Below are positions 1-64,000 of a stretch of 64,000 nt of DNA, piece by piece. Both the position numbers and the translations under genes were made by a program. Location: assembly GCA_023488905.1 (NCBI GenBank), contig JAMDCQ010000017.1:1-64000 (forward strand), read 5' to 3'. The number at the start of each line of letters is the position of its first letter. Position 1 is the first letter of the stretch. Source of the DNA: Candidatus Bathyarchaeota archaeon (GTDB taxonomy: Archaea > Thermoproteota > Bathyarchaeia > Bathyarchaeales > Bathycorpusculaceae). The notes beneath the pieces are model-generated. The model was not told the DNA's origin. It was given only the letters and a program-made list of their open reading frames with translations, and did not search any database.

Positions 1-232
1 CCCACTAACATTGATAATGGAGCTGCTCAGACACCAAATCAATAGTACAATCGGGCGCAAGTCCCAGACCGCTCAAAGATAACTTAGCGGGTAAACTATA
101 AATAATTTAATTCTGCACACACCTCGGATCCTAATAGGTTGGTATCGTAATAGTTGCAAACTTCGCACAAAAACAGTCATTTTGATAGACACAAGAACTA
201 AAAAAGAAATCAAAAAGGAAAGAAAGAATGGC

Positions 233-1666
233 TTATGGTTGCCATTTATCTATGATGTATTTGGGAATTTCGCTGCTGTCGCGTGGTCCGACGAGTACTT
301 TCCAGCCGCTGAGTTCTTCGATTTCGCCGCTGATGCGTGAAGCTTTGCCTGGACTGATGATTCTGCGATGCTTAACTTTGCCTTCAACGCCTGATGCTTT
401 GATTGCGTCCGCGATTTTCTCAGCAGTTAGTTTGCGTCCTGCGACTCCGCTGTCGATAGCGCTGCCTTCTGCGTCAACTACGATGAGGTATGCGTTGGTC
501 TTGCTGCCTTCGATGTCTGAAGCGACAGTGTAGTAGGTTAAGGCGAAGTTTGAGGTGAACATGACTGGGCTGTTTTCGTCGGGGGTACCGAAGACTTTGA
601 GGCCTGGTGCAACTGCGACTGGTTTGCGTGGGTCAGTGTAGATGTTTTGGCGTAGGACTGCAAGTGGAAGTAGACTCCATCCGTCGTTTCCGTGTAGGAT
701 AAGTGCGTCTGCGTAGCGGACAACCAGCATGGATGCAATGTATGATTCGCGCCATTTGATGAGGTCGTCTGCGGTTTCGCCCTTGTTTGCCCATGCCACC
801 ATAGGTATGCCGAGCAATGGTAGACCTGCGAGTTCATCGCCGGCTTTGGTGGCTGCGCGTCGTAGCATGGTAAAGTTGTTTAGTGTGTCTTGTAAGCCTT
901 CGTTTGCGAAGGTGCCTGGGTCTAGGACGATGTCTTTAACGCCGTATGCTTGCAGGGTTTTTGATAGTGAAGCGAGTCCGTTGAGGTCGTTTGGTGAGGA
1001 TGCAACGAGTGGTGCATCGTACATGATTGCGAGTTCCGCCATGTCTTTCCAGTTGGTTGTGGTTGCTGCGTAGAGGAGTGGGCGTGCTTTGGGTGCTGCC
1101 ATTAAGCCTGCTTCCATGACTTGTGGGTTCATGGCACACAGGATCAGCGGTAGCTTTGTGGTTTCAGAGACTTTTTTGACGCATGCTTTGAATTTGTCTG
1201 CGTCGTCAGAGGTGCATCGGACTGCGACCATGTCGAGTTTGAGGGTGTTGCCGATGTATTCGAAGCTAAAGTTTTCTGTCTTCTGTACGCGGGCGACAAC
1301 TTCACTCTCGGGCATCTCGTCAGTTACGTCGATGGCAATGGCTGTTGGGTTCTTGTATGTGAGTTCGTGGCGGTACATGACAAGTTTGCCGCCGATTTTT
1401 TTGGCTTTATCGCCAACACCGACGACGACTTCTTTAACCGCTGGTTTTAGAAGGTCTTTTAGTATAGCGTACTGTTTTGCGTATTCTGGTTTTAGCAGGG
1501 GTTTACAAGCTTCAAGGTCGACTTCACGGTTGACAATCTTTGTGGCGAATGCCATACAGTTGTCTTGGCCGCATTCTTTGCAGTTAGTTTTTGGTAAGTT
1601 CTTGTAAATAGCGATTGGGCTGAGTTCTTTTAATCCGCCTTTTTTCTTTTCTGCCATATCAGTCAA
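233..1666 (-). CDS. cdhE: Acetyl-CoA decarbonylase/synthase gamma subunit (corrinoid Fe-S protein large subunit)
   Basis: N-terminal NCKECGQDNCMAF...ACKPL four-Cys Fe-S motif, TIM-barrel methyltransferase-like body, last gene of a cdh operon. Confidence 0.95.
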   Translation of the reverse strand: MTDMAEKKKGGLKELSPIAIYKNLPKTNCKECGQDNCMAFATKIVNREVDLEACKPLLKPEYAKQYAILKDLLKPAVKEVVVGVGDKAKKIGGKLVMYRHELTYKNPTAIAIDVTDEMPESEVVARVQKTENFSFEYIGNTLKLDMVAVRCTSDDADKFKACVKKVSETTKLPLILCAMNPQVMEAGLMAAPKARPLLYAATTTNWKDMAELAIMYDAPLVASSPNDLNGLASLSKTLQAYGVKDIVLDPGTFANEGLQDTLNNFTMLRRAATKAGDELAGLPLLGIPMVAWANKGETADDLIKWRESYIASMLVVRYADALILHGNDGWSLLPLAVLRQNIYTDPRKPVAVAPGLKVFGTPDENSPVMFTSNFALTYYTVASDIEGSKTNAYLIVVDAEGSAIDSGVAGRKLTAEKIADAIKASGVEGKVKHRRIISPGKASRISGEIEELSGWKVLVGPRDSSEIPKYIIDKWQP

Positions 1667-1672
1667 GTCTCC

Positions 1673-2842
1673 TTAAGCCTTTACCTTGACCCATTCAAGG
1701 AATTTTGCTGGGTCTGCTTTCTTGTTTGTTGTTAAGTAGCTAGTGACGTCTTTGAGGGTCTTTACTGCAGCGGGGTGCATCATCATGAATAAGTCGACAC
1801 CTGCGGTTAGTAGGGTGAGTGCTGTGGTGACTTCCCATAGTGGGCCTCTGAGTTCGCGTGGTTCCCATTCAGCTGACATCTTGAGCCATGCTTCCCGGGC
1901 TGCCCATGCGTTGGTTGTGCCAGAGGACATGGGTTGTGCCAATTCAAGGTCGCCCATTAATCCACCGATGCGTGCGCGTTCCATATTGGTGAATGCGTAG
2001 TCTAAACCGTAACCTAAGGCTGCGGTTGTTAAGTCCATAATGATGTCTTCGCGGCCGAAGTTGTCGAAGAGGTGTCTGTTTAGTTCGCGTGCAAAGTTAA
2101 GATCCATGGGTGTGAATGCTAGGACTGCGTGGCCTGCTTTCTTGATGAATTTGCTGCATTTGTCTACGTCCATGTCGCGTGTGACTGAGCTGATTAGGAA
2201 GCGTTCGCCTGGGAATTGTGCGCATACTTCTTCGAAGAGGGCTGTGTCTTTAACTGGGTCACCGCATCCGCCGATTACGAGTGGTACATCGACGGCTTGC
2301 AACACTTTCTCGATGGTTTTGCACGCGTCTTTAGGTGTTGCGTCTTTGAGTAGTGGGTCGACGCTTATGAGGTGCATTGTAACCATGTCTGCGCCGAACT
2401 TTTCGACTGCAAGTTTTGCCCATGCTGCTGGGTCGCTGACGACGTCTTTAACGTGCATCTTGACGGCTTTGCTTAGTGGGACTTCCATGTCGAAAACGTC
2501 TAAGGTCACTGCTGGCTTGTGTGGTGTCTGGTTCTCAAAAGTGTAGAAGGCAGGAGAAAGTTCTCCGCCGATGGTGATTGTTTTGCCGCGTGTGCCGCCT
2601 TCGCTTTTGGTTGCGCCTAGTTTGACTTCTGCAATTTTATTGGGGTATTTCTCGATTGGTGGCAGGAAGGGTGAGGATAGGAGGCTGGATGGTTTGCCGC
2701 CGAGTGCTGCTGCGCCGGGAAGCTTGAGTTTTGGCAGAACGTTTGCCGCCATGCCTGGCTCGAAGAGGATTTCAAGCTCTTTGACATCCATTTGGAAGTC
2801 TTCAAGCTCAATCGATTTGAACTTTGCCAGTGCTGCTAGCAA
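1673..2842 (-). CDS. cdhD: Acetyl-CoA decarbonylase/synthase delta subunit (corrinoid protein small subunit)
   Basis: CdhD-like sequence (LDVFDMEVPLSKAVK..., YGLDYAFTNMERARIGGLMGD), operon context. The TTG start at 2842 is uncertain. Confidence 0.93.
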   Translation of the reverse strand: MLAALAKFKSIELEDFQMDVKELEILFEPGMAANVLPKLKLPGAAALGGKPSSLLSSPFLPPIEKYPNKIAEVKLGATKSEGGTRGKTITIGGELSPAFYTFENQTPHKPAVTLDVFDMEVPLSKAVKMHVKDVVSDPAAWAKLAVEKFGADMVTMHLISVDPLLKDATPKDACKTIEKVLQAVDVPLVIGGCGDPVKDTALFEEVCAQFPGERFLISSVTRDMDVDKCSKFIKKAGHAVLAFTPMDLNFARELNRHLFDNFGREDIIMDLTTAALGYGLDYAFTNMERARIGGLMGDLELAQPMSSGTTNAWAAREAWLKMSAEWEPRELRGPLWEVTTALTLLTAGVDLFMMMHPAAVKTLKDVTSYLTTNKKADPAKFLEWVKVKA

Positions 2843-2914
2843 GTCGTCGCTTAACTGCAGCTCTTCATCCTTTTTTTTGTCGTTGTTGTGGTGAGTCGTA
2901 GAGGGTCACCAGTT

Positions 2915-4345
2915 TTATGGCTTCTTTTCGTCTTTGACGGTTTGGATGATGACTTTGTTGGCGTATATCTTTGCGTCTTTGAGTATGATCTTGAATCCGC
3001 CAGCCATGATCGGTAGTGAGCCTGCTGTTGCAACTGGCATCATTGTGCCTGCTGCTTCCTCGTTAACGGTGATTGCTGCGGTTTCGGCTGCTGCTGGGGC
3101 TGCTTCTGCTTCCCATCTTGCGACAACTGGGTGATTCTTTGCTTTGAGGAATGCTTTGAGTTCGTCAACGTTCTTTGCGTCTTCTTCAGTTGCGATTTTG
3201 TCAACGACATCGGCAGGGATGAAGTCCTTTACTTTTTCTTTGACTTCCTTAGGTACCCAAACGATGCGGGTCCATCCACCGTCTGCTGCGAAGAATTTGC
3301 TGCTACGCATGTATTCGATGGACATTCCGTGGAAGCCGTCGATTTGGCGTCCGCCTGCTGCAGAGTCTGCTAGAGTGCTGAAAGGTAAGCCGTTTACTGC
3401 TGCCCCTTTGAAGTTTCGTTGGACGACACCTAATCCGTCTACTTCTGGGATGTAGAAAGTTATTGCTTCGAAGCATCCGCATGAAGTGTGTGGGTGATCA
3501 AAGGCTGTGTATAGCCAAACTTTAGTGACTTCGCCCATGCTGCGTTGTTTTGCAGCTTCGTTGACGCCGCTGAATTCGCCTTTTTCTTCGTTGATGATTT
3601 CGCCTCTTGGAATTGCGAAGACTGGACCCTTGGGGTCGATGCTTGCGGAGGCTTTACCGTCGAACCAGCTGATGGCACCGCAGTTGCTGTATCTTTGTGG
3701 TGTGATGACACAGACGTGGCTTGGCGCGAATGACTGGCACAGTGCGCACCCGTAGAATTCGCTGACTTCTGCGTCTTTGAGGCCTCTGGCTTTTGAGTCG
3801 CGTGCTTCGTAAGCTTGAATTGCTTCAGGGGTCAGTTCGTCTAGTTTTGCTGGGTCGGTAATGAATGTGACCTGTAGTTTCTCGACGATTGGCAACTCGC
3901 TTTTGAATAATCGGTAGATAACTTTGCCGATTGGTTCAAAGCTGTTCAGACCTTTTTGGAAAGATTTTTTGCCGATGCGTATCCAGATGTCGTAGCGCTG
4001 GTTTAGGTGCATGAAGCCTTCGATGTAGTTGAGGTAGCCGTGAATGCGCCTTTCTAGGACACCTTCAAGGCCTGCGTCGAGTTTTGCGCCTGCAGCTTCG
4101 ATCAGTATGCCGAATGGAAATGCGCCGCCTTCCTTTAGGTCTTTTAAGTCTGGACCGATGATGGTGATTTTTCCGTCTTCGATCTCGTTCATGGGTTTTA
4201 CTTTTGCCAACTCAAACTTTTGTTTGACAGTTGGACCGCCGAGTTCGACTTGCATGTCGTTTCTGCGGATACGTTCGCCTTCGTAGATTACGCCAACATC
4301 TACAGGTATATCTTTAAACATTGACATTTTCTTAGTTTCCTCCAC
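2915..4345 (-). CDS. cdhC: Acetyl-CoA synthase beta subunit
   Basis: CdhC motifs FYGCALCQSFAPSHVCVITPQRYSNCGAISWFD and HTSCGCFEAITFYIPEVDG. Confidence 0.96.
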   Translation of the reverse strand: MEETKKMSMFKDIPVDVGVIYEGERIRRNDMQVELGGPTVKQKFELAKVKPMNEIEDGKITIIGPDLKDLKEGGAFPFGILIEAAGAKLDAGLEGVLERRIHGYLNYIEGFMHLNQRYDIWIRIGKKSFQKGLNSFEPIGKVIYRLFKSELPIVEKLQVTFITDPAKLDELTPEAIQAYEARDSKARGLKDAEVSEFYGCALCQSFAPSHVCVITPQRYSNCGAISWFDGKASASIDPKGPVFAIPRGEIINEEKGEFSGVNEAAKQRSMGEVTKVWLYTAFDHPHTSCGCFEAITFYIPEVDGLGVVQRNFKGAAVNGLPFSTLADSAAGGRQIDGFHGMSIEYMRSSKFFAADGGWTRIVWVPKEVKEKVKDFIPADVVDKIATEEDAKNVDELKAFLKAKNHPVVARWEAEAAPAAAETAAITVNEEAAGTMMPVATAGSLPIMAGGFKIILKDAKIYANKVIIQTVKDEKKP

Positions 4346-4874
4346 TAAATTTTGAGGTCATTACTTTGAGGTTTGCAGCCCATTCTTCTAGGGATGCGTT
4401 GGGGAAAGACCAACTTGCGTGGACATGGTACATGTTGTCGATGGTCATGGTTTTTAGGTCTGGTGCAAAGTGTTTGAGGCCTGCGAGTATAAGTGCTTCC
4501 ATGTAGTAGGGCATGCCGACGTAGATGACGAGGTCTGGGTGGCCTTTGCCGTCCAGCCCCATCCAGGTTGGGTCGCCGACGCGTTGACTGATTTCCATTG
4601 CATTCCAGAATGCTGCTGGAGTGTAGCCGCGTTTGATGAATTCGCCGACCATGTGGGCTGTTGCTACTACTGGGATTTTTGATGCGTTTGCGAGGTCGAT
4701 GATGTATTCGATTGCTTGTTTGCCTTCCATCCATCTTTCGGTAACGTTGCTGCCTACAATGAGGAGAGGGCGTTGAGCCTTCTTTATCATTGCGACTGCT
4801 ATCTCGGGTTTTTGGATTGGGTTTGCTTTTTTAGTTGATGCGATTTCTGCACATTGCCATGGTTCACAGGACAT
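4332..4874 (-). CDS. cdhB: CODH/ACS epsilon subunit
   Basis: KKAQRPLLIVGSNVTE...GLKHFAPDLKTMTIDNMYHVHASWSFPN; sits between cdhA and cdhC. Confidence 0.92.
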   Translation of the reverse strand: MSCEPWQCAEIASTKKANPIQKPEIAVAMIKKAQRPLLIVGSNVTERWMEGKQAIEYIIDLANASKIPVVATAHMVGEFIKRGYTPAAFWNAMEISQRVGDPTWMGLDGKGHPDLVIYVGMPYYMEALILAGLKHFAPDLKTMTIDNMYHVHASWSFPNASLEEWAANLKVMTSKFSGGN

Positions 4875-4890
4875 GTTTTTTCTCCTCCAC

Positions 4891-7329
4891 TCACTTCATC
4901 TTTCGGACCATTCTTGGAAGTAGGGTTGGGTCCGGAATGATTGTTTCTTTCCAGTTGTTTGCTTCAAGGATTTTGCCGATTTCATCTTTCATGGTGATTG
5001 GCACATCTGCCATTGTTCGGATGTATAGGTGAATGTCGTTGGGCATCACGCCTAAGTAGCGTTTGTGTAGGTCAATGTAGTGGCTGAGTTTGCCTGCGCG
5101 TCCCTTCCAGGTGTCGTTGGGTCTCATGCAGAGTTTTGCGATTTGAACGATGCATTCTTCTTTGGTTTCAGCGACGTTGAAGAGGTGTTCTGGTGTTGGG
5201 CCGACGTTGACTGTTTCGCCTGTGCGTGCGTCGAGGACTTCCCAGTTCGTGGGATCTTCTTTCCTGCCTAGGAGCATACGTCTGTATTTGCTGCCGTGTG
5301 GGCCGACGACGACTGGTACACCTAAGCGCCAGAAGCCTGCGCCGATTGCGGCTGCTTTCTGTGAGTATGCACCCCAAGCTAAGCCGACTGCGCCTAGACG
5401 GTTGTGGATGTAGTCTGCGATTTCTTCGTAGTTGCCTCTCAGGGGGCGTTTTGCGAAGATGTTTGCTACTTTGATGGCTGCACCTGCGATGTGGCTGTTT
5501 GCGACGCATGAGCCGACGTTGGAGACTCCTCCTGCTTCGAATCCTCCTGGGAATTCTTCGTAGAGGGTCTTGCCTTCGCTGTTGCGGTAGCTGCCTGCTG
5601 ACATGGCGCTGCATCCTGACAATACGACGATGTATCGTCTGCTGGCGAATTCTCGGGCTATGTCGTAGACGTCTTTGCCGCCTTTCGGATAGTTGCTGCA
5701 GCCTACGATTGCTACGATACCGGGGATTTCTCCGAGTACGATTGGGCTGCCGACGTTGCGGATTTCGACGTCTGAGACTGCACCTCTGCCACTGCGGCAT
5801 AGGTTGTCTTCGCACTCCATGGATTTTTCGCCTGCTTTAACGATGAGGCTGTGTATAGCGATTTTTTGTGGGCAGGCTTGTTCGCATCTTCCGCATCCGA
5901 TACAGACTTCGTAGAGGTCGGTTAGTTTGGATAGGTCGCCTGCTGCGGCTGCTTTCATGGCGGCTGGAATGAAATAGTCTTGTGGACAGTTGCGTTGGCA
6001 TTGCTTGCATTGTGTGCAAGTCTTTGCAATGGCTACAACCTCTTCTGCTGTTGGAAGAACATTCTTCCTCTTGCGGATTGGAGCTACTGCTTGCGCAACA
6101 CGGACTGCTACTTCGCCGACTTTTTCTGGGTCAAGAACTAGTACACCTTTTACTTTGCCGCTGACGAGGTCTTCGACGATTGCGTCTGTTGAGTCGTTTG
6201 TGCGGTTTTTGAAGCCAACGCAGTTCTTCTCTGAGGCTGCGATGACTGGTGTGTTGGTTTTTGCTGCTTCCTCAGCTACATCAGTTCTGATGCACTGTTC
6301 ATCGAGTACGACGACGTCTGCTAATCCTGCGCGAATAAATCTAAGTTCCCAGCTGATCGGGCCGACGATCCTGGCACGTGTGTAGTATCGCGTCATGTCG
6401 TGTGAAGTACAGCATAAGCCGACTACTTCGATTTTATCGTCAACTTTGGTGTCTTTTGCATAGTCGATAATTCCGACTGACGGGACAACGTTGTGACCGA
6501 TGCACATGATGACTGGTTTGGTTCTGTCGACGCTGCCGATGCCGAGTTTAACGAGTGGAGCTTCTGGGTCAGCTTTTGGATAACCTAAGGTGGAAATCTG
6601 TGCGATGTCGCCGACTTCCATACCGACGTGGTCAACCATGCCGATGTGGAAAGCTTTGGATTCAAAGTCAAGGTTGTTGGCTTCTTGGCCTGTATGGGCT
6701 GTTGCAAGAATTTGGGTGATTTGCTCTTCAGTGTATGTTAAAATGTCATCCAAGTCACCGAGTGTTTCAGGCTTTATGCCTGTTACGAGGCGGCTGACGG
6801 GTGCCTCAACTTTTACGTTTAATCCGCCGACATCCAAAGGATACCTGCGGCCATATTTCTCAATTAAGTGATGAACTAAGTGGCGTGAGTGAGCTGTGTG
6901 ACATGCCGATCCGATAGCGCAGGCGATCATAACGATACGAGATGATTGAGCTCCGATGTCCAAGCCGCATGCTCCGCGTTTTCCAGCGGTCAAGTCGCAT
7001 TTGCCAAAAGTGCAAAGGCAGCATGAGTCGCAGTCGGGCATGTAGAAGGGCTTGTATTTGGTAAGAAGCTTCATGTCCCAATCGCGCAGGGCGGTAACGG
7101 AGGGCATTGGAGTTGGACCCATGGGCTCAGTATAGTTATCGTTGATAACTTTGCCAATGGATAACTCGAGGTTTTTGATGAGACCAGCGTTGGTCTTCAT
7201 TTCGTCTATTTTTACATGGACGTTTTTACTAGTCAAATTGAAGAACCTCTGTAAAGGTTTATCTGTTATCCAGCTTACAATCTTTTTAAACCTTTCCAGA
7301 TTTCTGAGGTAAAAGTCATGGTGTACCAA
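4891..7329 (-). CDS. cdhA: Carbon monoxide dehydrogenase alpha subunit (Ni-Fe-S)
   Basis: CDSCCLCTFGKCDL, two ferredoxin-type clusters (CTQCKQCQRNCP, CIGCGRCEQACP), C-cluster region GCSAMSAGSYRNSEG; 812 aa. Confidence 0.97.
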   Translation of the reverse strand: MVHHDFYLRNLERFKKIVSWITDKPLQRFFNLTSKNVHVKIDEMKTNAGLIKNLELSIGKVINDNYTEPMGPTPMPSVTALRDWDMKLLTKYKPFYMPDCDSCCLCTFGKCDLTAGKRGACGLDIGAQSSRIVMIACAIGSACHTAHSRHLVHHLIEKYGRRYPLDVGGLNVKVEAPVSRLVTGIKPETLGDLDDILTYTEEQITQILATAHTGQEANNLDFESKAFHIGMVDHVGMEVGDIAQISTLGYPKADPEAPLVKLGIGSVDRTKPVIMCIGHNVVPSVGIIDYAKDTKVDDKIEVVGLCCTSHDMTRYYTRARIVGPISWELRFIRAGLADVVVLDEQCIRTDVAEEAAKTNTPVIAASEKNCVGFKNRTNDSTDAIVEDLVSGKVKGVLVLDPEKVGEVAVRVAQAVAPIRKRKNVLPTAEEVVAIAKTCTQCKQCQRNCPQDYFIPAAMKAAAAGDLSKLTDLYEVCIGCGRCEQACPQKIAIHSLIVKAGEKSMECEDNLCRSGRGAVSDVEIRNVGSPIVLGEIPGIVAIVGCSNYPKGGKDVYDIAREFASRRYIVVLSGCSAMSAGSYRNSEGKTLYEEFPGGFEAGGVSNVGSCVANSHIAGAAIKVANIFAKRPLRGNYEEIADYIHNRLGAVGLAWGAYSQKAAAIGAGFWRLGVPVVVGPHGSKYRRMLLGRKEDPTNWEVLDARTGETVNVGPTPEHLFNVAETKEECIVQIAKLCMRPNDTWKGRAGKLSHYIDLHKRYLGVMPNDIHLYIRTMADVPITMKDEIGKILEANNWKETIIPDPTLLPRMVRKMK

Positions 7330-7373
7330 TAGATATGCAAGGTTTACAAAAAATTATGTAAAAGAATTTTGGA

Positions 7374-8147
7374 CTACAAATAGCCCAAAGTTTGGAGGAT
7401 TTTCTTCACTGAAAGGTACGCTTTGTTGTCGTTTGGCAGGTCTAAAAGCGAGTCACCATTGAGAACAAACTCGTCTAACCGCTCGTCAGCCTCAATTTTA
7501 CCCAGATACTTGAATTTTAGCTCCTCCTCTGCCTGCTTGCCCAATTCAGGAGGGAAACGGTAGCCGCCAATTAAGTAAAAGTTTTCGAATTTCATGTCAA
7601 CTTCTTTAGCTATTTTGTAAGCACGTCTGACATGATCTTGTGACTTCTTGGAATGGTCTAAGATGTCAAAGATGTCGTTCACTTCTGAGGTTATGCGCCT
7701 GTTGAGGTTCTCTAAACCAGCCGGGGAATCAACTATCACGTACTTGTAATTTTTAGTTAGACTTTCCAATGCCCCCTTGAGTGCACTGTTCGGCATACAG
7801 TAACAGCCCTCCACCCACTTGTTGCCTACCGCCATAAAATCAAAGTTGGCGCTTTCGTAGAGGCCTTTTTCCCAGATGCGGGCTTCTATGCGCTGTGTTG
7901 GGGCTACTCCGACGGTGGTGCCCCCGCTCTCGATGAAGGTGCTAACGATCAAGTCAGCGATTGTGGATTTGCCTGCTTCTTTAAGGTCAATTCCCAGCAT
8001 TTCGGCTAGGTTTTGGTCCGGGTCTGCATCAACCAAAAGTATCGGAGCTTGCTTTGCTTCTATGAAGGCTTTAGCCATAAGCGCAGTGAAACTGGATTTG
8101 CCTGTTCCGCCACGGCCAATAGTAACAAGAGTTTTCATATCAAACAA
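7374..8147 (-). CDS. cooC: CooC/MinD-family ATPase, CODH nickel-maturation type
   Basis: Deviant Walker A GRGGTGKSSFTALMAKA, CYCMPN Cys pair, upstream of cdhA in the same orientation. Confidence 0.88.
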   Translation of the reverse strand: MFDMKTLVTIGRGGTGKSSFTALMAKAFIEAKQAPILLVDADPDQNLAEMLGIDLKEAGKSTIADLIVSTFIESGGTTVGVAPTQRIEARIWEKGLYESANFDFMAVGNKWVEGCYCMPNSALKGALESLTKNYKYVIVDSPAGLENLNRRITSEVNDIFDILDHSKKSQDHVRRAYKIAKEVDMKFENFYLIGGYRFPPELGKQAEEELKFKYLGKIEADERLDEFVLNGDSLLDLPNDNKAYLSVKKILQTLGYL

Positions 8148-8309
8148 ACCTCAAAGCGTTATATGCTGATTTCTTTAGCAAATCTGGCATATAATGTATA
8201 TGGTGTTTAACGGCGCCTTTTTTCACACTAGAGAAGTCTTAAATTACACAATCCTCTACCAGCTATATTGTAAACTCTTTTTTGTAGACTTTCAAAGGAG
8301 GTGACTCTT

Positions 8310-8594
8310 CTGCTCTATGAAGCTATCCACACTCATCCGTCGTCACAGTGTCCTCTACTAACTTCTGAGGGTAAAGCCATGGTCAAACAACTATTCGCAG
8401 AACAGAACATAAAAAACGCTGGAATCAACCTAACAGCGGCCTACATGAGTTGCCCTCAAGACACAAGCTACGACCACAAGGGCTTCTTTACAATCGACGC
8501 CCAAAACCCTGAGGATATCAAAAAATTCTTTGGACCTATGTCAGTTGAGGTGCGACCAATTAAACCGTTGAGTGAAGTTGCCAAAACCTTATAG
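8310..8594 (+). CDS. Conserved small protein (LYEAIHTHPSSQCPLL...), unknown function
   Basis: Intact ORF. The track start GTG 8301 overlaps the AAAGGAGGTGA Shine-Dalgarno; CTG at 8310 lies 8 nt downstream of AGGAGG. Confidence 0.6.
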   Translation: MLYEAIHTHPSSQCPLLTSEGKAMVKQLFAEQNIKNAGINLTAAYMSCPQDTSYDHKGFFTIDAQNPEDIKKFFGPMSVEVRPIKPLSEVAKTL

Positions 8595-9071
8595 AACCGA
8601 ACTGGTTAGGCTGTGATAAGTTTGTCTCCCTTTTTTTATTCTAACCACAATGCTGAAAATGGAAATACTGAGTATGCCTGCAAGCACCGAAGCATTTAGC
8701 AGGTTGAACTCTTGCAGCAGAGAGTTAACAAGGAGCGAACTGGGGACAATCATCAACACAACATAAACAAAAACTACCATTCCCAAGATGGAGCCTTTGC
8801 TTAAGCCAGGTATGCTGTTTGCACCTAGAAAGAGGATTGAGAGTTTGGCGATTCCTTTTGTGCATGATTTGCAGTAGTAGCATGAATTACACATCAGCCT
8901 CCGTACAATTATGTAGATGCTGAAGGCTGAGAAGGCGAGGAATAGGTATCCGTATAGGGTGTTGATTAACCAGCAGCCAAAGGTGCCAAGAAAAATCCAG
9001 ACTATCGCTGTTAGGTTGCCAAAGAGGAGGGAGGATTTGGTTGCTTCTACTTTTGGTTCGCTGTTTGACAC
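8589..9071 (-). CDS. Membrane protein with a Cys-rich loop (CNSCYYCKSC)
   Basis: About four hydrophobic segments; 160 aa. Confidence 0.6.
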   Translation of the reverse strand: MSNSEPKVEATKSSLLFGNLTAIVWIFLGTFGCWLINTLYGYLFLAFSAFSIYIIVRRLMCNSCYYCKSCTKGIAKLSILFLGANSIPGLSKGSILGMVVFVYVVLMIVPSSLLVNSLLQEFNLLNASVLAGILSISIFSIVVRIKKGRQTYHSLTSSVL

Positions 9072-9250
9072 TGATAAGCCTCAGGGTGAGCAGGGTTTAT
9101 GGTTGTTTTTGGGCGTTTAGTCGGGCTAGGTATGTTTTGCATGTGGGTGAACGGTGGCATTGGTTTTCTGGGATACCACGGGGGCATTCAAGGTTTTTCT
9201 GCATTTTTTTGCACTTCCTATGCTGAATAATATTGTTGCGGATAGAAATA

Positions 9251-9276
9251 TATGTTATGGTATTGCCAATAACATA
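9251..9276. promoter_or_regulatory. Candidate operator palindrome TATGTTATGG-TATTG-CCAATAACATA
   Basis: 8-bp perfect outer arms TATGTTAT/ATAACATA just upstream of the regulator-mtrH pair. Confidence 0.5.
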
Positions 9277-9314
9277 CAATACTCTTTTATTAGAGAATAC
9301 ACATACACTAAACC

Positions 9315-9698
9315 ATGGACAGCATACAATCATTAACAAAAAAGAACGCCACCTGCCAAGACCTCCTAAGCTGCCTATACAACCTAAAACCCACAGACCT
9401 CGAGGTACTCCTAACCGTCGCCAAAAACGAAGGCTCAACTCTAGACGAAATCGCCCACAAAGTACAGCGCGACAGAAGCTCCATACACCGAATACTCTCC
9501 AAACTCTTAACCGCAAACCTAGTGACAAAACAAACAAAAACACTCAAAGGCGGAGGATATTACCACTGCTACACCATGCTTGACCCGACCCTAATCAAGA
9601 AGCATGCAAAGGAGCGAGTGAGAGAAATAACCAAAAGCCTCGAGTTACGCATCGATAGCTTTGAGACAGACCTTAAAAAGCACCTAGAGAACAAGTAA
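9315..9698 (+). CDS. Winged-helix transcriptional regulator (TrmB/MarR-like)
   Basis: KPTDLEVLLTVAKNEGSTLDEIAHKVQRDRSSIHRILSKLLTANLVTKQ wHTH. Confidence 0.8.
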   Translation: MDSIQSLTKKNATCQDLLSCLYNLKPTDLEVLLTVAKNEGSTLDEIAHKVQRDRSSIHRILSKLLTANLVTKQTKTLKGGGYYHCYTMLDPTLIKKHAKERVREITKSLELRIDSFETDLKKHLENK

Positions 9699-9715
9699 GT
9701 AAGGAGGAGCAGAAA

Positions 9716-10627
9716 ACGTCTTTCATTTTTAACAACCCCCAAAAAATTTACACCATCGGCAAAGCAAAAGTGGGAGGACAACCAGGCGAACTCCCAACTT
9801 TTCTAGTAGGCTCCATATTCTGGCTGGGCCAGAAAATAGTGCAAGACCCAAACAAAGGCCGCTTCGATGAAAAAGAAGCAGAAAAAATCATCAACACAAT
9901 GCAAACCCAAAACGACATAACAGGCATTCCCTTCGGTTTCGACATTGTCGGCACAACCGAAGTTGCCTTTGAAAGATACATAGATTTTGTAGCAACACAT
10001 AGCGATGCACCGTTGGTTTTGGATGCTATGAGCCCTAATGCACGTATGGCCGCAGCTACGTTGGTTAAAAAGATGGGGCTCTCAAGCAGATGCATCTATA
10101 ACTCAGTCTACAAGGGCGTTATGGATTCAGAAATTGCTAACCTCAAAGAAAGCGGGATAGAATCCGCCATAGTATTAGCTAATAACCCAAAAGACAACAG
10201 TGTAGAAGGAAAAATTGACATCTTTCAAGAAGCACTCGTTTTAGCTAATAAAGCTGGCATAACTAAACCGTTTATCGACACAGCTATTCCAGCATTCGCT
10301 CCCGACATGGGCACAGCAGTTAGAGCAATAGCCGTTATGAGAGAAAAGTTTGGTTACCCAACAGGTTTGGGCAGCGGAAACGTTGTTACAACAATGGGCT
10401 GGGTTAAGGCAAACATCGCCAAAGAATTCCGCAAAGGAACCGTCACCTCAACCAACACCATCATGCAAATGGCAGGGGCTAATTACATAATGTTTGGCCC
10501 AGCTGAACAGGCAGAATGGGTATTTCCAGCCGCCGCAATTACCGACATATATATTGCCTCGGCAGCAGCTGACCTCGGCACACGACCGCTAGATGAAAAC
10601 CATCCGATCTACAAGGCCTTCCTATGA
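9716..10627 (+). CDS. mtrH: Tetrahydromethanopterin S-methyltransferase subunit H-like methyltransferase
   Basis: GGQPGELPTFLVGSIFW, TGLGSGNVVTTMGWVKANI, MQMAGANYIMFGPAE. Frame extends upstream of the GTG at 9770 as SFIFNNPQKIYTIGKAKV; ACG at 9716 is 8 nt after AAGGAGG. Confidence 0.88.
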   Translation, partial: TSFIFNNPQKIYTIGKAKVGGQPGELPTFLVGSIFWLGQKIVQDPNKGRFDEKEAEKIINTMQTQNDITGIPFGFDIVGTTEVAFERYIDFVATHSDAPLVLDAMSPNARMAAATLVKKMGLSSRCIYNSVYKGVMDSEIANLKESGIESAIVLANNPKDNSVEGKIDIFQEALVLANKAGITKPFIDTAIPAFAPDMGTAVRAIAVMREKFGYPTGLGSGNVVTTMGWVKANIAKEFRKGTVTSTNTIMQMAGANYIMFGPAEQAEWVFPAAAITDIYIASAAADLGTRPLDENHPIYKAFL

Positions 10628-10641
10628 TCCCGAACGTGTAG

Positions 10642-11184
10642 CTAGATGAGCTTGCCGATTCGCTTTGAATCGTCTTTGATTACCTGTAATTGTTCAGCGG
10701 TGGGCTTCCCCCGTACATCACCCAAACGGCCTTGTGTGCTGTGCTCAAGAGACCCGTGAAATTCGCTTAAGATGTACCATTCATCAAGTACATTGAAACC
10801 TATGTGCTCGAAATATTGCCCGATGTCCTTGCCGACAGGGGTTGCTTCGGCGATTCCAGTATGGGGTCCAGAGTAAGTTACAAAGACTATGGCGTTTTTG
10901 CCGGGTACTTTCGGGGCTGAGGGCTTGATTTTGCCGTTTTGGCGGTATTCGGCGAATTTTTTCTTCAGAAAGTTAGTCATGGGTTCTGGGGGATGCCAAG
11001 AGTATGAGGGGCAGCCGACACAGACTAAGTCGTAGTCAAAGTAGTCCAGTGCTTCGGCTTCTTCAGGCTTCTTTGTGGTTACCTGTAGTCCTGCTTCTGC
11101 TAAGCCTGTTTCGATGGCTTTTGCTACTTTTTCTGTGTTTCCAGTTTTCGACCAATAGATTATAAGTGCAGTTTTCATGCTCAA
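10642..11184 (-). CDS. Flavodoxin family protein, copy 1
   Basis: ALIIYWSKTGNTEKVAKAIE FMN loop; YDLVCVGCPSYSWHPPEPM. Confidence 0.85.
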   Translation of the reverse strand: MSMKTALIIYWSKTGNTEKVAKAIETGLAEAGLQVTTKKPEEAEALDYFDYDLVCVGCPSYSWHPPEPMTNFLKKKFAEYRQNGKIKPSAPKVPGKNAIVFVTYSGPHTGIAEATPVGKDIGQYFEHIGFNVLDEWYILSEFHGSLEHSTQGRLGDVRGKPTAEQLQVIKDDSKRIGKLI

Positions 11185-11348
11185 CTACCACAAATAACAG
11201 ACTCTATACGTGGCTTTTATGAGTTTTTAGTTGGGTGTGCTGGGTTCTGGCGAGTGCTTGAACGTTGGGGGATTGCTTCAAGTATAGGTGGGCAGCTGCC
11301 CGAGGGGTATTAATTTACTCGCCAGAGACCATTCAGCCCATGCGGTAC

Positions 11349-11735
11349 TTAGTGGGTGTGGTGGTGTTCGTGCGCGTGTGGACAACCGCCAGTTAAAGGC
11401 GCCAGTTTGCCCTCTTTAAAGTTAGCAATTACCTCGTTAACGGTGTTCCCGTCGGCTTTTAGCACCATAATTCCCGCATTCTGAAAACTGTGCAGTCCGC
11501 CGGGTCCCATGGCGCAGGCTATGATGACTGTGGGGTTTAGTGCGAGTAGGTTTTCGTGTGGGTGGCCTGTGCCGCCCGCGTGTTCGCCTGTGTTTGGGTC
11601 GATTTTTGTTTCGACGATTTGGCCGCGTCCGTTTAGGTCTATGGATGCGAAGTAGGGTGCTTTGCCGAAGTGTTGGGCTACTTTTGATTCTAATCCTCGG
11701 GAGTCTTCTACGGGTATTACGATTCGTTGTGTCAT
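11349..11735 (-). CDS. NifB/NifX-type dinitrogenase iron-molybdenum cofactor biosynthesis domain protein
   Basis: IVIPVEDSRGLESKVAQHFGKAPYFASIDL...ACAMGPGGLHSFQNAGIMV; His-rich tail. Confidence 0.85.
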   Translation of the reverse strand: MTQRIVIPVEDSRGLESKVAQHFGKAPYFASIDLNGRGQIVETKIDPNTGEHAGGTGHPHENLLALNPTVIIACAMGPGGLHSFQNAGIMVLKADGNTVNEVIANFKEGKLAPLTGGCPHAHEHHHTH

Positions 11736-11828
11736 AACATCGCCTTTATGTATTAGATGCTGACTGTTTAATCAGTAAACCATATTAATAGTTTACGTTT
11801 AGAAAATAAACACACAAGTGAAAACAAA

Positions 11829-12398
11829 ATGGACGAAGTAGACCGAAAAATAATCAGCCAACTCCAAAAAGACGCCCGCACAACCCTAAAAGACCTCGAA
11901 AAAATCACAGGATTCACCAGCATGGGCATCAAAAAAAGACTCAACAAACTCGTACAAAGCGGCGCCATAAAAAACCAAGCCCTAATCAACCCCACAGCCT
12001 TCGGACTCATCCCAGCCATGATACTACTAGAAATGAAAGACTCAGAAGCTATGCAGGACATAATGAACCGCTTCCGCGAATGCCCCAGAGTAGTCCACTT
12101 CTTCAAAACCATCGGAGGATACAACCTCATCGCGTTGGTAATCGCCGAAAACCAAGACACTCTCGACAGCATATCCGTAGAAAAATGCTCACTAAGAAGC
12201 AGCCCAGGCATCCGCCGCTCAGAATTCTACCCCATAAGCCAAAACGAATTCTCACAGTTCTTACAAATCAGAGAATACCTAACCCACAAAGGCAAAGACA
12301 AGGCACCCTGCAAAGTTGACTGCTGCACATGCGCAAGATACGAAGCAAAAAAATGCGTCGGTTGTCCCTCAACAGTGCATTACAGAGGTACCCTATAG
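11829..12398 (+). CDS. Lrp/AsnC-family regulator with C-terminal Cys cluster
   Basis: DEVDRKIISQLQKDARTTLKDLEKITGFT HTH, RAM-like domain, tail CKVDCCTCARYEAKKCVGC. Confidence 0.87.
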   Translation: MDEVDRKIISQLQKDARTTLKDLEKITGFTSMGIKKRLNKLVQSGAIKNQALINPTAFGLIPAMILLEMKDSEAMQDIMNRFRECPRVVHFFKTIGGYNLIALVIAENQDTLDSISVEKCSLRSSPGIRRSEFYPISQNEFSQFLQIREYLTHKGKDKAPCKVDCCTCARYEAKKCVGCPSTVHYRGTL

Positions 12399-12411
12399 GA
12401 GATGCAGGGTT

Positions 12412-13362
12412 TTGGCGATTGAAATTGTTAAGTTAAAAGAAGCGGCAAAACTAGAGATTGTTTCTTTAATGGATAACTCGGTGGATTTTCTCTCAAGCCC
12501 CACCCGTGAAGAGGTACGTGGGTTTTGGCAGTGGAGCCGTTCGCGTGGGGAAATGCCGATTGCTGAGCACGGATTCTCTATGCTTGTGAGAGTTTTCAGC
12601 GGCGAAAAGGCTTGCAGTATTCTTTTTGATACTGGCACCAGTCCCGAGGGTGTCGTTGAGAATGCAGCGCGGATGGAAATTGATTTAGGGGAAGTGTCAT
12701 ATGTTGTGCTTTCCCACGGTCACTATGACCACTTCGGCGGGTTGAAAGGAGCAGTCAAGACCATAAACAAAAAGGACCTGCCGATAATTGCACATGAAAA
12801 CATGATGAAGCGACGGGGAACCGCCAATTCCAAGGGAGAAATCAGGGAATACTCGACTTTGCCCAAAATAGAGGAGCTGTACCCTGCAAAATTTGTCTAC
12901 AACAAAGAGCCAATGTTGATTGCTAAAGATTATGCTTGTGTGACAGGGGAGATACCTCGAAAAGTAGACTTCGAAAAGGGACTGTTGCAGAACCGAATTT
13001 TCAGCGACGGCTCTTGGCAGCCTGACCACTTGATTTTAGATGACCGCACATTAGTCTTAAATGTCAAAGGCAAGGGCTTAGTTGTTATTTCTGGATGTGC
13101 ACATGCTGGAATAATTAACACCATACGTTATGCTCAACAAATAACGGGAACCAGAAAAGTCTACGCTGTACTGGGAGGCTTCCACCTTGCAGGGAGAGAA
13201 TTTGAGAAAAGAATCGAGCCCACATTAGAGGCGTTAAAACAAATTAACCCTGAATTACTCGTGCCGTCGCATTGTACAGGTTGGCGAGCAGCCTACAGCA
13301 TTTACCAACAGTTTTCAGCGTCCTTCGTAGCTAATAGTGTTGGCAACCGTTACTTGCTGTGA
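12412..13362 (+). CDS. MBL-fold metallohydrolase (dihydropterin/RFAP-synthase-like family)
   Basis: LFDTGTSPEGVVENA, LSHGHYDHFGGLKG, SGCAHAGIINTIRYAQ, GGFHLAG. TTG start at 12412 preferred over 12316. Confidence 0.82.
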   Translation: MAIEIVKLKEAAKLEIVSLMDNSVDFLSSPTREEVRGFWQWSRSRGEMPIAEHGFSMLVRVFSGEKACSILFDTGTSPEGVVENAARMEIDLGEVSYVVLSHGHYDHFGGLKGAVKTINKKDLPIIAHENMMKRRGTANSKGEIREYSTLPKIEELYPAKFVYNKEPMLIAKDYACVTGEIPRKVDFEKGLLQNRIFSDGSWQPDHLILDDRTLVLNVKGKGLVVISGCAHAGIINTIRYAQQITGTRKVYAVLGGFHLAGREFEKRIEPTLEALKQINPELLVPSHCTGWRAAYSIYQQFSASFVANSVGNRYLL

Positions 13363-13369
13363 CTCCACC

Positions 13370-14140
13370 TTACTCTAAAAACAGCAATAATATCATCGGG
13401 AGAATCCCCATGACTAAGGCTAAGAGTTGGAGAGCAGATTTTTTTGGTTCAGGCGTATCCTTGCGCAGCTCAGGGATCAAATCGGAACCTGCTATGTAGA
13501 TAAAGTTGCCTGCAGCAAAAGGAATCAAAAGCGGAACAAACCCCTCAATGACCGAACCTAAAGCAAGCGCAATCACCGCGCCTCCCACAGCAGTAAGAGC
13601 AGTTAGAAAGTTGAAGAGCACCGCTTTCTTTTTGCTGAAACCACCATAAACTAGCACCCCAAAGTCCCCCATTTCTTGTGGTATCTCGTGGAAAACTACT
13701 GCAATTGTGGTAGCTATGCCCAAAGGTACGCTAGCTAAGTAGCTGGCGCCAATGATTAGTCCGTCTATGAGGTTGTGGACGCTGTCGCCGAAGAGGTTCA
13801 TGTAGGCAAAGGAGTGAGGATGTTCGCCTGATGTGGGGATGTGACAGTGGCGCCATTGTAGGAACCGTTCTACTGCGAAAGAGGACAGGATACCTGTTAG
13901 GATTATGAGGGCGGTTGTGGTTTCGAAGCCTGTTTCGATGGCTTCTGGGAGGAGGTGGAGGAATACGTCGCCTAGGAGGCCTCCTGCGGCGAAGCTTACG
14001 AGGTATATGAAGGCTTTTTTGAGTTTTGTTTCTGATACCCAGAGGAAGGATATACCTCCGAGTGCTATTGCGCTGACTGCTATGACGCTGAGGATGGCTA
14101 GTGCCCATTCAATCATGGTGATCAAGTGGTCGTTTAACAC
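13370..14140 (-). CDS. ZIP family metal transporter
   Basis: GDVFLHLLPEA, HNLIDGLIIGA, FHEIPQEMGDFGVLVYGG. Confidence 0.9.
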   Translation of the reverse strand: MLNDHLITMIEWALAILSVIAVSAIALGGISFLWVSETKLKKAFIYLVSFAAGGLLGDVFLHLLPEAIETGFETTTALIILTGILSSFAVERFLQWRHCHIPTSGEHPHSFAYMNLFGDSVHNLIDGLIIGASYLASVPLGIATTIAVVFHEIPQEMGDFGVLVYGGFSKKKAVLFNFLTALTAVGGAVIALALGSVIEGFVPLLIPFAAGNFIYIAGSDLIPELRKDTPEPKKSALQLLALVMGILPMILLLFLE

Positions 14141-14147
14141 AAGTCAG

Positions 14148-14176
14148 TTATTAAAAAGTTACTAAATTGTTAATAA
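14148..14176. promoter_or_regulatory. Candidate NikR operator-like dyad TTATTAA-N15-TTAATAA
   Basis: Arms start 22 nt apart, between divergent ZIP and nikR. Confidence 0.35.
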
Positions 14177-14217
14177 AACCTTATATTCCTAAAGTGCCAA
14201 TCTTAATAAGACCCTAA

Positions 14218-14604
14218 ATGAGCATAATCAGCCTATCCATCCCAAAACCCCTCCTAGAAAAAGTCGACGCCTACATAAAAGAACAAGGCTACGCAAACCG
14301 CTCCGAAATCGTCCGCCAAGCCCTAAGAGCATACCTCTCAGAAACCAAACACCTAGAAGAACTCAAAGGAAACATAACCGCCACCATAACCATAATCTAC
14401 CAAAAAGGCCACAGAACCGGACAAACCATCGACAACCAACACCACTTCAACAACGTAGTCTTAACTTTTCTACATACTCACATAGAGGAAGGTATCTGCA
14501 TCGAAGTCATCGTAGCCAAAGGCGACGCCCAAACCATGAAGGAATTCATTACCGCCCTAAGAGCAAACAGGCAGGTTTCAGAAGTTAAAGTCACCCTCCT
14601 CTAA
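14218..14604 (+). CDS. nikR: NikR-type nickel-responsive CopG regulator
   Basis: RHH N-terminus (SLSIPKPLLEKVDAYIKEQGYANRSEIVRQALR); HRTGQTIDNQHHFNN...HTHIEEGICIEVIVAKG. Confidence 0.9.
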   Translation: MSIISLSIPKPLLEKVDAYIKEQGYANRSEIVRQALRAYLSETKHLEELKGNITATITIIYQKGHRTGQTIDNQHHFNNVVLTFLHTHIEEGICIEVIVAKGDAQTMKEFITALRANRQVSEVKVTLL

Positions 14605-14695
14605 AGCAAGCACCAAGTTTAGCTGTTAAATCAAGCTCAGTCGAAAACCCTTCAAGAGTTATCCCTCTTTAACAGCAGATCAAAATTATTGGTCC

Positions 14696-14825
14696 CGATT
14701 CAGGAAAGCTCCACAACCAACCAGCAAACGCCCACAGCAACCAAACAAAAAACCGACGCCAAACCGCAATCTGCTGGTTGTTGTTCTGTATAGCAGGTTT
14801 TTCGCCAACAACTATAGAAAAAAGA
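14696..14825 (-). repeat. Repeat family B, copy 1
   Basis: Reverse complement TTTTTTCTATAGTTGTTGGCGAAAAACCTGCTATACAGAACAACAACCAGCAG..., similar to 18.6 and 36.5 kb. Confidence 0.65.
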
Positions 14826-14897
14826 ATTTTATCTATGTTCTTGACTAAGCATTAAACCGTTCTTAGGAATGTTAGAACACCAAAAGGGGCAAGGAAA

Positions 14898-15461
14898 TCA
14901 TTCGGGCGTTTTGCAAATGCGTTTTGCGTCGTCTTTAACGCCTTGCAATTGTTCGGCTGTGGGTTTACCCCTGAGGTCGCCTAGTCGGCCTTGCGTGTTG
15001 CTTTCTTTTGAACCGCGGAACTCACTTAGAACATACCATTCAGCTAAAACAGTGAAGCCTATGTGTTCAAAGTATTGTCCTATATCTTTACCCACCGGGG
15101 TAGCTTCAGCGATTCCTGTGTGTGGACCGGAATAGGTTACGAAAACTATGGCTTTTTTACCCCCGACTTTTGGGGCGCCAAGCCTGATTTTTCCGTTTTC
15201 TCGATAATAATTGAATTTTTTCTTTAGAAAATTCGTCATCTGCTCAGGCGGATGCCAAGAATGCGAAGGACAACCTACACAAATCAAGTCGTAATCAAAC
15301 CAGTCCAGGTTTTCGGCTTCCTCAGGCTTCTTGATGGTTACATGGAGGTTAGCTTCTTCTAAACCCAGCTTTATGGCGTTGGCTACTTTCTCTGTGTTAC
15401 CAGTTTTAGACCAGTAGATTATCAGTGCAGTTTCCATTTTTTTAAACTCGAAGGGTTTCAT
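14898..15461 (-). CDS. Flavodoxin family protein, copy 2
   Basis: Strongly similar throughout to 10642..11184. Confidence 0.85.
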   Translation of the reverse strand: MKPFEFKKMETALIIYWSKTGNTEKVANAIKLGLEEANLHVTIKKPEEAENLDWFDYDLICVGCPSHSWHPPEQMTNFLKKKFNYYRENGKIRLGAPKVGGKKAIVFVTYSGPHTGIAEATPVGKDIGQYFEHIGFTVLAEWYVLSEFRGSKESNTQGRLGDLRGKPTAEQLQGVKDDAKRICKTPE

Positions 15462-15648
15462 TAAATTGTTCGCCTGATTAATTTCAATAGGAAATGCTGT
15501 TTCTGCCGATTCATATGTATTTGCGCTTTAAATCGGGAAAGGCATGCGGATAGCAACAAAATTGTGCCATGCCGATTTTTGTCCTTTACAGGGAGAGGGG
15601 CCGCAGAGCAGGAGCGTAACACCAACGTTACCGACTGGAAACAGAAAG

Positions 15649-16437
15649 CTAAGCGGATTTCTTCAGCAACAACTCGCAAATGCTATCAATGGTCTTAACT
15701 GCTTCGATTTCGTTGTTCTTCAGCGGAGTTACACCGAGCATGTCGGATTCGATGACTTTTTGGTCCCATGGAATGTAGGCGAGTACGTTGATTCCGTTTT
15801 GGTCGGCGAAGGTTTGGATGGCTTGTTTTTGGGCGTCGTTCATTACGCGGTTGCCGATGAGGTGGAGGTTCTTCATACCTGCCGCTGATGCGAGATCGTG
15901 GATGTGTTTGGCGATTTCCAACGACTTCAAATTGGAGTCTGCGACGATTAGGAGGTGGTCGACTTGTCTTGCGGTGCCTCTGCCGATGTGCTCTACGCCT
16001 GCTTCGAGGTCTAAGACGACGGCTTCGTTGCGTTCCACAACAAGGTGCCGTAGCAATGCGCGGATGACGGCGGTTGGTGCACACATGCAGCCTGCGCCCA
16101 TCGATTGCACGGTACCCATGACGATGAGGTTTGCGCCCAGCGGGGTTGGTACCGAGTACTGTTTGACTATGTCGTCTACTGAGAAGTTGAGGTTGTAGAC
16201 ATGTGAGTAGCCTGTGCTTGTTTTTGACTCTACAAGCGGCTTATTTTCTGAAATGGGCACTATTTTACGGGTTTCTTCAGCTGAAAGACCCAGAGTTAAG
16301 CCCAGATTCGGTGAAGAATCCGCATCTATAGCTATAGTCTTCAAATTCCTCTCAGCGAAACCTCTGGCTAATCCGCCCGCGATGAGGGTTTTGCCTACTC
16401 CGCCTTTACCAGCAACAGCAACCTTCATAATAATCAC
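15649..16437 (-). CDS. CooC-like nucleotide-binding maturation ATPase, second copy
   Basis: MKVAVAGKGGVGKTLIAGGLARGFAE, CMCAPTAVIRALL, LDLEAGVEHIGRGTARQVD. Confidence 0.87.
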   Translation of the reverse strand: MIIMKVAVAGKGGVGKTLIAGGLARGFAERNLKTIAIDADSSPNLGLTLGLSAEETRKIVPISENKPLVESKTSTGYSHVYNLNFSVDDIVKQYSVPTPLGANLIVMGTVQSMGAGCMCAPTAVIRALLRHLVVERNEAVVLDLEAGVEHIGRGTARQVDHLLIVADSNLKSLEIAKHIHDLASAAGMKNLHLIGNRVMNDAQKQAIQTFADQNGINVLAYIPWDQKVIESDMLGVTPLKNNEIEAVKTIDSICELLLKKSA

Positions 16438-16548
16438 AAACTAAAGAGAAATTGCTTGCCAAATTAATTTACGTTTCTTATCGTTTGGGGGGTTTTCTTT
16501 ATTTTTTTGGTTTCTGCAGAGTTAGCCGAACTTTCGGGAACGCACCGG

Positions 16549-16590
16549 ACACCCCCTCTATAGGTGCAGTGCATAAGTTGGTTATTGGGA
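16549..16590 (+). repeat. Repeat family C, copy 1
   Basis: ACCCCCTCTATAGGTGCAGTGCATA motif, also at 29.29 kb. Confidence 0.55.
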
Positions 16591-16608
16591 TCAAAAACAT
16601 CTATAATG

Positions 16609-17142
16609 TCAAGAGCTTGTAGCAGGCGACTTTTCTTTGAAGTATTCGTCTGTTAGTTTCTTTACACGTTCATTTTGTAGTTTGCGTCTTTTCTTTCCCC
16701 GTACATCTATGGCAAGCATGAAAATGTAGGGCAACGACAGGTAGAAGGCAGCGAAGAATATGTTGCTAAACAGTTGCGTATAGGGGTTAGCCATTACTGT
16801 ATTTGGGTCTGCCAAGTTGAAGCCGTTCCCTGCAAGGATGTCGATTACGACGAAGCCCATCAGGGTTAAGGTTAAACAGGCAAGGAACTGCACAAAAACA
16901 CTTCGTTCTTTGCCCAGAATGAGGCTTGGAATAATCGAGGATAATACGAATACCCAGGCGAAAGCGTAGACGAAGATAACCATGTCGATTCTGGAAGCCA
17001 ACCACAAACCCAGAACGGGAACATAGACTGCTAAAGAATCAACAACGGTTGTTACTGCTGTCTGTGTGAAGATTTGGTAGCTCACCATAAGAGCCCAAGC
17101 TACTGACAGATATGCGGGAGTTAGCAGTGCAGCTTTAACCAA
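16609..17142 (-). CDS. Membrane protein, unknown function
   Basis: Several transmembrane segments. Confidence 0.6.
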   Translation of the reverse strand: MVKAALLTPAYLSVAWALMVSYQIFTQTAVTTVVDSLAVYVPVLGLWLASRIDMVIFVYAFAWVFVLSSIIPSLILGKERSVFVQFLACLTLTLMGFVVIDILAGNGFNLADPNTVMANPYTQLFSNIFFAAFYLSLPYIFMLAIDVRGKKRRKLQNERVKKLTDEYFKEKSPATSS

Positions 17143-17217
17143 TCAAGCCACCCATTATTGTACAATTGTAAGGTAATTCACTATATTTAACCTGTTTCTT
17201 AATAGATTTTATGCAAT

Positions 17218-17568
17218 TCAATGTTGAACAGACGTACATCTGATACTATGAGGTAACGCCGCGACATTGAAAAGATCAACCGATGCGTTAGCCTTAAAGA
17301 CCTTCTCATGCCCCACCTTCTGCTTCGACACCGCACCCATAAGGCAGAGTTCATTTAGGTTTTTGCTTTCAAACGCGCGGCATCGCTGCGTTATCCGGCT
17401 GACTTGTGTGGCTGTTCCGGACCCGATTTTCTGCAACGCCAGCAAGGTTGGCAAAAGACGACTTGACACTTGAATCTGAACCTGCGGCATCTGGCTAATT
17501 TTGGCGTCGATACATTCTATTTGCTTAACCAGTTTGGCTAAGGTTGCTCTAAGTTCAACGTCGTTCAT
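17218..17568 (-). CDS. Winged-helix protein (MarR-like)
   Basis: LLPTLLALQKIGSGTATQVSRITQRCRAFESKNLNELCLMGAVSKQ. Confidence 0.55.
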   Translation of the reverse strand: MNDVELRATLAKLVKQIECIDAKISQMPQVQIQVSSRLLPTLLALQKIGSGTATQVSRITQRCRAFESKNLNELCLMGAVSKQKVGHEKVFKANASVDLFNVAALPHSIRCTSVQH

Positions 17569-17762
17569 TTTATCCCTCTTGGATTTATTTTAAAAATGTG
17601 TTAACGCCTTGTTTGTCTATTGGGTTCGTTTTCAATATAAATTTTGTGCATACTATTGGCACCATATAGACACCGAAAAGCACCCTTTTGGTATATTTGT
17701 GTGGCTCACATGATGGACAACACCTAAGAAGCCTCACAAGTTAGTGCCAATAGAGGTGAACT

Positions 17763-18308
17763 TTGGAATTGAAGGTATTCTGGGCAGGCCTTTGTACAGC
17801 CATACTTTTGGGCGCAGTTGCGACCGGCACCTATGGGGTCCTCAACATCACCAAAACAATATCCTCCAGCGGCACCGTCTCCACCATTAACGTGGAAGTT
17901 TACAGTGACAGCGCATGCACACAAACAGCAACAAACATAAACTGGGGCAATCTCTCACCGGGAACCTCAGCAACCTACACACTCTACATTAAAAACACAG
18001 GTAACACCGCGGAAACATTGAGTATGGCAACAAACAATTGGTCGCCCCAGACAGTTTCACAGTACATAACGATAACTTGGAACCGCAACAATGCAGTGTT
18101 AGAGGCAAATCAGATGCTGCAGGCAACCCTAACGTTGACTGTTTCCTCCTTCATAGACAATAGCATAACGGCCTTTAGCAACCAAATCATCATTTCGGGC
18201 ACCATAGCACCAGCGCCCATTTCTGCAGTCATATGCTTTCTTTGTCAGCGTAAGCTAACTGACACTTTTTACAGTAGCTTTTTTAGTAGCCAGATTGTTT
18301 TTTGTTAG
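17763..18308 (+). CDS. Secreted/anchored protein (camelysin/TasA-like signal region)
   Basis: N-terminal hydrophobic signal, then GTYGVLNITKTISSSGTVSTINVEVYSDSACTQ. Confidence 0.55.
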   Translation: MELKVFWAGLCTAILLGAVATGTYGVLNITKTISSSGTVSTINVEVYSDSACTQTATNINWGNLSPGTSATYTLYIKNTGNTAETLSMATNNWSPQTVSQYITITWNRNNAVLEANQMLQATLTLTVSSFIDNSITAFSNQIIISGTIAPAPISAVICFLCQRKLTDTFYSSFFSSQIVFC

Positions 18309-18333
18309 CTTAACTGCAGACAAGGACCTATCC

Positions 18334-18546
18334 GTGAAATTAAACTCGAAATATGCTGGTGCCCTCACAACAGTCCTTATGGTGATAGTGATGGCTACGA
18401 CTATGACCTTCACAATGACCTCCGTTATGACGGGTTGGACAGCGGGTTTCGCAGAAAGATTCGCAACAGGATGGCTAATCGGAGTCGCGGTAGGTTTACC
18501 AACGGGTCTGCTTTTTGTTCCCCTGATTAAGACGGCTAGTTTGTAA
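18334..18546 (+). CDS. Two-TM protein, DUF2798-like
   Basis: GTG start; LMVIVMATTMTFTMTSVMTGWTAGFAERFATGWLIGVAVGLPTGLLFVP. Confidence 0.6.
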   Translation: MKLNSKYAGALTTVLMVIVMATTMTFTMTSVMTGWTAGFAERFATGWLIGVAVGLPTGLLFVPLIKTASL

Positions 18547-18576
18547 GGTCTGCTTACCCTGAGATAGGCGCTTTGT

Positions 18577-18722
18577 TTTTTCTATAGAAGTTGTTGGCGG
18601 AGAGTTGCTATACACAACAACAACCAACGGCTTGTTGTGGCGACTGCTTTTTTGGTTCAGGCTTAACTGATGTTTGCGCTCTGGTTGTGGCTGATTTCAC
18701 AAGCAGAACAGTCTGCAAACAG
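18577..18722 (+). repeat. Repeat family B, copy 2
   Basis: TTCTATAGAAGTTGTTGGCGGAGAGTTGCTATACACAACAACAACCA...CTGGTTGTGGCTGATTTCACAAGCAG. Confidence 0.65.
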
Positions 18723-18748
18723 AAACACCTTGTGATTAGTCGAAAAGT

Positions 18749-18825
18749 AATTGGTGTGGAGGGGGGATTTGAATCCACGAACCCCTGCGGGATAAGAGCC
18801 TTAGTCCTACGTCGTTGTCCATGCT
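18749..18825 (-). pseudogene. Truncated tRNA-Leu 3' fragment (attR-like)
   Basis: RC AGCATGGACAACGACGTAGGACTAAGGCTCTTATCCCGCAGGGGTTCGTGGATTCAAATCCCCCCTCCACACCAATT; about 8 differences over 78 nt from the tRNA-Leu at 19.5 kb; no 5' acceptor strand found. Confidence 0.85.
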
Positions 18826-18875
18826 ATACAGTTACAGATAGGAAATTTTAAATCTATAATTATAGTTATAGATAT

Positions 18876-19088
18876 TTGGTGGTTTATTTGGCAACAACAG
18901 TCCAGGTAGATGAAAAAACCCTTCAAATGCTCAACAAAGCAAAAAAAGAAATGAAAGCAAAAAGCCACAATGAAGTAATAAAAAAACTGCTTACTGAACA
19001 TAGAAAAACCCCCTGTTCCATGTTCGGCTCAAACCCAAAACTTGACTCCTTCACTGCGGAAGACGAAGCGGATTTCCATGAGTTGTAA
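18876..19088 (+). CDS. vapB: VapB-type antitoxin
   Basis: Small RHH-like N-terminus, DSFTAEDEADFHEL tail, overlaps vapC. Confidence 0.78.
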   Translation: MVVYLATTVQVDEKTLQMLNKAKKEMKAKSHNEVIKKLLTEHRKTPCSMFGSNPKLDSFTAEDEADFHEL

Positions 19089-19488
19089 CTACATCATCGA
19101 TGCTTATGCTTGGATAGAGTATTTCAAAGCTTCAAAACAGGGGGAAATTGCCAAAGAATTCATAGAAAACGAACACGCGATAACACCAACAATTGTTGTC
19201 TCCGAAATCAGCAGAAAACTAAGCCAGCAAATCCAACTCGGCAAAGAAACACGCGAAGGAAGCGCCAAACTCTTAGACTTTATTCGAGACACCACTAGGA
19301 TTGTTGACTTAGATTTTGAAACCGCCGCTGAAGTAGGCAAAATCATCCAAGAACTAAAAAGCCGAACAAAAGATTGGAGCTTGGCGGATTTAATTATTCT
19401 ATGCACTGCCCGCGGTTTGTCTGGAAAAGTCGTAACAGGAGATGAACACTTCCACAAGCTAAACGACACAATTTTTATCAAAGAATGA
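19078..19488 (+). CDS. vapC: PIN-domain VapC toxin
   Basis: IIDAYAWIEYFKAS...DWSLADLIILCTARGLSGKVVTGDEHF. The ATG at 19078 overlaps vapB. Confidence 0.88.
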   Translation: MSCNYIIDAYAWIEYFKASKQGEIAKEFIENEHAITPTIVVSEISRKLSQQIQLGKETREGSAKLLDFIRDTTRIVDLDFETAAEVGKIIQELKSRTKDWSLADLIILCTARGLSGKVVTGDEHFHKLNDTIFIKE

Positions 19489-19490
19489 AT

Positions 19491-19578
19491 TGGTGCGGAG
19501 GGTGGGATTTGAACCCACGAACCCCTGCGGGATAAGAGCCTCAGTCTTACGCCTTTGACCATGCTGGGCGACCTCCGC
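19491..19578 (-). tRNA. tRNA-Leu (anticodon GAG), CCA encoded
   Basis: RC GCGGAGGTCGCCCAGCATGGTCAAAGGCGTAAGACTGAGGCTCTTATCCCGCAGGGGTTCGTGGGTTCAAATCCCACCCTCCGCACCA; acceptor GCGGAGG/CCTCCGC, loop CTGAGGC, long variable arm. Confidence 0.95.
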
Positions 19579-19675
19579 CTAAACGCAACCCATTTGAGGC
19601 TTTGCGAAGATATAGAAACATCTAGCCCAAATAAAGGCTTTACCGTAAAAACCGCGACAAAAACAACAAAGGCAA

Positions 19676-20269
19676 TCAACTTTTTGTTTTAGACACCAGA
19701 AAGTAACCGTATTCAGCCAGCAAGTTTGGCAGGAACTTAACTCGGCGGTTATCAGTCTTGTAAAAAACCCGCTCTATAGTTACGCCCTTCTTTTTGCAGT
19801 AATCCTTGAAGTCGTTTAGGCTCAAGAAATGCAGGTTAGGTGTGTCGTACCACTGGTAGGGCAGCGAAACGGTGACGGGGACGCGTCCGCGGAAGAATAT
19901 GCTGGTGCGGGCTTTGTAGTGGGCGAAGTTGGGGATACCGACGATGACTTTTTTGCCGACTCGGAGGGCTTCTTGCAGCGCGAAGTCGGGTTTTTTGACC
20001 TGCTGTAGTGTCTGGTTGAGGATGACGTAGTCAAAGGAGTTGTCTGCGTATTCAGAGAGCCCCGTGTCAATGTCTTGCTGGAAAACACTAAGGCCTTCGG
20101 AGACGCATCGAATGATCGCGTGCTCATCAAGTTCTATACCCTGCGCACGGACATCTTTTTCTTTAGATAAGTAACCGATGAGTTCTCCGTCTCCGCAACC
20201 TAAGTCAAGCACTGAAGCGCCACTTTGAATCCAGTCTGCGAAGCTTCTAAAGTCAACGTTGTCAGCCAT
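19676..20269 (-). CDS. metW: Methionine biosynthesis protein MetW-like methyltransferase
   Basis: GASVLDLGCGDGELIGYLSKEK; DYVILNQTLQQVKKPDFALQEALRVGKKVIVGIPNFAHY; next to metX. Confidence 0.9.
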   Translation of the reverse strand: MADNVDFRSFADWIQSGASVLDLGCGDGELIGYLSKEKDVRAQGIELDEHAIIRCVSEGLSVFQQDIDTGLSEYADNSFDYVILNQTLQQVKKPDFALQEALRVGKKVIVGIPNFAHYKARTSIFFRGRVPVTVSLPYQWYDTPNLHFLSLNDFKDYCKKKGVTIERVFYKTDNRRVKFLPNLLAEYGYFLVSKTKS

Positions 20270-20274
20270 GCTGC

Positions 20275-21378
20275 TTATGCTCCTTTGTTGCCATTGCCGG
20301 TGGTGACGCTTCTGAGGAAGTTACTTATGAGGTGGCTTTCCTGCTCTATCTCCAAAAGAAACGCGTCATGTCCATATGTGCTGTTTACCTCGCAGTAGCT
20401 AGCGTCCACGCCTGAAAGTTTGCATGCCTTCACGATTTCCTGCGACTGATAAGTTGGGTAGAGCCAATCCGATTTGAACGCTAAAACGAGCACTTTGGCA
20501 CGTAAACCCCGAAAGATGTCGCCTAAACTGTGCCCGTTGAGTATGTTGAAGTAGTCAATGGCTTTGGTGATGTAGAGATAGCTGTTAGCGTCAAATCGCC
20601 GCACAAAGTTGTCACCCCGATTATGAAGGTAGCCTTCAACTTCGAAGTCTGCGCCAAACTTGAACGGCGCCCTATCAGAGCGGAATTTGCGCCCAAACTT
20701 CTCAGCCATCGAAACGTCACTCATGTAGGTGATGTGCCCAATCATGCGTGCGATTGCAAGCCCCTTTGCAGGGATGCCTTTGTCGTAGTAGTTGCCGCTG
20801 TGCCAGTCGGGGTCAGCCATGATTGCTTGGCGACCGACCTCGTTGAATGCGATCTGCTGGGGCGTGTGCTTCATTGTGGTTGCGATGGGGATAGCTGAGC
20901 GGATGCGCTTGGGATAGGCAACCATCCATTGGAGGACTTGCATGCCGCCCATGGAGCCGCCTACAACCGCCAATAGCTTGTCGATGCCTAAGTGATCAAT
21001 AAGATTGCGTTGGGCGTTGACGATGTCGCCGATGGTGATTATGGGGAAATCGATGCCGTATGGTTTACCTGTTTTAGGATTAATTGAAGATGGACCCGTG
21101 GAGCCTTTGCAGCCGCCTAAGATGTTGCTGCATATGACGAAGTATTTGTTGGTGTCGATGGCTTTGCCTTCGCCGATGAGGTTGCTCCACCAGCCGCCCT
21201 CTCCTGCCGCGTGAGCGTCGCCAGTGAGCGCGTGCAAGACGAGGATGGCGTTGGTTTTGTCTGCGTTGAGTCTGCCGTAGGTTTCGTAGGCTATCGTGAT
21301 TGGGGCTAGTTTGTCGCCTGACTCCAGCGTTAAGTGGTCGAAGGTGTATGTCTGCGTTTGGCTGTGTTGGGTTGTGAT
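20275..21378 (-). CDS. metX: Homoserine O-acetyltransferase
   Basis: [32 protein letters not shown]. Frame extends upstream of the called TTG (21237) with [37 protein letters not shown]; putative ATC start at 21378. Confidence 0.92.
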
Positions 21379-21394
21379 TAGCTTTGTTCCTCCT

Positions 21395-22786
<1,392 letters not shown>

Positions 22787-22808
22787 TCAAAACACTGAAA
22801 TATGAAAA

Positions 22809-23162
22809 TCAGATGGAGTAATCAGGAGCCTGAACAGACAGGGTCGGGTTGTTTCTGCAAAAAGTCGAGCACAATCTGCAAAAATCAACCGTAATATCCC
22901 CCGCGCTGACCTCCTTATTCATCAGCTTCTCAGCTGTCTCCGCCGCCATCGCCCTAATTTTTGGCAGGAACTCTTCTACATGTTCCATGCCCTTGTAAGC
23001 CCGTTTAGAACTCAAATATTGGCTCACTGCGGCTTGTGTTGTGCCTAACTTTTTTGCTGCCTCTGTTTGCGAGAGGTGGTGCTTTTGGACTAGTTCTTTG
23101 GCTAGCATTGAGCGGAAGATGGGGAGAACGTATTTGCCGATTATTTCGCATTGGGGGTCCAT
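22809..23162 (-). CDS. HTH regulator with C-terminal Cys residues
   Basis: HLSQTEAAKKLGTTQAAVSQYLSSKRAYKG HTH; VDFCRLCSTFC. Confidence 0.78.
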   Translation of the reverse strand: MDPQCEIIGKYVLPIFRSMLAKELVQKHHLSQTEAAKKLGTTQAAVSQYLSSKRAYKGMEHVEEFLPKIRAMAAETAEKLMNKEVSAGDITVDFCRLCSTFCRNNPTLSVQAPDYSI

Positions 23163-23175
23163 GTGGCATCGTGTG

Positions 23176-23192
23176 CTATAACGGCTTTATAG
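23176..23192. promoter_or_regulatory. Putative sulfur-regulon operator CTATAACGGCTTTATAG
   Basis: Palindrome just upstream of the HTH gene start at 23162. Confidence 0.55.
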
Positions 23193-23303
23193 CTAATAAA
23201 ACCTTTCCAGAACTACAGAAAACTTGCTCATAGCGCAAATTGATGTTGAAATTAAGTGGATATTCCAAAAGTAATATTACTCTTCGCCGCAAATTACTAA
23301 GTC

Positions 23304-23858
23304 ATGTTTCCCACCCTCGAAGACATAGCCAAACGTCGCCGACAACTCGGCCTAAAACAAAGCGAACTCGCCAAAGCCGCAGGCGTCAGCCAATCCCTCA
23401 TCGCCAAACTCGAAGCAGGCACCATAGACTCCTCCTACAACAAAGTACGAACAATCTTTGACGTACTCGAACGCTTAGAATTCAAAACCAAGGTCCAAGC
23501 TGAAAAAGTACTCCACAACGAAGTCATCAGCGTTCAAAAAAGCGAACCCATCTCTGCAGTTGTCAAAATCATGAAGGAATATGGCATTTCTCAGATACCG
23601 GTTTTTGACGGCAAACATTCCGTGGGCAGCATTTCTGAGAAGGCGATTTTTCATCAGATTTTGGCTGGTCGGGATTTGGAGGAGTTGTCTAGGCAGCCGG
23701 CGGAGCGGTTTATGGAGGAGGCGTTTCCGCAGATTAATGAGGATGCGCCGTTGTCGTTGATTACGAGTTTGTTGCAGACGTATTCGGCGGTTTTGGTTTC
23801 GCGGAAGGGGGATATTATTGGGATTATTACTAAGGCGGATTTGTTGAGGATGCTTTGA
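23304..23858 (+). CDS. XRE HTH plus CBS-pair regulator
   Basis: DIAKRRRQLGLKQSELAKAAGVSQSLIAKLEAGTIDSSYNKV, then two CBS motifs. Confidence 0.88.
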   Translation: MFPTLEDIAKRRRQLGLKQSELAKAAGVSQSLIAKLEAGTIDSSYNKVRTIFDVLERLEFKTKVQAEKVLHNEVISVQKSEPISAVVKIMKEYGISQIPVFDGKHSVGSISEKAIFHQILAGRDLEELSRQPAERFMEEAFPQINEDAPLSLITSLLQTYSAVLVSRKGDIIGIITKADLLRML

Positions 23859-23890
23859 GTTACCATAAAGTCTTTAAGCACCAATTCAGA

Positions 23891-23907
23891 TTATAACAGT
23901 GTTATAA
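23891..23907. promoter_or_regulatory. Putative sulfur-regulon operator TTATAACAGTGTTATAA
   Basis: Perfect 7-N3-7 palindrome upstream of cysK. Confidence 0.6.
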
Positions 23908-23922
23908 GAAGCGTGTAGTAAA

Positions 23923-24867
23923 ATGAAAATAAACAACAACATCATAGAAACCATCGGAAAAACACCCCTCATACGCTTAAACACACTCACCGAAGAACTA
24001 AACGCCACCGTCGTGGGCAAACTCGAATCCCTCAACCCCGGCGGATCAGTCAAAGACCGCATATGCAAAAGCATGATAGAAGAAGCTGAAAAGCAAGGCA
24101 TCCTAAAACCCGGCGCCACCCTCATCGAACCCACCAGCGGCAACACAGGCATCGGACTCGCGATGGTTGCAGCCGTCAAAGGCTACAAACTCATCCTAAC
24201 CATGCCTGAAACCATGAGCATAGAACGCCGCAACCTCCTCAAGGCATACGGCGCACAACTCATCCTCACTCCCGGTCCGGAAGGCATGGGAGGCGCCATC
24301 AAAAAAGCCGAAGAACTCATCGCCGCCACACCCGGCAGCTTCATGCCCCAGCAATTCAAAAACCTTGCTAACCCCAAAGTGCACCGTGAAACCACGGGGC
24401 CCGAAATCTGGGAAGACACCGACGGTAAAGTTGACATTCTTGTGGCGGGTGTCGGTACAGGTGGAACCATAACTGGTGTTGCCCAGTTCATCAAGGGCAA
24501 AAAGCCTGAGTTCAAAGCCGTGGCTGTTGAACCCGCGGCTTCGCCAGTGCTGAGCGGCGGACAGAAAGGCCCCCACAAAATCCAAGGCATAGGCGCAGGC
24601 TTCAAACCCGACGTTCTTCAACTTGAACAGGTGGACGAAATCGTAAAAGTATCTGACGAGAACGCATTAAAGACTGCAAGAACACTTGCACAAAAAGAAG
24701 GCTTGCTGGTGGGTATTTCTGCTGGAGCGGCAACGTGGGCAGCCCTTGAAGTTGCCAAGCGCCCCGAAAACAGGGGCAAACTGATTGTTGTCATCTTGCC
24801 AGATACAGGCGAACGCTACCTGAGCACGGTGCTCTTCCAAGAGCCCCCCGCGCCGCCTACCATTTAA
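23923..24867 (+). CDS. cysK: Cysteine synthase A
   Basis: [49 protein letters not shown]. Confidence 0.95.
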
Positions 24868-24921
24868 TCCCTTTTCCTTTTTTAAAACCAGACGCTTCTC
24901 TTATATCCCCCCTCAACACTA

Positions 24922-26004
24922 TTGAGGGAAAGGGAAAAGATAATGAGTTCAAAACCAAGTCAGCCCCGACCCAAAGACTGCACGGAGTGCCTAGAAAAAA
25001 ACAAAGACATAGACTGTTGGAACCCTCAACGCATGCTAGACACCCTGATGCGCAATAGTCAACAAGTTGAACATGATTGGGTACTGAAGGGCATACCGAA
25101 ACTCGTAGACGACGTCATGGTTAGTTACGAGCGGTTCGGCGGCATGGACCACCTTGAAGGACGCGATCTACCCTCCAAAAAAGTTGTAATCGAAGTTCTT
25201 GAGGATTTGTTTACGGTTCTTTTCCCAGGCTACTTGGGCGATTCTGAACTTACCAAAGCCAACATAAAATACCAGTTAGGCACCAAACTAACTTCCATCT
25301 ATGAGAGGCTTACCGACCAGACCGATAAGAGCCTCAAGTACATCTGCAGAAAAATCAGCGAATGCCCACAAGATATCTGCCAAAAAAGAGCCCACATCGT
25401 GGCACGGGAGTTGTTGGAGAAGCTGCCTGAAATCCGCGCTAAACTCAGCGGCGACGTGCAGGCAGCCTACAGCGGTGACCCCGCAGCAGTAAGCAACGAC
25501 GAAGTCATTCTAAGCTACCCCTGCATCCTCGCAATCACCACTTACCGCATAGCCCACGAACTCTACCTTGCAGGCGTACCGTTAATTCCACGCATAATAA
25601 CCGAGCACATGCACAGCTTAACAGGCATAGACATTCACCCAGGAGCAAAAATCGGCAAAAACTTCTTCATCGACCACGGCACAGGCGTCGTCATAGGCGA
25701 AACCGCAGAAATCGGCGACAACGTCAAACTCTATCAGGGCGTGACGCTGGGTGCATTGAGTTTTCCTAAGGATGAGAAGGGCAACATCATCAAAGGCCGC
25801 AAACGGCACCCCACTGTGGGCAACAACGTCGTCATCTACTCAGGCGCAACCCTGCTTGGAGCAGAAACAGTCATCGGAGACAACGTGGTTATCGGCGGCA
25901 ACGTCTGGCTTACTGGTCCTGTGGCTTCGGGTACAAAAGTGACCTTAGCTGCGCCAGAGCAGAATTACAAAGTGGAAAGTTCCCACAAAAAAGAAAATCC
26001 CTAA
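24922..26004 (+). CDS. cysE: Serine O-acetyltransferase
   Basis: Hexapeptide repeats [45 protein letters not shown]. Confidence 0.92.
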
Positions 26005-26026
26005 AACTGCGCTGTTGCTCTGCCCA

Positions 26027-26130
26027 TAGACCCCTCCCCTTATATAAGGGAGGGGAGGTAGCGGCAGAGCAACAAAACCCACGAGCTTGCGCATACGGAA
26101 TCGTATGCGGCTTTAAATAAGGGGGTATAG
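26027..26130 (+). repeat. Repeat family A (MITE-like), copy 1
   Basis: TAGACCCCTCCCCTTATATAAGGGAGGGG...GCATACGGAATCGTATGC...TTTAAATAAGGGGGTATAG. Confidence 0.7.
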
Positions 26131-26313
26131 TCAGAAAATCACAGCTAGGTTTAAGATGTTGACTTATCTTTTAGGCAACTTTAGATGTTGTCTTTAGGTT
26201 TATTTTTCGTTTGAAGAGTTGTGGTTGATTCTGTATCTCAGGTTTTTTGTGGGGTAGGAAAATTAATTAACTAAGAATCGATTTTAAAAGCGCATCCATA
26301 GGAGAAAAGCTTT

Positions 26314-27345
26314 ATGGCAATTAAAGTCGGAATCAACGGTTTTGGAAGAATAGGCAGACTCATCTACCGAGCTGCCATCGAGAAACAAGCGAACATCGAT
26401 TTTGTAGCCGTCAACGATTTAGCTGACGCAAAAACTAACGCGATACTCCTAAAATACGACTCCGTTCATGGACGATTCCCCGGCACCGTGGAAGTTCAGG
26501 GCAACGATTTGGTCGTAAATGGGAAAGTGCTCAAATGCGTCCAAGAAAAAGACCCCGCCAACCTGCCCTGGAAGCAACTCGGCGTGTACTTGGCGATTGA
26601 AAGCACAGGGTTATTCACTAACCGCGAAGGCGCATCTAAACACTTAGCTGCAGGCGCCAAAAAAGTCCTCATATCCGCGCCAGCAACAAACCCCGACAGA
26701 ACCATCGTCTTAGGCGTCAACGATGAAACCTACAACCCAGAAGCAGACAGCATACTCTCAAACGCCAGCTGCACCACCAACGCCTTAGCACCCATCAGCA
26801 AAATCTTAGCGGACAACTTTGGCTTAGAAAAAGCTTTCATGACAACCTGCCACAGCTATACAAACGACCAAAAAATCCTCGACATAGTCCATAAAGACCT
26901 CAGACGCGCACGCGCCGCAGCCATAAACATCATCCCAACAAGCACAGGCGCAGCCAAAGCCATCGGCGAAGTATTGCCCAACTGCAGCGGCAAAATGAAC
27001 GGCATCTCACTCCGAGTCCCCACACCTGACGTATCCATCGTAGACTTAACCTGCGTATTGGGTAAAGAAGTTACCAAACAAGACATCAACGCAGCTATGA
27101 AGAGCGCTGCTGAAGGCGAACTTAAAGGCATCCTACAGTACACTGAAGACCCCATCGTTTCAAGCGACGTCTTGCACAGTACCTACAGCAGCGTATTCGA
27201 TGCAGGCTTAACCATGGTGCTTGGCGAGAAAAGCAACTTTGTGAAGGTCTTCTCGTGGTATGATAACGAGTGGGGCTTTAGCAACCGCATGGTTGACTTC
27301 ATAGAGATGGTTGGCAAAAAAGCAGGGCTTATAGTGCGCAAGTAA
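26314..27345 (+). CDS. gap: Type I (bacterial-like) glyceraldehyde-3-phosphate dehydrogenase
   Basis: [50 protein letters not shown]. Confidence 0.95.
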
Positions 27346-27396
27346 GATTTAATTATTCTTTCTTTTCTTTTTCTTAGACAATTCGAGTGGATTTCC

Positions 27397-28629
27397 ATGG
27401 CAAAATACAAAACCCTAAACGATTTTGACGTAAAAAATAAGACAGTGCTTGTCCGTGTAGACTTCAACTCTGAAATTGACCCCCAAACCAAAAAAGTCAC
27501 AAGCGACGTACGCATCCGCACACACGCCGAATCAACCCTTAAAGAACTCGCCGAGAAAGGCGCCAAAACCGTCGTCATCGCCCATCAAGGACGCAAAGGC
27601 GACCCCGACTACACAACACTAAAAACCCACACCGAAATCCTCCAAACCATCCTCAAATGCCCCATTAAATATGTCGAAGACGTCTTCGGCGAAAAAGCCC
27701 AAGCCGCCATCAAAAGCCTCCAAGCAGGAGAAGTCTTGGTGCTGGAGAACGTGCGCAGTTGGGATGGAGAAACCAAAAGCGGCACCCCCGACAAGCAATC
27801 CAAAACCGAGTTGGTGCAGAAACTGGCGCCTCTAGCAGACCTCTTTGTAAGCGACGCCTTCTCAGCTGCCCATCGCGGCCACGTCTCTATGGTTGGCTTC
27901 ACAGCGGTTTTGCCTTCAGCTGCTGGGCGCATCATGGAACGCGAATTATCCTCGCTTAGTAAGGCGCTTGAGAAGCCTGAGCACCCCTGCGTCTACGTTA
28001 TGGGCGGCGCAAAAGCCGACGACTCGCTAGAGATCAGCAAGTACGTGCTGGGCAACAGCATAGCTGACTACGTTTTGGTCGGCGGCGTGACTTCGCAGCT
28101 GTTCTTGGCAGCTAAAGGCGTCAACTTGGGCAAACCGACCATGGAGTTCTTGGCGAAGAAAGAGTTAACGCAGTTTCTGCCAGGCATAAAAGCGTTGATT
28201 GAGCAGTTCGGCGACAAAGTCCAAGTTCCAGTTGACGTTGCCGTTAATGTTTATGGCGACCGCCTTGAAATCCCAGTTGACCAGTTGCCAACTGAGTATG
28301 CGATTTTAGATTTAGGTTCCAAAACTGTCCAAAAATACGCCTCAATCATCAGTGCCGCCAAATCTATCGTGGTCAGCGGCCCCATGGGCGTGTATGAGAA
28401 TCCCCAGTTTAATTGGGGCACCAAAGGCGTCCTAACCGCCATAGCTGAAAGTAGCGCATTTAGTTTGGCAGGCGGTGGAAACACCATTGCAGCCATCCAA
28501 GAATACGGCTTAAGCCCCAAAATCGGCTACATCAGCACCGCAGGCGGCGCCCTCATCGAGTTTTTGATGGGTAAGAGGTTGCCGGGTGTTGTGGCGTTGG
28601 AGACAGCAGCCGAAACCAAGAAAATCTAA
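27397..28629 (+). CDS. pgk: Phosphoglycerate kinase
   Basis: KTVLVRVDFNSEID, VLENVRSWDGE, SDAFSAAHRGHVSMVG. Confidence 0.95.
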   Translation: MAKYKTLNDFDVKNKTVLVRVDFNSEIDPQTKKVTSDVRIRTHAESTLKELAEKGAKTVVIAHQGRKGDPDYTTLKTHTEILQTILKCPIKYVEDVFGEKAQAAIKSLQAGEVLVLENVRSWDGETKSGTPDKQSKTELVQKLAPLADLFVSDAFSAAHRGHVSMVGFTAVLPSAAGRIMERELSSLSKALEKPEHPCVYVMGGAKADDSLEISKYVLGNSIADYVLVGGVTSQLFLAAKGVNLGKPTMEFLAKKELTQFLPGIKALIEQFGDKVQVPVDVAVNVYGDRLEIPVDQLPTEYAILDLGSKTVQKYASIISAAKSIVVSGPMGVYENPQFNWGTKGVLTAIAESSAFSLAGGGNTIAAIQEYGLSPKIGYISTAGGALIEFLMGKRLPGVVALETAAETKKI

Positions 28630-28632
28630 TTT

Positions 28633-29139
28633 CTATTTTCTTTTTTGTTTAGCTTTCTTTTGTATCCAGAACCATGAGGTTACTAGTAGAATCACTAAAG
28701 CTACAACCGCCACTACAATGACTGTGATTATGACTGATCCAAAGGAGTACTCGACAAAGTTCCGCTCCGAAACCGCTGTCGCTGAAGTCCCAGCTGAATC
28801 GTACGCTATCACCTTAAACGTATGTGCTCCTAAGGTGAAGTGGGCGGTGTTAAAGTTCCAGCTAAACGGAGCCACCGTATCATTCTGCTGCAGGACATCG
28901 TCGAGGTAGAACTCGACCCACGCAACGTCTTGAGAAACGTCGGTGTTTATGGTCCATTCGCCGCCTAAGTCGTTTCCCATGCCGTATCCGTTGTTCTTGT
29001 ACCAGTTCAAACTCAGAGAGGGCGCGGCAGACGAAACTGCTAAACCTGATAAGACTAAAACGATACAGGCGCTAAATAGGTAGACGACTTTTCTGTTGGT
29101 TCCCAGCATACAAAGCCATCCGTTTCCAAACAAACACAA
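28633..29139 (-). CDS. Secreted/anchored Ig-like protein
   Basis: N-terminal signal, WTINTDVSQDVAWVEFYLDDVLQQNDTVAPFSW, C-terminal TM. Confidence 0.55.
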   Translation of the reverse strand: MCLFGNGWLCMLGTNRKVVYLFSACIVLVLSGLAVSSAAPSLSLNWYKNNGYGMGNDLGGEWTINTDVSQDVAWVEFYLDDVLQQNDTVAPFSWNFNTAHFTLGAHTFKVIAYDSAGTSATAVSERNFVEYSFGSVIITVIVVAVVALVILLVTSWFWIQKKAKQKRK

Positions 29140-29235
29140 ACTTGCTTATAGGCGCAACGGTTGATATGCCGAGAGGTTTGTTGCTCTCACCGAGGCCCCC
29201 TCCCCTTATAAAAAGGGCAAAATCGCTTTGTGTCT

Positions 29236-29345
29236 CCCTCTATAGGTTTCTGCATAGATATCCTAATAGGCGCCAAATATGCCGCGCATGAGACCCCCTC
29301 TATAGGTGCAGTGCATAGGTTAGATATTAGGATCCAAATATGCCT
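29236..29345 (+). repeat. Repeat family C, two imperfect units with 60-bp period
   Basis: CCCTCTATAGG...CCAAATATGCC at 29236 and 29296. Confidence 0.6.
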
Positions 29346-29499
29346 GCAAACTGCTGAATTACTGAATTACTTTGCCGTCCACCCCAATCCCGTACAAGGC
29401 ACTGATAGAAACCTTTTCTCTGTCTTTTGTTTTGTAGTGTTTACTGGATGACACCAAAAAATATAACTACTGTAGCATATAGTATAATATTGATAACAT

Positions 29500-29700
29500 A
29501 TGACTCAGTGTTTAGCCAAAACAAGAAAAGTCGGCGGCTCAATAGTGGTGACTCTGCCCAAAGAAATAGTAGAAAGCAAAAAAATCAAAGAAGGCGAAAT
29601 CATCGAAATCAGCGTCAAAAAAGTACGCAAAGACGGCTTCGGCATCCTAAAAGGCGTAGGACCATTCACCGCTGAAGATGAGCTGACAACACATGACTAG
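29500..29700 (+). CDS. vapB: AbrB/SpoVT-type VapB antitoxin
   Basis: KVGGSIVVTLPKEIVESKKIKEGEIIEISVKKV; tail FGILKGVGPFTAEDELTTHD. Confidence 0.88.
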   Translation: MTQCLAKTRKVGGSIVVTLPKEIVESKKIKEGEIIEISVKKVRKDGFGILKGVGPFTAEDELTTHD

Positions 29701-30076
29701 ACACGCTATAGATGCTTACGCATGGATAGAATACCTAAACGGCAGCACCAAAGGCAAAAAAGTCGCCCAGATATTAGAAGATAACAACGAAACCTACACC
29801 TGCGCCATAACCCTAGGCGAAGTCATAAGCAAAATCGCACGCATGAACCAAGACCCCAAACCCGCCTACGACGTCCTCTTAAGCAACTCACAAATAATCA
29901 CAGCCGACGAAGAACTCTCATACCAAGCCGGCCTCGTTCACTGCGAAATGAGAAAAACCCAGAAAGACTTCGGGTTAGCCGACGCCTACATTTTAGCAAC
30001 CGCCCGAAAGCTAAAAGCAAGAATTTTAACAGGCGACCCCCACTTCCAAAACATCAAAGAAGCCATACTAATCTAA
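29693..30076 (+). CDS. vapC: PIN-domain VapC toxin
   Basis: MTRHAIDAYAWIEYLNGS...KDFGLADAYILATARKLKARILTGDPHF; overlaps vapB. Confidence 0.9.
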   Translation: MTRHAIDAYAWIEYLNGSTKGKKVAQILEDNNETYTCAITLGEVISKIARMNQDPKPAYDVLLSNSQIITADEELSYQAGLVHCEMRKTQKDFGLADAYILATARKLKARILTGDPHFQNIKEAILI

Positions 30077-30257
30077 CGTCAAGCCGCCAATTGTTCTAGC
30101 ATAGAAGGAGTAGACAGAACCCTCTTCCGCCAGTCGCACCATAATCACCCACAACACATAACAACAGAACCTATGATATGTAGCACTTATCGCAATAGTA
30201 GCGGATGCCCTTTTAGAGTTAGGTACCCGCGCTCCAATTACTCACCTCGGCCTGATT

Positions 30258-30296
30258 GTTGTTGTGTATCGGCAACAGCAACTATAGTAAAAGGGC
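30258..30296 (-). repeat. Repeat family B, partial copy
   Basis: RC CTATAGTTGCTGTTGCCGATACACAACAACAA. Confidence 0.5.
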
Positions 30297-30370
30297 AAGT
30301 CTTTATGGTTTATATGTCATAAAGTATAAGAATAAGCGTGTTTCCTTATTGGGAAGCTGGTAGTGAAATC

Positions 30371-30646
30371 GTGAACGTTCCTAAAGAAGTCAATACGTAC
30401 TGTCCTAAATGTAAACATCACACTGTTCATACTGTAAGCCTCTATAAGGCTGGCAAACGCCGCGCACTCGCAGCAGGCGAACGAGCCCACGCACGCGAGA
30501 AAGAAGGTTACGGCGGACAGAAATACCCACTTCAACACACCTTCGCAAAAACCACCAAAAAACAGACTTTGCGCCTGAAATGCAAAACCTGCAACTACAT
30601 GTATCACAAAGACGGCATCCGCCTACGAAAACTAGCCATAGTGTAA
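30371..30646 (+). CDS. rpl44e: 50S ribosomal protein L44e
   Basis: VNVPKEVNTYCPKCKHHTVHTVSLYKAGKRR...CKTCNYMYHKDGIRLRKLAI; GTG start at 30371 preferred. Confidence 0.95.
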   Translation: MNVPKEVNTYCPKCKHHTVHTVSLYKAGKRRALAAGERAHAREKEGYGGQKYPLQHTFAKTTKKQTLRLKCKTCNYMYHKDGIRLRKLAIV

Positions 30647-30673
30647 ATTAACCTTAATTGGAGAAAAAAGAAA

Positions 30674-30871
30674 ATGTCAGATTGGAACAAACTCATCCCT
30701 AAACCACGCAGCGTCTTTTTGCGTGTCAAATGCCAGAAATGCGGCAACGAGCAACTCGTCTTCAGCAACACAGTCAACAAAATCACGTGCAACGTATGCA
30801 CAGAAACCCTCGCTGAACCGACTGGCGGCAGAGCGAGAATTAACGGCGAAGTATTGACCGTCCTCGAGTAA
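30674..30871 (+). CDS. rps27e: 30S ribosomal protein S27e
   Basis: FLRVKCQKCGNEQLVFSNTVNKITCNVCTETLAEPTGGRARI. Confidence 0.95.
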   Translation: MSDWNKLIPKPRSVFLRVKCQKCGNEQLVFSNTVNKITCNVCTETLAEPTGGRARINGEVLTVLE

Positions 30872-30884
30872 GGAGGCCTAAAAC

Positions 30885-31670
30885 TTGGCTGAGCGTAAGC
30901 CGCAGTGGCCCGAAACAGGCGACCTCGTCATCGCCACCATAGAGACCGTAACAGATTATGGCGCTTACGCGAAACTCGACGAATTCGAAAAACGTGGTTT
31001 ACTCCACGTTTCAGAGATTTCTTCTTCATGGATAAGAAACATCCGCGATTTCGTGCGGGAAAACCAGAAAGTCGTCCTAAAAGTTTTGCGCGTCGACCAC
31101 GACAAAGGTCACATCGACCTCTCATTGCGCCGCGTCACCAAACGTGAACGCATCGAGAAAATCATGTCGTGGAAGAAGGAACGCAAAGCCGACGCTTTGC
31201 TCAGGGGAGTCGCAGAAAAAACCAACTTAACCGTAGACGAAATCATCCAGAAAATCGTCCCCGCCGTAGAACAGAAGTATGACCTCTATGAAGCGTTTGA
31301 GAAAGCAGCCATCGAAGGCGCCGAAGTCCTAACCGCCCTTGGCGTTGCAGAAAACCTCGCCACAGCCTTCGCGGAAGTAGCCCAAGAACGCATCCACGTA
31401 AAAATGGTTAAAGTCCGAGGCTTACTCGAAGTCAAAGTGGCTAAACCCAACGGCGTCAAAGTAATCAAAGAAGCCTTCCACAAAGCCAAAGGCGAACGCA
31501 TCAAAGACGCAAAAATCACCTTCTTCGTCATCGCCGCACCAAAATACAGCATCGAAGTGCAGGCGGAAAACTATAAGCGCGCCGAAGATGTCATGCAGAA
31601 AACAGCTGACAACGTCATGAATGTGATTCACAAGGCTGGCGGAGAAGGCACTTTTAGAAGGGAAAAATAG
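30885..31670 (+). CDS. eif2a: Translation initiation factor aIF2 alpha
   Basis: S1 domain GDLVIATIETVTDYGAYAKLDEFEKRGLLHVSEIS; aIF2-alpha C-terminus. Confidence 0.96.
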   Translation: MAERKPQWPETGDLVIATIETVTDYGAYAKLDEFEKRGLLHVSEISSSWIRNIRDFVRENQKVVLKVLRVDHDKGHIDLSLRRVTKRERIEKIMSWKKERKADALLRGVAEKTNLTVDEIIQKIVPAVEQKYDLYEAFEKAAIEGAEVLTALGVAENLATAFAEVAQERIHVKMVKVRGLLEVKVAKPNGVKVIKEAFHKAKGERIKDAKITFFVIAAPKYSIEVQAENYKRAEDVMQKTADNVMNVIHKAGGEGTFRREK

Positions 31671-31837
31671 TGGTTTGGCAATTACGCAAATGCGTAAAAT
31701 GCAGCTCATACACGCTTAACAAAGCCACCTGCCCTGTCTGCGGCGGTGCAGTCAGGATTCCGCATCCAGCCAAGTTTTCCCCCGACGATAAATACCTCAA
31801 GTACCGCATGGCGGCAAAAAGGAGCCAACCGGAATGA
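31670..31837 (+). CDS. nop10: H/ACA RNP component Nop10
   Basis: Not in ORF track (<60 aa): VWQLRKCVKCSSYTLNKATCPVCGGAVRIPHPAKFSPDDKYLKYRMAAKRSQPE; overlaps aIF2-alpha stop and PAC2 start. Confidence 0.95.
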   Translation: MVWQLRKCVKCSSYTLNKATCPVCGGAVRIPHPAKFSPDDKYLKYRMAAKRSQPE

Positions 31838-32604
31838 AGGAAACCTACATCAAAGAATTCGCCCAAACTCAACCCAACAACCCAGTCCTCATCGAAGGCT
31901 TACCCGGATTGGGGTTAGTCGGCAAAATCGCATTACGCTACCTCATAAAGCAGCTGAAAGCCAAAAAATTCGCTTACCTCTACTCACCTCACTTCCCCTA
32001 CTTCGTTTTAGTCAACAAGAAAGGCGACGTGCGGCTACTGCGAGGCGCATTCTACTACTACCAGAACCCCAAAGGCCAAGACATCATCCTCTTCACAGGC
32101 GACAGCCAATCACAAACCATTGAAGGACAATACGAGATTGCTGACCGCATGCTGGACTTCAGTGAGAAGCATGGCGTGAAAACCATCGCAACCATAGGCG
32201 GTTACCGCATGGAACCCCAAGAGAAACCCAAAGTCTTCATAGCCGCAACCAACCAAGACCTCCTTCACAAAGCCCTCGACAGCGGCGCAACCCTGAGCAC
32301 CGCAGGCAGCCCCATCGTCGGCACCGCAGGACTCATCTTAGGCTTATCCAAATTCAAGAAAATCGAAGCCCTCTGCCTACTGGGCGAAACCCGCGGCTAC
32401 CTCCCCGACCCACAAGCAGCCAAAAGCGTGCTGGAAGTCCTCAAAGCCACCTTCAACTTTGACTTAGACCTCAAAGGCATAGACGACGAAATAGCCAAAG
32501 CAGAAACCATGGTAACTAAACTGCAGCAGATCGAAGCCAAACGCGCTCTGGAAGCGGAAGAAAACCGCAAGCAAGAAGACAAGAAGACAACATACATCTC
32601 TTAA
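31834..32604 (+). CDS. PAC2-family protein (proteasome assembly chaperone-like)
   Basis: LIEGLPGLGLVGKIALRYLIKQL; AGLILGLSKFKKIEALCLLGETRGYLPDP. Confidence 0.88.
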   Translation: MKETYIKEFAQTQPNNPVLIEGLPGLGLVGKIALRYLIKQLKAKKFAYLYSPHFPYFVLVNKKGDVRLLRGAFYYYQNPKGQDIILFTGDSQSQTIEGQYEIADRMLDFSEKHGVKTIATIGGYRMEPQEKPKVFIAATNQDLLHKALDSGATLSTAGSPIVGTAGLILGLSKFKKIEALCLLGETRGYLPDPQAAKSVLEVLKATFNFDLDLKGIDDEIAKAETMVTKLQQIEAKRALEAEENRKQEDKKTTYIS

Positions 32605-33689
32605 TAGAGATTTTCTTTTATTATTTCTACTGTTTTCTGAGCTGCATCTCCGTCACCGAAGGGCGACGTAGACGGCAGAGCTCCTTTTCTTGAGAGGACT
32701 TGGTTCATTGCATTTAAAATCTTGTTTTTGTCTGTGCCGACCACGGTGGCGAAGCCTGCTTCCACCGCTTCCTGCCGCTCGGTAGACAGGCGCATGACGA
32801 GGACGGGTTTTCGGATTTGGGGGGCGGTGGCTTCTTCTTGGATGCCGCCTGAATCGGTGATTATTAACTTACAGTGCCTCATCAGCATGAGGAAGTCGAG
32901 GTAGCCTGTCGGCGGCAAAATCAGCACATTGCTCATCTGCTCGATCTTGCTAAGCATGTGGTTTTCCTGAAGCCGCTTTCGGGTTCGAGGATGCATCGGG
33001 TAAACGATTGGCAAAGGCGACCCTTCAAAAACTGCCATAAATGACTCCAACACGGCGGGGTCATCCACGTTCTCTGCCCTATGCGCTGTCGCCAAAGCGA
33101 AAGTCTCGAAGGGGATTTGTTGCATAATCTTTGACGTTTTCTCCGCGATGGGCAGGTGCTCTTTGACGGCGTCTATGGCTGTGTTGCCGGTTAGGTAGAT
33201 TTTGCCCCAAACCGCCTCTTTCTGCAGGTTAGTTTTAGCGTGCTCGGTTGGCGCAAACAGGTATTGGGATATGTGGTCTGTTAAGCGGCGGTTATGTTCT
33301 TCGGGCATGCGCAAATCGTAGCTGCGTAAACCCGCCTCCACATGTCCGATGGGGATTGCGCGTTTGTTTGCCGCCAAAGCCGCGGCCAACACGGTGTTAG
33401 TGTCGCCTTCAACGAGCACCACAGACGGCTCAGCTTTGCTCAGCAACTCCTCCATTTTCATCAGGATTTCTGCGGTTTGGGCTCCAGGTGAAGCTGCTTC
33501 GATTTTGAGCCAGTGGTCGGGTACTGTGAGTTCGAGGTTTTCGATGAACTGTTGTGCCATGTTGTAGTCATAGTGCTGGCCGCAATGGACAAACAGGTGG
33601 GGCAGTTGGGCTTTTTTGAGGGCGCGGATGATGGGCGCCATCTTGATGATTTCAGGCCGCGTTCCAGTGACGACAACAACAGACTTCAT
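32601..33689 (-). CDS. wecB: UDP-N-acetylglucosamine 2-epimerase
   Basis: VVTGTRPEIIKMAPIIRAL, VEGDTNTVLAAALAA, HVEAGLRS, LIITDSGGIQEEA. Confidence 0.94.
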   Translation of the reverse strand: MKSVVVVTGTRPEIIKMAPIIRALKKAQLPHLFVHCGQHYDYNMAQQFIENLELTVPDHWLKIEAASPGAQTAEILMKMEELLSKAEPSVVLVEGDTNTVLAAALAANKRAIPIGHVEAGLRSYDLRMPEEHNRRLTDHISQYLFAPTEHAKTNLQKEAVWGKIYLTGNTAIDAVKEHLPIAEKTSKIMQQIPFETFALATAHRAENVDDPAVLESFMAVFEGSPLPIVYPMHPRTRKRLQENHMLSKIEQMSNVLILPPTGYLDFLMLMRHCKLIITDSGGIQEEATAPQIRKPVLVMRLSTERQEAVEAGFATVVGTDKNKILNAMNQVLSRKGALPSTSPFGDGDAAQKTVEIIKENLY

Positions 33690-33703
33690 ACAGTGCGCTC
33701 CGT

Positions 33704-35734
33704 TTAGGTTTTCTTCAGCGAACCTTCGCGCGGCTCATAGATGGTGCCTTCGCGGAGTAGCTGGCTAATCATGCGTTCAATTTCGCCTTTGGGAATCTTG
33801 TGCTTAGTTTCCAGTTCGTTGACGAGTGCGTCGCGTTCGACTATACCTGTAACTTTCTCCATATCCATAATGGTGGAGATCACGATGCCCAATCTATCAC
33901 GGATGCTCTTGGGGCGGCCCGTCATGATCAAGTCGATGTCTACTTTGTAGTTGGACATGTCGATGCCCACTTCCTCCAACGAACGCTTCATTATGGCGAT
34001 GGCGGCTTCGGCATCTTCAGCGGTAACTGTACTGCGGAGCGCAACACGGGCACGGGCCTCCGCAACTCGGCACAACGATTCAAGCTGACGCGCAGTGATG
34101 GCAACTGGTGAACCCTCCGATTCGCTGGCGGAACGCATAGCCAAATAGAAGTCGCTGAGGCGTTTTAGGGCTTCTTCGTTGAGTTCTGGTTTGACGCTTT
34201 TTGCGTAGCTAACGTATTTACGCAGTAGTTCAGCGTCTACTTGGGCTTCAACTGGGCTTATGCCGCGTCGGTGGATTTCTAGGATGTGCCGTGACATTTT
34301 AGCGTCAGATTCCTTGTTGGGGACATCTCGAAGCACGAAGATTAAGTCGAAACGCGAGAGGATGGTGACTGGAAGTGAGATGTTTTCTGCAACGGTTCGG
34401 TTTGGTTCATATCTGCCCAAGGATGGGTTGGCAGCTGCAAGCACTGCGGTTCGGGCGTTCAGGGTGGCGACGATGCCTCCTTTGGCGACGGAAACTGTGT
34501 GTTGTTCCATGGCTTCGTGGATGGCAACTCGGTCTTCAGGACGCATTTTGTCCATTTCGTCGATGCAGGCTATGCCCTTGTCGGCTAAGACGAGTGCTCC
34601 TGCTTCGAGGCTCATGCTTCCGCCTTTCTCGCGAACTACGGCTGCAGTTAAACCTGCTGCGGTTGTTCCTCTGCCAGAAGTGTAGAGTCCTCTTGGGGCT
34701 ATGCGTGAGACGTATTGGAGCATCTGTGATTTGGCTGTACCGGGGTCACCGATGATGAGTGCGTTCATTTCGCCTCTGACGTTCATGTCTGGGAGGCTTT
34801 TGGATACGCCCCCAAAGAGGAGGTACATGATGGCTTCCTTTATGTGCTCTAACCCGAAGATGCTGGGTGCGATGGACGCCATGATTTTTTTGTGGACTAA
34901 CGGGTCGCGGGAGAGTGCAAGGATTTTTGCTTCTTCCTCTGGCGTAGGCGGAGAAGTTTCGGGTTCTTTCCCCAAGACCTCTATGGAGTTGGCGTCTAGT
35001 TGAAGGATGAAGGTACGGAGTTTCCCCATACCCTGCAGTGAAGGCGCAAAGGCGCGGACGATACCCACTATGGACACATGGTCGCCTGGACGTGCAACAT
35101 CAACTATTTCGTCTCCGATCAGCTTGACCGCTAACATTCGCGGAAGCTGTCCCGGCGGGAGATCTTCAGGTTTCTCCTGTAATCGGAGATCTTGTGAATC
35201 TATAAAGATCGATTCTTCCTGAGAAAACTCGAAGGGTCCATCTCTGCCGCAGTCAGGCGCCAAACAAACAGAAGGCGCTTTGAGGAACTGACCGGTCTGT
35301 TCAATTTGGTTCATAGTGCCGCAGCGTTTACATTTGAAAGCGGCAATCTGCACCATGGGGCGGACGGGTGTGGCTCGGACGACTATGCCTTCCACCATGA
35401 CGAGTTTACTCATGTTCCTTGAGCCCAATCTACGCAGTTGCTCTTTACCCAGCAACTTTACAACGCGGACGATGAGTTTCTCAATCTTCTCCGCGTGCTC
35501 TGCATCTTCAATGCGTAGCTGCTCATAGGCGCCTTTGCCAGCATGCTGGAGGTACTCTTCGGGCTTAGCCAAAAGCAACTCAGATAAAGCTTGATCAAAA
35601 CCGTAGAGCTCCTCAAAATCTATGGTGAGAGAGTTCTTGCCCGTGATGGCTAGCTGAGCGATTCTTTGGCGGTACTTCTCTTTTTTAAAGAATTCCTGAA
35701 AACGCTTGGTGGGCTCAACGGTTTCCAGCGTCAT
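33704..35734 (-). CDS. mcm: Replicative DNA helicase MCM
   Basis: NALIIGDPGTAKSQMLQYVSRIAPRGLYTSGRGTTAAGLTAAVVRE; ILSRFDLIFVLRD; Zn-binding CKRCGTMNQ. Confidence 0.97.
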   Translation of the reverse strand: MTLETVEPTKRFQEFFKKEKYRQRIAQLAITGKNSLTIDFEELYGFDQALSELLLAKPEEYLQHAGKGAYEQLRIEDAEHAEKIEKLIVRVVKLLGKEQLRRLGSRNMSKLVMVEGIVVRATPVRPMVQIAAFKCKRCGTMNQIEQTGQFLKAPSVCLAPDCGRDGPFEFSQEESIFIDSQDLRLQEKPEDLPPGQLPRMLAVKLIGDEIVDVARPGDHVSIVGIVRAFAPSLQGMGKLRTFILQLDANSIEVLGKEPETSPPTPEEEAKILALSRDPLVHKKIMASIAPSIFGLEHIKEAIMYLLFGGVSKSLPDMNVRGEMNALIIGDPGTAKSQMLQYVSRIAPRGLYTSGRGTTAAGLTAAVVREKGGSMSLEAGALVLADKGIACIDEMDKMRPEDRVAIHEAMEQHTVSVAKGGIVATLNARTAVLAAANPSLGRYEPNRTVAENISLPVTILSRFDLIFVLRDVPNKESDAKMSRHILEIHRRGISPVEAQVDAELLRKYVSYAKSVKPELNEEALKRLSDFYLAMRSASESEGSPVAITARQLESLCRVAEARARVALRSTVTAEDAEAAIAIMKRSLEEVGIDMSNYKVDIDLIMTGRPKSIRDRLGIVISTIMDMEKVTGIVERDALVNELETKHKIPKGEIERMISQLLREGTIYEPREGSLKKT

Positions 35735-36297
35735 GGCTTGTCAGCTCCGTTCTGCAGAATCTTGGCTTTCCATTCAGAAATGATCTTGACAAGCTGCTCG
35801 TAGACGAGTTTTTCTTCTTTGGTTAGTTTGTTTAGGACTTGGTCGCTTTGGCCTGGTCCAGCCGCAAGCGCGACGATTTTTTTTAGCCTCGAGTTAACGA
35901 TGTCTCTTGCTAACTGCTTGGCACGGTCACATTCATGAAATTTCTCAGAATCCTGCGCCTGTGTGGCTTGGTTTTTTAGTTCAAAGAGGAACCTGCGCAA
36001 CTTTGGGTAAAAATCTGGCGGTAGTTCGCTGATTTGTCCGGGGATTTGGACGCCTTCTTTCCATTGGGCTTTGTAGAGTTTGGTGGCGTCTAAGATGTCG
36101 TCTTCTCGGAAATGCACCATACCCGCCGAGGCGAGTTCTTTTGCTACCCAAAAGTAAACTTCGTACTCGTTGCCTTCGTCGAAGGGACCAACAGTTAAGC
36201 CTGCAAGCTTGATTTCGGGGCAGTTGCGGTTCGCCACGATTTTCACCATGGAGTTCTCGTAGCAAAAGTCCAATGTGCAGATTTTGTTTACCGCCAA
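35731..36297 (-). CDS. GINS complex subunit
   Basis: LAGLTVGPFDEGNEYEVYFWVAKELASAGMVHFREDDILDATKLYKAQWKE; next to mcm; TTG start at 36297 with AGAGAGGG upstream. Confidence 0.75.
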   Translation of the reverse strand: MAVNKICTLDFCYENSMVKIVANRNCPEIKLAGLTVGPFDEGNEYEVYFWVAKELASAGMVHFREDDILDATKLYKAQWKEGVQIPGQISELPPDFYPKLRRFLFELKNQATQAQDSEKFHECDRAKQLARDIVNSRLKKIVALAAGPGQSDQVLNKLTKEEKLVYEQLVKIISEWKAKILQNGADKP

Positions 36298-36464
36298 GCT
36301 GTGTCCCTCTCTAAACTGCCCTTTTTCAGGGTTCAAAGGATATGGCGCGTGGGGTTTTAAGGGTTTGCACTAGAACTGCGAAGCCTGCTGTATCTGTTGG
36401 AAGTGGGATTTGGGTCTTTTTTGGGCTTTTTTAGCCGTTTATGGATTGATGTTTTGGCTGTATT

Positions 36465-36598
36465 TTGTTTTTCTATTGTAGTTGTTGCCGAGAAGCCTCT
36501 ATACACAACAACCAGCAAGCTTTGTGGGCGGCGGCTTTTTGGGTTCAGCGTCGGGTTTGGGTTGCGGGCTGGTTGTGGCTGAATCCGCAAGCAGTAGC
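36465..36598 (+). repeat. Repeat family B, copy 3
   Basis: TTCTATTGTAGTTGTTGCCGAGAAGCCTCTATACACAACAACCAGC...CTGGTTGTGGCTGAATCCGCAAGCAG. Confidence 0.65.
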
Positions 36599-36619
36599 GC
36601 TCGCCTTAACCGTCTGCTC

Positions 36620-36844
36620 TTAAGCAGTTATTTCCAGTTGCTTCTCGCCCGCTTTAGCCTTCATAATCGTAGCGAGCAAGTCACCGACGAATTTGCTGGC
36701 GTTTAAAAACTCAATCTCAACAGGCTTATCCTTCGCATCAAAATTAACTATGACTGCCCCATGCGCCTCAACATACGCTATCTGCTTCTTACTGAGAAGG
36801 ACACTTAGCGTATCAGACACACCGTCATAGGTTACTTTATTCAT
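36620..36844 (-). CDS. DUF2283-like small protein
   Basis: VTYDGVSDTLSVLLSKKQIAYVEAHGAVIVNFDAKDKPVEIEFLNASKFVGD. Confidence 0.75.
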   Translation of the reverse strand: MNKVTYDGVSDTLSVLLSKKQIAYVEAHGAVIVNFDAKDKPVEIEFLNASKFVGDLLATIMKAKAGEKQLEITA

Positions 36845-36927
36845 ATCGCTGCCTCTTAGCTGGATATAACGTTACCACCAAGATGCTATTATCAGTTTTT
36901 AATTCTGTGTTAGGAAAAAAGTTTTAA

Positions 36928-37203
36928 GTGTACCTAACAACAATATTTAGAGGGTTGCAGGTGGAATCCGTCACTGACGTTCTAACCAATTTTGAAGAAA
37001 ACGACAAATGGTTGATGGAAAACTATGAAAATCTAAAGTGGCAATACAATAACCAATGGGTCGCGATTCTAAATAAAGCCGTAGTAGACCATGACGTCGA
37101 TTTAAAGGCACTCGTAAAAAAATTAAGAACTAAATACGCAAAGGTTTACAATCAAATCGCAGTAGATTACGTTACCTCTGAAGAAATAGACCTAATTCTA
37201 TAA
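36928..37203 (+). CDS. DUF5678-like small protein
   Basis: FEENDKWLMENYENLKWQYNNQWVAILNKAVVDHDVDLKALVKKLR. Confidence 0.65.
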   Translation: MYLTTIFRGLQVESVTDVLTNFEENDKWLMENYENLKWQYNNQWVAILNKAVVDHDVDLKALVKKLRTKYAKVYNQIAVDYVTSEEIDLIL

Positions 37204-37206
37204 TGG

Positions 37207-37590
37207 TTGAATTGTTTGCGAATTCCTTTTGTCTTTAAATTCGGGTTCCTTGAGGGTGCATATGTTAGAGCGATTTTGGAATCCGAATCCTTGCATGTTT
37301 CTGCTAACGTCAGGTTTCTTGTAGATACAGGTGCCATTAGGACAACCATAAGCGACAGGGATGCAATTAGGCTTGGGATTGACTATGCAGCTCTGGAGAA
37401 AGTAGAACAAGGTATGCTGGGAGTTGGAGGCACCGTCGATACATACACGCTTGGGGATGCCCGATTGATACTGAACCAATCTAACAAAGAGAAGCACACC
37501 GAGCTAATAGAGTGTCTATGTGTCCTCAAGCACTCTGAAATAAACAAAGAATTTTGCGGATACCCAGCATTCTTGGCAGGGATATCTTGA
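37207..37590 (+). CDS. Retropepsin-like aspartyl protease
   Basis: ANVRFLVDTGAIRTTISDRDAIRLG, LGVGGTVDTYTLGDARL. Confidence 0.72.
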   Translation: MNCLRIPFVFKFGFLEGAYVRAILESESLHVSANVRFLVDTGAIRTTISDRDAIRLGIDYAALEKVEQGMLGVGGTVDTYTLGDARLILNQSNKEKHTELIECLCVLKHSEINKEFCGYPAFLAGIS

Positions 37591-37678
37591 ACAAGTATGT
37601 CTTTATTTATGATAAAAGGCAGAACAAAGCCTACATTACTGACGAAGACAAAAGAGTTTGAAGAGTAATAATTTGAAT

Positions 37679-38929
37679 TTATGGCCATAGTCCAAGTGTT
37701 TTTATCGCGTTCGCTACTCTACCCACTCCCAGCATGAGGGCGCCTGTGCGCATGTCGCTCTCTTCCCGCGCCACAACCGCCTCCACATCATTAAACGCCT
37801 TAGTCATCTTCTCCTCCAACTTGCGGTTGACGACTTCCAATGGCCACTGTTCCCGCGTGAGGTTCTGCACCCACTCGAAGTAGCTGACGGTTACGCCGCC
37901 GCTGTTGGCTAAGATGTCTGGGATGAGGCAGATTTCTTTCTCGTAGAAGATTCTGTCGGCTTCGGGCGTGGTTGGTCCGTTGGCAGCTTCGGCGACCATT
38001 TTTGCTTTGATTTTGTCTGCGTTTTGGCTGGTGATTTGGTTTTCCAGCGCAGCGGGGATAAGGACGTCACATTGGAGTTCCAGGAGTTCTTGGTTAGTTA
38101 CGTTTTTGCAGCCTTGATAGTTCTGGATTGAACCTGTTTGTTCTTTATGTGCCAAAACCGTCTGCGGGTTTAAGCCGTCGGGGCAGTAGATTCCGCCTGT
38201 GCTGTCGCTGACCGCCACCACTTTGCAGCCGATTTCTTGCGCTGCCACCGCTGCGTGGTACCCGACGTTGCCAAAGCCCTGAATCGCCACAGAAGCGCCA
38301 CCAAGTTTTAGCCCGTTGTTGGTTGCGGCTTGTTTTACGCAGTGGATAACGCCTCTGCCTGTAGCTTCGATTCTGCCCCATGAACCGCCGATTTCAACGG
38401 GTTTACCAGTGACGCTTTCGGGGACGCGGTAGCCTTTGAGTTGGCTGTAGGTGTCCATGATCCACGCCATGGTTTGGGCGTCAGTGTACATGTCAGGGGC
38501 TGGGATGTCACGGTGGGGTCCGAGGTATTCGAACATGAGACTGACGTAGCGGCGGGTTAGGCGTTCAAGTTCGAGTTTGCTGAGTTTTTTACTGTCCACA
38601 CAGACGCCGCCTTTAGCTCCGCCAAACGGTATGTCGGCGATGGCGCATTTCCAAGTCATCAACATCGCAAGCGCCGTGACATCTCCAACGGATACGTCGG
38701 GGTAAAATCGGATACCGCCTTTAAAGGGGCCGCGGGCGTCCCAATGCTGGACACGGATGCCATTGAAGACACCGACTGAGCCATCGCCGAGGTGGATGTC
38801 CATGCTGACGGTTATGGAACGTTTTGGGTGGCTTAGCATTTTTTGTAAGCCATCGTCTAGGGTGAGTTTGTCTGATGCGAGTTTGAGTTGAGAAAGCGCT
38901 ACGTTTAGGGGGCTGGGTTTTTGGGACAT
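37679..38929 (-). CDS. gdhA: Glutamate dehydrogenase
   Basis: PFKGGIRFYPDVSVGDVTALAMLMTWKCAIADIPFGGAKGGV; VAIQGFGNVGYHAA. Confidence 0.95.
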   Translation of the reverse strand: MSQKPSPLNVALSQLKLASDKLTLDDGLQKMLSHPKRSITVSMDIHLGDGSVGVFNGIRVQHWDARGPFKGGIRFYPDVSVGDVTALAMLMTWKCAIADIPFGGAKGGVCVDSKKLSKLELERLTRRYVSLMFEYLGPHRDIPAPDMYTDAQTMAWIMDTYSQLKGYRVPESVTGKPVEIGGSWGRIEATGRGVIHCVKQAATNNGLKLGGASVAIQGFGNVGYHAAVAAQEIGCKVVAVSDSTGGIYCPDGLNPQTVLAHKEQTGSIQNYQGCKNVTNQELLELQCDVLIPAALENQITSQNADKIKAKMVAEAANGPTTPEADRIFYEKEICLIPDILANSGGVTVSYFEWVQNLTREQWPLEVVNRKLEEKMTKAFNDVEAVVAREESDMRTGALMLGVGRVANAIKTLGLWP

Positions 38930-39004
38930 AAAGAGGAGCCTTCTATGTTCAAAGCATAATTGGGGATGGTTAAATAAGACTTCCTTAGCATGACCAACTG
39001 AAGG

Positions 39005-40312
39005 CTACTCGTGGAATTCCAGCGGATACGTCGGTATATAGTCAGGGGCGCTGGTGTCCGCATCTTGTCTTAGATCCTCTTCGTCTATCGGCTCCCTCTC
39101 GCAGGCGCGTCTAAGAAGAAGCGGCGCTAAGAGTGTGGTAATCATAATCATCCCTAAAATCGCGGCATACACGCTCTGAGTTATGGCGCCAGTGGAGATG
39201 GCGACTCCAGCCACGATTAAACCAACTTCACCCCGAGAAATCATGCCATAGCCCACTTTGGTGCCCTTGCATCGGCTCTTTAAGAAGTAAGCAGCGGGCC
39301 ATCCGCAACCTATCATTTTACTGACGACCGCCACTACAACGAGACTTATGAAAAGAACATAGAACATCCAATCGGTAGTGAAGAAGGCTCTGATGTCAAA
39401 TTGAGCACCCGCCAACGCAAAGAACACCGGAGAGAAAACCACGCTTATCTTTTTGCTGTAGTCACGAATTTTTTCGATTGCGTTTGAGCTGGCGACTGCC
39501 ATGCCCGCTGCGAAGGCACCTACAATTGGCGATAATCCAAGGGCGGCGGCTAATGCGGATGCGCCGAAGCAGGAGGCGGTGGCTGCGGCTTCTACGGTTC
39601 CGCTTTTGCCTTTTGAGGTGAAGTTAATTATTCTTGGAAGAATCAGCGAGGCGAATACTGTCATGCCAAGCCATAGCGCCAGTGATGTGGAGATGACGAC
39701 TATGACGTTTAGTGGAGTGATAACAGTGGATGTAGTTATAAAAGAAACGATTACACCCAAGATTGCCAGCCCCAAAACGTCGTCGACCACTGCCGCGCTA
39801 ATCATCATTCTTGATTCTATTCTTCTGTGTTGATTAAGTTCCTCAAGCACCAAAGCGGTGATAGATATACTTGTGGCAACGAGCGCTGCACCAACAACTA
39901 AACTGGGTATCGTGCCAAGCCCGAGGAACATGGAAAGCCCATAACCCATTATGAAGGGGATAATGACGCCTGTTGTGCCTATGAAGAAGCCTGCTTTGCC
40001 GACGTTACGGAAGTCCTTAAAAGTCATCTCTAAACCCGCAACAAACAAAATCAGGATACCACCGATTTCCCCGAAAGCCCTGACGATTTCGTTAATTTCA
40101 ATCAACGGCGTCCCATTAATGACCATAAACCCGCCTAAAGCGAAGGGCCCAAGTATGATGCCTGCGACTAATTCGCCTAGGACGGAGGGGATTTTGCGCC
40201 AAGAGAAGATTTCACCCAGAACCTTAGCTGAGAAAACCAGAATGCAAATAGTCACGATTGACGTAAGCGCAGCGTCTAAAGCCACGAAGTGCACCCCTCT
40301 TGTGGAAGGCAA
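39005..40312 (-). CDS. Cation:proton antiporter (CPA2/KefB-like)
   Basis: ELVAGIILGPFALGG, AAVVDDVLGLAILGVI, LGLSPIVGAFAAGMAVA. Confidence 0.88.
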   Translation of the reverse strand: MPSTRGVHFVALDAALTSIVTICILVFSAKVLGEIFSWRKIPSVLGELVAGIILGPFALGGFMVINGTPLIEINEIVRAFGEIGGILILFVAGLEMTFKDFRNVGKAGFFIGTTGVIIPFIMGYGLSMFLGLGTIPSLVVGAALVATSISITALVLEELNQHRRIESRMMISAAVVDDVLGLAILGVIVSFITTSTVITPLNVIVVISTSLALWLGMTVFASLILPRIINFTSKGKSGTVEAAATASCFGASALAAALGLSPIVGAFAAGMAVASSNAIEKIRDYSKKISVVFSPVFFALAGAQFDIRAFFTTDWMFYVLFISLVVVAVVSKMIGCGWPAAYFLKSRCKGTKVGYGMISRGEVGLIVAGVAISTGAITQSVYAAILGMIMITTLLAPLLLRRACEREPIDEEDLRQDADTSAPDYIPTYPLEFHE

Positions 40313-40435
40313 TTCAGCGATGAGCTATTTAAATTGCTTCGTTAAAACTGGGGGTTTGCGATGAAGAATTGTGAATCAGATATTAAAAAATGAAAGAAGA
40401 TTTTGGGTATTATTCTGAGTTTTTAGTTGTCCAGT

Positions 40436-40723
40436 TTACTTTTTGGTGAGGGTTATCTCCATTGTGGAAACCATTCTGGACTTGTTCTCGCCCTCACGAG
40501 GTGGCATCTCGACGGTGCCGATTGCGATTTTGGTCACTTTGAGGTCTTTTATAAAGCGGTTTCTTGCGATCTCGGCTACGTCAACAGCGGTAGTTATGGC
40601 TTGGCCTCTAGCTTTGAGGGTTATTTCGTTGAGTTTGCCTGAGGAAAGGCTTGTCATGATAGCTAGAACATAGCTCATTGGGGGTTTGTTTCCGACGAAG
40701 ATAACGTCTGCGTTTTCAGTCAT
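40436..40723 (-). CDS. albA: Alba DNA/RNA-binding protein
   Basis: VIFVGNKPPMSYVLAIMTSLSSGKLNEITLKARGQAITTAVDVAEI. Confidence 0.95.
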   Translation of the reverse strand: MTENADVIFVGNKPPMSYVLAIMTSLSSGKLNEITLKARGQAITTAVDVAEIARNRFIKDLKVTKIAIGTVEMPPREGENKSRMVSTMEITLTKK

Positions 40724-40935
40724 ACTATCTATTCTCCATTTGTTGCTTATGTGTAACGTTGCTGTTTTGCGCTTTGTTGCGCTTCAGAACGTCATTGGCA
40801 AATATTATTTGAACTTCCTAATAAGTCCATTGAAAAAGCATCCTTCGAAGGGAAAATGTTGTACGGGTAGGTTAAGAAAGGCTTTTCTACAGCCACCCCG
40901 TAATTGGCTACAACATACACGCAGCGTGGAAAGTT

Positions 40936-41577
40936 GTGCTAACCAAACTTAAACAGCAAATCCAACAGATGCTAACCACCGAAGCAAAAATAGCCCACAA
41001 ACTACACCTAACACCCAACCGCATCAGCATGTTCGGCTTCATACTTGCCATAGCCTCCGCGGCCTGCTACGCCTTAACCACCCCTTCAGCAGCATGGCTT
41101 TTGCTGTTGGCAGTGTTCTTCTTTTTAGCGTCAGGATTCTGCGACGCCATGGACGGCATAGTCGCCCGAACCTACAAGCAAACCACAGCTTTCGGCGGCT
41201 TCTTTGATTCAGTGCTGGATCGCTTTGCCGACGCAGCCTCCTATGCGGGCATCATCATTGCGGGGTTGTGTAGTCCAGCTTTCGGGTACCTCTGGGGCAC
41301 CGTCGTGGCTTTGGTGGCGTTGATAGCGTCTATGCTGGTTAGTTATACGCGGGCTCGTGCAGAAGTGATTGGGGTAAAAATGGAGTCAGTAGGCATCGCG
41401 GAGCGGGCGGAGCGTATGCTTATTTTGGCGGCGGTAAGCATAATGGGGTTTTTCTGGTTACCTATACTTGGTTACGGAGTAGCTCTAATAGCGGTATTGT
41501 CAATTGTAACCGTTTTACAAAGAGTGTGGCATGTTTATAGGGAATTAAAGAAAAAAGCGGGCAATATAGCCGCTTAG
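40936..41577 (+). CDS. CDP-alcohol phosphatidyltransferase (archaeal phospholipid synthase)
   Basis: DAMDGIVARTYKQTTAFGGFFDSVLDRFADA. Confidence 0.9.
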   Translation: MLTKLKQQIQQMLTTEAKIAHKLHLTPNRISMFGFILAIASAACYALTTPSAAWLLLLAVFFFLASGFCDAMDGIVARTYKQTTAFGGFFDSVLDRFADAASYAGIIIAGLCSPAFGYLWGTVVALVALIASMLVSYTRARAEVIGVKMESVGIAERAERMLILAAVSIMGFFWLPILGYGVALIAVLSIVTVLQRVWHVYRELKKKAGNIAA

Positions 41578-41867
41578 TATCTTCTTTTATAACCTTTAGA
41601 GCGCCTTTCGTTTTCAGCTCTTACGTGGACAATTCCACGGTGAACTGCGCATGAAATACAGTAATACTTTGTGTCCACCCAAGATGCTAAGAATGTACCG
41701 CTTTGTCGAAGTTCCTTGGCTAATTGTGGCTCGACAAAAGATACTCGACGTGTGGACCGCTTTGCTTTGTCACGTGGCACCGACGCACCGCAATTTGCAC
41801 ATTGAACTAAGGTGCTACTTCCTTTGCTTCCTTTTGCTCTTCCTCGGCTTTTTCGCTTGACGGGCAT
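41574..41867 (-). CDS. rps26e: 30S ribosomal protein S26e
   Basis: VQCANCGASVPRDKAKR...YYCISCAVHRGIVHVRAENERRSKG. Confidence 0.93.
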   Translation of the reverse strand: MPVKRKSRGRAKGSKGSSTLVQCANCGASVPRDKAKRSTRRVSFVEPQLAKELRQSGTFLASWVDTKYYCISCAVHRGIVHVRAENERRSKGYKRRY

Positions 41868-41916
41868 TATTTGACCTTCTTTATTTCCTATTGTTCCAAT
41901 TATTAAGTTAACTATC

Positions 41917-42807
41917 TTATATATCTGCTCTTAACTTTATCAAAGATGCGATGTTAGCTTTCGACGTTATCTGCGGGATAATTTTTCCATCCGTCGAAGT
42001 CAGCAAAGTCGTCACCCCTGGACCATGCCCCGCAGCAAAGCAGTTGGTATGAACCACCACCCCGACCGAGATGGCGCCTTGCCGGTAAATTCTGCCAAAC
42101 GAATGGTCCGCATCGATAATCGCCACCAAATCGCCCAGTTTAAGGCTGCTAAGTCCATACTGCTCGATTATGCCTTGGTCAAAGAATTGAATGTCGTAGT
42201 CACCGGAATTCACCTGGTTTGCTCCTAAACCTGAACCCATGATGGCGGCTGGCACGATGTGGGTAACGTTCACCGCGAGTTTGTCGCCGCTGGGCACAGG
42301 AGTCCATGCCTCAAGCAACGAGGGATCCATATTGAAGAGTTTGATGTCTGGGTAATCTAGTAGCTTCAAGCCTGCACCATACGCTTTAACGAGGATTTTG
42401 TCTCCAAGCATCAACTTCTCTAAAACGCTACTTGGAAAATCTACCAAAACATGCTCGATCCCACCATGCTTCCCCGTCACCACGCCAACAGCGCCTTTAG
42501 CGTCCCCCGAAGCCACAACAGCTTGGTTTCCCACACATGAAAGCACATTAAACGCGGTGTTCGCCGCAGCTCCCGCGCGGGCGTCGTTTTCCTTGTTTTC
42601 TACGCTGACGCCGGGTTCCACGTGGTCTGCTTCCCAGCCACATGCAGAGTCACCGACACGCAAGTTGTAGGTTATGCCGCCGACTCCGGGAAGTACCTGC
42701 GCTTTGCCCGTTGCTGACACGTTGTAGACGTTGCGGATGATGGGGCTGGCGATTTCACCCATAACGGACAGTTTTATGAGTTTTTCCACGTTAGTTTTCA
42801 ACATCAA
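41917..42807 (-). CDS. DUF4438-like protein
   Basis: PGVGGITYNLRVGDSACGWEADHVEPGVSVENKENDARAGAAANTAFNVLSCVGNQA. Confidence 0.75.
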   Translation of the reverse strand: MMLKTNVEKLIKLSVMGEIASPIIRNVYNVSATGKAQVLPGVGGITYNLRVGDSACGWEADHVEPGVSVENKENDARAGAAANTAFNVLSCVGNQAVVASGDAKGAVGVVTGKHGGIEHVLVDFPSSVLEKLMLGDKILVKAYGAGLKLLDYPDIKLFNMDPSLLEAWTPVPSGDKLAVNVTHIVPAAIMGSGLGANQVNSGDYDIQFFDQGIIEQYGLSSLKLGDLVAIIDADHSFGRIYRQGAISVGVVVHTNCFAAGHGPGVTTLLTSTDGKIIPQITSKANIASLIKLRADI

Positions 42808-42956
42808 GCGTTCCTCAGAGGGTTATGTGCAGTATTCATGGAGAAGCTAATAAACTTGCACAGTTGCACTTTTGATGTTAAGTAACTCTTAAATTATGCG
42901 CGCCTTTTATGTCTGGATTAGAAGCTAAGCCTATCTAAACTGTTGAGGCGACCTTT

Positions 42957-43535
42957 ATGTCTGAAATTGGATTAAGAACAAAAATGCTCGTAAGAGACGT
43001 TATGAGTAGCCCGGTTGTAACCATAGACGAGAATGAAACCGCCAACAGGGCAGCCGCAAACATGGATATGAAGGATTTAGGCGCCGTCATCGTGCAGAAT
43101 AAAGCTGGAAAATCCATAGGCATCATAACTGAACGCGACATAGTGAAACGTGTGGTAGCTAAAAACCTCAAACCCGACACGGTGAAAGCTAAAGAAATCA
43201 TGACCACCCCGCTTGTAACTATCGAGCCCGAGGCATCCATCACAGACGCCGCCAGACGCATGACGCGACTAGACATTAGAAGGCTTGGCGTAATCTACAA
43301 AGGCAACCTCGCAGGCATCATATCCAGCAAGGATGTATTGGGTGTCATGCCGGAGTTGCTTGAGATTTATCAGGAACGCTCAAGAATCGAAGGCGAAAAC
43401 GCAGAGGAAGAAACCGAGGAGGCACCACTGTCAGGCTACTGCGACCGATGCAACGCTTACTCTGAGAGCCTCAAAGAACGCAACGGTCAAAACATCTGCG
43501 ACGAATGCCGCATCGAACTCGAACAAGAAAAATAA
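42957..43535 (+). CDS. CBS-domain protein with C-terminal zinc ribbon
   Basis: Two CBS motifs, CDRCNAYSE...CDECRIE. Confidence 0.88.
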   Translation: MSEIGLRTKMLVRDVMSSPVVTIDENETANRAAANMDMKDLGAVIVQNKAGKSIGIITERDIVKRVVAKNLKPDTVKAKEIMTTPLVTIEPEASITDAARRMTRLDIRRLGVIYKGNLAGIISSKDVLGVMPELLEIYQERSRIEGENAEEETEEAPLSGYCDRCNAYSESLKERNGQNICDECRIELEQEK

Positions 43536-43600
43536 ACCCACCCTTCTTTAGGTGAATAAACTTATTTTAACTAGAGCACCCGCTAATTCTATGACCCAAA

Positions 43601-44944
43601 TTGATCGTTGATTCTGTCCTCACCAACGCCAAAGCCTACCTCAAAGGGCAAATAGTTGACTGCAGCATCGCCATAGAAGAAGGCAAAATCCACAAAATCG
43701 GCAAAGAAACCCAGATGCCCCAAGCCGACGAAAAAACGGATTTGCACAATCTGCTAGTGTTGCCTGGGTTGATTGATGAGCATGTGCATCTTCGCGACGA
43801 GGGCAGAGCATACAAAGAAGATTTCGCCTCGGGAACGGCGGCTGCGGCGGCCGGCGGATTCACCACCGTCTTAGACATGCCCAACAACGACCCCGTTACC
43901 ATGAGTGCCGAGCGCCTGAGAAATCGCATGCAACTCGCACAGCGCAGGCTACTCGTTAACGTCGGATTCTATTCCGAGTTCCCCAAAACGCTCCCAGAAA
44001 TCAAAGAAATCGTCTCGGAGGGCGCAGTCGGGTTCAAACTTTTCATGGGCAACCAAACGGGCGGAGTAAACGTAGACGACGACTTAGCCCTAAAAGAAGC
44101 CCTCAAAGCGGCTGCCGAGCAAAAGGTACCCGTCGCCGTCCACGCCGAAGACCGCGCCATGCTGGGAGCTAATGAGGAGAAGCTCAAGAAAGCCCAAAAA
44201 ACCGCTCCAGCCGACTACCTACGAGCCCACACAGAAGCAGTTGAATTGAAAGCGGTTCAGCGCGTCCTCAAACTTGTTGAGGGCATGGGTGTGCGGTTGC
44301 ATTTCTGCCACATCTCCACCAAAGACGGGCTGGCAGCGATTGCGGAAGCAAAAAAAACACAAACCGTCACCTGCGAGGTCACCCCTAATCATCTGATGCT
44401 GTCAAGTGAGGAGTTACAAAGGTATGGGTCGCTGGTGATTATGGCGCCTCCGTTGCGTGACCGACTCCAAGTCGATGCGCTCTGGCGCAGCTTGGAAGAC
44501 GGCTCTGTGGACACGTTAGGCTCAGACCACGCGCCCCACACGTTGGAAGAGAAAATGGCGAGTAGCGTCTGGGATGTTAAAGCAGGTATCCCAGGGTTGG
44601 AGGTTACTTTACCGCTTATGCTTACGATGGTGAGGAAGAGGCGCTTATCTCTAAACCAAGTTGTTTCTCTGCTTGCGGAAAAACCAGCCCAAATTTACGG
44701 CTTAACCGGTCGAGGCAGCATAGAAGCAGACAAAACCGCAGACATAACCATCATTGACTACAACCAACAATTCATAATCGAAGCAGTCAAATTCAAAACC
44801 AAAGCCAAATTCTCTCCCTACAACGGCTGGGAAGTCAACGGCAAAGTCGCCAAAACCATCGTCAACGGCACAGTGGTCTTCGACGATGGCGAAATCATCG
44901 CTAAAGGCGGGGTTGGCGGAATCGTGCGGGGAGGCACCAAGTGA
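43601..44944 (+). CDS. pyrC: Dihydroorotase
   Basis: LVLPGLIDEHVHLRDEG, GGFTTVLDMPN, LGSDHAPHTLEEK. Confidence 0.94.
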   Translation: MIVDSVLTNAKAYLKGQIVDCSIAIEEGKIHKIGKETQMPQADEKTDLHNLLVLPGLIDEHVHLRDEGRAYKEDFASGTAAAAAGGFTTVLDMPNNDPVTMSAERLRNRMQLAQRRLLVNVGFYSEFPKTLPEIKEIVSEGAVGFKLFMGNQTGGVNVDDDLALKEALKAAAEQKVPVAVHAEDRAMLGANEEKLKKAQKTAPADYLRAHTEAVELKAVQRVLKLVEGMGVRLHFCHISTKDGLAAIAEAKKTQTVTCEVTPNHLMLSSEELQRYGSLVIMAPPLRDRLQVDALWRSLEDGSVDTLGSDHAPHTLEEKMASSVWDVKAGIPGLEVTLPLMLTMVRKRRLSLNQVVSLLAEKPAQIYGLTGRGSIEADKTADITIIDYNQQFIIEAVKFKTKAKFSPYNGWEVNGKVAKTIVNGTVVFDDGEIIAKGGVGGIVRGGTK

Positions 44945-45480
44945 AGTTCCTCGCAGATGGTATGCTTGGGAAACTTGCTCGTTGGCTACGGATGCTTGGA
45001 CAAGACGTCACCTACGCCACACAATTAGGCGATAACGACCTATTGGGGTTGGCTAAGGCGGAGGGCAGGGTGTTGTTGACGAAGGATTTGGAGCTCTACA
45101 AACGCGCCATCAAACGGGGCGCTGAGGCGTTTTATGTTGAGGGTGAGGTGGAGACGGAGGGGCTGGCGAAGGTTGCCAAACGGTACGGCGTCGAGCTGGT
45201 GGTGGACATGGATAAGGCAAACTGTCCAATCTGCAACACACCACTAAAGGCTACCAGAAAAGAGCAACTCAGAGACAAATTGGAAGCCAACACATATCTG
45301 CACTACGACAGGTTCTGGCACTGCCCCAACTGCGGGCAAGTCTACTGGCAGGGCGCACACTGGAAACAAATCACAAAAACTCTGGCAGAGGCACAAAGTA
45401 GGCTGAAAACAGAAACGTTCGGTGCCCTGAAAGGTGTAGGCCGATTCACTGCCGAAGATGAACTAAAGGCTCATGACTAA
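44941..45480 (+). CDS. Mut7-C RNase-domain protein with fused VapB-like C-terminal tail
   Basis: KFLADGMLGKLARWLRMLGQDVTYATQLGDNDLL; Zn ribbon CPICNTPL...CPNCGQVYWQG; tail FGALKGVGRFTAEDELKAHD. Confidence 0.88.
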   Translation: MKFLADGMLGKLARWLRMLGQDVTYATQLGDNDLLGLAKAEGRVLLTKDLELYKRAIKRGAEAFYVEGEVETEGLAKVAKRYGVELVVDMDKANCPICNTPLKATRKEQLRDKLEANTYLHYDRFWHCPNCGQVYWQGAHWKQITKTLAEAQSRLKTETFGALKGVGRFTAEDELKAHD

Positions 45481-45502
45481 ACATGTCAGTTATGCAGAGT
45501 TT

Positions 45503-45898
45503 CTAGCGAGAACACCAAACGGTCTTGAGGTTCTCAATATTCTTGAAGTGAGCATCGTCAGTGAATAGAGAACAGCCTTCGATCAGGGATGTTGCTGCAA
45601 TTACACTGTCAGCCATCGGCATCGGATGATTGTTTCTTAATTCGGCACTTTTTGTGGCAATTTGATAATCAACATCGATAACTTGGAAGTCTCGACGAAT
45701 AATACTGCTCCTTAATGTTGCAACCACTTTACCTTCTTTTTTAATCACTATTCGGTATATCTCATGGATTGTTAACGAGGAAACCAACCGTTCATTCATT
45801 AACTTGAACTCTTCTCTGAGTTTTTTTGCCAATTGCGAGTCAGAGGTGTAAAAAGATTCGACAAAGAAACGTGTGTCATAGAGACGACTATTCGGCAT
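45503..45898 (-). CDS. vapC: PIN-domain VapC-like toxin
   Basis: YDTRFFVESFY...PMPMADSVIAATSLIEGCSLFTDDAHF. Confidence 0.85.
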   Translation of the reverse strand: MPNSRLYDTRFFVESFYTSDSQLAKKLREEFKLMNERLVSSLTIHEIYRIVIKKEGKVVATLRSSIIRRDFQVIDVDYQIATKSAELRNNHPMPMADSVIAATSLIEGCSLFTDDAHFKNIENLKTVWCSR

Positions 45899-46133
45899 CT
45901 TCTGCCCTCATTTCATCCAGCATCTTCTTTACTTCTTCAACAGTGGCTTTCCCTACACCGCTCCCTATCAAATCCAAAAAACTCGGTTGTTTTTTTATGA
46001 CTATCTTGCCGTCTTCTTCAACTATCTGAACTTTGGAGCTTTCGGTTATTTTGAATTTTCTTCTCAGCTTAACGGGTATGGTTACTTGACCTTTCCTTGT
46101 AACTACTACTTCTTCCAAAGTCAATACTTCCAT
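45888..46133 (-). CDS. vapB: AbrB-type VapB antitoxin
   Basis: VVVTRKGQVTIPVKLRRKFKITESSKVQIVEEDGKIVIKK; overlaps the PIN gene. Confidence 0.88.
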   Translation of the reverse strand: MEVLTLEEVVVTRKGQVTIPVKLRRKFKITESSKVQIVEEDGKIVIKKQPSFLDLIGSGVGKATVEEVKKMLDEMRAEDAE

Positions 46134-46323
46134 TAAGTTGAACTTCGTAAAAGTACTACTTAAACGTAGCGTAATACTTTCTCAAGCCTGAAGATACCAA
46201 CGATAAAAGGTTGCGGGAAAAGCGCCTTTTCAGGGAGGAAACTGTTTCGCAAATCTGTTTCATCTCTGTTTCAGTCAACATCCAAACCACCCGCAGCCCA
46301 TAGTATAGGTTGAGGTGAAAAGA

Positions 46324-46683
46324 ATGAACACAAAAATTGTCCTCGCAATAGCCGCAATCGCATTAGTCGCCGCGGCATTAGTAGGTGTAACTGCTGCCCA
46401 ATTCGCAACCAACCAAACACCAACCACCACAATCAACCCAAACAGTCAAGTGCCACCCTGCGCCGCAGCAAACAACGGAATAATACCGCCCTACTGCGTT
46501 AACGCCACAACAGGTGAACCATACTGCTACAACAACGGTACATATGCGGGTTACTGCCAAAGTGGTCAGGGCTGCTACGGTTACGGAGCCCAAGCACAAA
46601 ACCAGAACCAATACCAGTACGGATCTGGATGCGGTGGCGGCATGATGGGTAGAAGCGGCTATGGCATAGGACGCTGCCGATAA
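46324..46683 (+). CDS. Small secreted Cys/Gly/Gln-rich protein
   Basis: MNTKIVLAIAAIALVAAALVGVTAAQF signal, then low-complexity tail. Confidence 0.6.
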   Translation: MNTKIVLAIAAIALVAAALVGVTAAQFATNQTPTTTINPNSQVPPCAAANNGIIPPYCVNATTGEPYCYNNGTYAGYCQSGQGCYGYGAQAQNQNQYQYGSGCGGGMMGRSGYGIGRCR

Positions 46684-46740
46684 ACCCACACAATTCTTTT
46701 CTGCTTTTTTCCTATTTTTAATTACGGCTAACTTTTTTCT

Positions 46741-46835
46741 TTATATAAGGGAGGGGAGGTCCACAGAGAGAGGTCGCGTGGTTTTCTTCTGTTGCGGATA
46801 CGGAATTGTATGCGCCTTTAAATAAGGGGGTCTAG
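46741..46835 (+). repeat. Repeat family A, copy 2
   Basis: TATATAAGGGAGGGGAGGT...GCGGATACGGAATTGTATGCGCCTTTAAATAAGGGGGTCTAG. Confidence 0.7.
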
Positions 46836-46985
46836 TAAGCACAGAGCGGCTGATTAACGCAGATAACCGGCAGTTTGCATTTGCACGTCCATGTTTTTGG
46901 CAATTTCGGGACAAATTTATTAACCAAAACCGCAGTGATATGCTAATATAACCCAGTAAAGTATGCATGAGCGAGGAAGAGGTAA

Positions 46986-47741
46986 ATGTTCAAGCTTAAA
47001 GTGTCTGACGCTAAACTCCTAAGAGACATGGCAACTGCCATCTCGATTCTTGTTGATGAAGCCACATTTAAAATTGAGTCCGACGGCTTAAAACTCCGAG
47101 CCATGGATCCATCACGCGTTGCCATGATTGACTTCGAATGGCCCAAAAGCGTCTTCCAAGAATACGAGGCAACTGAACCCACAAAAATCTGCCTCAACAT
47201 AAGCGAACTCCTCAAACTACTCAAACGAGCAGGCAAAGACGAATCCGTCGAACTTGGCCTCGACGACAAAACTGGCAAGCTGCTCGTCACCATAATGGGC
47301 AAGTACGCCAGAAAATTCACCATGAGTATGCTTGAACCCAGCGAAGAAGAAGTGCCGACACCAAAAATCAGCTTCAACGTCAAGGCTAAAACCACAACTT
47401 CTGGCTTAAGCCAAGCTATCGAAGACGCACAGCTCGTCAGCGATCACGTCAAAATAGAAGCTGAAACAGACAAAATAACGCTAAGCGCGACAGGCGACAT
47501 TATGGGTGCAACCATAACCATCCAGAAAGGCACCGATGCACTCCTCGACCTTGAAGTCAAAGAGAACGCGAAAGCCACCTTCAGCCTCAGCTACCTCAGC
47601 GAAATCATCAAAGCCGCCGCCGCAAGCAGCGAAATAGCCACATTAGAGTTCTCCACTGACATGCCAGTAAAAATCGACTTCCAGCAGGCAAAAGAGGGAA
47701 AACTAACCTTCTTCTTGGCGCCCAGAATCGAAACCGAATAG
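46986..47741 (+). CDS. pcn: DNA polymerase sliding clamp PCNA
   Basis: DGLKLRAMDPSRVAMIDFEWPKSVFQEYE; C-terminal LTFFLAPRIE. Confidence 0.96.
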   Translation: MFKLKVSDAKLLRDMATAISILVDEATFKIESDGLKLRAMDPSRVAMIDFEWPKSVFQEYEATEPTKICLNISELLKLLKRAGKDESVELGLDDKTGKLLVTIMGKYARKFTMSMLEPSEEEVPTPKISFNVKAKTTTSGLSQAIEDAQLVSDHVKIEAETDKITLSATGDIMGATITIQKGTDALLDLEVKENAKATFSLSYLSEIIKAAAASSEIATLEFSTDMPVKIDFQQAKEGKLTFFLAPRIETE

Positions 47742-47754
47742 GCGCGCAGTCAAA

Positions 47755-48783
47755 ATGGAATTGGCTGTAATTTCCATTGAGGATTACGCCAAATACCCCT
47801 TTCTAAAAGGTGCATCCACACAAATCAAAGAACTAGACTTAACCATTCAGAATTTGGTTGAGGACCGTTTTGTTCTGGAACGCGCCCAAAAACGGGTGGA
47901 GTGCGCCATCCTTGACCTCACAATAGGACAGATGGATGTAGACAGGCGAAAAGAAATCTCTTCTTTTGCAGCCTCACTCATTTTAGTCATCGGCACCAAG
48001 AAGCCTTGGATAAAAAAGCGGTACGCTTTGGCGGTGGCAAAAACCGCATACAGCCACCTGCTTAGCCCCCAAACAACTAAAGCCAAAATCCAATCCATAG
48101 CAAAAGACTTCGACTGGGACATCAGCGAAGGAAAAGAAGCTTACAAAGACTTCAAAATTGGCTTCTCATTTTACCTCAAAAACGCCGCCCACATGCATGG
48201 CAACGAATGGAAACTCGTCAACCAAATCATCGACAAAGGCCTAGTTTACTTGAACAAAGACAAAGTAGCACGCCTACTCCAAGAAGAAATAAAAAACCGC
48301 GTAGAAAAACGCCTCGACGTTCCTGAACTAAAAAACCTCCCCGAAGACATCAACATAATCGCCTTCAAACTAAACGCGTTAGCGCAAGACATTATGGGTC
48401 AAGAAACTGAGGAAATGCCGAAAACCGTGGTTCAAGCTGCTTTTCCGCCCTGCATAAACGCTCTCTACGCCGAAGCCGCAGCAGCCCATCACCTCAGCCA
48501 CATCGGCCGCTTCACCCTCACCTCGTTCCTACTCAACATCGGCATGTCGCCCGAAGCAGTGAACGAGATGTATAAGACCTTCTCAGACTATAACGAACGT
48601 TTAACCCGCTACCAAATCGAGCATATCGCAGGTGAACGTGGCTCAGCAACCCAGTACAAACCTCCTCAGTGCTCCGTTTTGCAGACTCATGGTGTATGCA
48701 AGAACCGAGATGAGTTGTGCCGCCGCATTTACCATCCGTTGGGGTACTATTTGAGGAAGCAGAGGATGCAAAATTCAGGTTGA
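47755..48783 (+). CDS. priL: DNA primase large subunit
   Basis: FPPCINALYAEAAAAHHLSHIGRFTLTSFLLNIGMS; Fe-S Cys CSVLQTHGVCKNRDELC. Confidence 0.95.
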   Translation: MELAVISIEDYAKYPFLKGASTQIKELDLTIQNLVEDRFVLERAQKRVECAILDLTIGQMDVDRRKEISSFAASLILVIGTKKPWIKKRYALAVAKTAYSHLLSPQTTKAKIQSIAKDFDWDISEGKEAYKDFKIGFSFYLKNAAHMHGNEWKLVNQIIDKGLVYLNKDKVARLLQEEIKNRVEKRLDVPELKNLPEDINIIAFKLNALAQDIMGQETEEMPKTVVQAAFPPCINALYAEAAAAHHLSHIGRFTLTSFLLNIGMSPEAVNEMYKTFSDYNERLTRYQIEHIAGERGSATQYKPPQCSVLQTHGVCKNRDELCRRIYHPLGYYLRKQRMQNSG

Positions 48784-48825
48784 TTGCTCGGTTAAAGTTT
48801 ATTAATTTACATTTACTGCTATTGG

Positions 48826-49578
48826 TTGAGTAACTTTATGGTCTACACAATTGTTGGAAACGCTGCGAACTCGGAAATCGGTGTAATCCTGCCGACATAT
48901 GGAGAAGCCGACAACATATCTCGATTGATTGAGGACATCGAAAACCTACACCTAAACACGTCCATCCTTGTCATCGACGATTCCAGCCCCGACGGAACCG
49001 CTGAAATCGTTTTAGACAAGCAGAAGCAGCACCCCAACGTGGTTCTCTGTAGCCGACCCAAAAAGTCAGGGTTAGGCACAGCCATAACAGACGGCTTTAG
49101 ATATTACCTGTGCTCACCCAACCCGCCAAGATACGTTTTCACCATGGATGCAGACTATTCACACAACCCCCAAGACATCCCAAAACTTCTGGCAACAATG
49201 CGGGAATGCAACTGTGCAATAGTTATCGGCAGCCGCTACAGCAAAGGCGGTCAAATCCAAGGTTGGCCTTTATCGCGAAAGATAATCAGCAAAGCAGCCA
49301 ACACCATAGCCCAAACAGCATTAGGCTTAGAACTCAACGATTGTACAAGCGGTTTTCGCTGCTACTCTACAGAGTTTTTAAAAAAGGCACTTACTCATCT
49401 GCATAGTCACACTTACGAAATCCAGATAGAAACTGTTCGGCAGGCTGCTCTGAACGATTTTAGAGTCAAGGAAACTCCTATAGTGTTTGTAAACCGCAAG
49501 AAAGGCAAATCGAAGCTAACTTGGACAGAGATAAAAAGCTACATATCATATACAGTGAAAGCGGCCCTGACTTCTTAG
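48826..49578 (+). CDS. Polyprenol/dolichol phosphate mannosyltransferase-like glycosyltransferase
   Basis: GVILPTYGEADNISRLIEDIE, VIDDSSPDGTAEIV, FTMDADYSHNPQDIP. Confidence 0.92.
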   Translation: MSNFMVYTIVGNAANSEIGVILPTYGEADNISRLIEDIENLHLNTSILVIDDSSPDGTAEIVLDKQKQHPNVVLCSRPKKSGLGTAITDGFRYYLCSPNPPRYVFTMDADYSHNPQDIPKLLATMRECNCAIVIGSRYSKGGQIQGWPLSRKIISKAANTIAQTALGLELNDCTSGFRCYSTEFLKKALTHLHSHTYEIQIETVRQAALNDFRVKETPIVFVNRKKGKSKLTWTEIKSYISYTVKAALTS

Positions 49579-49644
49579 AGTTTTGTGCCAAGCAACCTTT
49601 TTGTAGGATTAAAATACAGGTTAGTTGTTCTTGGGTTAGATTGA

Positions 49645-51429
49645 ATGGTGCTTAAAATAATGAAGGTTGGAGCCGCCCGAATCTTCCTTTACGCCGCTCT
49701 GGTAGTTTTAGTTTTCAGTGTTGCGCTTACGGTTGCTAGCCTCTATCCTGTTGCCACAGGGCAAACCCAGTCGCTGACACGTATCGATGACTCCTTTATT
49801 CTAAGTGTCAATGAAACGCGAAGGCAGGGATTAGGTAATTTCCGCGGCGGTGAAAACGTAACCATACAAGTAGATTGCCCAGTAGCATTCAGTAAAAATT
49901 TCTCTATAGCGGTGTACAATGGTCTTAGGTACAACAACTCGTTGACTTCAGGTTTCATATACAATTTTACCGCTGGAGCTGACTACTATGAAGCCATCTT
50001 CCAAAACGCTTCTCAACGTGGGCTCATCAACTTCAAAGTGGTAGTGGAGCAACCCCAACTCTCATACCCCTTTTCAGGGTTAACTGCGCCCGCTAAGATT
50101 CTCTTCTTGGCCAGTATAGCTCTCGCAAGTCTCATCTTGCTAAAACTTGCCTTAATCAAACAAATCAAACACGAATTAAACCGTCCTATTCTGCCAAAAT
50201 TGAATAAAGCTTCTCGTCAGCGCTTATTGGCTTTAGTTGTCTTATCGCTGGTCTGTTGGCTTGCGCTTTTAGCGGTGAATTCTAATCCATACGCCAGTTT
50301 TGAGAACTGGTACACTGATCATCCAAGACATAGCTATACAGCAAGCCTCTTCTTTAAAGACAACTTCGCGGTTTTCAGTCAGCCACTAGGCGAACTCGCC
50401 AGCCAAGACGATTCGCCCTTCAAGTTTGTAACGTGGCCTGAGATGCCTCATCTTTACCCGCTTGGCAGTATCCTTCTGTTCATGCCTTTTGGGGTATTGC
50501 TTCAGAACGGTGTAGATGCAGTGCTGGTGTATAGGCTTGAGATAGCGTTGTTTCTGGTTGTTGCGCACATCTGCGTTTACTTCTTTTTGAGTCGCTTCTG
50601 GAAACAGGACCTGTTTAGTCCACCAAGCCTGCAGGGCTGGAAAGAAAAGCTGCAACAACTCTTTCAAAGGGGCAGCAGCTGGAAAGAAAAGAAAGTTGAA
50701 CTAAACTCGCAAGTAGAGTTTGTAATGAAACTCATCGGCGTCTATGTAATCTACACTTGCCTCATTGTTTTTGCGGCTGACGGCATGTTTGACTCCGTTG
50801 CTTTCATTTTCTCGCTTTTTGCGATAACCGCTCTTTTGGTTGAGCGCTACGACTCCTTCTTCCTACTCATAGCTGTCTCTGTATTCTTCAAGTACCAAAC
50901 TGCCATCTTCCTTATGCCCCTCATCTTATTCGCCATGATAAGGCTGTTTCAGAAAAGCGGATTTGGATTGTTAAGGAATAGGGCGTTTCTCGCGGGTGTT
51001 ATGTTTATGGTGGTTAGCGGGTTAACAGCAGTCATTAGTGCACCATACCTTGTCCAGACACGCCCTGAACTCGTCATGAACAGCATAAACGCTTTCATGC
51101 CTAACGCTCAAATTCCTTGGAGCCTGCAATCTTCCGCAGTGTTAATCACGCTTGCCGCCACTTTGATCTATGCCATATACATGCTCAACAAGAATCCCTT
51201 GTTATCTATGATTTCGCTTATTGTTTTGGTGCCTAGTTTCATGTTGCCGTTTTTTCAAAACTGGTATATCCCATTCATTTTTGTGTACATACTGATTCCC
51301 CAACGGAAAGGTGAGATAGCTGCAACCTTGATTTGGCTGCTCTTCATAATTGTCGTGCTATCTTTTGGTGCCTCCGCCTTTAATCCAATAGGCATCATTG
51401 AAAATTTGAGGCAAACTCTGAGAATTTAG
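49645..51429 (+). CDS. Multi-TM glycosyltransferase-like membrane protein
   Basis: Multiple TM segments with an N-terminal ectodomain. Confidence 0.55.
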   Translation: MVLKIMKVGAARIFLYAALVVLVFSVALTVASLYPVATGQTQSLTRIDDSFILSVNETRRQGLGNFRGGENVTIQVDCPVAFSKNFSIAVYNGLRYNNSLTSGFIYNFTAGADYYEAIFQNASQRGLINFKVVVEQPQLSYPFSGLTAPAKILFLASIALASLILLKLALIKQIKHELNRPILPKLNKASRQRLLALVVLSLVCWLALLAVNSNPYASFENWYTDHPRHSYTASLFFKDNFAVFSQPLGELASQDDSPFKFVTWPEMPHLYPLGSILLFMPFGVLLQNGVDAVLVYRLEIALFLVVAHICVYFFLSRFWKQDLFSPPSLQGWKEKLQQLFQRGSSWKEKKVELNSQVEFVMKLIGVYVIYTCLIVFAADGMFDSVAFIFSLFAITALLVERYDSFFLLIAVSVFFKYQTAIFLMPLILFAMIRLFQKSGFGLLRNRAFLAGVMFMVVSGLTAVISAPYLVQTRPELVMNSINAFMPNAQIPWSLQSSAVLITLAATLIYAIYMLNKNPLLSMISLIVLVPSFMLPFFQNWYIPFIFVYILIPQRKGEIAATLIWLLFIIVVLSFGASAFNPIGIIENLRQTLRI

Positions 51430-51553
51430 TCTTCGACGCACCTGTAAGATTTGAGGTGCTATGCAAAGACGCTTGGAGTATTCTTGAGGGGAAATATCGG
51501 TTTTTAGGTTTTCTGCCTGTTTGGTTCTTGCATGTTAGCTGCTCTTCGGTGAC

Positions 51554-51650
51554 TAGACCCCCTTATTTAAAGGCGCATACAAAACCGTATCCGCAACAGA
51601 GCAAACCACACGACCTCTCACCGTGCACCTCCCCGCCCTTATTTATCAGT
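51554..51650 (-). repeat. Repeat family A, copy 3 (inverted)
   Basis: TAGACCCCCTTATTTAAAGGCGCATACAAAACCGTATCCGCAACAGAGC, reverse complement of copy 2. Confidence 0.7.
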
Positions 51651-51687
51651 AGATCAAAAAAAACAATCTTGGAAGACGCAGGGTACC

Positions 51688-51800
51688 CCTCTTATTTCAA
51701 CAACAACCAGCAGACTTAGCACAAACGCCCGTTTTGGCACCTACGTCTGATGCGTATTGCAACTGGTTGCATATCAATTCTACAAGCAGAACAAACACAT
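51688..51800 (+). repeat. Repeat family B, decayed copy
   Basis: CAACAACAACCAGCAGACTTAGC...ACTGGTTGCATATCAATTCTACAAGCAGAACA. Confidence 0.4.
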
Positions 51801-51865
51801 TTGACCTACTGATAAAGCAACATACCGGTCTCTATCCCAAATGCATTTTAAAAATACATTACAGG

Positions 51866-52693
51866 TTAATGTGACCCCTTCGATACTCGACGCAATTCAA
51901 CCCTCAACGACTTAATGTCCTTGCCTCCGTGCAAAGACCCAAACATCCCCACTAACGCTTCCTCAACAAACCGCGCCGGAAAATCCTTAAGCGGCAACCT
52001 AACCCCGTTGACCTCAACCACCAACTCCTCCTTCTTATCCAGTGGACAGCAGCGTTCAGCTGTTTTATCGGCCACAATCGCTTTAGCATATTCATAGCAG
52101 TTCAAGTATCCGCATTGACCTGTAGGATGACACTTTGCGCATTCAGTCAAGTTGGGCAGTAAGGTGAAGGCTTTCTGTTCTACCAAATCGGCAAGTACCC
52201 CCAGTTGAGTTTTGCCGTGAAGCACAGAAATCTTTAACCTAGATACCGCCTGTGTTTCATGGGCAGAGCCAGCGATGATGCCTGAAATGGCAATGGCTAG
52301 TCCATCCGAGAAAGAGGCGGCTTCCTGTGCCGTTTTTGCAGCAATAATTTTAGGCAGAACCGTCTCGTTTTCAAAGCCCTCCAGAACTACAAAGTCCATA
52401 CCACAGAGATAGGGTGCAATCTCGTTTAAGCCAAGTTTTTTGTTAATGAATAGGACCGTTTCGTTCTTTGGGGAAGCCACGACGATGTCTGCACCTGCTT
52501 CAGTGTGTTTCGATGTGTCATGCGAGGCGGCTGGCGGATCTATTGTTTGGGTGTTTGGCATTTCTTTGATTGTGGCTACATGGTAGCCCCGATTTTTCAG
52601 TGTGCGAACTAATTGTTGGGTTAGGGTTGTTTTTCCTGAATGTTTTCCGCCGACTATAGCTATGTATCGTGGCATCTGAATCAAGAGAGCCAA
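51866..52693 (-). CDS. mobB: Molybdopterin-guanine dinucleotide biosynthesis protein B with C-terminal Cys domain
   Basis: AIVGGKHSGKTTLTQQLVRTLKNRGYHVATIKEM; C-terminal CAKCHPTGQCGYLNCYEYAKAIVADKTAERCCPL. Confidence 0.9.
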   Translation of the reverse strand: MALLIQMPRYIAIVGGKHSGKTTLTQQLVRTLKNRGYHVATIKEMPNTQTIDPPAASHDTSKHTEAGADIVVASPKNETVLFINKKLGLNEIAPYLCGMDFVVLEGFENETVLPKIIAAKTAQEAASFSDGLAIAISGIIAGSAHETQAVSRLKISVLHGKTQLGVLADLVEQKAFTLLPNLTECAKCHPTGQCGYLNCYEYAKAIVADKTAERCCPLDKKEELVVEVNGVRLPLKDFPARFVEEALVGMFGSLHGGKDIKSLRVELRRVSKGSH

Positions 52694-52844
52694 AAGTAGA
52701 CTGGGTTAATAAATTTTCCATGTCGCAACCGAAACCGAATTTTCACTATGTTGAAAACTACCGCCTCTCTCGGTTGATCTCCCAGCAAAAAATATCAAAT
52801 AACTATACCCAAAAAAGGGGAAGCTGACGAAAACTGCTTATAGT

Positions 52845-53051
52845 TTAGTCTCTTTGGACCACAAAAGTAACTTTCACAACTGCCCTGTACTCAACGATCT
52901 GGTTGTCTTTGACTTTCGCCTTGCAACTCTTCACGTAAATGGATTTGATGTTCTTTACCGTTAAAGCTGCCTCTGCCAAAGCATTCTTAGCCGCGTCCTC
53001 CCAGCTTACAGTTGAACTACCAATCAGCTCGATTACTTTTGCAACTGTTAT
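52845..53051 (-). CDS. Dodecin-family flavin-binding protein
   Basis: Not in ORF track: (M)TVAKVIELIGSSTVSWEDAAKNALAEAALTVKNIKSIYVKSCKAKVKDNQIVEYRAVVKVTFVVQRD; ATA at start position. Confidence 0.88.
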   Translation of the reverse strand: MTVAKVIELIGSSTVSWEDAAKNALAEAALTVKNIKSIYVKSCKAKVKDNQIVEYRAVVKVTFVVQRD

Positions 53052-53142
53052 TGTTTTGCACTCTCCAAGATATTATACGTGCACTTTCTTTTATTTTTTG
53101 CATATATAGGTAAAGTTTTAAAACAGTTTCAACAAATAAAAT

Positions 53143-53313
53143 GTGGAGATATTTAATCCTGAACCCTTGTTTGAGTGGTTTAAAGATAAATCTGGAAAAT
53201 ACCGTTTTAGACTAAAAGCAGCTAACGGCGAAATAATTGCTACAAGTGAAGCCTATTCTTCAAAAGACGCCTGTGTAGGCAGCATTGAATCGGTAAAAAG
53301 AATGCGCCGATAG
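53143..53313 (+). CDS. DUF1508/YegP-like small protein
   Basis: Not in ORF track: VEIFNPEPLFEWFKDKSGKYRFRLKAANGEIIATSEAYSSKDACVGSIESVKRMRR; GTG start. Confidence 0.85.
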   Translation: MEIFNPEPLFEWFKDKSGKYRFRLKAANGEIIATSEAYSSKDACVGSIESVKRMRR

Positions 53314-53383
53314 CCAAAATAGTAGAAGTAAACGAGTAAAAGCGAAGCAAGTCTGCTTTCTTTTCGCCCTTCCTTTTTTCAGG

Positions 53384-54850
53384 TTAAGTTTTACTTCTGC
53401 TGAAAAGTTCCCCAACGTATTCGTTTACTGTCTTGTCATGCTTTTTAGCTATCCTCTTCACAGCGTCATTTATGCCCGTGGAGTACTGCACCGCCTTCTT
53501 CGGCTTACCCGCAATCACTGCTGGAACACCGAGGTTTTGAGCAACCTTGCGCAGCACCAGTTTGCGTAGCGTGTCAGGTTTGTTTTCGATTTTGCATTCA
53601 ACAGGCAAAGCCATGGCAAACTCGGCAACCTCATACGAGGCGAAGGGGCACCGCAACTCCACATCATGGAACCCTGTGATTTTGAGGTCCCGCTCCAAGT
53701 TGCTCTCGTGAATGCCGACGACGTCGTTGAACATGGTACGGCGGACTTTTTCGGCTCCGTCTTTGCAGTTTTCGTTGACGTAGCGTTGGTAGCCGCCGAA
53801 CAACTCGTCTGCACCCTGCCCAGCCAGCAGCGCCTTGTGTTTTGCTTCTGCTGCTTGCTCGGCTGCCCAGTAGAATGGTACGCCGATGGCGGCTTTGATG
53901 GGGTCAGCTTCCTCAATTAATTCAACCACTTTGGGTAATGTGGCTTCTACATCGGAGTCTTTGTAGAGGTGTATCTGCATGGGCAAATCCAGCGCTTCCG
54001 AGGCTTCGAGGGCTTCCTCGGTTTCAGGTTGATTCTCCAAACTCACATGTAGTAGGTTAACTTTGACGCCCTGCTTGTTTGCCAAGAACGCAACCACGCT
54101 ACTGTCTAAGCCGCCAGAAAACGCAACCGCCACCTCCTTTAAACCCTGTACACGACGCTTAACCGATTCGACAAGAAGCCCCTCAAGCTCCTGTGCCGCT
54201 TGGTCGAGCGTTATCTGCTTGGGCGGCGTGTAGGTGAGGGTTTTGACTGGTTTGAATTTGAAGCCGTCTTTGTCTGCGAACCCCAAAGTTCCCGGCGGAA
54301 ACGAAGTGGGATTCTCTATTCCGAGTCGCCAGAGCGCCGTGCGGTTGGTTGCGTATGCGGCTATGTCGTGGTTTTCGCCGTAGTAGAGCGGTTGCACTCC
54401 GATGGGGTCTCTGCCTGCAGCTATCCAACCTTCTTTAAGCATCCAAAACGCATAGTCGCCGTCGGCCTGCTCGATTATGGTTTGCAGCGCGGTTTCGCAG
54501 TGTTGGGGTTCTTTGGTTAACTGTTCGGTTAGGGCGGCTTTGGGTACTGGTGCATAAACTCTTCCTTCAAAGGCAACAGCAGCTTCTTCTAATTGCAGGA
54601 AATCGTAGCTGCTTGAAGCGATTGGTCTTGTGCTGATGCAGCCAAGCACGGCGGATGTGTCAAGTCCTTGCCTGTTAACTATACCCAAGGGTTTTTCGAA
54701 AAAGCTTTTTTTGGACGTAACCACTGCAAAATGCGAAACCTGCCCCACATCAAAGGATTGCAGCACATTCAGAACTGTTGTAACTGCGCTGTCTCCATGC
54801 TTATCCAACACTGCAACAGTAACTTTCATCCCTAACACACACCCAAACAA
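53384..54850 (-). CDS. asnB: Asparagine synthase-like protein (GATase + ASNase domains)
   Basis: VAVAFSGGLDSSVVAFLANKQGVKVNLLHV; LLAGQGADELFGGYQRY. Confidence 0.85.
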   Translation of the reverse strand: MFGCVLGMKVTVAVLDKHGDSAVTTVLNVLQSFDVGQVSHFAVVTSKKSFFEKPLGIVNRQGLDTSAVLGCISTRPIASSSYDFLQLEEAAVAFEGRVYAPVPKAALTEQLTKEPQHCETALQTIIEQADGDYAFWMLKEGWIAAGRDPIGVQPLYYGENHDIAAYATNRTALWRLGIENPTSFPPGTLGFADKDGFKFKPVKTLTYTPPKQITLDQAAQELEGLLVESVKRRVQGLKEVAVAFSGGLDSSVVAFLANKQGVKVNLLHVSLENQPETEEALEASEALDLPMQIHLYKDSDVEATLPKVVELIEEADPIKAAIGVPFYWAAEQAAEAKHKALLAGQGADELFGGYQRYVNENCKDGAEKVRRTMFNDVVGIHESNLERDLKITGFHDVELRCPFASYEVAEFAMALPVECKIENKPDTLRKLVLRKVAQNLGVPAVIAGKPKKAVQYSTGINDAVKRIAKKHDKTVNEYVGELFSRSKT

Positions 54851-54942
54851 TGTACAATGAGATAGTGGTATCGGTGAAACATTAATCTTTAATCGCTTAA
54901 GAAAATTCTAGCTTGCCGTCTTTCGCCTGATTTTCTCACAGG

Positions 54943-55899
54943 TCATTTAGTTAAGGAGCTATTTGAGTTGGTGATATAGCCGGTTGCATAGGCATAAGTC
55001 GGGAGTTCAGCTTCCCCAACTGGAAACACGTACGTCTCACCTGGTTGCAAAACGTAGTCACTCAAGGCGCCCCATCTATTCATGTAATTCCCCATGCTTG
55101 GTATCTGCCCAAACAACGCGACGCTGTTGACAGGGAACGTGCTGTTGTTGTGTACTGTTACGTTAAAATAGCGTACACCTAGAACACCCATTTCAGCCGC
55201 CATGCCATAGTTAGCTGAACCAATTTCCCATGAATAATTGAAGTATCGCTGGAGGAAATTAGGGTTGTCGTTTCTATACACATAGCCGGGTCTTGTCGCG
55301 TTAAAGTATTCATGATATGTGTCATAGTCGGTTTGCACTGAACTGTAACTTACGACCTGTATGTAAGTCTCTGTTTGTGGTATAGTTAATGATTGACCGT
55401 GGATTATGTCGCCAAAGCTGTGTTGGGAGAGGTAGATTGTAAGGTTGTGCGAGTTAAATGGGAATGTGTCTGGGCTTGTAAAACTTAGGGCGATAGTTTC
55501 ATTTTGGTTTGGCTCTATACTAATTGTTGTTATTGGAGTGCTATGATTTAACATATCACGGTATAGATGAACACTTTGCAGAAAAGAAGTCGGTGGGTTT
55601 AATGTAAAATTAGAATCCCATAATCTCAAGGTTGGATTACTTATCTCTGAACTGTCAACCTGTATAGCTAATGTAAGATTACTATAAGAGTTTCTTGTGG
55701 GGTTAACAAGAACTATATTTCCTTCCGTATTATTGTTTCCATACGATACAGGAATGTAACTTGCCACATACAAGCTACCCTGACCTTTGTTTGGCAGAAT
55801 ACCATCGGGTTCTCCGATTAACAAAACGACTGTTACAATCACGCAAAGAATAACTGCTACGGCAGCAACAATTGCTTTTCGCGTAATCTTTCCTTCCAA
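54943..55899 (-). CDS. Single-TM extracytoplasmic protein
   Basis: N-terminal TM, many N-x-S/T sequons. Confidence 0.5.
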   Translation of the reverse strand: MEGKITRKAIVAAVAVILCVIVTVVLLIGEPDGILPNKGQGSLYVASYIPVSYGNNNTEGNIVLVNPTRNSYSNLTLAIQVDSSEISNPTLRLWDSNFTLNPPTSFLQSVHLYRDMLNHSTPITTISIEPNQNETIALSFTSPDTFPFNSHNLTIYLSQHSFGDIIHGQSLTIPQTETYIQVVSYSSVQTDYDTYHEYFNATRPGYVYRNDNPNFLQRYFNYSWEIGSANYGMAAEMGVLGVRYFNVTVHNNSTFPVNSVALFGQIPSMGNYMNRWGALSDYVLQPGETYVFPVGEAELPTYAYATGYITNSNSSLTK

Positions 55900-56033
55900 A
55901 AATTATTGTTTTGTCACAGGTAATATCTTTTACGAGATTTATTGCCAAACCCAGAAAAATAGCATTAAACAAGTTTGTTCTCGCAAAAGATTAATCTCTA
56001 ATGAGCATACTTCCTCTCTGAGGAAACATTCCC

Positions 56034-57371
56034 TTGCCAATCTTACCTATAGACACAGGCCGCTACGGAACGCCTGAGATGCTTAAAATTTTTGATGAAG
56101 AAACCCGCATGCAGAAGCTGCTCGACGTAGAGGCAGCATTGGCACTAGCACATGCTGAAGTAGGCAACATACCAAAAAAGGTCGCAAAAAAAATCCAAGA
56201 AATGGCTTCAACCAAATACGTTAAGGTTGAGCGGGTTAAAGCAATCGAGAAAGAAATCAAACATGACATCATGTCAATGGTTCGCGCTTTATCCGAGCAA
56301 TGCGGCGAAAGCGGCGCCTACGTACACTACGGCGTAACAAGCTACGACATCGTAGACACCGCCAACGCTCTCCAACTAAAAGACGCCATCGCCGTGCTGG
56401 AAAAGCGCCTCGCCGAATTTAAAGTGGTCCTTCAGAAACAAGCCGCCAAATACAAAGATACGGTTATGATTGGCAGAACACATGGCCAACACGCCCTCCC
56501 CATAACTCTTGGTTTCAAGTTCGCGGTTTGGGGTTACGAAGTCAACAGGCATCTACAGCGTCTTGACGAATGCAAAAAGCGTGTCGTAGCTGGCAAGATC
56601 AGCGGCGCCGTCGGCACCCAAGCAGGCATCGGCGAATATGCGGCAGAAATCCAAGAACTCGTAATGAAACGGCTTGGAATCCACGCAGCCGAAATCTCCA
56701 CCCAAATTGTCCAACGGGACCGCTATGCAGAACTTATCGGAATCTACGCCATGATTGCCACTTCTCTGGAGAACTTTGCAACCGAAATCCGAGAACTACA
56801 GCGCCCTGAAATCGCAGAGGTCTTCGAATCATTCGAGGCAAAGAAGCAGGTCGGCAGCTCCACCATGCCCCACAAGCAGAATCCCGAAACCTGCGAACGC
56901 GTCTGTGGTTTAGCAAGAATAGTCCGCAGCTCAGAGATCCCCGCACTCGAAGACATGGTTACCTGGCACGAGCGCGACTTAACCCAGTCATCCACTGAAC
57001 GCTTTGTACTTCCCGAATCAAGCATACTGCTCGATTACATTCTTAGCTTGACAGTTAACGTGGTCGCTAACCTCCGCGTCGACAGTCAACGCATGCTAAC
57101 CAACCTCTCAATAACTGAGGGCCGATCAATGTCGGAATCTGTCATGATAACACTCGTCAAGAAAGGTGTACCCCGACAGGAAGCCCACGAACTACTCCGA
57201 CAACTCACCATAAAAAGCGCCTCTGAACACAAACCCTTCAAGCAGACTTTGATGGAAGACAAATTGGTCAGCAGCAAACTGTCGGAAAAAGAAATCGACT
57301 ACGCGCTAAACCCGAAAAATTACCTCGGCACATCAGTGAAACAGGCAGAGCAGTTCGCGCAGAGCGTTTAG
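56034..57371 (+). CDS. purB: Adenylosuccinate lyase
   Basis: DTGRYGTPEMLKIFDEETRMQKLLDVEAALA; QVGSSTMPHKQNPETCERV. Confidence 0.95.
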   Translation: MPILPIDTGRYGTPEMLKIFDEETRMQKLLDVEAALALAHAEVGNIPKKVAKKIQEMASTKYVKVERVKAIEKEIKHDIMSMVRALSEQCGESGAYVHYGVTSYDIVDTANALQLKDAIAVLEKRLAEFKVVLQKQAAKYKDTVMIGRTHGQHALPITLGFKFAVWGYEVNRHLQRLDECKKRVVAGKISGAVGTQAGIGEYAAEIQELVMKRLGIHAAEISTQIVQRDRYAELIGIYAMIATSLENFATEIRELQRPEIAEVFESFEAKKQVGSSTMPHKQNPETCERVCGLARIVRSSEIPALEDMVTWHERDLTQSSTERFVLPESSILLDYILSLTVNVVANLRVDSQRMLTNLSITEGRSMSESVMITLVKKGVPRQEAHELLRQLTIKSASEHKPFKQTLMEDKLVSSKLSEKEIDYALNPKNYLGTSVKQAEQFAQSV

Positions 57372-59656
57372 AAGTCAAAGAGCCCTTTCTGTTGAGCTTC
57401 CTCAGGAGCTTTACTGGCTTTGCTGAGGCTCTCCCATTCATCCTTCTTTATGTAGCCGCCGACTTGTTCCTTGATTTTCTTCGCCAATCGGGGGCCAACG
57501 GAGGGCAGGGCAGTTAATTCTTCGATGGAGGCGTGTTTGAGGTCGTCGACAGTTTGGAAGCCTGAGTTGAAGATTATGCGGCCTCTGACTCTGCCGACGC
57601 CTTCCAGCGCGACAATCGGCATGAGTTCACGCTTTATGCCCTTCGACACCCGCTCAACCAACTCGTTAGCAAGTGCGGTTACTTCCTTGTTTTTGGCAAC
57701 CACAGGCGACAACTCCTCCGTGGCATGCAGCAGCCACTTGGCGTTCTCAATCGTGCGGTACAAGTCGCCCGGCTGCACATTGAACCGCTCAAGGATTTTC
57801 TCTTCAGGCAACTCTTCAATCCAGTTGTTCATGACCATGGCGGTTTTGACTTCGCCTAAAAAGTCTGCGTAGCCGATGTGGTCACCCCACTGATCGGGAA
57901 TTTCGACGAAGAGTTCCTGCTTGTGGTCTTCGGTGACTACGGCGAGTTTGTCCATTTCGCGTTGGTAGGGGCGCATGATGGGTCCCATGTCGGGGGTGTG
58001 TGCGATGAGTTGGAGGAGGCTGAATTCGGTTAGGATTGGCGGTTTGGTTTGGAGTGCGTCGCGGATTATGACGCCGCTGAGGGGGTCGATGTATAGTTCG
58101 CTTATGCGTTTACCGAAGCTGGTTGCGCGTATGTCGTCGCTGCCAACGACGTATATCATTTTTTCGTCATGCAGAAAGCGCAGGATTTTGTTGATGACGC
58201 TTTGGATGGCTTTTACGTCGTATTGGTAGGCGTAGAAGGTTTTGCCAAAAAAGTTGTAGATGCCCTGCTCAGTGTGCGCGTAGTCCGAGGCGATGGTTGA
58301 TAACACGTGGGTGCGGATGATTTTCTCCACCGCCAACCTTGACCAGATGCGCTCGGGTTTAGCGAGGACGTAGCTTTCCATGAGGTAGTCGGCTTCATCG
58401 GAGGTTTTGGCGATAAGGACAGATTCTCCGAACTTGTCATACTTCGGTCGCCCCGCTCTGCCCGCCATCTGCTTATAATCGAGCACACTGATGGGATAGT
58501 TGCCCAAGCCCGCCTCAAAACGTCGGTAATCCTGAATGATAACCGTGCGTGCGGGTAAGTTGACGCCCCAAGCCAACGTCGGCGTCGCAGTCAACACCTT
58601 GATTTTGCGCTCTTTAAACGCGTCTTCGATGATTTTGCGGTGCGCCCCCGACAGCCCCGCATGATGATAAGCCACGGCGCAGCGGACAAGGTCGGCGAGT
58701 TCATCGCTCATCTGTGTGTGTTCGCCTGAGTCGAGGATTTTTTTTGCCTCCTTCTCAAGGGCACCTTTGGTTTGTTGTTCAAGGCTTTTTTTAACGAGCT
58801 TCGAGCCGCTTTTGGGAACGAGCACTTTGTCCATGTGGCTGGCAACGGTTTTAGCCGCTGAAACAGCGTTTTTGCGGGTGGAAGCAAAAATCAGGGCTTG
58901 ACCGCCGTTCCGCAGCGTGTTTAGGACCATGTTGACGACGGTTAGACGGGTTTCCTGCTCGATTTTTCGGGATTCACCGTCGCGGTACTGGATTTCTTCT
59001 TGGAGAATCACGCCTTCTTTGAGGTTGATGGGGCGCCATGTGGTGACTATGTGTTTGGCGTTTAGCCACCCAGCGATTTCATCCACGTTGTTGATGGTGG
59101 CGCTTAGGGCGAGGATTTGGATGTGGGGGTTACACTGCATGAGGCGGGCGAGAACAATCTCTAAGGTTGGTCCTCGTCCGGCATCGTTTAAAAGATGCAC
59201 CTCGTCGGCTATGACTGCTGAAATGCTATCCATCCACTTCGCTCGGTGTCGGAGAAGCGAGTCTGCCTTTTCGTTGGTGGTTACGATTATGTCGTAGCGT
59301 TGGAGCCAGTTGTCGGCGGTGTCGAAGTCGCCGGTGCTGATTCCGACAGCCACTTTGCCGCCGTCGGGTTTAGTGATAGAAGTGTACTTTTGGAATTCCT
59401 CAAACTTTTCGCTCGCCAACGCGCGCAGCGGAGAGAGGTAGATGACTTTGCCGCCGTTTTCCAAAACATGCTTCATGGCGCAGAGTTCCGCAATCAAAGT
59501 TTTGCCTGAGGCAGTGGGGCTTGCCAGCACAATGTTGCATCCGTCAAGCACTCCTGCCCGTATGCAATCCTCCTGAGGCGGAAACAACTCACAAATCCCG
59601 ATGCCTAAGAGGACTTCTTTGACTGATTGGGGCACTGATAACTCTGCTATTTTCAA
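57368..59656 (-). CDS. hel308: ATP-dependent DNA helicase Hel308
   Basis: NIVLASPTASGKTLIAELCAM, VIADEVHLLND, QMAGRAGRPKYD, C-terminal HhH. Confidence 0.95.
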   Translation of the reverse strand: MKIAELSVPQSVKEVLLGIGICELFPPQEDCIRAGVLDGCNIVLASPTASGKTLIAELCAMKHVLENGGKVIYLSPLRALASEKFEEFQKYTSITKPDGGKVAVGISTGDFDTADNWLQRYDIIVTTNEKADSLLRHRAKWMDSISAVIADEVHLLNDAGRGPTLEIVLARLMQCNPHIQILALSATINNVDEIAGWLNAKHIVTTWRPINLKEGVILQEEIQYRDGESRKIEQETRLTVVNMVLNTLRNGGQALIFASTRKNAVSAAKTVASHMDKVLVPKSGSKLVKKSLEQQTKGALEKEAKKILDSGEHTQMSDELADLVRCAVAYHHAGLSGAHRKIIEDAFKERKIKVLTATPTLAWGVNLPARTVIIQDYRRFEAGLGNYPISVLDYKQMAGRAGRPKYDKFGESVLIAKTSDEADYLMESYVLAKPERIWSRLAVEKIIRTHVLSTIASDYAHTEQGIYNFFGKTFYAYQYDVKAIQSVINKILRFLHDEKMIYVVGSDDIRATSFGKRISELYIDPLSGVIIRDALQTKPPILTEFSLLQLIAHTPDMGPIMRPYQREMDKLAVVTEDHKQELFVEIPDQWGDHIGYADFLGEVKTAMVMNNWIEELPEEKILERFNVQPGDLYRTIENAKWLLHATEELSPVVAKNKEVTALANELVERVSKGIKRELMPIVALEGVGRVRGRIIFNSGFQTVDDLKHASIEELTALPSVGPRLAKKIKEQVGGYIKKDEWESLSKASKAPEEAQQKGLFDF

Positions 59657-59820
59657 TTTTTTCGCCGGATAAGTTTGATTGTCGGTATGTATGGTTTGGT
59701 TGGTTATTAGGTTTTTTTAGTGACTCGTGGCTTTTTTGCCCTTTCCTTACATTTTTATTTACATATAGAAGTTAACACTGTTATGGGTTAGGTTTTTGTA
59801 GTAGAATCTGCATTAGCACT

Positions 59821-61086
59821 GTGACGAGTTATCTGTCCCAAAATTTTATGGTAGGAAACTGTATGGTTGAAAACGTAAAAGAACTCCTCAAACTCCACGA
59901 AAGCATCACCCACGAAGTGTACCTCGACAACGAAAACTCCACCATCGTCCCCCAAGAAGTCCTCGACGCCATGCTCCCCTACTACAACAAAAAAGCCTAC
60001 GGCAACCCCACGCTGACCCACAAACCAGGCTGGGAAGCCTTCGAAACCATCATGGGCTGCTTCGGCAAAATCAGCAAGTACATGGGCGCCAAAAACCTCG
60101 AAGAAATCACCTTCACCCCAAGCGAAACCGAAGCCAACAACCTCGCCATAATGGCATCCTGCTTCGCACAGAAAGACAAAGGCAAAAAAATCGTCATCAG
60201 CGAAATCGAACCCATAAACGTCCTCCAAGTCACCGAAATGATGAGCAAATTTGGGTTTTCAACCACCAAAATCCCCGTCAACAGCGAAGGCTTCATCAAC
60301 CTCGAAAAACTCAAAGAAGCAATAGACAGCCAAACCGTACTAGTCAGCATCGCAGCGGTAAACAACGAAGTCGGCACCATCCAACCCATCAAAGAAGCAG
60401 TCGACATAGTCAAAACCAAAAACCCCAACACACTGTTCCACACTGACGCCTCAGACGCATACGGCAGAATCCCCCTAAACGTCCAGCAACTCGGCGTAGA
60501 TATGGCAACGGTGAGCAGCTTCAAAATCCAGGGACCCCGCGGCATAGGCGCATTCTACCTAAAAGAAGGCGTCAATTTGGAACGCATCTTGGAAGGCCCC
60601 ATCGGCACCCAAAAACTTTGGCCAGGCGTAGAAAACACTCCCCTAATCGTCGGTTTTACAAAGGCTTCTGAACTGGCATTCACAGACTTCGAGGCTAATG
60701 TGGCAAAACTGCGTGGTCTCCGCGACAAACTAGTTGACGGCATATTCAACGAGTTGACTGATCTGCGGTTTAATGGTCCCAAAGGTGACAAACGCAGCCC
60801 CGACAACGCCAACATAAGCATACTGCGCTGTGAAGGCGAAGCCTTAACCATAGAGCTAAGCCTCAAAGGTGTCTACGTTTCAAGCGGAAGCGCATGCAGC
60901 CGCCGATTACTGCAGCCCAGCCACGTTTTAATCGCAATCGGGCGCATCTTCGAAGAAGCACACGGCAGTATCCTCATGAAAGTTACCCGCAGCCACACAG
61001 AAGACGATATATCTTACGTTCTAGACGTTTTACCATCAGCAGTGAATCGTATAAGAGGGATAGTTGGCTCAACAGGAGTGCACTAA
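59821..61086 (+). CDS. Divergent NifS/IscS-like PLP protein (cysteine desulfurase family)
   Basis: EVYLDNENSTIVPQEVLDAMLPYYNKKAYGNPTLTHKPG; SSFKIQGPRGIGAFYL; SSGSACSRRLLQPS. Confidence 0.88.
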   Translation: MTSYLSQNFMVGNCMVENVKELLKLHESITHEVYLDNENSTIVPQEVLDAMLPYYNKKAYGNPTLTHKPGWEAFETIMGCFGKISKYMGAKNLEEITFTPSETEANNLAIMASCFAQKDKGKKIVISEIEPINVLQVTEMMSKFGFSTTKIPVNSEGFINLEKLKEAIDSQTVLVSIAAVNNEVGTIQPIKEAVDIVKTKNPNTLFHTDASDAYGRIPLNVQQLGVDMATVSSFKIQGPRGIGAFYLKEGVNLERILEGPIGTQKLWPGVENTPLIVGFTKASELAFTDFEANVAKLRGLRDKLVDGIFNELTDLRFNGPKGDKRSPDNANISILRCEGEALTIELSLKGVYVSSGSACSRRLLQPSHVLIAIGRIFEEAHGSILMKVTRSHTEDDISYVLDVLPSAVNRIRGIVGSTGVH

Positions 61087-61088
61087 AC

Positions 61089-61604
61089 ATGTCACGTATA
61101 CCTTTACCCTACAACCCCAAAGTCATGGATCTCTTCCGAAACCCCAAAAACTTAGGCAAAATGGAAGACGCAACAGTCGTCGCAGTAGCAGGCAACCCTG
61201 CATGCGGAGACATGATCACCTTCTACCTAAAAATCAACGAGCAAACCCAAGTCATCGAAAAAGCCCAGTTTGAAAGCTATGGATGCGCCGCCAACATCGC
61301 CACCAGCAGCATAGTCACCGAAATGATCAAAGGCTTAACGCTTGAAAAAGCCTGGATCGACATCACATGGAAAAAAGTCACTGACGAAATCGGCGGCTTA
61401 CCCAGCGTCAAATTCCACTGCGGAGTCCTAGCTGTCGGCGCACTTAAACGCGCCATCCGCCTCTACTTTGACCAAAAAAGCATCGCCTATCCAAGTTGGC
61501 TCTCAAAGGAGCACACTTTCGAAGAGAAGCAGGCGCTTGAAGAAGAGGAACTGGCAAAGACACTCTCTAAGAGGATGAAACCTGAGGCAGAAAAGCAACA
61601 GTGA
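61089..61604 (+). CDS. iscU: IscU/NifU-type Fe-S scaffold
   Basis: GNPACGDMITFYLKI, FESYGCAANIATSS, KFHCGVLAVGALKRAI (three ligand Cys). Confidence 0.92.
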   Translation: MSRIPLPYNPKVMDLFRNPKNLGKMEDATVVAVAGNPACGDMITFYLKINEQTQVIEKAQFESYGCAANIATSSIVTEMIKGLTLEKAWIDITWKKVTDEIGGLPSVKFHCGVLAVGALKRAIRLYFDQKSIAYPSWLSKEHTFEEKQALEEEELAKTLSKRMKPEAEKQQ

Positions 61605-62824
61605 ACACCCAAGCAGCTAGGCAAGACTTCCCAATACTAAACCGCAAAATCAACGGCATCCCCCTAATCTACTTTGATAACGCCGCCACCACTCAGAAGC
61701 CACGCCAAGTCATTGACGCCATAGTTGACTACTACACCAACCACAACGGCAACGTCCACCGTGGCGTCCACACACTCTCAACGGAAGCCACAGACCTCTA
61801 TGAGAGTGCACGCGAAGACACCGCCAAATTCATCAACGCAAAATCCCCAAGCGAAGTGGTTTTTGTACGCGGCACAACTGAAGCCATCAACTTAGTCGCG
61901 TACTCTTTGGGATGCAGCAACCTTGGGCGGGGCGACGAAGTGCTGGTCTCGCTTATGGAGCATCACAGCAACATTGTGCCATGGGAAATCCTGTCTAAAT
62001 GCAAGGGCTTCACGTTGAAATACGCTAAAGTCCACGACGACGGCACATTGGACTACGAGGATTTCGAAAGTAAAATAACAGCTAAAACAAGAATCGCCTG
62101 CCTCAGCCACGTGTCCAACGTTACAGGCGTCATAAACGATGTCAAACGCATCGGTAAAGTTGCCCACGAGAATGGTGCTCTTATGCTTGTTGACGGCGCC
62201 CAATCCGTCCCCCATATGCGTGTTGACGTGCAAGATTTGGACATGGATTTCTTGGCGTTCTCGGGACATAAGATGCTGGGTCCAACAGGTATCGGCGTCT
62301 TATACGGCAAAAAAGCTATTCTCCAAAAATTGTCTCCGTTTCAGGGCGGCGGAGAAATGATAAAAGAAGTATCCTACGGCCAAGAACGCTGTAGTATAAC
62401 TTGGAATGAGTTGCCCTATAAATTCGAGGCAGGTACCCCCAACATCGCGGGTGCAGTCGGCTTAGGCGCCGCCGTGAAGTACCTCTCGGATTTGGGCATG
62501 GACAACGTGTTTGCCCACGAAAAAGAACTAACCAAATATGCAGTTGAACGCCTCAAAGAATGCAATAACATAACTCTCTATGGACCCCGCGACCTATCCA
62601 AGAAGTGTGGCATCATTCCTTTCGGTCTTAAAGGCTTTTCATCTCACGAGACGGCCGCGCTCTTTAACGAGTACGGAATAGCCATTCGCAGCGGCTATCA
62701 CTGTGCTCAGCCTTTGCATCAACTTTTCAAGTTGGAGTCTTCGGCTAGGGCAAGCTTCTACATCTACAACATCCCCTCTGAAGTGGATCGCTTTGTAGAA
62801 ATCCTAAAGGAGCTTGAGGGGTAA
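61601..62824 (+). CDS. sufS: Cysteine desulfurase, SufS-like
   Basis: YFDNAATTQKPRQVIDA, SLMEHHSNIVPWE, FSGHKMLGPTGIGVLYG, RSGYHCAQPLH. Confidence 0.95.
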   Translation: MNTQAARQDFPILNRKINGIPLIYFDNAATTQKPRQVIDAIVDYYTNHNGNVHRGVHTLSTEATDLYESAREDTAKFINAKSPSEVVFVRGTTEAINLVAYSLGCSNLGRGDEVLVSLMEHHSNIVPWEILSKCKGFTLKYAKVHDDGTLDYEDFESKITAKTRIACLSHVSNVTGVINDVKRIGKVAHENGALMLVDGAQSVPHMRVDVQDLDMDFLAFSGHKMLGPTGIGVLYGKKAILQKLSPFQGGGEMIKEVSYGQERCSITWNELPYKFEAGTPNIAGAVGLGAAVKYLSDLGMDNVFAHEKELTKYAVERLKECNNITLYGPRDLSKKCGIIPFGLKGFSSHETAALFNEYGIAIRSGYHCAQPLHQLFKLESSARASFYIYNIPSEVDRFVEILKELEG

Positions 62825-63093
62825 TGTCAACCGTCGCCGACTACGTGTCACGTATCGAGGGCACCTGTGGCGCAGAAAGCGATGTTATTGTTAACTTCAA
62901 GTACGAGAAGAAAGATGAAGCCATCGCGAACATAATGAAGAAAGCCGCCCTCAAAAACACCATTGCGGGGATTATTTTTGAGTTGACGTTTGAGGACCGC
63001 TCGTTTAGGCTTTATACAAGCGGCAAAGCCATATTCCGTGGTTTCAAAACCAAAACCGATCTCATGGACTTCCTAGCCAAGCTTCTACTTTAG
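62824..63093 (+). CDS. Small protein of unknown function with TBP-half-like motif
   Basis: FRLYTSGKAIFRGFKTKTDLMDFLAKLL; overlaps sufS stop. Confidence 0.6.
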   Translation: MSTVADYVSRIEGTCGAESDVIVNFKYEKKDEAIANIMKKAALKNTIAGIIFELTFEDRSFRLYTSGKAIFRGFKTKTDLMDFLAKLLL

Positions 63094-63992
63094 CTTCTTA
63101 AGCGCATTTTAACTTTAACCTTGGTTCTGCTTACCCAATTTAAAACTGGGAATAGCGGCTTCTTGACAAATTCAGGCAGGGCATCCTTGAGTTCCCTATG
63201 TAAACCCAAACGTATAGCTAACCTGCCCTTGCTTGTGAGGGGTATGTAGTATCGTTTGATTAGGAACTTGACGAAGCCGTTGTTGTCTTTGAAGCGATCA
63301 AGCGAAGGGTGGTTGCCGATGCGTCCATACATTAGCCACCGCTGCCCTCTACCGGCGCAGACTTCTACTGCCTTGGCAAGTAAAGCGTTGTTTACGGCTT
63401 TGTCCCAGTGCTTCTGCAACGAAAGAATGTTTGAAGTGATGGCGATGTTGTCGCCGTAAACTAGTTGAATAAACCCTATCAATTCGCCATCTAAGTAAGC
63501 GCCTACGAACGTGTTGTTTTTAGAGGCGTACATGTTGCCCTTGACTAGCTCTAAAGATTCGCCGTAATGTGAGAATGCTCTTTCTTGTCTGATGGGGGTT
63601 TCGTTGTAGATTTTCCAGATACCCTCAGCCAACGCGTCGGATGCTTCGACTACAGCGATTTTAACGCCTTCTTTTTCGGCTTTTCTTATCATGTTGCGGG
63701 TTTTCTTGCCAACCATCTGCAACCATTCAGGGTAGGTTTTTATTTCAAGCAACCCGACATTATCGTCTTCTCCCCTCCAGTTGACCAAAGGATTTTGGGT
63801 GGGGCAACACCATTTACGGTCAAGGAAAGTGTAAACATCCACACCGCGCTCCTTGAGTTTCTCAAGGAATTCGTTAGTTGACCAGGCGTTTTTCTCGTAT
63901 TCCTGTACATCGTGGGCTATCTTGAAAAAAGACTTCTTTTTTACGCTTAAGGTGTTAAGGTCGGTGTCAACTTTTAAAATTGATTTGAGCAA
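63090..63992 (-). CDS. GNAT/FemAB-like acyltransferase
   Basis: MVGKKTRNMIRKAEKEGVKIAVVEASDALAEGIWKIYNETPIRQ; GAYLDGELIGFIQLVYGDNIAI. Confidence 0.75.
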   Translation of the reverse strand: MLKSILKVDTDLNTLSVKKKSFFKIAHDVQEYEKNAWSTNEFLEKLKERGVDVYTFLDRKWCCPTQNPLVNWRGEDDNVGLLEIKTYPEWLQMVGKKTRNMIRKAEKEGVKIAVVEASDALAEGIWKIYNETPIRQERAFSHYGESLELVKGNMYASKNNTFVGAYLDGELIGFIQLVYGDNIAITSNILSLQKHWDKAVNNALLAKAVEVCAGRGQRWLMYGRIGNHPSLDRFKDNNGFVKFLIKRYYIPLTSKGRLAIRLGLHRELKDALPEFVKKPLFPVLNWVSRTKVKVKMRLRS

Positions 63993-64000
63993 ATCGTAAA

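Follow-up and report, generated by a model that had tools for sequence, protein, structure and literature searches.

How toxin-antitoxin (TA) pairs spread unaided from genome to genome is a long-standing question, and a locus in an archaeal chromosome raises it in compact form. The window analysed here is the whole 64,000-nucleotide stretch of DNA, contig C9 of a metagenome-assembled genome (G000) whose relatives carry the label Candidatus Bathyarchaeota and are uncultured soil archaea. Within it a vapBC pair sits between an intact tRNA-Leu(GAG) gene and a displaced tRNA-Leu 3′ fragment (Table 1). The initial annotation proposed a minimal vapBC island, either a shrunken integrative element or a satellite moved by an integrase acting in trans, and we ask here which of these it is.

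Table 1. Features of the vapBC locus in the 64-kb window
Feature	Coordinates	Strand	Details
Intact tRNA-Leu(GAG), with CCA	19491..19578	(-)	ARAGORN; Rfam RF00005 52.1 bits
Displaced tRNA-Leu 3′ fragment (attR)	18749..18825	(-)	tRNA positions 14-88 and the AATT after them
Cassette between tRNA and fragment	18826..19490		665 bp; match to the G003/G018 copies ends at the cassette
vapC, 136-aa PIN-domain toxin	19078..19488	(+)	PIN PF01850 E=2.6e-16
vapB, 66-aa antitoxin	18888..19088	(+)	TTG start assigned from conservation; 11-nt overlap with vapC
Imperfect palindrome ATCTATAATTATAGTTATAGAT	18852..18873		upstream of vapB
metW	19679..20269	(-)	Pfam PF07021; conserved neighbour upstream of the tRNA, site marker in relatives

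ARAGORN calls tRNA-Leu(GAG), CCA included, where it had been annotated, and makes no other tRNA call in the window. The fragment aligns to it on the same strand over 78 columns with seven mismatches and one gap (89.7% identity), matching the earlier count of eight differences in 78, and both share AATT after the CCA. The fragment lacks the 5′ acceptor strand, as proposed, and part of the D arm, most of which had been thought missing. A search of the 64 kb with a T-arm pattern gives exactly two matches, versus none in 100 shuffles, and tRNA and fragment, spaced 740 nt apart, form the only direct repeat family of at least 30 nt within positions 14400-20000. As had been noted, the interval holds vapB and vapC only, and no integrase is present among its genes or Pfam matches (18826-19490). 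The vapC stop codon (19486-19488) falls 2 nt short of the tRNA 3′ end. This is the geometry of insertion at a tRNA 3′ end, with the tRNA on one side and a same-strand fragment on the other; the initial annotation recognised it, and the pattern proved broader than it proposed. The tRNA gene corresponds to the attL side, and its own 3′ end would derive from the inserted unit.

The genes are predicted to form a type II TA pair, based on the PIN domain, the acidic residues of VapC (D8, E43, D104 and D122, invariant across ten sequences) and the small overlapping upstream gene. VapB matches the VAPB_antitox and RHH Pfam models below their cut-offs, and vapB accompanies vapC in relatives too. The palindrome ATCTATAATTATAGTTATAGAT is a probable operator that would regulate the pair, and similar motifs of the form TATAACTATAGTTATAG are found upstream of most vapB relatives.

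Linkage of metW to tRNA-Leu(GAG) is kept in G003, G009, G011, G014 and G016. G011 shares vapBC at this site, its fragment being decayed, and has 83% DNA identity to G000 up to the fragment. G016 has vapBC (VapB 86%, VapC 67%) and a decayed fragment as well, but its tRNA and vapC are 1.65 kb apart, with one membrane-protein ORF between them. Neither vapBC nor a fragment is found at the GAG sites beside metW in G003, G009 and G014. The DNA past the fragment differs among G000, G011 and G016, and because this downstream neighbourhood is rearranged, the GAG site yields only approximate empty sites; at tRNA-Leu(GAG), no two close genomes of which one has the cassette and the other lacks it were found to share downstream flanks. 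An inverted repeat of ~118 nt (71%; 14711-14826 and 18573-18690) brackets 3.8 kb beside the fragment in the window and may be an inversion marker, explaining the rearranged downstream order in relatives.

Judged by that level of identity to G011, and by the 90% identity of its fragment, the window cassette is old. Between G000 and G011 vapB has a dN/dS of 0.056 and vapC one of 0.053, values pointing to an operon kept by selection while the fragments that represent the attachment site decay. With the operon selected and its fragment decaying, the window cassette is probably no longer mobile. At the DNA level vapB is far more conserved than vapC between these genomes (93% versus 80%; dS 0.34 versus 1.63; compared against L100, L103, L104 and L105), contrary to what is usually expected of antitoxins.

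Close VapC relatives (57-100% identity) occur in 10 genomes, and in 7 of these vapBC is tied to tRNA-Leu sequence, whether GAG, CAA, CAG-like or decayed copies. The vapC gene lies within about 2-7 nt of an intact tRNA at tRNA-Leu(GAG) in G000 and G011 and at an intron-bearing tRNA-Leu(CAA) in G024 (7 nt). The pair is flanked in G003 (contig C62) by two CAG/TAG-type tRNA-Leu 3′ ends, in one of which the contig terminates, and lies in G018 (C20) between decayed tRNA-Leu-like copies; in G087, from another genus, it adjoins a tRNA-Leu-like fragment. Wherever vapBC is tRNA-tied the orientation is constant, and vapC and the tRNA face each other 3′ end to 3′ end. G112, G110 and G073 have vapBC without an adjacent tRNA-Leu fragment, a tRNA in G110 being 7 kb away.

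Homology between these copies is restricted to the cassette. The G003 and G018 copies share 678 bp at 89% identity within unrelated flanks, and the window matches them over 681-698 bp, again in the cassette only. The vapBC unit is near-constant in length at different tRNA genes (665-676 bp), and HicBA units measure about 500-540 bp. A ~0.67-kb unit that turns up behind one tRNA gene in one species and behind another in the next is suggestive of movement as a single piece, driven by a recombinase from elsewhere. Because the copies of this minimal unit lie at several tRNA-Leu genes and their flanks are unrelated, a non-autonomous unit is favoured over independent shrinkage; of the two origins first proposed, we thus prefer the satellite, with its movement in trans inferred.

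Comparison with relatives, as the initial annotation had suggested, was more informative away from the GAG site. At tRNA-Leu(CAA) of G000 (L258, 3222-3350) the CCA runs into a flank that begins ACCTCA, and in G024 the CCA is followed by a ~676-bp vapBC unit, the last bases of which resemble a decayed tRNA end, and then by the flank seen in G000. This is a near-precise empty site. Empty sites are seen at tRNA-Leu(CAG) too, where the genes past the G013 and G005 fragments lie close behind the tRNA in G018, as do those of G013 in G029 and G006.

Among ~70 VapC loci of more distantly related archaea, almost none has a tRNA 3′ end directly beside it in this orientation, so the tRNA link is a property of this VapC subfamily and not of VapC generally. 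One exception (L112, 1501-2008) is found in G143, from a different family of the order, where a related VapC ends 47 nt from a convergent tRNA-Ala(TGC). The IMG/VR viral contigs contain no relative of this VapC, so no viral carrier was found.

To place the locus in context, 113 tRNA loci of the genus (71 Leu and 42 other) were surveyed in fetched stretches rather than whole genomes. These contain 26 tRNA fragments, every one of them downstream of its tRNA and on the tRNA strand. Were strand and side free to vary, the chance probability of this outcome would be about 5e-13. Fragments often begin near the anticodon loop (tRNA positions 26-46). By hand count, 11 of the 15 intervals shorter than ~1.15 kb contain a TA pair only (VapBC, HicBA, MNT-HEPN or RelE/ParE-like). 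Fragment-free tRNA flanks of 700 bp served as a control, and 2 of 80 had a TA match among the first 25 Pfam families listed (one PIN and one HicB), both being the cassettes of G024 and G000 themselves. The contrast between 11/15 and 2/80, counting control matches among the families listed, has a Fisher p of 1.2e-9, or 1.3e-6 minus four related cases, for short intervals that are a non-random sample and partly related by descent.

TA-only intervals are found at several tRNA genes. HicBA occupies intervals of 605 bp at tRNA-Leu(CAG) in G013, 537 bp at tRNA-Thr(GGT) in G022 and 499 bp at tRNA-Arg(CCT) in G016, and an MNT-HEPN pair lies in a 771-bp interval at tRNA-Leu(CAG) in G005, followed by an interval with an RHH gene only. 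In G110 a short ORF and a ParE/RelE-like toxin fill 576 bp behind a tRNA that ARAGORN calls Ser yet which matches tRNA-Leu(CAA) at 85%. G018 (C20) has AbrB-VapC and RHH-VapBC pairs in tandem between tRNA-Leu fragments. The genome of the window also encodes a HicBA about 10 nt behind tRNA-Thr(GGT) (L298, contig C12, 2746-3300), next to a tRNA-Leu(TAG) that bears an intact integrase. This HicBA type recurs at tRNA-Thr(TGT) in G003, where the fragment is decayed (score 22 versus a shuffle maximum of 12), and at tRNA-Thr(GGT) in G013, where it is displaced by 1.28 kb. No tRNA-side fragment was found for the displaced cassettes of G016 and G013, which counts against simple tandem accretion because accretion would predict one.

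Other intervals hold a helicase gene (G007 and G025), a CxxCxxCC protein (G013), a PQQ-like protein (G016) or a small membrane protein (G011). The helicase forms a fragment-bounded, single-gene cassette of ~2.6 kb behind tRNA-Leu(TAG) in both genomes (L096 and L272), with an integrase remnant next to it in G007. Among 69 tRNAs with flanks of about 4 kb from G112 and G061 (two other genera) and G048 (another family), three fragments and no TA-only cassette were found.

Tyrosine integrases, which could supply the recombination activity, are present in 32 of 32 genomes of the genus, and two kinds are encoded directly at tRNA-Leu genes. Larger tRNA-Leu elements that carry integrases also occur in the genus. 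The first kind (family A) is convergent with the tRNA; of the four loci read, three have it ending about 36-47 nt away and the fourth 110 nt away. G000 has an intact relative of this family at tRNA-Leu(TAG) (C12:1397-2278, 58% identity). The second starts 8 nt after tRNA-Leu(CAG) on the same strand (L247, L248 and L249) and may therefore rely on the tRNA promoter to be expressed. Both are candidates for acting on the cassettes. Decayed integrase ends adjoin some fragments in G007 and, read as remnants, show that larger elements shrink here as well.

We therefore read the window segment as a member of a class of non-autonomous, TA-only cassettes that integrate at tRNA genes and are moved by integrases in trans, and give this a probability of roughly 0.68. 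It draws on the geometry, the recurrence at several tRNAs, the empty sites, the cassette-only homology, the purifying selection and the integrases at tRNA-Leu genes; movement in trans, the responsible integrase, a circular intermediate and a role in addiction are its inferred parts. The unit would measure about 0.5-0.8 kb and comprise a TA operon (type II or MNT-HEPN) with its promoter/operator, together with a single attachment site derived from a tRNA. Acting in trans, a tyrosine integrase of a larger tRNA-using element would join this site to a tRNA gene. The cassette copy would replace the tRNA 3′ end, so that the tRNA stays whole and the old 3′ end is left as the far-side fragment. Later insertions would enter between the tRNA and older cassettes, pushing the older ones outward. 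After insertion, selection or addiction would retain the TA pair while the fragment decays.

Alternatively, each cassette could be the remnant of a larger integrative element that lost its integrase and other genes by deletion and kept the TA pair since its loss is harmful. The larger integrase-bearing elements at tRNA-Leu genes and the integrase ends beside the G007 fragments are consistent with this, CIME decay and tandem accretion are known from bacteria (PMC5704250), and Sulfolobus islandicus commonly has remnants of insertions at its tRNA genes (PMC3718332). However, unit length and ends are near-constant at different tRNA genes, homology between unrelated sites stops at the cassette, and independent losses would need to halt repeatedly at the same two edges. 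The gap between vapC and the tRNA leaves no space for an integrase remnant, no remnant genes were found in the cassette, and in the intact elements examined the attL-proximal gene is the integrase, not a TA gene. On balance we regard origin by decay as unlikely, while giving it some weight. CIMEs are by definition decayed ICEs/IMEs (PMC5704250), and they resemble the cassettes in keeping attL and attR, lacking integrase and transfer genes and occurring as tandem neighbours of other elements at a single tRNA gene. They differ in that here a uniform, TA-only unit of 0.5-0.8 kb recurs at different tRNA genes and is seemingly what moves. Outwardly, the window cassette would pass for a CIME, but the unit keeps one minimal size at unrelated sites, which argues for movement of the minimal unit itself.

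Spread without any integrase, by DNA uptake and homologous recombination or by gene conversion between near-identical 3′ halves of tRNA genes from one family, appears quite improbable. tRNA-Leu isoacceptors do have much of the 3′ half in common, vapBC copies are confined to tRNA-Leu genes and one HicBA lineage to tRNA-Thr genes, and the unequal conservation of vapB and vapC is a hint in the same direction. The shared stretches are, however, only about 25-75 nt long, and fragments often start where a particular class of tyrosine integrases crosses over. An old tandem tRNA duplication that trapped vapBC and descended vertically, which the initial annotation had set against its own proposal, would account for the orthologous copies at one site in G000 and G011 and for the vapBC and decayed fragment retained in G016, but has next to no probability, since its general validity is ruled out by the empty sites, including the metW-linked GAG sites with neither vapBC nor fragment and the one at tRNA-Leu(CAA), and by the vapBC unit at other tRNA genes.

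As non-autonomous units, the cassettes would by working principle be closest to dif modules and integron cassettes, with a tRNA gene as the site. The dif (pdif) modules of Acinetobacter plasmids are moved by the host XerCD, and some hold a TA pair only (add dif, 768 bp; PMC6449649). They are likewise small, bounded by tyrosine-recombinase sites and dependent on a recombinase encoded elsewhere; here the flanking sites are tRNA 3′ ends on an archaeal chromosome, and the recombinase would be an element integrase instead of XerCD. In archaeal integrons, TA proteins make up 10.5% of the functionally predicted cassette proteins (PMC9668308). Integron cassettes too consist of one operon and one recombination site, form arrays and frequently encode TA systems, whereas here the tRNA gene itself is the acceptor, many tRNA genes are used and the bounds are tRNA 3′ ends. 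As a tentative extension, which we hold to be possible, tRNA genes may serve as an integron-like acceptor platform at whose 3′ ends single-operon cassettes, mostly TA, are captured and stacked by integrases acting in trans.

The islands recorded by Islander share the intact tRNA, the displaced 3′ fragment in the correct orientation and, often, the anticodon-proximal fragment start; the database records an anticodon-centred crossover class for tRNA integrases, demands an integrase gene in the island and has size peaks at 13.6 and 39.9 kb (PMC4383910). The cassettes described here carry no integrase, the window cassette holding vapBC alone, and such cassettes escape notice because the standard island finder demands one. 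vapBC pairs are among the integrated genes of S. islandicus, and TA-only tRNA cassettes are not reported in the passages of that study consulted (PMC3718332). No earlier description of the pattern was found in open-licence literature. If our reading is correct, an operon plus an attachment site would be about the smallest possible site-specific mobile DNA and a direct vehicle for TA pairs without plasmid, phage or large island. With boundaries, empty sites and candidate integrases identified, the question becomes testable.

As TA systems, the VapBC, HicBA and MNT-HEPN pairs are like known ones in gene order, domains and PIN catalytic acidic residues, and only their genomic placement is unusual. 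The window also contains a second PIN-domain (VapC-like) gene 10 kb from the cassette (29702-30073), with 35% identity to the cassette VapC.
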